In this document: in pieces, positions 1 to 36,246 of the stretch
How the letters are laid out: each line of letters begins with the position of its first letter
Numbering within the stretch: the stretch's first letter is position 1
Source of the DNA: Ktedonobacteraceae bacterium
GTDB taxonomy: Bacteria; Chloroflexota; Ktedonobacteria; Ktedonobacterales; Ktedonobacteraceae
Length of the DNA: 36,246 bases
Reading direction: 5' to 3'
NCBI GenBank assembly: GCA_014896635.1
Contig: JADBKA010000016.1
Coordinates: forward strand, 1-36,246
The notes under the pieces: model-generated
Database searches by the model: none
Seen by the model: only the letters and a program-made list of their open reading frames with translations
Told to the model about the DNA's origin: nothing
Program-made: the position numbers and the translations under genes

Positions 1-575
1 CTGTAGCCCAGTTCCTGTACACCTGCACCGGCGGACCCGAGGAGCAGAATCGCCACCTGCCCGGCTTTGCGCCCGAAGAAGTTGAAATTCCAGCCTATCG
101 ACACTGGTGTCAGATGCGCCATCTCTCGCTGGCAACCCGACTGATACCCCAACCATGCCCGTTCGGCGCTGAGAACGTCAACAACGGCTGTGCCTGGCCA
201 GAGGATTTGCCTAATATCTGGATCTCTGATCCCACACAACCATTGCCACAGGCCGTTGAGCTGCATTTTGCGCAACCTACGACATGCAATACTGTGCTGG
301 TCTCTTTTGATACTAACCTGGATCTGACAACCAGCGAGCGCACAGAATTCTGGCGTGCGCCGGAGTGCGTGCGCGATTGGCGGCTCTATGCCCTGCTCAA
401 CGAGCAGTGGCAGCTCGTTTTTGAGGAACAGAATAACTACCATCGACGCCGTACAGCCCGCTTCGAGCCAGTAACAACTACCGCCTTGAAGCTCGAAGTG
501 CTGGCAACCAATGCGCCCGCCGGTGCAGTGGAGGAGAGCGCGCGCGTGTATGAAATTCGCGTGTATAACGAATAG
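1..575 (+). CDS. FAD-dependent oxidoreductase, C-terminal part (partial)
   Basis: The reading frame is open from base 3 to a TAG at 573-575 and has no start inside the window, so only the last ~190 residues are present. The piece begins with a flavoprotein-like segment (FLYTCTGGPEEQNRHLPGF), then passes into a beta-rich region containing PQAVELHFAQP and LKLEVLATN. That tail resembles the discoidin-like end found on large FAD_oxidored (PF12831-type) proteins. Those proteins are flavoenzymes of mostly unknown substrate. The nucleotide-binding N terminus lies outside the window, so the family call rests on the tail alone. A strong AGGAGG lies across and just after the stop, serving the next small ORF. 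Confidence 0.55.
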   Translation, partial: VAQFLYTCTGGPEEQNRHLPGFAPEEVEIPAYRHWCQMRHLSLATRLIPQPCPFGAENVNNGCAWPEDLPNIWISDPTQPLPQAVELHFAQPTTCNTVLVSFDTNLDLTTSERTEFWRAPECVRDWRLYALLNEQWQLVFEEQNNYHRRRTARFEPVTTTALKLEVLATNAPAGAVEESARVYEIRVYNE

Positions 576-589
576 GAGGCGGCAGTGAT

Positions 590-706
590 ATGCGCATTGT
601 CCACTGGCTCAAGAATACACAGGGCATGGTGAATGTGCTCCCTTCAACCATCGCGCGCTATGCACACATTCTAGATGAAATGGGAGTATTACCAGCCAGT
701 GGGTAG
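590..706 (+). CDS. small ORF, 38 residues, unknown
   Basis: ATG at 590 is preceded by AGGAGG at 574-579, an excellent ribosome binding site with about 10 nt spacing, and the frame runs 38 codons to TAG at 704-706. The product starts MRIVHWLKNTQGMVNVLPST and ends IARYAHILDEMGVLPASG. It is not recognised. It sits directly behind the oxidoreductase and could be translated with it. It looks like the N terminus of a larger protein cut short, because the first residues resemble the start of a Rossmann-fold enzyme; it may be a remnant. The following 130 bp are AT-richer and hold no further ORF in this frame. Confidence 0.35.
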   Translation: MRIVHWLKNTQGMVNVLPSTIARYAHILDEMGVLPASG

Positions 707-834
707 TATTTCCAATTTCAGAAGTGCAATAATCTTCTATTTCACTTACCTGCCACAGAGAACATAGCGCCTCTTTTCACAATAAAGCGGTATTGCCGAA
801 TAGCTGCTGTCCTTGATCAAAGACAATATGACGT

Positions 835-863
835 TTGACAGCGAGCAAAGAGAACCTTACAAT
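835..863 (+). promoter_or_regulatory. sigma-70 type promoter for the NarL-type kinase gene
   Basis: TTGACA at 835-840, a 17-nt spacer, and TACAAT at 858-863 form a near-consensus promoter. It lies 48 bp before the kinase start at 911. Between the small ORF end (706) and this promoter nothing else is apparent. Confidence 0.7.
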
Positions 864-910
864 TACAATGCTAAGTGTAAGAAGCAAGATCCCGCAAAGA
901 GAATAGTGCT

Positions 911-2044
911 ATGTCCAGCGCCGGCGCAAAATACACAAAATATGCTGAGATAATACAGCGCAATAGATTGCTCAGGCCACTGCTCGCCCTGCCTGTCTTC
1001 TACAAGGTACTTATTGCCAACAGCCTGATCATTTTCATAGGAGCTACCGGGGGAACATGGCTGGCAGCACACCTGAACAGCAGTCCTTCTACTCCAACAT
1101 TTCTGGTCATTTTTGTCACAGTGGGCTGGCTGGTCAGCGTGGTGATGAATTTTGTGGTACTGCAAATCGCCTTTCGCCCCTTGACGAATCTTGAAAAAGT
1201 CATGACCTGTGTGCAGCGTGGAGAGCGTTCTCTGCGTGCGCCCATGACAGGGCTGGACCCGCAGGCAGATCAACTGGCCTCCACGTTCAATATGATGCTG
1301 GAAGCCATCGACGAAGCCAACCGCCAGCGGGCCACGCAGATTATTAATGCTCAGGAGCAGGAACGCAAACGTGTAGCCCGCGAATTACACGATGAAACAT
1401 CGCAGGTACTGACATCACTGCTGATCAGCCTGGCCGTGCTTGAGGAGTCGGTGAACTCACAGCAAGCGCGTGATCGCATCGCAGAGACCCGTATGCTGGC
1501 TCATCAGACGCTGCGCGCCATTCGCAACCTCAGTATTGATTTGCGCCCCAGTGCACTCGATGACCTGGGCCTGCTTCCTGCCTTGCGCTGGTATATCAAA
1601 GAATACCAGGGAAAGACCGCGATTGAGGTCACTTTGCAGGCAGCGGGACTCAAAGAACGCCTACCTGCTGAAATGGAAACTGCCCTTTACAGAATCGTCC
1701 AGGAAGCGCTGACCAATGTCGCTAAACATGCTCATGCCCAGGCAGTGCATGTGGAAATTGTGCAGGAGAACGATGTGATCACGGCGACGATCAGCGACAA
1801 TGGGCGCGGCTTCGATGTCAACAGACTACAGAAAGCTCCTGGTCAGGAGCTGGGGGGATGGGGACTGGTCGGTATGTATGAACGCGCGAATCTGCTCGAA
1901 GGAACACTTACCGTTGACTCAAAGCCGGGGCATGGCACCACAATCCGTGCCTGCATCCCCCTGAGAGCGTCAAGCTATTCCAGCACCGACCGCGAGTTTG
2001 CCGCCAGATCTGCAAGGCAATCCTCGTCAGGTCCATTACCCTGA
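911..2044 (+). CDS. NarL-family sensor histidine kinase
   Basis: A 377-residue membrane histidine kinase. Two hydrophobic segments (about residues 33-55 and 62-88) are separated by only a few residues, so there is almost no external sensor domain. A HAMP-like linker follows (about 88-140), then a HisKA_3 dimerisation/phosphoacceptor helix with ERKRVARELHDE, which puts the phosphorylated histidine at about residue 160. The HATPase_c domain has an N-box (VQEALTNVAKHAHA) and G1 box (DNGRGFD). The kinase is expected to phosphorylate the regulator encoded 59 bp downstream. Its signal is not evident; with so little extracytoplasmic sequence it may sense the membrane or a cytoplasmic cue. The start at 911 has only a weak purine-rich site (AAGAGA), but no better start is seen. 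Confidence 0.93.
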   Translation: MSSAGAKYTKYAEIIQRNRLLRPLLALPVFYKVLIANSLIIFIGATGGTWLAAHLNSSPSTPTFLVIFVTVGWLVSVVMNFVVLQIAFRPLTNLEKVMTCVQRGERSLRAPMTGLDPQADQLASTFNMMLEAIDEANRQRATQIINAQEQERKRVARELHDETSQVLTSLLISLAVLEESVNSQQARDRIAETRMLAHQTLRAIRNLSIDLRPSALDDLGLLPALRWYIKEYQGKTAIEVTLQAAGLKERLPAEMETALYRIVQEALTNVAKHAHAQAVHVEIVQENDVITATISDNGRGFDVNRLQKAPGQELGGWGLVGMYERANLLEGTLTVDSKPGHGTTIRACIPLRASSYSSTDREFAARSARQSSSGPLP

Positions 2045-2103
2045 CAGAGGTGCCACCAGTTCTCACATTATTCTTATATCTAAGATGATAGGACACGTAA
2101 CAC

Positions 2104-2754
2104 ATGAAAATGCGCATTTTACTGGCCGATGATCATACCATCTTGCGCGCCGGGTTGAAAATGATGTTGAATGCTCAACCGGATATGGAGGTGGTAGGGG
2201 AAGCACAGGATGGCCGGCAGGCCATTTACGAAGCACTGCGGCTCCAGCCTGATATTGTGCTCATGGACATCACCATGCCCGATATGAACGGCATCGAGGC
2301 GACGCGGCAGATTAAGAAGTCCCTCGCCGAGGTGAAAATCCTGATCCTCACCATGCACGAACACGACGAGTATGTTTTCCAGGCCCTGCGCGCCGGCGCT
2401 TCCGGCTATATCCTCAAAGAGGCTGCCGATACCGAGTTAATCACCGCCCTGCACGTCATACAGAACGGGCAATTCTATCTCTCACCCGCCGCTCAGTCCG
2501 TCATGGTTGGCGATTATTTACAGCGAGTGCGTGCCGGAGAAGAGAAAGATAGTTACAGCAGTTTAACCGAACGCGAACGCGAAATCCTCAAGCTTGTCGC
2601 CGAAGGCTACACCAACAACCAGATTGCCGAACGCCTGGTGATCAGCCCCAAAACCGTCGATACCCACCGCACGCACATCATGGATAAGCTCAATCTGCAC
2701 AGCCGCGCTGAACTGGTAAAGTATGCCATGCGACGCGGCCTGTTAGAAGATTAG
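2104..2754 (+). CDS. NarL/FixJ-family response regulator
   Basis: A 216-residue two-domain regulator. The receiver domain (residues 1-120) has acidic residues D9 and D10, the phosphoacceptor D55 in IVLMDITMPD, and the LKEA lysine region near residue 106. The C-terminal LuxR-type helix-turn-helix (about 148-210) contains LTEREREILKLVAEGYTNNQ and SPKTVDTHRTHIMDKL. It is the partner of the upstream kinase. ATG codons at 2104 and 2110 are both possible; the first is used here. Its targets are unknown. Confidence 0.95.
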   Translation: MKMRILLADDHTILRAGLKMMLNAQPDMEVVGEAQDGRQAIYEALRLQPDIVLMDITMPDMNGIEATRQIKKSLAEVKILILTMHEHDEYVFQALRAGASGYILKEAADTELITALHVIQNGQFYLSPAAQSVMVGDYLQRVRAGEEKDSYSSLTEREREILKLVAEGYTNNQIAERLVISPKTVDTHRTHIMDKLNLHSRAELVKYAMRRGLLED

Positions 2755-2800
2755 TGGGGAGTGGAAAGTGGAACTGCAAACCTGCTCAGCACAACAGGAC

Positions 2801-3139
2801 TCACCGCTCTTCGTCAAAATCGGCCAGATTTGTATTTTCTTCTGCGAAATACTCATCACTGTAAAAGCCAACATCCCGGCCGACATAGACGCTGACCAGG
2901 AAGTCATCGCGCGGCATATCCGCCGACAGTACGAGATCCTCGTCAATCTGCTCGATCAGCTTCGTCAGTTCCGCCTCTTCTAATTCACGCTCCAGAATCA
3001 GAGTTGCATGGACGGCTGTCGTCGTAAAGTGGATATCGATTGTCCCCAGGCGATTATTCTGAAGGCTGTTCCCTTGCATAATATAATAGCCTTCAGAATA
3101 GGGGGTACGAAAATGGCGTTCAAATCGAATATCTTCCAT
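2801..3139 (-). CDS. conserved-looking acidic protein, unknown function
   Basis: A 112-residue protein, convergent with the response regulator gene. The start ATG at 3139 has AAGGGAG about 5 nt upstream. The sequence has no signal peptide or membrane segment. It has two regular alpha/beta parts (GTIDIHFTTTAVHATLILE and DDFLVSVYVGRDVGFYSDEY) and an acidic tail ending ADFDEER. The opposite strand is also open here (2768-2983), but the minus frame is longer and has the ribosome binding site. No family recognised. Confidence 0.6.
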   Translation of the reverse strand: MEDIRFERHFRTPYSEGYYIMQGNSLQNNRLGTIDIHFTTTAVHATLILERELEEAELTKLIEQIDEDLVLSADMPRDDFLVSVYVGRDVGFYSDEYFAEENTNLADFDEER

Positions 3140-3669
3140 TCTACTCCCTTACGCAGTCGAAACCAGGATTTAAGCTGCGCTCTCCCTTCTCTCCCTTCTC
3201 TCCCAATGCCAACAGCGGGTCGGCTCGCACAACAGGATTATATAGTTCCAAAAAGTCTAGCGATCTCTCGCGTTTGAGAGATTTCCCTTTTTGGGTTTGG
3301 CGGAGAATGACGATCCGCCGTGGATGGACTACCAGCGAGTGAGCGCACCGCCTTCCCATCCTCTACTCCCTAGCTGCGAACAGCAACAGGAGCTACATGT
3401 AAGCACAAGAGGGTCAAACCTCCCTGCCGGAGCGTTTTTCCCCAGGCACCGGACTTTGCCTGGAACCGCTGAAACACTATAAAGGGTCCTTTTAGAAATG
3501 TGCTCAGAGCTATTCTAGCACAGTCAAAAGGCAAGTGTAAAGGGTGCCATGAAACGCTATAAAGGGTCCTTCAAGAGAAGGCCATAAAATCAAACACTAG
3601 TATCTATACCGCTTCTGCAAGCTGGTCAAGAAACCGGTCATACCGCAATTTTTCTGCTGTCATCCCCTT
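3140..3669. other. 530-bp gene-poor stretch with repeats and hairpins
   Basis: No convincing gene is present. The stretch holds a pyrimidine run of three near-identical CTCCCTTCT units (about 3180-3204), a 7-bp hairpin (ATCTCTC/GAGAGAT, 3263-3282), a 6-bp hairpin (GGCGGA/TCCGCC, 3299-3319), a 7-bp hairpin (CCAGGCA/TGCCTGG, 3442-3463) and the 21-bp direct repeats listed separately. A TATAAT facing the 2801-3139 gene occurs near 3237, without a good -35. Confidence 0.6.
3471..3571. repeat. two 21-bp direct repeats 80 bp apart
   Basis: GAAACACTATAAAGGGTCCTT (one base beyond 20 when read to its final T) occupies 3471-3491 and recurs with one change (A to G at its sixth base) at 3551-3571. The core AAGGGTCCTT is nearly palindromic. 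Both copies lie between the zinc-ribbon gene and the 2801-3139 gene, in the likely upstream region of the latter. They may be binding sites for one regulator. Confidence 0.6.
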
Positions 3670-5244
3670 TCACAGGAAGCGGAATGACTGGCGCATCGGC
3701 CCAAAGATGCTTTGCTCAGCATCACTGTAGACGCTCTGTGGCGCCAGCTCTACGAGAGCGAAGAGGCGATTGCCATGCTCAGTTACCAGGATCGTGCAGG
3801 TGTAATTGGCGCCGCTGATCTGCACGTTGCCTTGCGTCTGCTGCCAGGTTGCGCCGGAGAAAGAGAGGGGAGTGCCAGCTTTTGCGTTCGTGACTCCCTG
3901 CTGGGAGACCTGCTGTTGCAGGAATTTATCGACGCTGCTGCCAGCCGCATCGGCTGCTATGAGAGTGAACTGAAAGGCCCGGCTGCTATCATGAAAACGC
4001 ACAGTGGCTTTGTCGCGCTCGATCTGGTACTTCCAACCATTAGGATAGAGTAAGGCAACACGCAGGCCAGTATCCTTGAATTCTACCAGCGGTTTCGTCA
4101 CTTCGGGAACGCTGAAGGGCCGGGCCACGAAGATCCAGGTTCCCGTTCCCAGTAGCACAAGCACAAGGAGAAGTCCCGTCACCAGCAATACGGAAAAGCG
4201 CCGGCCCGTCGTGGCAGGTCGTACCGGCGGCGTGGCCGGCAGTTCAGCCGGTGGCTGATAGGCAGGAGTAAACGGCACATATCCCTGCTGCGGAACGTGT
4301 TCCTGGGCGATTGTCTCATGCTTTCCGGCGACAGCGATGAGAGGAGATGTTTGCTCCTGCTCTGATATTACCGGTGGAACTGCCGCTGACCTTGCGGATT
4401 GCAATGACTGCAAAGGTGTTTCTGCTGTGATTCGCGCATTTTGAGGAGCTACAGGCATCTGTGTCGTGTTCATTTGCGTAATATCACCGGCGTCGGTTTG
4501 CTGCTTTTTCTGCTGATCCTGTTTGTCTCCCGCATCTGCTTTTTTCTGAACAGGAGTAGCCGGATTTTGCTCGCTCTGTTCCTCCAGTTCCACCGCTTCG
4601 ACCAGCAGCGTAGGCCGATCTTCAACCGGGATCTCTTCTCCATCCCCTTCATCCTGTCCTGATGGCGGTTGTTCTGCTCGCACGCTCTCCATCTGCATCG
4701 TCGGCAATTCGTCAAGCGACGCTGAATGCGCAGCAGCGTCTGTTTTTTCTTTTTGCGACTCTGGAGAGCGGGCCGGTGCATTCTGCTCCTGTTTTTTCTC
4801 TTCAGTGCCGCTTGTCTTGATCTGTGGCGAGCGAGCGGGGATCTCGCTTTCAGACGGCATGTCTGTATCACTTGCAGCACGCGCTTCCAGAGGACCGGCA
4901 AGATCCGCCTGACCAGCAACCGAGACATGAGTTAAAGGAGCAGGCCAGGCAGGCCAATCCACATCAATCGTCTGCTCCTCCTCGTTTTTCTGCTCATCGC
5001 TAGCCGAATCATCCGTAGTTTTTTGTGGGGACGAAAAAGGCGGCTGCCGGGCGATCTGCTCTTGCAAAGCAGACCTGGATCTGCTCTGTTCGGGTCGTCG
5101 TATCCTTTGTACAGGAGCAACGGAAGGCTTCTTCAACGCACGGGGGGCCTGAGAATCAGCCGCGAGCGGCATGCCACAATAACTACAAAACTGAGCATCA
5201 TCTCGCGGTATCCTCTGACCACAATGAGAACATTGTACTGGCAC
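3670..5244 (-). CDS. zinc-ribbon, disordered, single-pass membrane protein with PsbP-like C-terminal domain
   Basis: A 524-residue protein starting at a GTG (5244) with AGGAG about 7 nt upstream. Residues 5-25 are a zinc ribbon (CSHCGQRIP then FCSYCGMPL). Residues 30-345 are low-complexity, rich in Q, E, P, S and A, and probably disordered. One membrane helix follows at about 349-374 (FSVLLVTGLLLVLVLLGTG). The last ~145 residues (VEFKDTGLRVALLYPNGW onward) form a compact domain like PsbP/DUF1795 modules. The layout suggests a cytoplasmic zinc-ribbon tail and an extracellular domain. Zinc ribbons joined to long linkers and a membrane helix are frequent in Chloroflexota. No function can be given. 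The gene is followed by the repeat region and faces no obvious operon partner. Confidence 0.75.
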   Translation of the reverse strand: MPVQCSHCGQRIPRDDAQFCSYCGMPLAADSQAPRALKKPSVAPVQRIRRPEQSRSRSALQEQIARQPPFSSPQKTTDDSASDEQKNEEEQTIDVDWPAWPAPLTHVSVAGQADLAGPLEARAASDTDMPSESEIPARSPQIKTSGTEEKKQEQNAPARSPESQKEKTDAAAHSASLDELPTMQMESVRAEQPPSGQDEGDGEEIPVEDRPTLLVEAVELEEQSEQNPATPVQKKADAGDKQDQQKKQQTDAGDITQMNTTQMPVAPQNARITAETPLQSLQSARSAAVPPVISEQEQTSPLIAVAGKHETIAQEHVPQQGYVPFTPAYQPPAELPATPPVRPATTGRRFSVLLVTGLLLVLVLLGTGTWIFVARPFSVPEVTKPLVEFKDTGLRVALLYPNGWKYQIERDKATVRFHDSSRAFQFTLIAADAAGSSVDKFLQQQVSQQGVTNAKAGTPLSFSGATWQQTQGNVQISGANYTCTILVTEHGNRLFALVELAPQSVYSDAEQSIFGPMRQSFRFL

Positions 5245-5398
5245 GGCTATCTCCTACATCTAGCTCACCCGGAACTCTTCTATCCTGACAATAACCTGTT
5301 ATCCCTTCACCGGCCAGGTGGCAGGATCAGGCACGGGAGAGGATTGAGCAATAGTTGCTCTCTCTTCTATGATAGACGCTCTCACCAAGTCGAAGGTT

Positions 5399-5433
5399 GC
5401 CAGACGAGGAGAGAGTCTCCCCCCTCGTCTGGC
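5399..5433 (-). terminator. 11-bp perfect hairpin behind the flavoprotein gene
   Basis: GCCAGACGAGG (5399-5409) pairs perfectly with CCTCGTCTGGC (5423-5433) around a 13-nt loop. It lies 21 bp past the stop of the minus-strand flavoprotein gene. No T-run follows on either strand, so it may stabilise a 3' end rather than terminate by itself. Confidence 0.5.
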
Positions 5434-5454
5434 TCATGTTATGGTATAGTGCTG

Positions 5455-6690
5455 CTATTTGAGGGTGAGCAAAGCCTCGCGTTCGGCAGGTGTTTTGAAT
5501 TCCTGCTGAGTTTTTACAAGATCAACGAGCTTCCTGCGGCCCTTCGGGCTGCCAATCAAGAGCACACCGACCAGCTTATTCTGGCGGAAGAAGAGCTTGC
5601 GATAATTCTCATTGCCCTTCTCGCCAGGTTCGCGCCGCGCCAGCGTCTCCAGTTCGGGATTATGTGATTCGGCGGTGCCGACGACCGCGATGTTGACGTC
5701 GAAGAGCGGACTGGTATAGGTGGGTACATCCACGTAGGGCTGATGTCCTCCGGCCATGTTGATCCCCGCGATCCGCCCATGCGCCAGAGCATTATCCCAG
5801 GTGCCCATACATTGATGACAGTTGATAGTTCGGTCAAAAAATTCCGCTACATCGCCTGCGGCATAAACACCCGGTACATTCGTCTCCAGATATTCGTTTG
5901 TGACGATACCTCTGCGTACTTCAACAGGCGTTCCCCGCAAAATATGTGTGTTGAGAGTGATGCCCAGGCCAACGCCAATCATATCAGTCTGGATCTCGCG
6001 TCCCTTCTTCGTCCTGACATAAGCAGGGACGCCATTCTTAGGAACAACGCTCTCGATTTCGTCGTTGTGAATCACATCAACGCCGAATTTGCGGGCAATA
6101 TTATCCACGACCTCGCCGCCTTCGGGGTCCAGCGCGTTACGCAACCAGTAAGGACCCCGCATCAGCCAGGTGGTATTCAGCTTGCGCACGGCAAAGCCAT
6201 CGCACAACTCGTAGGAGATAAAACTGCCACCGTACGCCAGGGCTGTGCGCGACTCAAGCATTCTGGCAATGATCGTTTTGGTGTCGTCAAGCGTGACGAA
6301 GTTATAAATATGCCGGGTCCCCCCTGCTCCCGGTACACGGAGCGGATTGGCCCAGCCGCCACTTGCCACCAGCAGCGCATCGTAGGGCAGGTGCTGTCCC
6401 TTATCAGTTACAACTACGCGCTCTTCGGTATTGATGCCTGTCACCAGCGTCTCTATCATCAATTGAATGTTTCTCTGCTCATGCCAGGCGAAATCACGGA
6501 TCATCACCTTCTGCTCACTGATGACGCCCTGCAAAAAACGCGGCAGAGAGACACGGTTATAGAGAGGGTATCGTTCGTTTGTGATCAGATGAATACTGCA
6601 ATTCGGATCGTTCTTACGCAGGGTCTCTGCGGCTGTCGTGCCTGCCACCCCGTTACCAACAATAACATAACGTTTTTCGTGTGTCGCCAA
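5455..6690 (-). CDS. FAD-dependent pyridine nucleotide-disulfide oxidoreductase-like protein
   Basis: A 411-residue flavoprotein of the rubredoxin-reductase/NirB N-domain type. Residues 7-35 form the FAD-binding fold (YVIVGNGVAGTTAAETLR). The motif VPGVYAAGDVAEF carries the second FAD contact. The central NAD(P)-binding motif is altered: ALAYGGSFISYEL stands where GGGxxGxE is usual, so two of its glycines are serine. The start is TTG at 6690, supported by AAGGAG 8 nt upstream. NCHQCMGTWDNA after the GDV motif contains two cysteines, close to the pattern of related reductases. Expected role is electron transfer from a reduced pyridine nucleotide to a small redox partner, though the altered motif makes the electron donor uncertain. 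No rubredoxin or nitrite reductase gene is adjacent. Confidence 0.85.
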   Translation of the reverse strand: MATHEKRYVIVGNGVAGTTAAETLRKNDPNCSIHLITNERYPLYNRVSLPRFLQGVISEQKVMIRDFAWHEQRNIQLMIETLVTGINTEERVVVTDKGQHLPYDALLVASGGWANPLRVPGAGGTRHIYNFVTLDDTKTIIARMLESRTALAYGGSFISYELCDGFAVRKLNTTWLMRGPYWLRNALDPEGGEVVDNIARKFGVDVIHNDEIESVVPKNGVPAYVRTKKGREIQTDMIGVGLGITLNTHILRGTPVEVRRGIVTNEYLETNVPGVYAAGDVAEFFDRTINCHQCMGTWDNALAHGRIAGINMAGGHQPYVDVPTYTSPLFDVNIAVVGTAESHNPELETLARREPGEKGNENYRKLFFRQNKLVGVLLIGSPKGRRKLVDLVKTQQEFKTPAEREALLTLK

Positions 6691-6903
6691 GAGCCAGTCT
6701 CCTTGTTTTCAGTGCTATCACATGCTGTCCAGATCGTAACATTTGCACTGTGATTACGCAGTTGTGGTTCAGGCCAATCTTAGCATAGTTTGCCGTAGAA
6801 CGCTAGAGAGGATGGCAGTGGGAAATTGCACACTTGCCTGCTCCCAACACCGGGATCTCGCCAGCAAGCAACCAGCAGTTTTCTCACCCCCTCCTACTTC
6901 AGC

Positions 6904-7506
6904 TTAGCAGGCCGTCTTTATAGATGCCAGCAGCAGGCGCAGAGTCGCCAGGCATTGTGCTTCCCACTGCACGGCCGATGGGTCCAGGGCGAACAGGACA
7001 AACGTTCCTTCGTAAATGCTGATTATCGCAGTGGCAACATCGTCAGCATCGACTTCGCATAGCTCACCCCGCTCTATGCCCCGACGAATACAGGCTGCCA
7101 GTATCCGCTGATAGGTCGCATAATACTGCTTGAGCGAAGTACGCACCTCTTCATTGCGCGCTACCAGCGCGTAGAACTCGAAGGCCAGCGTTGCCATCTC
7201 CTTCATTTGCGCTATTCTCTCGGCGAGAAAATGCGTGAACCAGGTGAGCGATTCTTCCGCTGGCATTGTTCCTTCCACCAGTGGAGCCAGTTCAGCCGCA
7301 TCCACTTCGTAGAACCAGTATTGTACAGCCATAATCACCGCCTCTTTGCTGTCAAAGTACAGATAGAGGGTGCCTTTGCTCAGCCCGGCTTCGCGCGCGA
7401 TATCTTCCATACGGGCTTGCTGGAAGCCGAGGCGAGCAAACACAACCATAGCGGCCTGCATGATCTGTTTTCTACGCTCTTCACTGACATCTGGACGCGG
7501 CGACAT
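6904..7506 (-). CDS. TetR-family regulator, last gene of the P450 operon
   Basis: A 200-residue TetR protein. The N-terminal helix-turn-helix spans about residues 10-55 (RKQIMQAAMVVFARLGFQQA, then GLSKGTLYLYFDSKEAV). The rest is the helical ligand-binding domain. Start ATG 7506 has AGGAGA about 6 nt upstream. The gene follows the P450 gene by only 29 bp on the same strand, so both are probably cotranscribed from the promoter near 8984-9012. The palindrome at 8954-8983 fits a TetR-type operator and suggests autoregulation together with control of the P450. Confidence 0.93.
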   Translation of the reverse strand: MSPRPDVSEERRKQIMQAAMVVFARLGFQQARMEDIAREAGLSKGTLYLYFDSKEAVIMAVQYWFYEVDAAELAPLVEGTMPAEESLTWFTHFLAERIAQMKEMATLAFEFYALVARNEEVRTSLKQYYATYQRILAACIRRGIERGELCEVDADDVATAIISIYEGTFVLFALDPSAVQWEAQCLATLRLLLASIKTAC

Positions 7507-7535
7507 TTTCTCTCCTGATCATGACTATAAGCAGC

Positions 7536-8939
7536 TCACGACACTAACGACGCTGTGGGATGCAGCGTCATCGGTAAACCATAGCGTGGGCGCAGCGTAA
7601 TCAGCGGTTCAGGCTGCACAACGGCATGCGGTGCAAGATGCAGGCTGTAACGCTGCAAGACGGTCGTCAGAATAATCTGAGCCTCGATCAAGGCAAAGTT
7701 GTTGCCAATGCACTGGCGCGGTCCACCCCCGAAAGGAAAGTAGGCATAACGGGGACGATTGGCCACTTGCCCGGCGGCAAAACGCTCAGGATCAAACCGC
7801 TCTGGCTCATGCCAGAAAGCCGGATGGCGATGCGTGGTATAGGGACAGAGGAGCACGATACTTCCCCTGGGGATGCGATATCCGCCAATCTCATCACCCT
7901 TCAGCACGTTACGTGAAAAGGCCCAGGCAGGCGGGTAGAGCCGCATGGCTTCTTCAATGACCATGCGACTGTAAGGGAGTTCAGGCAGATCATTAACAGT
8001 CGGCAGGCGCCCGGCAAGCACGCGATCCAGCTCCTCACGCAGGCGCTGTTCCACACCTGGATGCTGTGACAGCAGATACCAGGTCCAGGAGAGCGCGTTC
8101 GAGGTCGTCTCGTGTCCCGCCAGTAAAAGCGTCAGGACTTCATCGCGCAGTTGCCGGTCGTCCATACCCTGCCCCGTCTCCTCATCTCTTGCCAGCAGCA
8201 GCATTGAAAGCAGATCGCCGGTATCTTCGTTACGTAGGCGGCGTTGCTGGATGATCTCGTCTACTACCTGGTTAAGCTCACGGCTTGCGGCCCAGAAACG
8301 GCGGTTGCGCGGCGTAGGGACGCCGAGTGGCACAAATGGCTGGTAGAGATACTCACTCAGATGCCTGTTGACCGTTAAAAATGCCTGGCCCACCGTGTCT
8401 GTTTCGGCACTGAGATCAAGATCGAACAACGCCTGGCCAACGATTTTGAGCGTCAAACGTACCATCTCCTGAGCTATATCCAGCGGCTCATCAGCCTTTG
8501 CGCGCGCACTCCACCGCTCCAGCATGTCAACGGTAGCATCGGACATGAGCGTGCCAAAGGCGGCGATACGCTGCCTGTGAAACGCCGGTTGCATGAGACG
8601 GCGCTGGCGCAGCCAGGATTCCCCATCATCGGTTAAGAGGCCCCGGCCAAGCAATTGCCGCAGAATGTTATAGTCAAAAACATTCTTATCATAGTTACGG
8701 TTATTCTCCTGCAACACGTGCTTCACACCGTCAGGATGATTGATCAGGTAAAAAGTGCCAAAAATCAGCGACAGGTGCACTACATCACCATATTGGCGAG
8801 CGGCTTCTAGCAAAAAATGCAACGGGTCACGTTGCATGCGCAAGGTATTCCCAAATGCAGTATACCAGGCAGGACCGGGCGCCTGCCCGGCTGGCTTTGT
8901 ACTGGTGGTATCACGGGTCGCGGTTGCTGAATTCGTCAT
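7536..8939 (-). CDS. cytochrome P450
   Basis: A soluble-type P450 of 467 residues. The I-helix oxygen-activation motif AGHETT is at about 274-279, the ExxR motif (EEAMR) at 329-333, and the haem-binding loop FPFGGGPRQCIG carries the axial cysteine at about 410. These are all intact, so it should be an active monooxygenase; the substrate is unknown. The frame continues to an ATG at 8978, but ATG 8939 has a good AGGAAAGAG site and the upstream ATG falls in the operator at the predicted transcription start, so 8939 is chosen. No ferredoxin or reductase gene is adjacent. The sequence resembles CYP102/CYP4-like fatty-acid or terpenoid hydroxylases in length and motif style. Confidence 0.95.
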   Translation of the reverse strand: MTNSATATRDTTSTKPAGQAPGPAWYTAFGNTLRMQRDPLHFLLEAARQYGDVVHLSLIFGTFYLINHPDGVKHVLQENNRNYDKNVFDYNILRQLLGRGLLTDDGESWLRQRRLMQPAFHRQRIAAFGTLMSDATVDMLERWSARAKADEPLDIAQEMVRLTLKIVGQALFDLDLSAETDTVGQAFLTVNRHLSEYLYQPFVPLGVPTPRNRRFWAASRELNQVVDEIIQQRRLRNEDTGDLLSMLLLARDEETGQGMDDRQLRDEVLTLLLAGHETTSNALSWTWYLLSQHPGVEQRLREELDRVLAGRLPTVNDLPELPYSRMVIEEAMRLYPPAWAFSRNVLKGDEIGGYRIPRGSIVLLCPYTTHRHPAFWHEPERFDPERFAAGQVANRPRYAYFPFGGGPRQCIGNNFALIEAQIILTTVLQRYSLHLAPHAVVQPEPLITLRPRYGLPMTLHPTASLVS

Positions 8940-8953
8940 TGTTTGCTCTTTCC

Positions 8954-8983
8954 TATTAATAACTATCCGGTCAGTCATTAATA
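8954..8983. promoter_or_regulatory. probable TetR operator upstream of the P450 gene
   Basis: A 30-bp imperfect palindrome centred between 8968 and 8969, with 12 of 15 positions paired: outer arms TATTAAT/ATTAATA, inner ACT/AGT, centre CCGG. It starts directly after the minus-strand -10 box and covers the likely transcription start, as expected for a repressor site. The TetR gene of the same operon is the obvious candidate. Confidence 0.7.
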
Positions 8984-9012
8984 ATGGTAGGCAAAAATAC
9001 CCCGCCTGTCAA
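8984..9012 (-). promoter_or_regulatory. promoter of the P450-TetR operon
   Basis: Read on the minus strand: TTGACA (9012-9007), 17-nt spacer, TACCAT (8989-8984). The -35 is perfect. The -35 is the left arm of the palindrome at 9007-9033 shared with the divergent glyoxalase promoter. Confidence 0.75.
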
Positions 9013-9033
9013 GAGGGAGATTCCCTCTTGACA
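9007..9033. repeat. 12-bp perfect inverted repeat carrying both divergent -35 boxes
   Basis: TGTCAAGAGGGA (9007-9018) and TCCCTCTTGACA (9022-9033) are exact inverted copies with a 3-nt centre. The outer TTGACA of each arm is the -35 of a promoter, one leftward and one rightward. Confidence 0.85.
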
Positions 9034-9056
9034 AATTAGAACTAATATTCTATACT
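9028..9056 (+). promoter_or_regulatory. promoter of the glyoxalase-fold gene
   Basis: TTGACA (9028-9033), 17-nt spacer, TATACT (9051-9056): nearly ideal sigma-70 promoter, 80 bp before the GTG start at 9136. Confidence 0.8.
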
Positions 9057-9135
9057 CTCTCCTGGAACCCGGAACTATTTCGACCTGGCCGAAAAATATG
9101 GCAGGTCTCTCGTTTTAAGAAAAGGAGCAACATCT

Positions 9136-9501
9136 GTGGAAAAGCACGCGATTGTACACCTGGACATCCCGGCGGGCGATCCGGCGGCGGCGAGCAAATT
9201 CTACGGCGATCTGTTTGGTTGGAACATCGCAGTAGATAAGAGCTACGATTACTACATGTTCCGACCTGAACAGGGACCCGGCGGCGGCTTCGTCAAGGCC
9301 GGTGAGGGTGAGATGGACTACAAGGTTGGCGAGGTGTTGATCTACGTTTCGACCGACGACATCGACGCCACGCTTGCCAGGGTTGAGGAGCTTGGCGGTA
9401 AGACACTGGCACCCAAAACCGCTATCCCCGGCGTCGGGGCGTTTGCCTTCTTCGCCGACCCGGCGGGCAACCGCATCGGCCTCTTTACGGGCAATGTCTG
9501 A
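9136..9501 (+). CDS. VOC-family (glyoxalase/bleomycin-resistance fold) protein
   Basis: A 121-residue single-domain vicinal-oxygen-chelate protein. It starts HAIVHLDIPAGDPAAASKFY, the usual first beta-alpha unit, and ends in the second module with VGAFAFFADPAGNRIGLF. GTG start at 9136 has AAAAGGAG about 8 nt upstream. The family covers lyases, dioxygenases and binding proteins, so no substrate can be given. Two of the usual metal positions (a histidine early in each half and an acidic residue late) are only partly visible: H in VHLDI is present. The last two codons and the TGA stop lie inside a dispersed repeat (9494-9627). It is divergent from and promoter-linked to the P450 operon. Confidence 0.9.
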   Translation: MEKHAIVHLDIPAGDPAAASKFYGDLFGWNIAVDKSYDYYMFRPEQGPGGGFVKAGEGEMDYKVGEVLIYVSTDDIDATLARVEELGGKTLAPKTAIPGVGAFAFFADPAGNRIGLFTGNV

Positions 9502-9627
9502 TACTCCCTTGCGTTCAGATGGGCAAGATGCGCCAGCATCTTGCCAGTCCCGCCGGTGGCGGGACGGATCTCGAACGGCTATCAAGATTTCATACCAGGT
9601 TGCTTCTCTGGAAGCAACCTGGTATGA
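9494..9627 (+). repeat. dispersed three-hairpin repeat, copy A
   Basis: About 134 bp, some 86% identical to the complement of 28519-28651. Three hairpins follow in order: GGCAAGATGC/GCATCTTGCC with a 4-nt loop; GTCCCGCC/GGCGGGAC with a 3-nt loop; and CATACCAGGTTGCTT/AAGCAACCTGGTATG. It begins at ATG 9494 and overlaps the glyoxalase stop codon. No transposase is encoded. It may be a MITE- or REP-like element or a 3'-end RNA structure. Confidence 0.85.
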
Positions 9628-9666
9628 TAGCTCCACCTGGGGTGTGATCCGCTGTTAATAACAAGA

Positions 9667-9701
9667 AGCGAGAAGAGAGCAAGAAATGCCCTCTTCTCGC
9701 T
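9667..9701. terminator. 11-bp perfect hairpin between convergent genes
   Basis: AGCGAGAAGAG (9667-9677) pairs with CTCTTCTCGCT (9691-9701), loop 13 nt. It stands between the glyoxalase gene and the minus-strand winged-helix gene ending at 9765, where a bidirectional terminator is expected, but lacks a T-run. Confidence 0.5.
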
Positions 9702-9764
9702 GACAGTTGTAGCTGTTTGTCGCTCTTCCCAGACGATTTTCTCTGGTCTAAACCTGAAAGACTG

Positions 9765-10001
9765 CTATCTGCTCTGCTCGCTGGCGCTCAGGCGTGTCCT
9801 GCCATCTTCGGTCAGGATATAGCGCTCGCCCTCCGCGCGCAGCAATCCGGCCCGCACCAGTTCGCGCAGGCTGCTGCGCACGCGATAGAGTGGAAGTCCG
9901 GCAGCAGTGGAGATCTCTGCCGCGCTGGCAGCCCTTTGTGCTGCTGCCAGTATGCTACGAGCCGATGCAGTCACTGTGCCATCAGCATTGACGCAAGCCA
10001 T
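9765..10001 (-). CDS. small winged-helix DNA-binding protein
   Basis: A 78-residue protein that is essentially one winged helix-turn-helix: ARSILAAAQRAASAAEISTA, GLPLYRVRSSLRELVRAGLL, then a wing, GERYILTEDGRTRL. ATG 10001 is used; the GTG just upstream is possible. It starts 10 nt behind the peroxiredoxin stop on the same strand and is surely cotranscribed. It resembles MarR/PadR/ArsR-type single-domain regulators and has no cysteine in a sensing position other than Cys3. It probably regulates its own operon, possibly through the repeats at 10726-10830. Function is inferred from fold and position only. Confidence 0.75.
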   Translation of the reverse strand: MACVNADGTVTASARSILAAAQRAASAAEISTAAGLPLYRVRSSLRELVRAGLLRAEGERYILTEDGRTRLSASEQSR

Positions 10002-10010
10002 CACCGGTCC

Positions 10011-10670
10011 CTACACAGTCTTTTTACAAAGGTACCAGTCAACGCACTCCAGGCCGTCCTTGCTTGCCAGACGCTCTTCCGCCATTTCGACGGTCGTCGG
10101 AGTCGGCATAATGACCTTTTCGCCAGGCTTCCAGTTGGCGGGTGTGGCGACATGGTTGGCATCACCTGTTTGCAAGCCATCAATGACCCGCAGTATCTCC
10201 TGCATATTGCGTCCCAATGACAGAGGATAGTAAATCATCGCGCGTACTTTACTCTCCGGGTCAATAATAAACACACAGCGCGATGTCTCTGTTTTGCTCT
10301 CGCCCGGCATAATCATGCCATAGAGCGTGGCGACCTCCTTGTTAAGATCAGCAATCACCGGGAAAGGGATGGTGACGCCGGTCTTCTCCTTGATATTGCG
10401 GAGCCAGGCAATATGCGAATAGAGGCTATCAATGCTCAATCCTAGCAGCTCGACGCCCCGCCGCTGTAATTCAGGGTAGATCTCGGCGAAAGCAATGAAC
10501 TCCGTCGTGCAGACGGGAGTAAAGTCAGCCGGGTGCGAAAAAAGGATCAGCCAGCTTCCCTTGTAATCGGCAAGGCGGATGGTCCCCTGGGTGGTAACGG
10601 CCTCAAAATCCGGGGCTGGCTCATTCAGGCGTGGCAAGCCGGCAGTGCCCCCATTTTGCTGCTCTATCAT
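10011..10670 (-). CDS. Prx6-type (archaeal-type) peroxiredoxin
   Basis: A 219-residue peroxiredoxin that reduces hydrogen and organic peroxides in the cytoplasm. The peroxidatic cysteine is C54 in HPADFTPVCTTEF. The 1-CysPrx C-terminal domain is present, ending GLECVDWYLCKKTV with C209 and C215. A pair of cysteines five residues apart at the C terminus is the pattern of archaeal thioredoxin peroxidases such as the Aeropyrum pernix enzyme. The ATG at 10670 has AGGAGA 7-8 nt upstream and is preferred to the in-frame start at 10712. The winged-helix gene follows in the same operon. Confidence 0.95.
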   Translation of the reverse strand: MIEQQNGGTAGLPRLNEPAPDFEAVTTQGTIRLADYKGSWLILFSHPADFTPVCTTEFIAFAEIYPELQRRGVELLGLSIDSLYSHIAWLRNIKEKTGVTIPFPVIADLNKEVATLYGMIMPGESKTETSRCVFIIDPESKVRAMIYYPLSLGRNMQEILRVIDGLQTGDANHVATPANWKPGEKVIMPTPTTVEMAEERLASKDGLECVDWYLCKKTV

Positions 10671-10725
10671 AAGATCGTCTCCTCTCCTTTCAGTCATCTG
10701 CAATTGACACAAGAACGGGACCTTT

Positions 10726-10830
10726 GCGCTTTCTGGTCTCCTGGATCAGAAAGCGCTCCCTTACAAGGATAGGAAGACAACATCTCGATCAACTCACAGA
10801 GTGGGACAGAGAACTCACAAAGAACTCACA
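10726..10830 (-). promoter_or_regulatory. inverted repeat and phased direct repeats upstream of the peroxiredoxin gene
   Basis: A perfect 10-bp inverted repeat GCGCTTTCTG/CAGAAAGCGC (10726-10735 and 10747-10756) lies about 60-85 bp before the peroxiredoxin start. Further upstream AACTCACA occurs three times, at 10791, 10812 and 10823, so spaced 21 and 11 bp, close to whole helical turns. Both are likely binding sites; no convincing promoter hexamers were found. Confidence 0.5.
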
Positions 10831-10885
10831 TTTCTACTCTGCTGCGCTTTTCAGAGCAGCACTTTCTTCTCCGCCTCCCTCCTGG

Positions 10886-12367
10886 CTAATGCTTTGGTCG
10901 TAGAGCCGCCACAGCCATCGCCACCAGGCTGATAGCAAAAGAGACCAGGAAAGCCGTTTGCAGACCGCTCATGAAGGCTGCCAGCGCCTGGGGGAACTTG
11001 CCCATTCCGCCTCCATAGATGAAGACCTGCATCATCACCTCTTGCGGCACGCGGCTCAATGCCAGCGGGAAGACTATTGCAATACTGAGCATCTGGCCGA
11101 TGTTATTGAGCATATTGAGCAGACCCGATGCTGCTCCTCGCTCCTGGGCCACAACAGAACTCATAATCGCGTTGGTATTGGGCGAGGCGAAGAAACCGGA
11201 ACCGCCGCCCATCAGTGCCATATAGACTGAGAGTTGCCAGAAAGGTGTCGTGGGCGTCATAAAGGCCAGGCCCAGCAGCCCCACTGCTGAAATAGCCAGC
11301 CCGGCAGGCGCTAAGAACTTTGAGCCAAAGCGATCCGAGAGGAAACCGCTGAGCGGCCCGATCAACAAGAAGGCTGCCCCGAAAGGTGTGAGCATCAAGC
11401 CCGCCGTCAGTGGATCTTGCCCGTAGGGACCCTGCAAGTAAAAGATCAGCAGGAAAAGCACGGCGCCGCGCGCAATACCGTTGAGCAGACCGCTCAGACT
11501 CGCCATCGTAAAGAGACGGTGGCCGAAAAGATGCAATTGCACCATTGGCTCTTTGATACGCGGCTCAAACACGCCAAATAACACCAGAGCAATCACACCC
11601 ACTACCAGCAGCGCAGTGGTTACAGGCATGGGCAGCATGGGGAAAGCTATCATCGTCATCGCCAGCAGCACACCAGCCAGGCCAACCAGCAGTGTGCCAG
11701 CGCCAAACCAGTCAATGCGCTGGTGCTCTTGCAGCCGTACTGTCTCGCGCAAACGCCACATGCCCCAGACCGCGCCAAGCAGTCCCAGCGGCACGTTGAA
11801 GAGAAAGACGGCCCGCCATGACCACTCGGTCAGCAGTCCGCCAACAATTGGCCCCAGCAGAAAACCTGCCGCACCGGCAATCTGGTTGATGCCCAGGCCA
11901 AGTCCAACCTGTCCCTTGCGGAATGCATCGGTCACAATAGCCGTGCTATTGGTCATCAGCAGCGCCGCGCCTACCCCCTGAATGAGGCGCCCCACGACCA
12001 GATCACCACCATGAAACTGCGTCTGCGCCAGCCCGGAGACCAGCGAACCAACGGTAAACATGAGAAAACCAGCATTGTATAACCGCTTACGCCCCCAGAT
12101 ATCGGCCAGCCGTCCAACGATGGGCGTGAGCACCGTCAGAATCAGCAAAAAGCCCATCAATACCCACATGATCGTGAGAAAGCCGGCCTGGAGTTCTTTC
12201 ATGATGTCAGGCAAAGCAATGAGCAGCGCCGATCCCTGCATTGAAGCCAGCAGAGCGCCTACAGTCGTCACTGAAAGAGCCGTCCAGCGATACCCGTCAT
12301 GCGTTGACGGTATAGCTTGAGATGTATTTAGTTGATTTTTTCTGGTCAAAGTGTCAGAAGGTCCCAT
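10886..12367 (-). CDS. MFS multidrug efflux transporter, DHA2 (14-TM, EmrB-like) family
   Basis: A 493-residue integral membrane protein with about 14 hydrophobic segments, typical of the DHA2 drug:H+ antiporter family. Visible family motifs are the motif-A-like loop GRLADIWGRKRLY, and the motif-C-like GINQIAGAAGFLLGPIVGG. ATG 12367 has AAAGGA upstream with a long spacing of about 11 nt. It lies 207 bp behind a MarR-type gene on the same strand, the usual emrR-emrB-like order. A second partner such as an EmrA membrane-fusion protein is absent, as expected for a single-membrane organism. Confidence 0.93.
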   Translation of the reverse strand: MGPSDTLTRKNQLNTSQAIPSTHDGYRWTALSVTTVGALLASMQGSALLIALPDIMKELQAGFLTIMWVLMGFLLILTVLTPIVGRLADIWGRKRLYNAGFLMFTVGSLVSGLAQTQFHGGDLVVGRLIQGVGAALLMTNSTAIVTDAFRKGQVGLGLGINQIAGAAGFLLGPIVGGLLTEWSWRAVFLFNVPLGLLGAVWGMWRLRETVRLQEHQRIDWFGAGTLLVGLAGVLLAMTMIAFPMLPMPVTTALLVVGVIALVLFGVFEPRIKEPMVQLHLFGHRLFTMASLSGLLNGIARGAVLFLLIFYLQGPYGQDPLTAGLMLTPFGAAFLLIGPLSGFLSDRFGSKFLAPAGLAISAVGLLGLAFMTPTTPFWQLSVYMALMGGGSGFFASPNTNAIMSSVVAQERGAASGLLNMLNNIGQMLSIAIVFPLALSRVPQEVMMQVFIYGGGMGKFPQALAAFMSGLQTAFLVSFAISLVAMAVAALRPKH

Positions 12368-12574
12368 AGATGCTTGTGTCCTTTCTTCGACAACTCATCC
12401 ATTAAAAGTAGTTTATGCTCATTCAGTAGAAGGCCAGTACACGTGCGGCAGAGCAGTCTGGCTCTATCCTGGCTTCTTCGACAGAGCACAATAGATGACT
12501 TGCAGGCGCTTATTGACAGGAGATGCGCCGGCAGAGAATTAGCAGAAGGAAAGAGGAGTCAGGTGAGAGCGGTA

Positions 12575-13069
12575 TCAGTCACGCAGTTCGATCAGGCGGC
12601 GCAGAATCGGGAGCGCGGCCTCAAGCCGGGCGCGCTCCTCTTCGTTGAGATGCTCCAGGCGCCGGCGCAGCAGAGCACGACCAATGCATTCGTAGACCTG
12701 TACCACACGGCGTCCTTTCTCTGTTGGCTTCACCCACACAGTACGCCAGTCGGTATTGCCGTGAATGCGCTCAACATAACCCTGTGCCAGCAGACGTTTC
12801 ACCATCGCTGTGACGGTCGGGGGAGTGACTCCCAGATGGGATGCCAGATCCTGCATTGTGCATTGCTCCTGCTCAACGAGAATCTGCAAAAGTGTCAACT
12901 GGCCGGGAGTTGTCTGCAACTCCACGCCCTCGCGCAGCTCCTCCGGCATATCCTATCGCTCATTCTCAGGAGCAAACACCGCTGTCTTGATCCGCCGCCC
13001 CAGGTGGGGAATCACATCCAGTAAGGCCGCTGCCAGTTCAGCAAGATCCTGCTCTGACTGCGGTGACAT
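12575..13069 (-). pseudogene. MarR-family regulator interrupted by an in-frame TAG
   Basis: From ATG 13069 the frame reads 38 residues (MSPQSEQDLAELAAALLDVI and on to APENER), then TAG at 12955-12953, then resumes in the same frame after one codon at ATG 12949 for 124 residues to 12575. Together this makes about 164 codons, a normal MarR length. The first part is the expected N-terminal dimerisation helix. The second part has the winged helix (MQDLASHLGVTPPTVTAMVK, wing ERIHGNTDWRTVWV) and the C-terminal helices. A consensus promoter (13099-13127) and GAGG site stand before 13069, while ATG 12949 has only AGGA at 2 nt, so the stop probably matters. Either a nonsense mutation, readthrough, a weak restart or a sequence error could explain it. 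It should control the MFS gene downstream. Confidence 0.75.
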
Positions 13070-13098
13070 ACGCTTCCTCACTTTGACTATCTAACTAT

Positions 13099-13127
13099 AT
13101 GATAAAGAAAAAATTTATGAATGTCAA
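13099..13127 (-). promoter_or_regulatory. promoter of the MarR-MFS operon
   Basis: On the minus strand: TTGACA (13127-13122), 17-nt spacer, TATCAT (13104-13099). An adjacent dyad TATC-N9-GATA overlaps the -10 and may be the MarR site. Confidence 0.7.
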
Positions 13128-13192
13128 TGTTTCAGGCCACTTCTCAGTGATCACCCGGCTTCTCGCTGCGGGCTACACTGGCACGAGGCAAC

Positions 13193-14431
13193 TCAGCCGG
13201 TAGTTGCCGTTTCGGCCTGCCCGTTTTGTCCGCCATCTTTTTGCTCACGCAGTATCTCCGCAACGGCGTCAATGACGATGGCATTCTCCTCTATTGTATT
13301 GTAGAAATATGGAGAGATACGCACACAGCCGGCACGAGAATCTACCAGAATATTCTGTGCAGCCAGAGCTTTCACAATATCCTGAGGTGCTTCCAGTTCC
13401 ACCATCACAATTGAGTTGCGCAATTCTGGCTCACGGGGAGCGCGCACTTTCCAGCCACGCTCATGCATGCGGGCGATCAGATCATTGGTCAGATAGCGCG
13501 TTCGTTCACCAATGCTTTCCACGCTGGCTTCCAGCACGAGATCCAGACCTCCATGAGCAGCATATACGGCTGCCATAGACGGAGTACCCATCTCGATTCT
13601 CGTCGCCTCAGGGCGAAACGCAAACTCGCGCGTCTTGAACTGGAATTGCTCACGCGCGCCGAACCAGCCCGCGATGGCCGGTTCCAGTTGCGCATGCAAC
13701 CCTTCGCGTATATACACAAACGCCAGCCCCGGCCCTCCCAGCAACCAGGTGAGCGAGCCTGTCACCAGAAAATCTATGTCCAGCGCCACGACATTCAATG
13801 GAAGCTGGCCCGTTCCCTGGTAATCATCGACCAGCAGATAGGCACCATTTTTGTGCGCGATATCCGCTATTGCTCGAATATCTTGAATATATCCGCTTGT
13901 GTAATAGACGCGCGACGTCGCTACCAGGGCCGTTCTCTCGTCCACGCTGGCTGCGAATAGCTCGGATGGCACAGTGATCTGATCAGGGCTTTCAACAAAA
14001 CTGCACTCCACGCCCAGGCGCTGTTTGACCAGCCACTGATAAGCCAGAGTTGGAAAGTCCATATCGGCTAGCACAACCCTGTTCCGTTTGTTGTAGTCAA
14101 GTGCAGACGCAATACTACTGAGAGCGGTTGAGACATTTGGCACAATGGCGACTTCATGCAACTGAGCGCCGATGATCGTGGCAAATTTCTGCCGCACCCT
14201 GTTGATCTCCCCTTGCCAGGCTTCGTCCCATGCATGGCCCCCCCATTCATTCCATGCCTGCATAAATTGTTCTATGCCTCGCATAGAGCGCTGCGAAAAG
14301 GCACCCAGTGAACAGCTATTCAGATACGTTTTTCGCTGCAAGATCGGAAACTCCCCCCGGTAGGAGAGCAATTCTGCGTGTTCAATCGCCGGGGGAACAG
14401 AAGATTGTTTCCTGACATCATCGAGAGTCAT
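13193..14431 (-). CDS. class V aminotransferase-fold protein lacking the catalytic lysine
   Basis: A 412-residue protein of the PLP-dependent class V aminotransferase/cysteine-desulfurase-like fold. It keeps the early substrate segment (KTYLNSCSLGAFSQRSM), the cofactor aspartate region (LLVDDYQGTGQLPLNVVALD) and the glycine-rich stretch WLLGGPGLAFVYI. Where this family has a lysine before the WLLGGPG stretch (GxxKWL), this protein has VTGSLTWLLGGPG, with threonine at about residue 228 (codon ACC, 13748-13750). Without that Schiff-base lysine normal PLP catalysis is not expected, so it may be inactive, act on another ligand, or be regulatory. ATG 14431 has AAAGGAG about 8 nt upstream and is chosen over GTG 14476. 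It follows the cysteine desulfurase gene by 68 bp. Confidence 0.85.
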   Translation of the reverse strand: MTLDDVRKQSSVPPAIEHAELLSYRGEFPILQRKTYLNSCSLGAFSQRSMRGIEQFMQAWNEWGGHAWDEAWQGEINRVRQKFATIIGAQLHEVAIVPNVSTALSSIASALDYNKRNRVVLADMDFPTLAYQWLVKQRLGVECSFVESPDQITVPSELFAASVDERTALVATSRVYYTSGYIQDIRAIADIAHKNGAYLLVDDYQGTGQLPLNVVALDIDFLVTGSLTWLLGGPGLAFVYIREGLHAQLEPAIAGWFGAREQFQFKTREFAFRPEATRIEMGTPSMAAVYAAHGGLDLVLEASVESIGERTRYLTNDLIARMHERGWKVRAPREPELRNSIVMVELEAPQDIVKALAAQNILVDSRAGCVRISPYFYNTIEENAIVIDAVAEILREQKDGGQNGQAETATTG

Positions 14432-14499
14432 GCTATCTACTCCTTTGACAGGGATACGTGGCCGGGCTGGTTGCACCGCCGATTCTCTTGCTTGCTATT

Positions 14500-15672
14500 T
14501 TATGCTTCCCCCGCCAGCGAGTCTATAGTCCGGGCCAGCAATGTTGCAGCTTTTTCCATCTCGCCGGCGGTTGACCAGCGTCCCAGCGTCAGACGCAGCG
14601 CCCCCAGCGCCCGCTCGTGTGAAAGGCCCATCGCCAGCAGCACTGCTGATGGCTCGGTACTGCCCTCATGACAGGCTGAGCCGGTTGAGGCGGCTATCGC
14701 CGGTGTTACTGCCAGTACCTCTTCGCCAGTGATACCGGCAATGCTCACGTTCAGCGTATTAGGCAAACGTTCGGCGACATGACCGTTCAGAGATACTTTT
14801 CCAGGGAGTAGCTCTTCAAGCCGCCGGTGCAGCAGATCACGCAGTCGCCGGATTCGTCGCTGGCTTTCTGCAAGCTGCTCCCGTGCCAGCGCTGCTGCTG
14901 TCCCCAGTGCAACCATCAATGCGATATTCTCGGTGCCTGCGCGTCTGCCGGCTTCCTGTCCGCCGCCGTAGATCAATGGTTCGAGCTGTATCCCCTGCCG
15001 CACATAGAGCGCGCCGATCCCTTTGGGTGCATAGAGCTTGTGACCGGCAACCGTCAGGAGATCCACGCCGAGAGCGGCCACGTCTATGGGGATTTTCCCC
15101 ACCGACTGCGCGGCATCTGTATGCATCAGCGCGCCGTGGCGGTGCGCAATCTCCGCAATCGCCGGTATGGGCTGGAGCGTTCCCGTTTCGTTATTGGCAT
15201 GCATGATCGTAACAAGGACAGTCCGGTCATTGATCGCAGCCTCAACATCCGCCGGGTTCACCTGTCCCGTTGCATCTACCGGCAGGTAGGTAACACGGAA
15301 ACCATGCAGTCGTTCCAGCGCCCGACAGGCATTGAGCACAGCCGGATGCTCTGTGACCTGCGTAATGATGTGGTTGCCACGCTCTCGATACGCCAGAGCA
15401 GTACCGCGAATAGCCAGGGTATCGCTCTCGGAGCCGCAGCCGGTAAACACGATTTCGCCAGCGGCGCATCCAAGTAATTGCGCCACCTGCTCGCGCGCGA
15501 CAGTGACTGCCTGCTTTGTCGCCTGTCCATAGAGGTGGGGGCTTGAAGGATTGCCAAAATGGGTTGAGAGGTAGGGGAACATGCTTTCGACCACGAGCGG
15601 ATCAACCGGCGTCGTCGCGTTATAGTCAAGATAAATCGGGCCATTATGCAGTCCTGGATGGATCGCCGCCAT
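14500..15672 (-). CDS. cysteine desulfurase (NifS/IscS family)
   Basis: A 390-residue PLP enzyme that takes sulfur from cysteine as a persulfide for Fe-S clusters or tRNA thiolation. The start IYLDYNATTPVDP is the standard beginning. H109 (VTEHPAV) stacks on PLP, D186 lies in HTDAAQSVGK, and K212 in AGHKLYAPKG forms the Schiff base. The sulfur-carrying cysteine is C334 in STGSACHEG. All key residues are present. ATG 15672 has GAGGAGAG upstream. No iscU or suf gene is near, so the sulfur acceptor cannot be told from context. It has a complete active site, unlike the related-fold gene just downstream. Confidence 0.96.
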   Translation of the reverse strand: MAAIHPGLHNGPIYLDYNATTPVDPLVVESMFPYLSTHFGNPSSPHLYGQATKQAVTVAREQVAQLLGCAAGEIVFTGCGSESDTLAIRGTALAYRERGNHIITQVTEHPAVLNACRALERLHGFRVTYLPVDATGQVNPADVEAAINDRTVLVTIMHANNETGTLQPIPAIAEIAHRHGALMHTDAAQSVGKIPIDVAALGVDLLTVAGHKLYAPKGIGALYVRQGIQLEPLIYGGGQEAGRRAGTENIALMVALGTAAALAREQLAESQRRIRRLRDLLHRRLEELLPGKVSLNGHVAERLPNTLNVSIAGITGEEVLAVTPAIAASTGSACHEGSTEPSAVLLAMGLSHERALGALRLTLGRWSTAGEMEKAATLLARTIDSLAGEA

Positions 15673-15824
15673 AATGTTCTCTCCTCAATAAGTACATTTG
15701 ATCTTGCCGGGCTGCCTGCTCGGTGAAGATCGGAGCCTGTTGTCTCTCCTGTTCCATATTGCTATGATGATAGCGTAATTGTTCTTCTCTTTTCAGGCAA
15801 GCTCTACCGGATGGGAGAGAAGGG

Positions 15825-16475
15825 CTATCTCTCATCAGTAGCGGCGAGCGTGGTATAGACAACGAGGCGTTGCGAGGTCTGGCGTTGTACAGGAATCCAC
15901 TGGCCGGCGCAGGTGATCAGATTGAGATAGACACCGGATGTATCCGCGAAAATTTTTTTGAGTGGAGCCGCCTGTGGCATATACTTCTGTACGTCTCGCA
16001 CACGGAAACGGAGCGTGCTGCCGTCCGATTCCACCACCTGCACTTCGTCTCCAATCTGCAACCTGTGCAGATTCCAGAAGACGGCGGGCGCTCCCCCCGG
16101 CCTGTCGAGGTGTCCATCAAGCACTGCACTCCCCCACTCGCCCGGATAAGTACCACCCGCGAACCAGCCTACCCCCGTCCACTGGTTACGTGTTGGAACG
16201 GCCATACTCCCATCGGGAAGGATGCCTACCGGCTCTACTGGCGCATCGACGCCAATGGCCGGGATCAACAGGCGTGTGCCTTCCTTGAGCCAGTGTTCGC
16301 GCAGCAGCGGAGGAACAATACGTGCTTGCGGCGTTGTATTTTGCCTGGGACTCAAAAGATGAGCGGGATTTCCCACTGGAAGCCAGAAATACAGGAGCCA
16401 GCCAGAACCCAACCCGAACAGAAGACCGAGCAGCATCAGGACAGGCCAGAGAAACCTGCGACGTAATTCACGCAT
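15825..16475 (-). CDS. sortase family protein (class D/F-like)
   Basis: A 216-residue sortase, anchored by one N-terminal helix (about residues 9-32, FLWPVLMLLGLLFGLGSGWL). The catalytic histidine is in SAVLDGHLDRP, the cysteine in LNLITCAGQ, and the arginine in SQRLVVYTTL: the three catalytic positions are all present. LITC replaces the TLxTC more often seen. Sortases join LPXTG-like proteins to cell-wall or pilus acceptors. No sortase substrate or pilin gene is in this window. ATG 16475 has AAAAAGGA 9 nt upstream; the in-frame ATG at 16526 is part of a TATAAT box, so it is not used. Confidence 0.9.
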   Translation of the reverse strand: MRELRRRFLWPVLMLLGLLFGLGSGWLLYFWLPVGNPAHLLSPRQNTTPQARIVPPLLREHWLKEGTRLLIPAIGVDAPVEPVGILPDGSMAVPTRNQWTGVGWFAGGTYPGEWGSAVLDGHLDRPGGAPAVFWNLHRLQIGDEVQVVESDGSTLRFRVRDVQKYMPQAAPLKKIFADTSGVYLNLITCAGQWIPVQRQTSQRLVVYTTLAATDER

Positions 16476-16524
16476 CAGGAATAATCCTTTTTCCTCCACA
16501 TTTACATTTTTCTCTTGCGCTTCC

Positions 16525-16557
16525 ATTATAACTATGCAATGAAGCGAAGCCGGTCAA
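16525..16557 (-). promoter_or_regulatory. possible promoter for the sortase gene
   Basis: On the minus strand TATAAT (16530-16525) is preceded by TTGACC (16557-16552) with a 21-nt spacer, longer than normal. The hexamers are good, the spacing poor. Confidence 0.35.
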
Positions 16558-16659
16558 TGAGCGGTCAGAACACAGGCGCAAATATTTACACGCTATTTAT
16601 GGCAAGACAGGCTCCATTTATGCATCGTTTATAGATAAGAATTACACTCTCCTTAGAGA

Positions 16660-16758
16660 CTGATGTCGCTCGTAGCAAGCCCGACCAGCAGCGCGTGACA
16701 GGGCTGCTCTCACACGGCGCGGGGCCGGGCCACATCAGAAAACTGATCGAGAAAGGAG
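16660..16758 (+). promoter_or_regulatory. candidate switch-like leader of the ABC transporter operon
   Basis: CTGATGT (16660-16666) pairs with ACATCAG (16732-16738) as a closing stem. Inside it GCCCG (16679-16683) pairs with CGGGC (16726-16730), and AGCAGC (16687-16692) with GCTGCT (16703-16708). The 3' half of the closing stem can instead form ATCAG-AAAA-CTGAT (16734-16747), immediately before AAAGGAG (16752-16758). These two states exclude each other, as in riboswitches. I do not recognise a known class. Confidence 0.45.
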
Positions 16759-16780
16759 CTTACTCATCATCGCTTCTTTT

Positions 16781-17626
16781 ATGCCAGATTCATCAGTCAG
16801 TACGCAAAACACAGCAGGACAGGTCACGCCAGCCATCGAGTTGCGGCATGTGACACAGCAGTTCTGGACTCCTTCGGGTCGGGGGCATATCGCCTTGAGA
16901 GACCTTAATCTCAGCGTCGCGCCCGGCGAGTTTTGTGCGATAGTCGGACCAACCGGCTGCGGCAAATCGACCACGCTGAGCCTGATTGCCGGACTGGCCA
17001 GGCCAAGCGCCGGCGAGGTGCTGCTCGCCGGCAGTCCCGTCCAGGGCATCGATCCCCGCATCGGCTATGTCTTCCAGTCCGATGCTGTTTTCCCCTGGAG
17101 GAACGTGCTCTTCAACGTCGCTGCCGGACCGCTCTTTCGTGGTCAGCCAAAGGCCGAGGCGCTCAAACGGGCACGCGACTGGATCGCGCGAGTAGGGCTG
17201 GCGGGCTTTGAAGACCGCTATCCTCATCAGCTCTCCGGCGGGATGCGCAAACGGGTGGCACTGGCCCAGACGCTGATCAACGAACCACAGATTCTGCTGA
17301 TGGATGAGCCATTCAGTTCTCTCGATGTGCAGACGCGCACGTTGATGGAAGATGAACTCCTCCAACTGTGGTCAACTCAGGCGGCCTCAGTGGTCTTTGT
17401 CACACACGATCTTGAAGAAGCGATCTCGCTGGCCGACCGGGTCTATGTGTTCACAGCCGGCCCGGCAACCGTCAAAGGTATTTACACCATTGACTTGCCG
17501 CGCCCGCGTCATGTGGCAGAGATCCGCTTCGAGCCACGTTTTGTCCATCTCTACCAGGAAATCTGGGAAGATCTTCGCAGCGAGGTGCTTATCAGCTATG
17601 AACGTACCAGGCAACAAGGCTCATGA
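16781..17626 (+). CDS. ABC transporter ATP-binding protein (nitrate/sulfonate/taurine family)
   Basis: A 281-residue ATPase of the SsuB/TauB/NrtD type. Walker A is GPTGCGKSTT, the Q-loop FQSDAVFPW, the signature LSGGMRKRVALAQ, Walker B ILLMDEPFSSLD, and the switch histidine FVTHDLEEA. It energises the permease encoded next. The ATG at 16781 is far (22 nt) from the good AAAGGAG at 16752-16758; at ideal spacing from that site the frame has only ATC codons (16766, 16769), so either a long spacer or a rare start is used. It overlaps the permease gene by 29 bp. Confidence 0.95.
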   Translation: MPDSSVSTQNTAGQVTPAIELRHVTQQFWTPSGRGHIALRDLNLSVAPGEFCAIVGPTGCGKSTTLSLIAGLARPSAGEVLLAGSPVQGIDPRIGYVFQSDAVFPWRNVLFNVAAGPLFRGQPKAEALKRARDWIARVGLAGFEDRYPHQLSGGMRKRVALAQTLINEPQILLMDEPFSSLDVQTRTLMEDELLQLWSTQAASVVFVTHDLEEAISLADRVYVFTAGPATVKGIYTIDLPRPRHVAEIRFEPRFVHLYQEIWEDLRSEVLISYERTRQQGS

Positions 17627-18473
17627 ACCGACTATCGCCGCTGATCTCGCTCAAGAGGCGGCAGCAAGGGTAGCCGCCACTCGCCGGCAGCGGTTACTCG
17701 TCTACTGCCTGCGCATTCTGTTTCTTATCGTCCTCATCGGCGGCTGGGAACTTGCCACGCGCATCAAAATCATTGATCCTTTCTTCTGGGGACAACCTTC
17801 CGGTATCTGGAGCCAGATTGTGACCTGGGTGCTACACGGAACGGCACAGGGTCCACTCTGGGAACAGATCCTGGTCACGCTGGAAGAGACGGTGCTCGGT
17901 TTTGTGATCGGCGTAATGCTTGGCATTGTTTTTGGCGTGGTGCTTGGACGCAATAAATTTCTTGCCGACATTCTCGGCCCGTATATTCAAGCTGCTAACT
18001 CGATTCCGCGCGTGGTCCTCGGCTCAATCTTTGTGATCGGCCTGGGCCTGGGGATGCAGTCGAAAGTGGCGCTGGCAGTCGTCCTGGTCTTCTTTATCGT
18101 CTTTTTCAATGCGTTCCAGGGCGTGCGCGAGGTTGACCGTAACCTGCTGGCAAACGCCCGCATTCTGGGAGCGAATCAGCAGCAGCTTGCTATCGCAGTC
18201 ATTATCCCCTCGGCGCTGTCATGGATTATCGCCAGCCTGCATACAAGTTTCAGCTTTGCGCTGGTTGGTGCGGTGGTCGGTGAGTTTCTCGGCTCGACAC
18301 AGGGCCTGGGCCTGCTGATTCAAACGGCGCAAGGGATTTTCAATGCGAACGGCGTTTTCGCAGCCATGACGATTCTGGCGGTCGTCGCGCTGCTGACCGA
18401 GGCGCTTGTGACTATGCTGGAAAATTGGCTGATCAAATGGCGACCCAATACTATCAGGGACGCCACGCTCTAA
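17598..18473 (+). CDS. ABC transporter permease (SsuC/TauC family)
   Basis: A 291-residue permease with about six membrane segments, from LLVYCLRILFLIVLIGGWEL to the C-terminal helix near VALLTEALVTMLENW. The cytoplasmic coupling loop typical of the family is present as ANARILGANQQQLAIAVIIPSA compressed in the usual EAA position, with GAVVGEFLGSTQGLG near the end. The ATG at 17598 has GAGGTG 10 nt upstream and overlaps the ATPase gene end (TGA 17624-17626). The frame is open farther upstream, but that part is a shadow of the ATPase gene. Confidence 0.93.
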   Translation: MNVPGNKAHEPTIAADLAQEAAARVAATRRQRLLVYCLRILFLIVLIGGWELATRIKIIDPFFWGQPSGIWSQIVTWVLHGTAQGPLWEQILVTLEETVLGFVIGVMLGIVFGVVLGRNKFLADILGPYIQAANSIPRVVLGSIFVIGLGLGMQSKVALAVVLVFFIVFFNAFQGVREVDRNLLANARILGANQQQLAIAVIIPSALSWIIASLHTSFSFALVGAVVGEFLGSTQGLGLLIQTAQGIFNANGVFAAMTILAVVALLTEALVTMLENWLIKWRPNTIRDATL

Positions 18474-18523
18474 CAACTGCACGCTGTTACATTTACATTA
18501 CTTGAAGGAGAGGAGAAGCAATT

Positions 18524-19573
18524 ATGCACATGTGGAGACAGCGATTTTTTCTGTGTATCAGTATTGTGCTCGTGCTTGTACTCAGCGCATGTGGCGGCAC
18601 CGGCAACGGGGGAAGCGGGAGCAGCGCGAGCAGTGGGGGTGGCAAAATCCCCCTCAAGATCATGGTAGGAGGGCTGAACAAGCAGATCTATTTGCCAAAT
18701 ATGCTCACGAAGCAACTGGGATATTTTGATCAGGAGGGCCTCAGCGTGACGCTCATTGATGAGTCATCGGGTCAGTCGTCTGAAAACGCGGTGCTGGCAG
18801 GCCAGGTCGATGCTGGCTCAGGCTCATATAATCACACGATAGAGCTTCAGGCAGCAGGCAAGAAAATGGAGTGTGTGGTGCAACTGGATATCGCTCCCGG
18901 TGAGGCCGAGGTTGTCTCCAGCAAAGTAGCGAACCAGATTCAGTCGGTCAAAGATCTCAAAGGGAAGAACCTGGGTGTGACAGAACTCGGTTCAGGAACG
19001 CACACGCTGACCATTGCACTGCTCCATAATGCTGGAATCGCGCAGAACGAGGCACACTATCTGCCTGTGGGCGCCGGCGATACATTCATCGCAGCGATGC
19101 AGCAGGGGCGCATTGATGCGGGCATGACGACTGAACCAACGATCTCGCGCGTGATGTCAACCGGTGTCGGCAAAGTCCTGGTTGATCTGCGCACACCGCA
19201 GTCCACCCAGGCTGCGCTTGGCGGGCCATATCCATTCATCTGCGTCTTTATGAGCAACGATTATGTCGCCAGCCACAAAGACACTGTGCAGAAGCTGGTG
19301 AATGCCTACGTCAAAACGCTGAAGTGGATTCATACCCATACTGCTGAGCAGATCGCCGCGAAGATGCCGGCTGACTATTATGCAGGCAATAAAGACCTCT
19401 ATATTACTGCATTACAGAACCAGCTTGCCATCTTCAGTCCTGACGGCAAGATGCCCGACGGTGGCCCGCAGTCGGTGCTTACTATCGAGCAGCAGACTAA
19501 TCAGAGCGTCCAGGGGAAACAGATCGACCTCGGCGCAACCTATACGAACGAGTTCGTAGCGAAAGCCAGCTAA
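18524..19573 (+). CDS. ABC transporter substrate-binding lipoprotein (NMT1/SsuA-like)
   Basis: A 349-residue exported lipoprotein. The signal peptide runs from the N terminus to the lipobox VLSAC at about residues 21-25, followed by a glycine/serine spacer (GGTGNGGSGSSASSGGG). The mature domain has the two-lobe pattern of NMT1/SsuA proteins: LPNMLTKQLGYFDQEGLSV and SVKDLKGKNLGVTELGSGTH. AAGGAGAGGAG precedes the ATG by about 10 nt. With the two genes upstream it forms a complete importer. Proteins of this family bind aliphatic sulfonates, nitrate, pyrimidine precursors of thiamine or guanidine; which applies here cannot be told from sequence alone. Confidence 0.93.
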   Translation: MHMWRQRFFLCISIVLVLVLSACGGTGNGGSGSSASSGGGKIPLKIMVGGLNKQIYLPNMLTKQLGYFDQEGLSVTLIDESSGQSSENAVLAGQVDAGSGSYNHTIELQAAGKKMECVVQLDIAPGEAEVVSSKVANQIQSVKDLKGKNLGVTELGSGTHTLTIALLHNAGIAQNEAHYLPVGAGDTFIAAMQQGRIDAGMTTEPTISRVMSTGVGKVLVDLRTPQSTQAALGGPYPFICVFMSNDYVASHKDTVQKLVNAYVKTLKWIHTHTAEQIAAKMPADYYAGNKDLYITALQNQLAIFSPDGKMPDGGPQSVLTIEQQTNQSVQGKQIDLGATYTNEFVAKAS

Positions 19574-19621
19574 CACAGAGCGGAGCCATCTCCTCATACA
19601 AAAAAGGGCGCGGGAATCTCT

Positions 19622-20365
19622 CTAGTGATCGGGATTTTGAGGTGGAGAAGAATGCCTGCGCCCCGCTCCCGTTGCCGGCAAGGCGAAGCGATAGCCAACA
19701 CCAGGTTCGGTCAGCAGATAGCGAGGATTGGCAGGATCGGCTTCCAGCTTATGCCGTAAGCGATTGATATAGACACGCAGATATTCGGCTTCGCCCCCAT
19801 ATTCAGGACCCCAGATGCTCTGGAGCAGCATACGATGGGTCAGTACCTTTCCCGCATGCGTAGCAAGTTGCAGCAACAGGGCGAACTCGGTGGGCGAAAG
19901 CCGGACCTCTGTTCCGCGCAAGCGCACAATATGGCTGCCGGCATCGATCTCCAGTTCGCCAAAACGCCTGACGCCCTCTCCAGGCGGCGCTGTCCCCCAG
20001 TGCGCGCGGCGCAGCACAGCCCGTACACGCGCCAGCAGTTCTTCTACTCCGAACGGCTTTGTCAGGTAATCGTCAGCGCCCAGGTCAAGCGCTGCCACTT
20101 TATCGCTCTCAGCATCCAGCGCTGTCAGGACAATGATTGGAACAGTAGAGTGCTCACGTACACGCTGACAGACTTCAAGCCCGTCCATACGCGGCATCAT
20201 AATGTCCAGGATCAACAGGTGCGGATCTCCCTGTTGCCATAGAGCTATCGCTTCCAGGCCATTATTCGCCTCTAGCACTTCAAAGCCACGCGCACGCAGG
20301 TTCCGGCTCACAAAGTCGCGCAACGCCATCTCGTCTTCAGCCAGCAGAATGCGTTGTCCTTTCAT
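19622..20365 (-). CDS. OmpR-family response regulator, KdpE-like
   Basis: A 247-residue regulator. The receiver domain has AEDE (residues 9-12), phosphoacceptor D54 in LLILDIMMP, and K103 in LTKPFG. A winged helix of the OmpR type occupies about 130-230 (LSPTEFALLLQLATHAGKVL, and INRLRHKLEADPANPRYL). It most resembles KdpE, but the potassium system is not in the window. It lies 16 bp behind the large kinase gene on the same strand and is its likely partner. It ends convergent with the ABC lipoprotein gene, with 48 bp between. Confidence 0.94.
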   Translation of the reverse strand: MKGQRILLAEDEMALRDFVSRNLRARGFEVLEANNGLEAIALWQQGDPHLLILDIMMPRMDGLEVCQRVREHSTVPIIVLTALDAESDKVAALDLGADDYLTKPFGVEELLARVRAVLRRAHWGTAPPGEGVRRFGELEIDAGSHIVRLRGTEVRLSPTEFALLLQLATHAGKVLTHRMLLQSIWGPEYGGEAEYLRVYINRLRHKLEADPANPRYLLTEPGVGYRFALPATGAGRRHSSPPQNPDH

Positions 20366-20381
20366 TTGCCTCTCCAGTTTT

Positions 20382-23141
20382 TTACAATGATTTCTGTTCC
20401 TGTTCCTGTACCCCGCTGGCAGACGTTATAGTCAAAGAGGAACAGGCCAGTGGTAGCGTGAACGTGATAGCAGTCCCCCGCGCATCACTTTCGGCCTGGA
20501 TAGTGCCGCCATGCGCTTCCACAAAGGCTTTACAAATAGCCAGTCCGAGGCCAGTGCCTTCTGAGCGCCGCCGGCCAGAGCGGCCAGAGCGCGCGCGGTA
20601 GAAACGCTCAAAGATGTGCGGCAGTTCGTCTGGCGCAATGCCCGGCCCGTTATCCCTGATGGTAATGGCAACGGTATCATCCCGCCTGCCGGCCACGATG
20701 TTTATTTCCCCTTCACCATACGCCAGCGCATTGGCGACCAGATTACGCAGCACAACCTCTATGCGTGCGCTGTCCACATCGACGGCGGGAATATCATCAG
20801 GAATATGGATGACGAAGCGCGCCTGTATGGGACCAGTCTGGCTGATGACCTTCGCCACAAGATCCCGTACCCTGGTGGGAGTCCGCTTCAGCAGCAGTAG
20901 TCCGGCCTGCTGGCGCGAGAGGTCGAGCAGATTACTGACAAGCTGTGCCAGTTGATCTGCTTCACTGCTGATGGTACGCAAGAAATAGCGCTGCTCGTCA
21001 GATGACCAGGTGACATCTTCCTGGAGCAGCGTCGAAGCGTAGCCCTTGATCGCCGCCAGCGGCGTACGCAATTCGTGGCCCACTGCCGCCAGGAGCGTTG
21101 TTTTAAACTCATCAATCTCGCGTTCGCGCGTCACATCACGCAAAAGTAGACCTCGACCGATAGTCTGTCCCGACGGATCACCTACAGCAAACAGGCGCAG
21201 ATGGAGAGCAAGACGCCGCCCGTGCCGGGCGATTTCGACGACTGCCTGCGCTCTATCACCGGTTTCGAGTCGCATCAGGGCCTGTTGATCGTCCACCGGA
21301 TTGATTGCCATTAAATGGAGGGTCTGGTAGAGCACGCCGATGGGATGGCGCTCCAATGCTTCGGCGTTCAGGCCGGTCAGGACGCCGGTACCAGGATTGG
21401 CGTAGAGCACTATGCCAGCGGTGTCCGTCAGCACCAGCCCGTCGCTCATACTACTCATGATCGCTTCCAGCCGCTGCTTCTCCTCCTGAGCCTGCCGGTA
21501 AAGCCGCTCATTCTCCTGAGCGACCCGGTGCAGCCGCTCGTCACTGCGTTCATAGAGCACTGCATGCTCCCAGGCCAGCGTCGCATAGTTGGCGAAGGTG
21601 AGCAGCAGGTCGATTTCATTCTGACTGAAAGGTTGCGGCATGGTACGGTGGACGAGCAATACCACGTTTCCAGCATGCCGGCTAATGATCGGGATGGCCA
21701 GGACCGCGCGGAATCCTTCCTCATAGGAGAGCGATGGCCGCGGCTGGTCGGCTATAAGCAGTTTCTGGACCGGCCTGCCATTGCGCAGCGCGAGTACAGC
21801 AGATGAACCGGCATTCTCAGGGGAAAGGGCGAGCATCTGGTTGTAGTGCTCGCTATGGCCGTCGCTGACCAGCACACGCAACGTTCCCTGCTCATCTGGC
21901 AGAAGGACTGCTGCAGCCTGCACGTCTACCAGTCGCTGCGCCTCACGAATGATCTTCCGTACGACTGCCAGCGGCTCAAATGAGCGCACGACCGCATTCG
22001 ATGTTTCCAGCAGCGTTCGTAGCTCACCAAGTTTTGCCAGCCCGTCGCGTTCCAGGCGAATAAGCGAACGCGCCAGATCCCCAACTTCATCAACACGCGC
22101 GGCAAGCATCCTGGTCGCGTGCGGAATCGCCTGCTCAGAAGCTGGCAGTTCTTGATGCTGGATAGCAAGCGTATGCAGCGGGCGAATCACCCGCAGCAGG
22201 AGCAGAAGCCAGAACAGCAGACCCCCAATGGTGAAGAGCAGCGCGGTTGTCAGCAGCCAGAGATGAAACTGCTCGATGGCTGCCAACGCCTCGGCAGCAG
22301 GCCGCTGCACGATGACAGCCCAGTTAAGCTGAGAAACAGGCACAGCACTGAATAGCCATTCCTGGCCGTCAGCGCCAACGCCCAGGCGCGAGACAACTCG
22401 ATTCTGGAGAGCATGTCTGGCCCCCGGCAACTCATCCAGGACCGTCTGTAAGATACGCTGATGCTCAGGCGTGGCAACCAGCACGCCCTGGTTGTCAATC
22501 ACGCTGATCATGAGGCGGTGACCCTGGTGCTGCTGAGCCTCAACCACCGTTTTCAGTGGTACGCTGAGATCAACAAGCGAGAGGCTGGCAGCGACAATAC
22601 CGCTTAACTCTCCGTCGGGCGTGCGAACCGGCACGGCCAGAATGACCCCCGCATTGATGGTTGTGCTGGCTGCAATGCCCACCTCGAAAACTGGTCCGGT
22701 AGACAGCCGGGCGCGCTGAACCACGCCAGGCGGCGAGAAGGCTGCTCCTTGCTCAGTCTGACCCGTCTGACCAGACGGGCCTGCTATGCCCGGCGGCCAG
22801 TAGACGCGCATCACCCCTATCGGGTCGAGCCAGTAGACATGATCTACTCCGCTATGCGTGGCCTGGAAAGCCTGAAGCCTGCGCTGCACAGCTTCAGGTG
22901 TGGATGCCTGCGCTAGCAACTTCCCCAGCGCAATGAGCGAAACTTCGGCGTTGCGCAAATGCAAGCCAGTCTCCAGCGCAATCTCCTGCGCCAGCGCCTG
23001 ATCTGATGCCTGCGCATCATTACGCAGTCGTTGCTCAACCACTGTGTTGACCCCCGCACCGCCAATCAGGACAATCATAACAAAGAGGAGATAGACGCTT
23101 AACAGTTGAACCAGGAGAGATCGGCGTACCGGATGCAGCAT
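20382..23141 (-). CDS. multidomain sensor histidine kinase (Cache-HAMP-GAF-PAS-HisKA-HATPase)
   Basis: A 919-residue membrane kinase. A first membrane helix (about 11-32) and a second (about 296-317) enclose a ~260-residue extracellular domain of Cache type. HAMP follows (about 318-375), then GAF (about 390-535), a short coiled coil, PAS (about 560-670), HisKA with the phosphorylated histidine at about 689 (AVGHELRTPLAAIKG), and HATPase_c with N-box LRNLVANALAYGEG, G1 DNGPGIAP and G2 GTGLGLAICKAF. It probably integrates an outside ligand with a cytoplasmic one sensed by GAF/PAS. ATG 23141 has GAGGAG 7 nt upstream; the GTG at 23165 is rejected. The 16-bp gap to the response regulator argues for an operon. 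Confidence 0.95.
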   Translation of the reverse strand: MLHPVRRSLLVQLLSVYLLFVMIVLIGGAGVNTVVEQRLRNDAQASDQALAQEIALETGLHLRNAEVSLIALGKLLAQASTPEAVQRRLQAFQATHSGVDHVYWLDPIGVMRVYWPPGIAGPSGQTGQTEQGAAFSPPGVVQRARLSTGPVFEVGIAASTTINAGVILAVPVRTPDGELSGIVAASLSLVDLSVPLKTVVEAQQHQGHRLMISVIDNQGVLVATPEHQRILQTVLDELPGARHALQNRVVSRLGVGADGQEWLFSAVPVSQLNWAVIVQRPAAEALAAIEQFHLWLLTTALLFTIGGLLFWLLLLLRVIRPLHTLAIQHQELPASEQAIPHATRMLAARVDEVGDLARSLIRLERDGLAKLGELRTLLETSNAVVRSFEPLAVVRKIIREAQRLVDVQAAAVLLPDEQGTLRVLVSDGHSEHYNQMLALSPENAGSSAVLALRNGRPVQKLLIADQPRPSLSYEEGFRAVLAIPIISRHAGNVVLLVHRTMPQPFSQNEIDLLLTFANYATLAWEHAVLYERSDERLHRVAQENERLYRQAQEEKQRLEAIMSSMSDGLVLTDTAGIVLYANPGTGVLTGLNAEALERHPIGVLYQTLHLMAINPVDDQQALMRLETGDRAQAVVEIARHGRRLALHLRLFAVGDPSGQTIGRGLLLRDVTREREIDEFKTTLLAAVGHELRTPLAAIKGYASTLLQEDVTWSSDEQRYFLRTISSEADQLAQLVSNLLDLSRQQAGLLLLKRTPTRVRDLVAKVISQTGPIQARFVIHIPDDIPAVDVDSARIEVVLRNLVANALAYGEGEINIVAGRRDDTVAITIRDNGPGIAPDELPHIFERFYRARSGRSGRRRSEGTGLGLAICKAFVEAHGGTIQAESDARGTAITFTLPLACSSLTITSASGVQEQEQKSL

Positions 23142-23438
23142 AGTCAGCTCCTCAGTGAGTTCCACCGCATGATCAACGCATCTGTCTATCAGATGCCGGG
23201 ACCCCGCATCGTTTCAATACCAGGATCAAGTCTCGCTCCCTCCACTGACAGCGATTGCATGCATTATACTATAGATCACGTTAGCTTGCTCGTCCTGCCT
23301 TCTCCTGGTGGAAAAACCTGGATAGTCGAGGGGCGTCAGATCACTCGCTCCCGGTTTCCTGATCGTTTGTCCGATCCCTGTCAGACAGCAACGGTAGCAA
23401 AGTAGCCGTGCGCTTTGTTAATGCAAATTCTCTTTCTC

Positions 23439-24680
23439 TTACAGGTTGTCTAGCTTTGCCAATACATTTTTGCGGTCTTCTCCTTGCTCCCCGGCAGTCA
23501 CCAGGAAACGCCTGTCAGCAGCTTCACTCCTGTTGAGCACAACCGGCAGCCACGATGGACGCTGCACAGTGGACACACTGGATGAGATACCGAGCAGTTT
23601 CATCGCCCTCACCTTTTTATACAGCGCGAGATACTTCTCAGCCATCGCCCGTACCGAAAAATGCTCCTCAACATGCGCGCGCACAACTGCACGATCCAGC
23701 GCATCAACGCGCAATAGAGAAGAGATCATCTCATCTACATCATGGACCAGGAAGCCGCTCCTACCATGCACGACAATCTCAGGAGCAGAGCCGCGCGCAA
23801 AAGAAATGACTGGACAACCGGCAGCCATCGCTTCGATCATCACGACACCAAACGGCTCTTCCCACTCTATCGGATTCAAGAGGCCGCGCGCACGGCTCAG
23901 CAGATGAACCTTCTGCTCCATATTCACCGGGCCAATATACTTCACCTGCTCATGATCAAGGAAAGGCTCGATCTGACTCTCAAAATACTCCACCGAGGTC
24001 CGCACATGATTGTCAATCACACCAGCCAGAATCAGCCGTATTCCTGCCCGCCGGGCGGCCTGAATTGCCAGGTGCGCACCTTTCTCAGGCATAAAGCGCC
24101 CCAGCCAGACAAAGAAATCTTCGGGCCGCTCTACCACTGGAGCAAAGAGATGCGTAGGCAATCCGTGATGCACCACACCGACGAAATTAAGGGGATACGG
24201 CACCTTCTCACGCGCACACTGGCTAATCGCTACCATCGGCACCGATATCGCCCACTCCATAAAGAATTTATCAGCATCTCCCACCCAGTTATCCACGCGG
24301 TCAAAAGGAAAGCGGCTATGCAGCGTCATAATATGCGGTATTGCAAGACGTGCGGTAAGTGGGAAAATATACATATCAGCCGCTGAGGACAAATGTGTAT
24401 GCACAATATCAAAATCGTGCTCTTTTACATACTCGACCGATTTAAACAGGTGATAGAAGGCTTTCAGATGAGCAGACCAGGGCCTACCCTCTTTGAGCAG
24501 GCTCTGAGGATAAAAAGAGACCAGCTTCGCAGTTGTCCTGGCATCGCCGGGCGCGAGCAACGTTACATCGTGTCCCAGTACCCTCTGTTCCTCCACCAGA
24601 TTATGGAGTACCACTTCCGTACCACCATAATGCTCAGGCGGAACTGCAATCCAGGCCGGAGCAATATGCGCAATTTTCAC
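23439..24680 (-). CDS. family 4 glycosyltransferase (group 1)
   Basis: A 413-residue GT-B enzyme that transfers a sugar from a nucleotide donor. The N-terminal fold starts KIAHIAPAWIAVPPEHYGGT, typical of GT4 enzymes with a GGTE loop. The donor site has the EX7E motif EPFGVVMIEAMAAGCPVISF, and the first-domain histidine lies in IVHTHLSSAADM. The frame continues to an ATG at 24698, but AAGGAGG placed just before the GTG at 24680 makes that GTG the likely start. Acceptor and donor are unknown; similar genes serve glycan, glycolipid and trehalose synthesis. No other glycan gene is adjacent. A lysine- and aspartate-rich tail of ~50 residues follows the catalytic domain. Confidence 0.93.
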   Translation of the reverse strand: MKIAHIAPAWIAVPPEHYGGTEVVLHNLVEEQRVLGHDVTLLAPGDARTTAKLVSFYPQSLLKEGRPWSAHLKAFYHLFKSVEYVKEHDFDIVHTHLSSAADMYIFPLTARLAIPHIMTLHSRFPFDRVDNWVGDADKFFMEWAISVPMVAISQCAREKVPYPLNFVGVVHHGLPTHLFAPVVERPEDFFVWLGRFMPEKGAHLAIQAARRAGIRLILAGVIDNHVRTSVEYFESQIEPFLDHEQVKYIGPVNMEQKVHLLSRARGLLNPIEWEEPFGVVMIEAMAAGCPVISFARGSAPEIVVHGRSGFLVHDVDEMISSLLRVDALDRAVVRAHVEEHFSVRAMAEKYLALYKKVRAMKLLGISSSVSTVQRPSWLPVVLNRSEAADRRFLVTAGEQGEDRKNVLAKLDNL

Positions 24681-24831
24681 CTTTCCCTCCTTCATCACTC
24701 ATACAACAATTACTTTAATATCGTATAATGCAGAATGATCTGCTATTTGGCCTTCCTCCTGCCAGTGAACTGTCTACGCTGTAGGAACGCCTAACCATTC
24801 CGCAAAGTTACATCCGATGAACAGGGTCTCA

Positions 24832-24957
24832 TCACTCTACCTCTCCAAACTTATATTCTACCATAGAAATAGCAGTAATAGTATCATTACCAACATTGTC
24901 CTCCCTATATATACCTACAACTTCTACCTCCATTTCACTATTAAATAAATTATCCAT
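24832..24957 (-). CDS. AT-rich small ORF, 41 residues, unknown
   Basis: ATG at 24957, TGA at 24834-24832. The product starts MDNLFNSEMEVEVVGIYRED and ends AISMVEYKFGEVE; it is acidic with no cysteine or membrane segment. Codons end mostly in A or T, unlike every neighbour, which suggests a remnant of transferred DNA. No clear ribosome binding site precedes the ATG; an inner ATG at residue 9 has none either. Coding is uncertain. Confidence 0.3.
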   Translation of the reverse strand: MDNLFNSEMEVEVVGIYREDNVGNDTITAISMVEYKFGEVE

Positions 24958-25164
24958 AAATATCTTGCATTTCAGCTATAGATCGAGCGTCATCGACGCA
25001 GAGCGCCGCTAAGAAGTCTCCGGCTTCTGACGACTGACACTTGCTCGTCCTATACTGGAAAAGGACACAACGAGAGATGCCTTTCCAGCCTTTCTGGAAC
25101 TGTGTAAAATTTTCAGCCGTTTTCAGCAAGTTTTCAAGTATCTATGGAATCGCAAAAGCTATCT

Positions 25165-25191
25165 CAGTGGAAAAGCATTGACTCTCCACTG
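25165..25191 (-). terminator. possible terminator-like hairpin after the thioesterase gene
   Basis: CAGTGGA (25165-25171) and TCCACTG (25185-25191) pair perfectly around 13 nt, 58 bp past the thioesterase stop on the minus strand. No T-run follows. Confidence 0.3.
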
Positions 25192-25248
25192 CAATCACAT
25201 GGGAGAAGTGTTTTTGTCGAGAGGCTGCTCCTGCTACGCCGCACGCCA

Positions 25249-25791
25249 TTACGCCTTCTTACCAGGTTCAGTAAAACTCTGCTTTTCCATCTGCTCAAAA
25301 GCGTAGCGCAAGGAAAGCGGTACAGGATGTGAGCGACCGGTGTAGTAGTTTGCCCAGACCATTACCGACCTGCCGGTAGCGAAGATGCGCTGATGATCGT
25401 GGATATCGCGGATCTGGTGCTCCATGATAAAGCTGGTGCGACCGATGTGTGAGACTCTCACTCCGACCTCGGCCTGATCTGAACGAATCAAGGGGAGATG
25501 ATAGGTGCAGGTCACTTCTTTGACAAGCATACCGTAGTGGTGTCCGCGCGGTCCCGTCTGGATACGTGGATTGGGCGACTCATCGCCATCAAAGGCGGGT
25601 ACTTCTTCCTCAGGCTCCTGGTGCTCCTGCGCCGACGGCCATTGCGTTAACCAGGGAGAGAGCTGGTCAAAATAGTGGCTGCGTGCTTCCTCAAAGTAGA
25701 TAAAATAGACGCTGTTGTTCACATGCGCCAGTGGATCGAGATCCCTGAAGCGAATTTGTAGCGGATACCAGCAGTGATATAATTCAGACAT
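25249..25791 (-). CDS. acyl-CoA thioesterase of the 4HBT (hotdog) family
   Basis: A 180-residue hotdog-fold protein that probably hydrolyses an acyl-CoA. The active-site segment FRDLDPLAHVNNSVYFIYFE contains the aspartate (D20 region) and HVNN expected for 4-hydroxybenzoyl-CoA thioesterase-type enzymes. An acidic, probably flexible insert occupies about residues 48-85 (QEHQEPEEEVPAFDGDE), which lengthens it beyond the usual ~135-140 residues. The C-terminal half (VGVRVSHIGRTSFIMEHQIR) is the second half of the fold. The ATG at 25791 stands alone, divergent from the Clp/AAA fusion gene. Substrate chain length is unknown. Confidence 0.88.
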   Translation of the reverse strand: MSELYHCWYPLQIRFRDLDPLAHVNNSVYFIYFEEARSHYFDQLSPWLTQWPSAQEHQEPEEEVPAFDGDESPNPRIQTGPRGHHYGMLVKEVTCTYHLPLIRSDQAEVGVRVSHIGRTSFIMEHQIRDIHDHQRIFATGRSVMVWANYYTGRSHPVPLSLRYAFEQMEKQSFTEPGKKA

Positions 25792-25997
25792 ACAAGAGAT
25801 GGCCCTTCCTCAGAAACCTTTGACCTTATTGACATCCACTATTATATCATTGGCAGGACAGATCAGCTTCCTCTTGAGTTTGAGTTTGGGAGGTGATTAA
25901 GATACTATGTAGATGGCACCGGCCAACATTGCTCCTGTAGAAACGGGCATACTTTTCTTGAATGTCAGCGATTCCCGATCATGCGAAGGTGCATATC

Positions 25998-27347
25998 ATG
26001 ACCACCATTACCAGCGAAATACGCATACAGGCGATTGACCAGCCCGCACCAGCAACACAGGATGTCTTGCACCGGGCACAACAGGAAGCGGCTCGCCTGC
26101 AAGCGACAGAGATATCACCAGAGCTGCTCCTGCTCGGCACTATTTGGCAAGGCCATAGCGGGGTCAGGAAGGTACTACACCATCTCGGCATAAACTGGCA
26201 GACAATGCGCACACAGGCAGCCCAGATTTTTGCTCTTTCCCCCGGCACAGAGCAGACACCCGCAAGCCCGCTTCCACTCTCACAGGAGGCACAAAACTGC
26301 GTCGAGCGGGCTATTTCTTTTGCAACATCTTTGCACGCTCCAGCCCTCATGCCGGAACACCTCCTGCTAGGAACCCTGCCGCACCCGCGCATCCAGCCAC
26401 TCCTCGCCCTTCTCCTGCCTGACCCGAACGAAGGGATCATCCCGGCTCCAGTCATTGAAAGTACAGGGCGCAATTACAGCAGCGCGATGGAACAGTTCAT
26501 CCATTCCAGAATACGCGAGCAAAGCGTGGTAGATCTGGACAACAGGCGCGCTTTACAGATCCTGCGTAGCTTCGAGCGCCCTACGACGCTCTTCACCGAT
26601 ATTAAGGGCGAAGACAACGCCAGGCACCTTTTGCAAGAAGCCGTCACTTTTCTCAGCATACCCAGAGCAGCCCGCTACCGGACAAAAGATTATCTCTATG
26701 GCTCCCTGCTCGTTGGCAGTCCCCGCCGCAATAGACCACAGATGACACGTGCGCTTGCTGGCGAAGCGGCTGTTCCGCTGCTCTCCCTCTCTCTCTCCAC
26801 GCTTGCCGATATGCTCAAGGCACTTGCCTGTGGCAGTGTGCAGCTTGAGGATTTCGACCTTTCCGACGAAGAGCAGCGCCTGCTCGCTCACAAAGATATT
26901 GCTCACAGCGGGCGCGCCATGATCAGATATCTCTTCGACCAGGCCCGCGAGGTTGCGCCTTGCGTGCTCCTGCTCGACGATTTTGAGGCCCTCGATCGGT
27001 TGCCTTCAGAGCAAGAACGGCAGCAGTGGCTCAATCAGATACTGGTTGAGATGGATAGACGAGAATTTCACCCGCCGCTGGTAGTCATTGCTGCCACCGA
27101 GCATCCCGGCAATCTTGCCCAGGTCCTGCTACATCCTACCCGCTTCAGACAGCGTGTCGTGCTTGAAGATAGCATCCTGACCCAGGCGCGGCTCTGCCCG
27201 GCCTGTCACTCTACTGTGCAGGCCGGCTGGAAATATTGCATGTACTGCGGAACACCGTTGGCGAAGGCGTGTCCGCAATGCCATGCACTTCTGCCAGAAA
27301 TTGAGGAAGCACGCTTCTGCTGCGAGTGCGGCAGCACACTACGCTGA
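25998..27347 (+). CDS. Clp N-domain / degenerate FtsH-like AAA / zinc-ribbon fusion protein
   Basis: A 449-residue protein. About residues 15-145 hold two Clp_N repeats (ISPELLLLGTIWQGHSGV, and LMPEHLLLGTLPHPRIQP). About 190-395 resembles the AAA domain of FtsH: TTLFTDIKGEDNARHLLQEA, then YGSLLVGSPRRNRPQMTRAL where Walker A (GPPGTGKT) is expected. The P-loop lysine and glycines are gone. Walker B is VLLLDDFEAL, with aspartate for glutamate, and LLHPTRFRQRVVLE matches the arginine-finger segment. There is no lid domain and no M41 protease; instead two CxxC zinc ribbons follow (CPAC/CMYC and CPQC/CECG). ATG 25998 has GAAGGTG 6 nt upstream, better than ATG 25962. A substrate- or partner-binding role without ATP hydrolysis is the inference. 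Confidence 0.8.
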   Translation: MTTITSEIRIQAIDQPAPATQDVLHRAQQEAARLQATEISPELLLLGTIWQGHSGVRKVLHHLGINWQTMRTQAAQIFALSPGTEQTPASPLPLSQEAQNCVERAISFATSLHAPALMPEHLLLGTLPHPRIQPLLALLLPDPNEGIIPAPVIESTGRNYSSAMEQFIHSRIREQSVVDLDNRRALQILRSFERPTTLFTDIKGEDNARHLLQEAVTFLSIPRAARYRTKDYLYGSLLVGSPRRNRPQMTRALAGEAAVPLLSLSLSTLADMLKALACGSVQLEDFDLSDEEQRLLAHKDIAHSGRAMIRYLFDQAREVAPCVLLLDDFEALDRLPSEQERQQWLNQILVEMDRREFHPPLVVIAATEHPGNLAQVLLHPTRFRQRVVLEDSILTQARLCPACHSTVQAGWKYCMYCGTPLAKACPQCHALLPEIEEARFCCECGSTLR

Positions 27348-27509
27348 TTTACCCTGCCGCCTTTTGCTTTCGAGAGTCGCGGGATTCTCCCATTCGCGTG
27401 AACGACCCGGGAAGGCAGGGGGAATGCTGTCCCCTGTTGCTATTGTTCTCTCTATCGAGAATGGGGGAGCGATTATCCCCTCGCTCTGCATAGAAAGGAC
27501 TAGCAACTC

Positions 27510-28505
27510 ATGTCAGATGCCTCTTCCCGCACGTCCCAGGCGCGGCGCTTCGATGGCCGGGCCGCGCTTTCGCTCACGATCACGTTGCTTTTCTGGGCCT
27601 CGGCCTTCGCCGGTATTCGTGCCGGCCTGCAAGGCTACTCTGCGGGAGCACTCGTGCTTTTTCGTTTCCTCATCGCCTCTGCCGCCCTGCTGATCTACGC
27701 ACTGATTACCCACATGCGCCTGCCGGATCTGCGTGATCTGCCCGCCATGTTCCTGCTCGGTCTTATTGGTATCACAGGCTACCAGGTCAGCCTGACATTT
27801 GGCGAACTGAGCGTCTCCGCCGGCACCGCCAGCTTTCTGGTCGCATCCGTTCCCTGCTTCACTGCACTGCTGGCGCTGTTCTTCTTGAAGGAACGCCTCA
27901 GCGTGTGGGGATGGCTCGGCATCATTATCAGCTTTCTGGGCGTTGCGCTTATCTCCTCCGGTAGTGGCGGCGGCTTCAGCTTCACGCCCGGTGCGCTGCT
28001 GGTGCTGCTGGCTTCACTTTCTGAAAGTTTTTATTTCATCGCACAAAAACGCTATATGCGGAAATATAACGCTCTCCAACTTGCCGCCTATACGATGTGG
28101 ACCGGCACCTTCTTTACGCTGGTCTTCACGCCGGAGATGATACAACAGATACCGCTGGCTCCTCTGCCGTCCACGCTCTCTATCGTCTACCTGGGTATTT
28201 TCCCGGCGGCTATCGCCTATGTGACCTGGGCTTTTACTCTGTCGCGTATGCCGGCTTCCATCGCTACCAGCTTCCTGAATATCTCGCCGGTGCTCGCGCT
28301 ACTGATCTCCCTGGTCTGGTTAAACGAGATCCCAACCTGGCTGGAACTGGGCGGCGGGCTGGTCGTGATTATCGGGGTGCTGATCGTCAATACACGCGGG
28401 AAGATTCCCGTAGCCGCCCCGCCACAAACTCGCGGAGAGCCAGATATCACGACTCACCCGGTGAGTACAGGCGGACAAAACACTTCCCTGAACGCACAGC
28501 AGTAG
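27510..28505 (+). CDS. EamA/DMT-family transporter
   Basis: A 331-residue membrane protein with about ten hydrophobic segments arranged as two EamA repeats (ITLLFWASAFAGIRAGLQGY opens the first; FYFIAQKRYMRKYNALQLAA opens the second). This family exports or takes up small metabolites; no substrate can be assigned. AAAGGA precedes the ATG by about 9-10 nt. A polar tail (TRGEPDITTHPVSTGGQN) follows the last helix. The stop is 14 bp before copy B of the dispersed repeat. The 160 bp upstream contain a GAGCG/CGCTC hairpin near 27466-27485 but no clear promoter. Confidence 0.92.
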   Translation: MSDASSRTSQARRFDGRAALSLTITLLFWASAFAGIRAGLQGYSAGALVLFRFLIASAALLIYALITHMRLPDLRDLPAMFLLGLIGITGYQVSLTFGELSVSAGTASFLVASVPCFTALLALFFLKERLSVWGWLGIIISFLGVALISSGSGGGFSFTPGALLVLLASLSESFYFIAQKRYMRKYNALQLAAYTMWTGTFFTLVFTPEMIQQIPLAPLPSTLSIVYLGIFPAAIAYVTWAFTLSRMPASIATSFLNISPVLALLISLVWLNEIPTWLELGGGLVVIIGVLIVNTRGKIPVAAPPQTRGEPDITTHPVSTGGQNTSLNAQQ

Positions 28506-28518
28506 CTCTCTTCGCACC

Positions 28519-28651
28519 TCATCCCATGTTGCTTCTCTGAAAGCAATATGGGATGAAATCTTGATAGCCGTCGAGATCCGTCCCGCCGGTGGGGGGACGG
28601 GCAAGATGCTTGCGCATCTTGCCCATCTGAACGCAAGGGAGTATCAGCCAT
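28519..28651 (-). repeat. dispersed three-hairpin repeat, copy B
   Basis: About 133 bp on the minus strand, running from an ATG at 28651, aligned throughout to 9494-9627 with about 17-18 substitutions and one deletion. First hairpin: GGGCAAGATGC/GCATCTTGCCC closed by GCAA, a GNRA-type tetraloop. The third hairpin keeps pairing through compensating changes relative to copy A. It lies 14 bp past the EamA stop, in opposite orientation to that gene. Confidence 0.85.
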
Positions 28652-28660
28652 CTACAAAGA

Positions 28661-28707
28661 AACAACGAGCGGTAATCCCAAAAGCTTCTGGATTATCACT
28701 CGTTGTT
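28661..28707. terminator. long bidirectional hairpin between EamA and copper-chaperone genes
   Basis: Bases 28661-28678 and 28690-28707 pair over 18 positions with one mismatch and one G-U, starting AACAACGAG/CTCGTTGTT, around an 11-nt loop. It stands 37 bp past the minus-strand copper-chaperone stop and between convergent genes. There is no T-run, but stem length and position fit a terminator. Confidence 0.7.
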
Positions 28708-28743
28708 CTGGTCAAAGTAGCTATTTATCTACGAGAGTGCGAG

Positions 28744-28962
28744 CTATTTCGCAACGCTATAACCGGCCTCGTCGAGGGCGCTCTCGATCTGTTGCAGCGA
28801 GACCTGAGCCGGATGAAATCGTACATGCACCGTTTTCGTCTGAAGGTCGGTCCGCACATTCTCCACACCGGGCAGACCACCCACCGCGCTACCAACCGCT
28901 TTCACACAATGCTCACAACTCACATCAGGTACTGACAGCACAACATCCTGAGTATCTACCAT
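28744..28962 (-). CDS. copper chaperone (HMA domain, CopZ-like)
   Basis: A 72-residue heavy-metal-associated domain with the metal site VSCEHC (C16, C19). It carries Cu(I) in the cytoplasm and passes it to an exporting ATPase. The usual methionine two residues before the first cysteine is replaced by valine (DVSCEHC). ATG 28962 has AAGGAG about 7 nt upstream and excludes the longer in-frame start at 29007. It follows the CsoR gene by 22 bp in one operon. A CopA ATPase gene is not in the window. Confidence 0.95.
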   Translation of the reverse strand: MVDTQDVVLSVPDVSCEHCVKAVGSAVGGLPGVENVRTDLQTKTVHVRFHPAQVSLQQIESALDEAGYSVAK

Positions 28963-28984
28963 CTTAAAACTCCTTATGCGACAA

Positions 28985-29254
28985 TTAGCGATTACCGGCA
29001 ATGTCATACAACTGGACCAGCTCGCGGATCACCTCTTCTTCACGGTTCCCCTTGATGCCTTCCGGCACACAGGTCTGCAAATGGCCCTCTAGCACGATCC
29101 GCTCCAGCTTCTCCAGCGACTTGCGCACAGCGTAGGTCTGGCGCAAGATGTCAACGCAATACTTGTCCTCTTCCACCATCTTGCGGATACCAGCCACATG
29201 GCCTTCTATATAAGAGAGTCGTTTCAAGACATCTTTACGACGGTCTTCCTGCAT
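28985..29254 (-). CDS. csoR: CsoR-family copper-sensing repressor
   Basis: An 89-residue DUF156 protein, all alpha-helical. The ligand set C33 (DKYCVDIL), H58 and C62 (EGHLQTCV) is complete, which matches copper-sensing CsoR rather than the RcnR or FrmR subgroups, which carry an extra N-terminal histidine or lack one of these. Apo-protein binds the operator overlapping the promoter at 29317-29346 and releases it when Cu(I) is bound, derepressing itself and the chaperone. Start ATG 29254 is used. It is one of the best-supported calls here. Confidence 0.95.
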   Translation of the reverse strand: MQEDRRKDVLKRLSYIEGHVAGIRKMVEEDKYCVDILRQTYAVRKSLEKLERIVLEGHLQTCVPEGIKGNREEEVIRELVQLYDIAGNR

Positions 29255-29316
29255 GCGTTATCCAATCCCTTTCTTTCATCTGCGTGACTGCGCCAGGCCC
29301 TCCAGCCGGCACACCT

Positions 29317-29346
29317 ACTATACCACACCCCCTGGGTATGGGTCAA
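29317..29346 (-). promoter_or_regulatory. CsoR-controlled promoter and operator
   Basis: On the minus strand TTGACC (29346-29341), 18-nt spacer, TATAGT (29322-29317). The spacer contains ATACC-N10-GGTAT (29320-29339) with a G/C-rich centre, the known style of CsoR operators (inner GGGGG tract). An operator between -35 and -10 blocks polymerase. Confidence 0.75.
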
Positions 29347-29381
29347 GAGGTAGGCAGGCTGAAAGTGCGGCTACCCGGGGC

Positions 29382-29424
29382 TTGACAACGATCCTTCACT
29401 ATGGTAAATTATAAACAAGTTTAC
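29382..29424 (+). promoter_or_regulatory. promoter and operator-like dyad of the membrane-protein operon
   Basis: TTGACA (29382-29387), 17-nt spacer, TAAATT (29405-29410). Dyads GTAAA-N11-TTTAC (29404-29424) and TAAAC-AA-GTTTA (29412-29423) overlap the -10 and start region, consistent with autoregulation by the operon's winged-helix protein. Confidence 0.6.
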
Positions 29425-29459
29425 AATATAAACCAGTTGACTTTCTGGAGATTGTGATT

Positions 29460-30089
29460 ATGAATAGCAGTGCTTTGCGCACCATCGACGAGGTGCAGCA
29501 GTTGACGCAGGAGTATGCCAGCTACTCGCAGAGCAAGAATGGCCTGGGGAATGTGCTGGGGGGTGTAGTGGGACTGGCGATTTACCTTGTCAACGGCCTG
29601 ATTGGTCCTGGTTTGCTGACCGCTCTGCTCACCATTGGATTGACGCTGACCTGGCTGGTCGGCAAGGAGTTTATTCGCAGACGGTTCTATCGCGTGTTCG
29701 GTGAGGCACAGGAAGTCTGGACGCCTCAGGCGCGCAGGTGGCATACGGGGAGTATCGCCTTCACCGCGCTGATCTGCGTGGGTGTAGGAGTTGCTTTCAT
29801 CTGGCTTGGTGGCCTGCGCGAGCCTTCAGGCTGGTTGTACCTGCTTTTTTGCGCGGTAATGCCCTGGATTGCCTGGCGCTACCTGCGTACTCCTAACGAG
29901 TTCACCGTAGGCATTTTTCTGCTCTGTGCCTGCGCCGTCACCAGTGCCGGCGGAGCATACGGACTGCTCTATGGCTCATGGGCGGCGTTTTTCTCCGTGC
30001 TTATGCTGCTCAAAGGAATCGACGAGCATCGCAAGTTTCGCGCACTGGCGATACGTCTCCAGGCTCAGTGGATGGTACAGGAGTCATGA
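29460..30089 (+). CDS. membrane protein of unknown function, first gene of a three-gene operon
   Basis: A 209-residue protein with about six hydrophobic segments, among them LGGVVGLAIYLVNGLIGPGL, IAFTALICVGVGVAFIWLGG, LLFCAVMPWIAW and AYGLLYGSWAAFFSVLMLL. The ends are hydrophilic. ATG 29460 has GGAG 9 nt upstream and is preferred to GTG 29454. The stop overlaps the next start (ATGA). This operon order, with a winged-helix regulator next, resembles lineages where such membrane proteins are paired with HTH_34-type regulators. I do not recognise the family. Confidence 0.75.
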   Translation: MNSSALRTIDEVQQLTQEYASYSQSKNGLGNVLGGVVGLAIYLVNGLIGPGLLTALLTIGLTLTWLVGKEFIRRRFYRVFGEAQEVWTPQARRWHTGSIAFTALICVGVGVAFIWLGGLREPSGWLYLLFCAVMPWIAWRYLRTPNEFTVGIFLLCACAVTSAGGAYGLLYGSWAAFFSVLMLLKGIDEHRKFRALAIRLQAQWMVQES

Positions 30090-30466
30090 CAACAACTGAT
30101 AAGACGCAGGCGCCCGACACGTCCTCTACAGGCGATGATCTGCGGCAGATGCTCGAACTTGACCGTATCATTCACGAGCCGGCCCGGCTTGTCATCCTGG
30201 CGGCACTCAACCGGGCCGATGAGGTCGATTTCAAGTTTCTTGAGACGGTCACAGGACTGACGAAAGGGAATCTAAGCCGACAGGCATCTAACCTTGAAGA
30301 GGCAGGCTACATCGAGATTCGCAAGTACCACAAAGGCAAGGTACCGGCGACGAGCTATCGTATTACGCCACGCGGCAGACAGGCTTTCGCGGAATATTGG
30401 AAACGTATGGCTGCCTTTCAGCAAAATTTGCAAGAAAAGGAGCATCAGCACGAAAAGGAGCAATAA
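30086..30466 (+). CDS. winged-helix transcriptional regulator (HTH_34-like)
   Basis: A 126-residue protein with a central winged helix: HEPARLVILAALNRADEVDF, then TVTGLTKGNLSRQASNLEEA as recognition part, and a wing (IRKYHKGKVPATSYRIT). A charged C-terminal helix (QNLQEKEHQHEKEQ) follows. Start ATG 30086 overlaps the previous stop; its ribosome site is GGAG 4-5 nt away. Likely repressor of this operon, through the dyad at 29404-29424. A longer frame starting at 29978 is only a read-through of the previous gene's other frame. Confidence 0.85.
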   Translation: MTTTDKTQAPDTSSTGDDLRQMLELDRIIHEPARLVILAALNRADEVDFKFLETVTGLTKGNLSRQASNLEEAGYIEIRKYHKGKVPATSYRITPRGRQAFAEYWKRMAAFQQNLQEKEHQHEKEQ

Positions 30467-30467
30467 C

Positions 30468-31388
30468 ATGCACGAACAAATCGAATCTGCTCGGGTACGG
30501 CCTTTCTCGCTCGTCCTGTACCTACTGATCGTCTTCGGTCTCTCATGGCCGTTTCAGTTCGCCAGCATCCTCTGGGGCAGGACGAATCTGCCAGCGGTCT
30601 TTGTGTTAAATTCCACCGCGATGATTATGGTTACGGTAGGCACGTATATCGCCGGGCGCTTTGTTTTCCGAGATGGCTTCGCCGGAGCCGGCTGGAGCTG
30701 GGGTAGGCCGCGCTATTACCTGGCAGTGATTGGCCTGGCGGCATTGCTCTGGCTGGTGCCGACGGGCATCGACCTTGCGGCAGGCACGCTGAAACTGCCG
30801 AAAGACTTCACTTTGCTTTCGCTCATCTGGTTGTTTGCACTTCCAGTTGTCGTACTCATACCAGGTTTTGGTGAGGAGTTCGGCTGGCGTGGTTACATGC
30901 TGCCCAGGCTTGCTCAACGCATGAGCACGCGCCGGGCAGTGCTGCTTCACTCGCTCATCTGGTGGGCCTGGCATCTCCCCCTGGTCGCAGGTGGGGCCGT
31001 GACGGTGGGTATCGCCGAAGCAAGGGTCGCTCATCTCCCGGTCGCTCTCTCCATAGCCACGACGGTAGCGGCAGTTACGCTTCTCAGCATCATACCGGCG
31101 GTCTGTCACGGCGTCGTTTTCGCCTACATCTGGACGCGCACTCAGAGCCTGGCTGTTTCCACTGTCTATCACGCGGCCTACGATGGCATACGCGACTCGC
31201 TCAGCATGATCGCGGGACTCGGACCCATAGCCGGCATATGGGCGAATGCGCTGCTGATCATTCTGGGCATTGTACTGCTGTGGCGAGGCGACTGGCGTAA
31301 CCTCACAACTTCCATAGAGCGCACTGAACCAGCGCAAGCAGTATCGGCGCTACCAGCAGAGCAAGCTGCTGGCACGCCGCAAGCATAG
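30468..31388 (+). CDS. CPBP-family intramembrane metalloprotease
   Basis: A 306-residue membrane protein with about eight helices. The catalytic motifs of the CAAX/CPBP (Abi) family are present: EEFGWRGYMLPRL with the paired glutamates and arginine, and HSLIWWAWHLPL with the second-motif histidine. A third conserved histidine may be that of VCHGVVFAYIW. These enzymes cut or bind prenylated or membrane proteins, and many are linked to bacteriocin immunity. AAAAGGAG lies 6 nt before the ATG at 30468. It closes the three-gene operon. Confidence 0.93.
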   Translation: MHEQIESARVRPFSLVLYLLIVFGLSWPFQFASILWGRTNLPAVFVLNSTAMIMVTVGTYIAGRFVFRDGFAGAGWSWGRPRYYLAVIGLAALLWLVPTGIDLAAGTLKLPKDFTLLSLIWLFALPVVVLIPGFGEEFGWRGYMLPRLAQRMSTRRAVLLHSLIWWAWHLPLVAGGAVTVGIAEARVAHLPVALSIATTVAAVTLLSIIPAVCHGVVFAYIWTRTQSLAVSTVYHAAYDGIRDSLSMIAGLGPIAGIWANALLIILGIVLLWRGDWRNLTTSIERTEPAQAVSALPAEQAAGTPQA

Positions 31389-31455
31389 CGAGAATCTGGG
31401 TTCTTCCCATTCCGCCTCCCACATCCCACCTCTTCTGACAAGAGCGCACACGAGC

Positions 31456-31643
31456 GATCCACAGGGCCGCAGCCCATAAGTGCGAACTTAAGGCGGTTCC
31501 CCTGCCTTTCTCTCCCTTCCTTGAAAGGAGAAAAGAGGTTTTTCGGGGGACACCCCCGTCCCCCCCGCCAGGAAGGCGTCGGCCCTCCTGGACCTCCCCT
31601 TTCCGTTCAGTTCGCACCTATAGGGCCGCAGCCCCTGTGGATC
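31456..31643. mobile_element. 188-bp element with imperfect terminal inverted repeats (MITE-like)
   Basis: Left end 31456-31487 (GATCCACAGGGCCGCAGCCC and on to GTGCGAAC) is an imperfect inverted copy of right end 31610-31643 (GTTCGCAC onward to CTGTGGATC). The core AGGGCCGCAGCCC itself is nearly self-complementary, so it also reads as a direct repeat at 31463-31475 and 31622-31634. Inside lie a perfect stem CGGGGG-ACA-CCCCCG (31544-31558) and CCAGGA/TCCTGG (31568-31591). No protein is encoded. It lies between the CPBP gene and the TetR promoter. Target-site duplication is not evident. Confidence 0.6.
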
Positions 31644-31689
31644 TCCCCTTTTTGTCAACTCTGTTCGTGAAATTCCCCCATGCCAGCGT

Positions 31690-31753
31690 TTGACAGAGAG
31701 TATTTGAACATGTTATAATAATTTTAACGGTGTTCTATAAAATTAACATTGTT
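31690..31753 (+). promoter_or_regulatory. consensus promoter and operator of the TetR-SDR pair
   Basis: TTGACA (31690-31695), 18-nt spacer, TATAAT (31714-31719), both hexamers perfect. Directly downstream AACGGTGTT (31726-31734) and AACATTGTT (31745-31753) form an inverted repeat with seven of nine matching positions and a 10-nt centre, placed over the transcription start as for TetR self-regulation. Confidence 0.75.
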
Positions 31754-31780
31754 ATATATCAGCAGTCAGGAGACATCGCA

Positions 31781-32485
31781 ATGGCACAGACACGTCGGGA
31801 GAGACAGCATGCGACGATCCGCGAAGAAATCAAAGAGACGGCCCGTCGCCTGATGGCAGAGCGTGGTACGGAAGGTATCACCACGCGCCTGATCGCGCGC
31901 GAGATGGGTTTAACGGCTTCTGCTCTTTACCACTACTTTGCCAGCCGCGACGAACTGATCACTGCACTGATCGTCGATGCTTTCAATGCGCTGGCCAATA
32001 CATTGCAGGAGACACGCGAGCAGGCAAAAGATGAACCGGCTGAGGAGCAGCTGATAAAGGTGCTCCTGGCATATCGCCACTGGGCGCTGGCACATCCCAC
32101 CGATTTCCAGTTGATCTACGGCAATCCTATCCCCGGCTACGAAGCTCCCCGTGAGCTGACCGTACCCGCCGCTGAACGTGGAGTGCGTATCATTGGCCCG
32201 CTGGTCGCACAACTGCTGGGGAAAAACGCTGACACGCTCTCACCAGCACGTTATTCTATCCCACCGGCAATAGAGGCGAAACTGGAAGAGAGCATTGCGC
32301 GTGAGAAATATGACCTGTCACCTCTGTCTCTCTATCTGACCATAGTCGGCTGGTCACGCATTCATGGCATTATCATGCTCGAATTATTTCATCATCTACA
32401 ACCTGTTATTGGTAACGTTGATGCATACTACCGCTCAGAGGTGAAAAACCTGCTCAAACTGATCAGCCATTCCAGTGCTGATTGA
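31781..32485 (+). CDS. TetR-family regulator (TetR_C_13/WHG-like)
   Basis: A 234-residue TetR protein. The DNA-binding domain covers about residues 10-58 (IKETARRLMAERGTEGITTR, GLTASALYHYFASRDELITA). The long C-terminal domain contains the WHG-type segment (ALAHPTDFQLIYGNPIPGYE). ATG 31781 has CAGGAG 8 nt upstream; the in-frame ATG at 31730 lies within the operator and is rejected. Seventy bp downstream on the same strand is an SDR gene, the likely target. The promoter is perfect consensus and presumably held silent by this protein. Confidence 0.93.
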   Translation: MAQTRRERQHATIREEIKETARRLMAERGTEGITTRLIAREMGLTASALYHYFASRDELITALIVDAFNALANTLQETREQAKDEPAEEQLIKVLLAYRHWALAHPTDFQLIYGNPIPGYEAPRELTVPAAERGVRIIGPLVAQLLGKNADTLSPARYSIPPAIEAKLEESIAREKYDLSPLSLYLTIVGWSRIHGIIMLELFHHLQPVIGNVDAYYRSEVKNLLKLISHSSAD

Positions 32486-32555
32486 CAAAGATTTTTCGTG
32501 CGTATATGGTTAAGACGTTTAAATAGAAGAGTCCTCGCAGTGAAAGGACACAACA

Positions 32556-33506
32556 ATGCAAAATACTGAAGCACTGCATATCGTTTTTGGCACGGGTCCG
32601 GTAGGCCACGCCGTCATGCAAGAGCTGCTGGAGCGCGGACACCGCGTGCGTATCGTGAACAGGCGGGCGAAAATCGACGTGCCAGAAGGCGTAGAGCTGG
32701 TGCAGGGCGATGCCACCGACCCGGCTTTTACCCGCGAAGTATGCAGGGGAGCAGCCGTCGTCTACAACTGCGCCAATGTTCCTTATACGCAGTGGCCTGA
32801 GTTGTTTCCGCCTTTGCAGGCTGGCATCGTCGAAGGGGCGGCCAGCGCGGGGGCGAAGCTGATCGCAATGGAGAACGTGTACATGTATGGACCCACGCAG
32901 GGCCGACCGCTGACTGAAGATCTGCCTTATGCGGCGACGACACGCAAAGGTCGTGTACGCGCGCAAATGGCGCAAGAACTACTGGCAGCGCATCAGAGCG
33001 GCAAAGTGCGCGTCGCTAGCGGGCGGGCCTCTGACTTCTTCGGGCCTTATGCGCTGACCTCGGCGATGGGTGATCGCGTCTTTCTCCCCGCACTGGCCGG
33101 CAAGGCCGCCCAGGTAGTGGGCAATCCCGATCTGCCGCACACCTACACCTATGTCCCGGATATCGCTAGAGGACTCGTCATTCTGGGCGAGCACGACGAA
33201 GCACTGGGCCAGGCATGGCATTTACCCAGCGCGCAGACGCTGACAACGCGCGCCTTCATCAACATGATCTACCAGGAAACCGGCTACTCAGCTCGCATCC
33301 AGGCAATCCCCAGCTTTATACTCAAGACACTGGCACTGTTCAATCCTATGTTACGTGAGGTGGCCGAGATGCTCTATGAGTTTGAAGAGCCGTTTATCGT
33401 CAATCACTCACGCTTCGAGCGCACCTTTGGTAATCATGCCACACCCCTGCCAGAGGCCATCCACACGACGGTGGAGTGGTTCCGCACACGGAAAGAGCGA
33501 TCCTGA
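32556..33506 (+). CDS. NAD(P)-dependent epimerase/extended SDR-like protein
   Basis: A 316-residue Rossmann-fold protein of the NAD-dependent epimerase type. The nucleotide-binding motif is IVFGTGPVGHAVMQELLERG, an atypical-SDR GxGxxG form. The segment VYNCANVPYTQWPELF follows the fourth strand. The usual YxxxK catalytic pair is not clear; MENVYMYGPTQGRPLTED carries the tyrosine in a YG position, as in epimerases, without the lysine. Substrate is unknown; NmrA-like or sugar-nucleotide enzymes are the alternatives. The ATG at 32556 has GAAAGGA about 9 nt upstream. Probable target gene of the preceding TetR. Confidence 0.88.
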   Translation: MQNTEALHIVFGTGPVGHAVMQELLERGHRVRIVNRRAKIDVPEGVELVQGDATDPAFTREVCRGAAVVYNCANVPYTQWPELFPPLQAGIVEGAASAGAKLIAMENVYMYGPTQGRPLTEDLPYAATTRKGRVRAQMAQELLAAHQSGKVRVASGRASDFFGPYALTSAMGDRVFLPALAGKAAQVVGNPDLPHTYTYVPDIARGLVILGEHDEALGQAWHLPSAQTLTTRAFINMIYQETGYSARIQAIPSFILKTLALFNPMLREVAEMLYEFEEPFIVNHSRFERTFGNHATPLPEAIHTTVEWFRTRKERS

Positions 33507-33589
33507 CCTGAAAGGAAGACACGGACAGGATCACCCGGTAAGCACCGATTCCAGGTCGGGCCGTTGCCAGCTCTATGCGGCGCTTTGCT

Positions 33590-34345
33590 TCACTGTGGAG
33601 AGAACTTACGTCTGAGCCAGCGCAGCGGTGCCAGGCAGGTGTAGAACATCGTGCGCAGCGCCGCGTTATGCCAGATATTTCTGGCTTCCGACCACTGGAG
33701 ACGCGGATCAATGCACACCTTCGAGATTGTCACCTGCTGCCCTTGCACCTGAAAATGAGTCGCCAGGGCTTCGAGGACATAGACCCAGATTCGCTCCTGC
33801 ACACGCGAAGCCCACAGATGAAAGCCTAGCTCGTAGATGGGATCGTTGGCGCGCGCCATCGACTGGATCTGGCAGACCAGGCAGCCATCGACCAGGGCCG
33901 TGCTGAAAGTGTTCCAGCCTGACTCCGGGTGTCCCTGTGGCGTCATCACCGTAAATGACTCCTCATCAGCATAGAGCACCACAACGCCTGTCGAAACCGG
34001 CATGCCAGTCATCGAGTCGTTAATGAGCAGGATCTCGCCAGGCGCGACACGACGCTCTACCGGAAAGAAGCGCGTGTTCGGTGGCAGGAACTTTGTGAAG
34101 TTTTGCTTCCAGATCTGCATAACTTCAACCGGAGTCAGTTCCACATCTGGCAACTGTATACGGTAGGTCTTTTGCCAGAGCTGGCCGAATCCCTGTAACG
34201 GTCCGACTGCCAGCCGTCCCTCGACGTTCAGATTAAGTGCGCCAGTCGGCACCCTCGACAATTCCAGGTCGGAGACCCGCTGCGCCCAGTTGGCAACATC
34301 ACTGGCTTGTCGCTCGCCTTCGGGCAGAGGTGATGCAGTCGTCAT
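33590..34345 (-). CDS. DUF1990-like protein, unknown function
   Basis: A 251-residue soluble protein. Residues about 90-210 (RRVAPGEILLINDSMTGMPV, VVLYADEESFTVMTPQGHPE, WASRVQERIWVYVLEALATH) have the pattern of DUF1990, a SRPBCC-like fold seen in actinobacteria and Chloroflexota. The N-terminal part (GRLAVGPLQGFGQLWQKTYR) is separate. The ATG at 34345 has AAAGGAG 6-7 nt upstream. It follows the STAS gene by 65 bp on the same strand and could be under the same control. It is convergent with the SDR gene. Confidence 0.65.
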   Translation of the reverse strand: MTTASPLPEGERQASDVANWAQRVSDLELSRVPTGALNLNVEGRLAVGPLQGFGQLWQKTYRIQLPDVELTPVEVMQIWKQNFTKFLPPNTRFFPVERRVAPGEILLINDSMTGMPVSTGVVVLYADEESFTVMTPQGHPESGWNTFSTALVDGCLVCQIQSMARANDPIYELGFHLWASRVQERIWVYVLEALATHFQVQGQQVTISKVCIDPRLQWSEARNIWHNAALRTMFYTCLAPLRWLRRKFSPQ

Positions 34346-34410
34346 TCGCTTGCTCCTTTCAAGGGCTGATTATCGCTTCCTTACTACTCAGCGAGCAGTA
34401 CAAAAGAGCA

Positions 34411-34770
34411 TCAGAGCGCGTGTGCCGCTCTCAATGCCTCTTGCTCAGCAGGGTACGTCCTGATCACATCGCTCAGGCGCGTCAGATCAAAGATGTGTCT
34501 GTAATGCTCGCTCAGGCCGCAGCAGAGCAGTTGCTGTCGCTGGCGGTTTATGCGGATCAGCAGCGTCACCAGCAGTCCAATGCCGCTACTATTCATATAT
34601 GCCAGCCGGGCAAAGTTTAAGATGATGAAGCGCGTGGTCGGGGTACTGGCCCGTGCATAGGCATCCATCAGAATGGTTTCCGCCGCTGCCGAGAGGTCGC
34701 CTTCAATATCAATGATACTGGCTGTTGTATCAATCGTACGAACGTTCACGACAACCTTTGCCTGTGACAT
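34411..34770 (-). CDS. STAS-domain anti-sigma factor antagonist
   Basis: A 119-residue STAS protein of the SpoIIAA/RsbV family. The phosphorylation loop reads LAYMNSSGIGLLVTLL, with serine in the usual SSG position though preceded by asparagine rather than aspartate. When dephosphorylated such proteins bind the anti-sigma kinase and free a sigma factor. ATG 34770 has AGGAGG 7 nt upstream; a longer frame to 34812 has none. It lies 66 bp behind the gene for the phosphatase/HATPase fusion, its probable partner. Confidence 0.93.
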   Translation of the reverse strand: MSQAKVVVNVRTIDTTASIIDIEGDLSAAAETILMDAYARASTPTTRFIILNFARLAYMNSSGIGLLVTLLIRINRQRQQLLCCGLSEHYRHIFDLTRLSDVIRTYPAEQEALRAAHAL

Positions 34771-34836
34771 AGTATTGCCTCCTGCTCTGTTGCTATCAGT
34801 CCATTTCTCCATGCCATTTTGACCATCATGAATGAT

Positions 34837-36246
34837 TCATACTCTACTCTGCTCTTTATTGAGTACCGGATCAAAGTGCATGATCATCTCGACCGTATGA
34901 GAGTACCTATCACTCTCCACGTGCAGTTCGTCTACCAGATGTTTGATCAGAAAGAGTCCCCAGCCGCGCGGTGTTTCTCGCCCTGCCAGCTTGGCTTCAA
35001 GATCGGGGGGAGGAATTTCAGAGTTGAGCGTTTCTCCGCCCGGCTGTTCCTGTCCTCCCTCATCGCGCACACGCACCACGATTGCCGCCGGGTCAGCCAG
35101 CACCTGGAGCGTCACCAGCTTGTCGGGTTGGTAGTGATTGCCATGTTCGATGGCGTTCATTACTGCCTCGGCCACAGCCGTTTTGAGGCTGGCAAGTCGT
35201 TCGATAGAGAAGGGCAGAGGGCGCGCAATGTTGGCGACCTGCTCCATCGCCTGCTGCTCACCACCGGCCTCGCTCGGCATTGTCCACTCCGCCAGCAGGC
35301 GCCGACCGTCCTCTTTCTCTGTTTCCATGAGCCTGACCTCCTCTGCTCGATGCAGCACGACCAGCGTAATGTCGTCCTCCTGCTCCCACTCACTGCCGGT
35401 GAAAGCGGTCAGTGCATTCAGCAGAGCATTAATCAGTGTACTGTCTCCTGCCTGTCGCTCGATGAGCGTCGCCAGGCGGGGCAAGCCAAACATCTCCTGT
35501 CGCTGGTCGTGCGCCTCCACCAGTCCATCACTGTAAAAGAGCACGCTCTCGCCAGGATTCAGCACAACCTCACGCTCCTCGTATTGCATCGCCGGTAGCA
35601 GACCGAGCGGCATACCGGTCGCGCGCAATTCCACGACGTCACTCTGAGAGCGCCGGAAAGGGAGATTCTGGCCTGCGTTGGCAAAACGCATTGTACCGGT
35701 AACAGGATCGAGAATGGCCAAAAAACAGGTGACAAAGAGATTTGGCGGCATGTCGGCGAGCAGTAATTCGTTGACCTGGGCCAGCACCTCGCCGGGTGAA
35801 TCCGTTCGTTGCGCCGCCATGCGCAGCATACTGCGCGTGGTTGCCATGAGCAGCGCGGCGGGTATGCCTTTGCCTGCCACATCACCGATCACCAGGCCCA
35901 GTCGTCCATCTCTGAACAGGAGAAAATCGTAGAAGTCGCCGCCTACTTCCCAGGCAGGCTGATAGTGCTGCGCGATCTGCCAGCCGGGCAGCGCAGGCAC
36001 CTCTTTTGGCAGCAGCGCATGCTGAATATGACGGGCTGTACGCAACTCCTGTTCAATACGTTCGCGCTCACGTACCTGCGCCTGCTGTTCGCGCACCATC
36101 TGCGAGACGCGCAATGCCGGGGCGACGTTCATCGCCAGCGTATCAAGCAGCGAGCGATCAATCTGTGAATACTTTTGTCCACTCAGACGCGGTCCCAGAT
36201 TGAGCAGGCCCACCAGTTCTTTCTGGGCCACCAGAGGAATGATCAG
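34837..36246 (-). CDS. SpoIIE-type PP2C phosphatase fused to an RsbW-like HATPase (5' end outside window)
   Basis: The frame is open to the right edge, so the N terminus is missing. The visible ~470 residues begin with the end of a GAF-type domain (LVGLLNLGPRLSG), a coiled coil (RERERIEQELRTARHIQHALL), then the PP2C domain with GGDFYDF, GDVAGKGIPAALLM, YSDGLVEA and EQEDDITLVV, the metal-binding aspartates. A C-terminal HATPase has the N-box AVAEAVMNAIEHGN and a G2-like RGWGLFLIKHLV; the G1 loop is DEGGQEQ, less canonical. One polypeptide can thus both remove and add the phosphate on a STAS partner. The 34411 STAS gene follows it. Confidence 0.94.
   Translation of the reverse strand: MIIPLVAQKELVGLLNLGPRLSGQKYSQIDRSLLDTLAMNVAPALRVSQMVREQQAQVRERERIEQELRTARHIQHALLPKEVPALPGWQIAQHYQPAWEVGGDFYDFLLFRDGRLGLVIGDVAGKGIPAALLMATTRSMLRMAAQRTDSPGEVLAQVNELLLADMPPNLFVTCFLAILDPVTGTMRFANAGQNLPFRRSQSDVVELRATGMPLGLLPAMQYEEREVVLNPGESVLFYSDGLVEAHDQRQEMFGLPRLATLIERQAGDSTLINALLNALTAFTGSEWEQEDDITLVVLHRAEEVRLMETEKEDGRRLLAEWTMPSEAGGEQQAMEQVANIARPLPFSIERLASLKTAVAEAVMNAIEHGNHYQPDKLVTLQVLADPAAIVVRVRDEGGQEQPGGETLNSEIPPPDLEAKLAGRETPRGWGLFLIKHLVDELHVESDRYSHTVEMIMHFDPVLNKEQSRV

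What the first reader, a model, noticed from the sequence alone, without database searches (positions are those of the whole stretch)
9494..9627. A 134-bp repeat with three hairpins, two copies 19 kb apart in opposite orientation
Copy A (9494-9627, plus) and copy B (28519-28651, minus) align end to end at about 86% identity. Each holds three hairpins in the same order. In the third, two base pairs change on both sides together: A-T in copy A becomes C-G in copy B (CATACC/GGTATG to CATCCC/GGGATG), and G-C becomes T-A in CCAG/CTGG to CCAT/ATGG. Compensation implies selection for a folded form. The first hairpin in B is closed by GCAA. Both copies start at an ATG (M[S/A]DTPLRSDGQDA in that frame) and lie at gene 3' ends, A overlapping a stop codon. 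No transposase is in the window. This may be an undescribed REP/MITE-like or 3'-UTR RNA family.
Basis: partly seen in the sequence, partly recalled or inferred. Interest (0 to 1): 0.78.

Follow-up and report, generated by a model that had tools for sequence, protein, structure and literature searches.

The report
Repeated three-hairpin element with flipped loops
A bacterial DNA contig holds two copies of a 134-base element made of three hairpins, and the loops of two hairpins are turned round between the copies, which suggests that copying errors in DNA, not selection on an RNA, made the matching changes that first looked like RNA conservation.

Summary
Copy A (9494-9627, +) and copy B (28519-28651, -) align end to end: 116 of 134 columns identical, one of the 18 differences a gap. 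Both carry three hairpins; two pairs of the third change on both sides. All four folded strands beat their shuffles.

"Compensation implies selection for a folded form" is not supported. Homogenised arms plus an inverted spacer are the published mark of template switching at inverted repeats (PMC8604942 abstract start; PMC8794818 passages). Both double changes are transversions, which no G-U intermediate can bridge. The copies share no reading frame throughout.

Best explanation: a non-autonomous DNA-hairpin repeat that landed at gene ends between convergent genes, plausibly moved in trans by an IS200/IS605-type enzyme (inferred). It fails defining features of tagged REPs and of TIR/TSD MITEs. 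Family size is unknown: no host genome is held, and none of 15 genome-collection or 8 viral-contig pattern hits is a further copy.

The parts
9494..9627 (+). copy A of the three-hairpin element
28519..28651 (-). copy B of the three-hairpin element
9521..9546 (+). hairpin 1 of copy A (10 pairs and an outer G.A mismatch; loop GCCA, not inverted relative to B)
9547..9565 (+). hairpin 2 of copy A (8 pairs, loop GGT at 9555-9557)
9590..9627 (+). hairpin 3 of copy A (17 pairs, loop TCTG at 9607-9610)
28599..28624 (-). hairpin 1 of copy B (11 pairs, loop GCAA)
28580..28598 (-). hairpin 2 of copy B (one C.C mismatch; loop ACC at 28588-28590, the reverse complement of A's loop)
28519..28556 (-). hairpin 3 of copy B (two compensated pairs, one A.C mismatch, one T.G wobble; loop CAGA at 28536-28539, the reverse complement of A's loop)
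9136..9501 (+). glyoxalase/VOC-family ORF whose stop codon (9499-9501) lies in copy A
9667..9701 (-). terminator-like hairpin facing the other way, beyond copy A, on the side of the convergent minus-strand genes
28661..28707 (-). inverted repeat, terminator-like by eye, between the small ORF 28744-29007 (-) and copy B
   Evidence: the T-rich tail is read; the consensus scan did not list it
27510..28505 (+). EamA-like transporter gene, convergent on copy B, ending 13 bp before it

Best explanation
This is a short, non-autonomous, non-coding interspersed element that works as DNA. It was copied to two places between convergent genes, in one case supplying the very end of a coding frame. When single-stranded (lagging strand, or a transposition intermediate) its three palindromes fold into hairpins. 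An enzyme encoded elsewhere most plausibly recognises these; the anatomy (terminal or subterminal hairpins, no terminal inverted repeats, no target duplication) fits an IS200/IS605-type Y1 HUH transposase acting in trans. The same hairpins make polymerase switch templates between arms: a mutation in one arm is copied to the other, which looks like compensation, and the loop is turned round. Shown: two copies, three hairpins, two exactly inverted loops, two double transversions, a frame shift between the copies, no TIR or TSD found. Inferred: mobility, the class of enzyme, and the step at which the switch happens.
For: Loops 2 and 3 of B are the exact reverse complements of A's loops (GGT/ACC, TCTG/CAGA); 29 of 200,000 trials with random loop letters reach two such loops, and none reaches three. 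Comparing B with the inverted A hairpin lowers mismatches from 4 to 1 (hairpin 2) and from 10 to 6 (hairpin 3); hairpin 1 rises from 2 to 5, so it is not inverted. Differences by region: loops 8 of 11, stems 8 of 72, spacers 2 of 51; loop versus spacer Fisher p 2e-6. PMC8604942 (abstract start) states that template switching between non-identical inverted repeats homogenises the arms and inverts the spacer. PMC8794818 (passages) lists multiple compensatory stem changes and fully inverted loops as expected footprints. The two copies lie beside different genes, between convergent genes. In the 22-row alignment the glyoxalase ORF has a short tail of its own where relatives have various others, and its stop comes from the element. 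Both strands fold well, as a DNA palindrome should. In Ktedonobacter racemifer, a possible relative, 601 transposase genes are reported and COG0675 is called by far the most frequent over-represented COG (PMC3236041 passages); that this is the TnpB/OrfB group of IS605-type elements is recalled.
Against: Only two copies are known, and mobility is not shown: no empty site, no transposase among the 30 ORFs scanned, no common target motif (left flanks GGCA and GTAG). If gaps are allowed, the direct reading of hairpin 3 costs 8 edits against 6 for the inverted one, a smaller advantage than without gaps. Hairpin 1 shows no inversion. Three variable stem pairs are unpaired in one copy, so later point changes must be assumed. 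Stems do not differ significantly more than spacers (Fisher p 0.19). The closest glyoxalase relative, P0003, ends two residues before this ORF, so the C-terminus need not have been cut by an insertion. The host genome could not be searched.
Confidence: 0.66

Rival explanations
1. A structured RNA family: a 3'-UTR element or small RNA kept by selection on the fold, for example protecting mRNA 3' ends from exonucleases.
For: Very stable folds; both copies follow genes on their own strand; two compensated pairs, above the random-substitution expectation (0.4-0.9% of trials).
Against: No Rfam family reaches its gathering score in the window. At E up to 10 the two copies give 20 matches, all far below cut-off, 13 of them microRNA families; the bacterial ones are naRNA4, THF-II, Acido-1 and DUF3800-XI. 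Two loops are inverted, and 3 of 6 variable pairs are unpaired in one copy. The antisense strand folds as well. No sigma-70-like promoter was found within about 100-200 bp (other promoter types not covered). Copy B lies behind an inverted repeat that looks like a terminator. The covariation control is not significant.
Confidence: 0.17
2. A compound bidirectional transcription-termination or attenuation module placed between convergent genes.
For: Both copies lie between convergent genes and have strong stems on both strands.
Against: The terminator scan lists no site within either copy, and no T-run follows any of the three stems. The terminator-like sites near the copies are separate hairpins (9667-9701; 28661-28707). 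The conserved spacers have no role in this reading.
Confidence: 0.1
3. A small coding unit (M[S/A]DTPLRSDGQDA...).
For: Both copies start at an ATG and are open (54 codons from the ATG in A, 65 in B).
Against: The 1-base indel at column 81 changes the frame between the copies. The protein search with B's ORF found no candidate sharing three words, and a search with four of the six frames joined scored none of 152 candidates at E up to 10. Both searches see only proteins of 0.55 to 1.75 times the query's length.
Confidence: 0.02

Closest known systems
Template-switch mutation at inverted repeats (PMC8794818, passages; PMC8604942, abstract start)
   Same: Arms homogenised on both sides and loops inverted in place.
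   Different: The passages and abstract seen treat RNA genes (bacterial ones among them) and yeast coding sequence; here the change is seen between two dispersed copies of one bacterial repeat.
REP / REPIN elements with RAYT transposases (PMC2817692 and PMC3733652, passages; PMC3116915, search listing)
   Same: Palindromic repeats between genes; GTAG-tagged repeats are reported from Chloroflexi among other phyla (PMC3733652 passage).
   Different: 134 bp with three unlike hairpins instead of 20-40 bp; no unpaired GTAG/GTGG or CGTC head shared by the copies; no RAYT among the 30 ORFs scanned.
IS200/IS605-type elements and their non-autonomous derivatives (PMC6006769, abstract start; the rest recalled)
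   Same: Hairpins at or near the ends, no terminal inverted repeat, no target duplication.
   Different: No Y1 transposase seen, and no common target tetranucleotide in the two flanks.
TIR-type MITEs such as Correia and RUP (named in a passage of PMC2817692; their structure recalled)
   Same: Short, non-autonomous, dispersed.
   Different: No terminal inverted repeats and no target-site duplication found here.

Membership tests
REP (GTAG or CGTC tagged) | GT(A/G)G or CGTC head, unpaired, next to the palindrome | tested here: not met
   No such head adjoins hairpin 1 or 3 in either copy. CGTC occurs at hairpin 2 of B only, mostly inside the paired stem; A has AGTC there. GTAG directly precedes copy B but not copy A, and 27 nt away from hairpin 1 (read; definition).
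REP (GTAG or CGTC tagged) | 20-40 bp palindrome | tested here: not met
   134/133 bp with three unlike hairpins (size from the abstract start)
REP (GTAG or CGTC tagged) | high copy number (usually over 100 per genome) and a RAYT gene | not testable with these tools
   no host genome held; no RAYT among 30 ORFs scanned
TIR-type MITE | terminal inverted repeats | tested here: not met
   no exact match of 6 nt or more between the 45-nt end stretches of either copy; imperfect repeats were not scored
TIR-type MITE | target-site duplication | tested here: not met
   longest direct repeat within 20 nt of the ends is 5 nt in A (TGATA, one copy inside the element, absent as such from B) and 4 nt in B
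IS200/IS605-derived element | terminal or subterminal hairpins, no TIR, no TSD | tested here: met
   weak, as other elements can look the same
IS200/IS605-derived element | common target/cleavage oligonucleotide and a Y1 transposase with matching ends | tested here: inconclusive
   left flanks GGCA (A) and GTAG (B) differ; no transposase among 30 ORFs scanned; exact ends unknown without an empty site
Template-switched inverted repeat | spacer (loop) inversion | tested here: met
   2 of 3 loops exactly inverted; hairpin 3 by 6 against 8 edits if gaps are allowed
Template-switched inverted repeat | arm homogenisation | tested here: inconclusive
   2 pairs changed on both sides by transversions, but 3 variable pairs are unpaired in one copy and 1 is a wobble; with two sequences selection cannot be excluded
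Rfam RNA families | score at or above the gathering threshold | tested here: not met
   0 matches in the window
Structured RNA family | significant covariation in a wide set | not testable with these tools
   only two copies available; with these, 122 of 500 shuffles reach the observed value

The most novel reading that the evidence does not exclude
An undescribed single-strand-mobile repeat family of a Ktedonobacteria-like bacterium whose hairpins flip and homogenise by template switching when the element is copied, so that the apparent RNA covariation within the family is wholly a by-product of DNA movement. If general, this would make covariation tests unreliable for repeat-derived RNA candidates.
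Probability: 0.3. Interest if true: 0.6.

Novelty: new member of a known kind. Interest (0 to 1): 0.38.

Why it matters
Compensatory base changes are usually taken as the best sign of a functional RNA. This pair is a compact example in which the loops point to a DNA copying process that can produce the same signal. It gives a simple check, whether the loops are inverted, for any repeat-derived RNA candidate. If the family proves large, its copies could be used to measure hairpin flipping in a bacterium.

Tried and rejected
Search for further copies. An 18-base exact pattern in genome contigs gave 15 stretches, where about 7.5 are expected by chance (my arithmetic from the stated collection size). 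None of the 15 continues: their best matches to the copies stop at 18-20 nt, or 30 nt at 90% in L010 (best 40 rows shown). Six viral-contig scans gave 1, 0, 0, 0, 3 and 4 stretches. None of these 8 is a copy; L018 and L019 share only a hairpin-1-like stretch of 28 nt. Copy A alone was compared with plasmids (1 record, 29 nt, E 0.3) and phages (no match), and with one Thermomicrobium plasmid (14 matches, best E 1.3, chance level). A plasmid search with the AAA-domain protein of the window served only to look for a related record. A covariance model from the two copies, run over the window and 23 of the 24 loci (L017 left out), gave the two copies; reverse-strand matches at their own palindromes, one of which (9590-9716, 44.4 bits) runs on over the neighbouring terminator-like hairpin; and matches of 13.7 bits or less in the loci. 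Exact patterns miss diverged relatives, so this bounds close copies only.

The coding reading and Rfam membership were tested and rejected. Seven paper searches on Ktedonobacteria repeats, MITEs, REPs and template switching list no title or abstract start that describes this element. Four papers were opened, for passages only (PMC8794818, PMC3733652, PMC3236041, PMC2817692); none was read whole. The tagged-REP and TIR-MITE labels were rejected on their defining features.

Full report
Observation. MAFFT gives 134 columns with 116 identical, 17 substitutions and one gap (columns listed). Blast of either copy against the window shows only the pair and matches at their own palindromes (best 14 rows). 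All four strands fold better than each of 200 shuffles. Against 300 random 134-mers of the window, A is lower than all and B's sense strand (-60.7) lies among the lowest (lowest -62.1). The element is real and not a chance similarity.

Hairpins. Hairpin 1 (columns 28-53), hairpin 2 (54-72) and hairpin 3 (97-134) hold 36 pairs. Six vary: two change on both sides, three are unpaired in one copy, one becomes a wobble. Under random substitution two or more compensated pairs arise in 0.4-0.9% of trials. The tool's own shuffle control is reached in 122 of 500 shuffles. So the covariation is suggestive, not established.

Loop 2 is GGT in A and ACC in B; loop 3 is TCTG in A and CAGA in B: exact reverse complements, in place, while the spacers on either side keep their direction. 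Comparing B with the inverted A hairpin removes three of four mismatches in hairpin 2 and four of ten in hairpin 3; hairpin 1 gets worse (2 to 5), so it was not turned. With gaps allowed hairpin 3 still prefers the inverted form, but by 6 against 8 edits only. With random loop letters, two such loops appear in 29 of 200,000 trials.

Meaning. [quoted passage not shown] It has been proposed as a source of compensatory changes in RNA genes, with fully inverted loops named among its footprints. That work found compensatory changes with loop inversion extremely rare, and counted 69 loop clusters consistent with inversion alone, two bacterial ones being figured (PMC8794818, passages). Here both double changes are transversions (A-T to C-G, G-C to T-A), which cannot pass through a G-U pair. 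Read this way the 18 differences reduce to about nine point or indel events and two template switches; this count is my inference. Spacers differ at 2 of 51 positions and stems at 8 of 72, which is not a significant difference (p 0.19); loops differ at 8 of 11 (p 2e-6 against spacers).

Setting. Copy A overlaps the last codons of a glyoxalase-family ORF and supplies its stop. In an alignment of the ORF with 21 of its 248 other hits, relatives end from two residues before to several after this point with various tails, so insertion at the very 3' end is plausible but not proven. Beyond it lies a terminator-like hairpin facing the opposite way, then a 79-aa minus-strand ORF and a peroxiredoxin gene. 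Copy B lies between an inverted repeat that looks like a terminator, behind two small minus-strand ORFs that look HMA- and CsoR-like (my reading, no profile run), and the convergent EamA-like gene. Both copies are thus between convergent genes, as REP-type repeats often are (recalled).

Taxon. The highest-ranking hit of the glyoxalase ORF that bears an organism name is from a Ktedonobacteraceae MAG at 73% identity (120 of 249 hits listed). No genome is held for the window. In Ktedonobacter racemifer 601 transposase genes are reported, and COG0675 is by far the most frequent of the over-represented COGs named (PMC3236041 passages); that this COG is the IS605 OrfB/TnpB group is recalled.

Further copies. 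None of 15 genome-collection hits and none of 8 viral-contig hits (three more scans found nothing) is a copy; nor is the one plasmid match of copy A, its matches in one Thermomicrobium plasmid, and the phage collection gave none. So no true copy with that exact 18-base core was found in a collection of 84,980 species genomes, whose contigs under 3,000 bases are not held. The element may be confined to the host's lineage.

Membership. Tagged REP: head and size not met, although GTAG happens to precede copy B and GTAG repeats are reported from Chloroflexi. TIR-type MITE: TIR and TSD not found. IS200/IS605-derived: anatomy compatible, enzyme and target site not shown. Rfam: none at the gathering score. 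The fair label is a short non-autonomous hairpin repeat, likely mobile, of unassigned family.

Verdict. Observation confirmed; interpretation partly supported; the selection argument gives way to a DNA mechanism that fits the loops better. Interest is modest because only two copies can be seen.

Noticed in passing
window 3470-3576: Two direct repeats of 27 nt (89% alike, start to start 80 nt; TGAAAC.CTATAAAGGGTCCTT) in a roughly 530-bp stretch between the minus-strand ORF 2801-3139 and the zinc-ribbon ORF 3670-5244 (-); perhaps operator or promoter repeats.
   Followed up: no
window 28744-29254 (-): Two overlapping small ORFs that by eye resemble an HMA (CopZ-like) chaperone and a CsoR-type metal repressor, just upstream of copy B (no profile run).
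   Followed up: no
L018:6903-6927 and L019:11566-11590: Viral contigs carry a hairpin close to hairpin 1 of copy B (28 nt, 93%) but nothing else of the element was seen; probably independent hairpins.
   Followed up: partly
L020:10133-10164: The pattern hit lies inside a much longer palindrome in a viral contig, possibly an assembly artefact.
   Followed up: no
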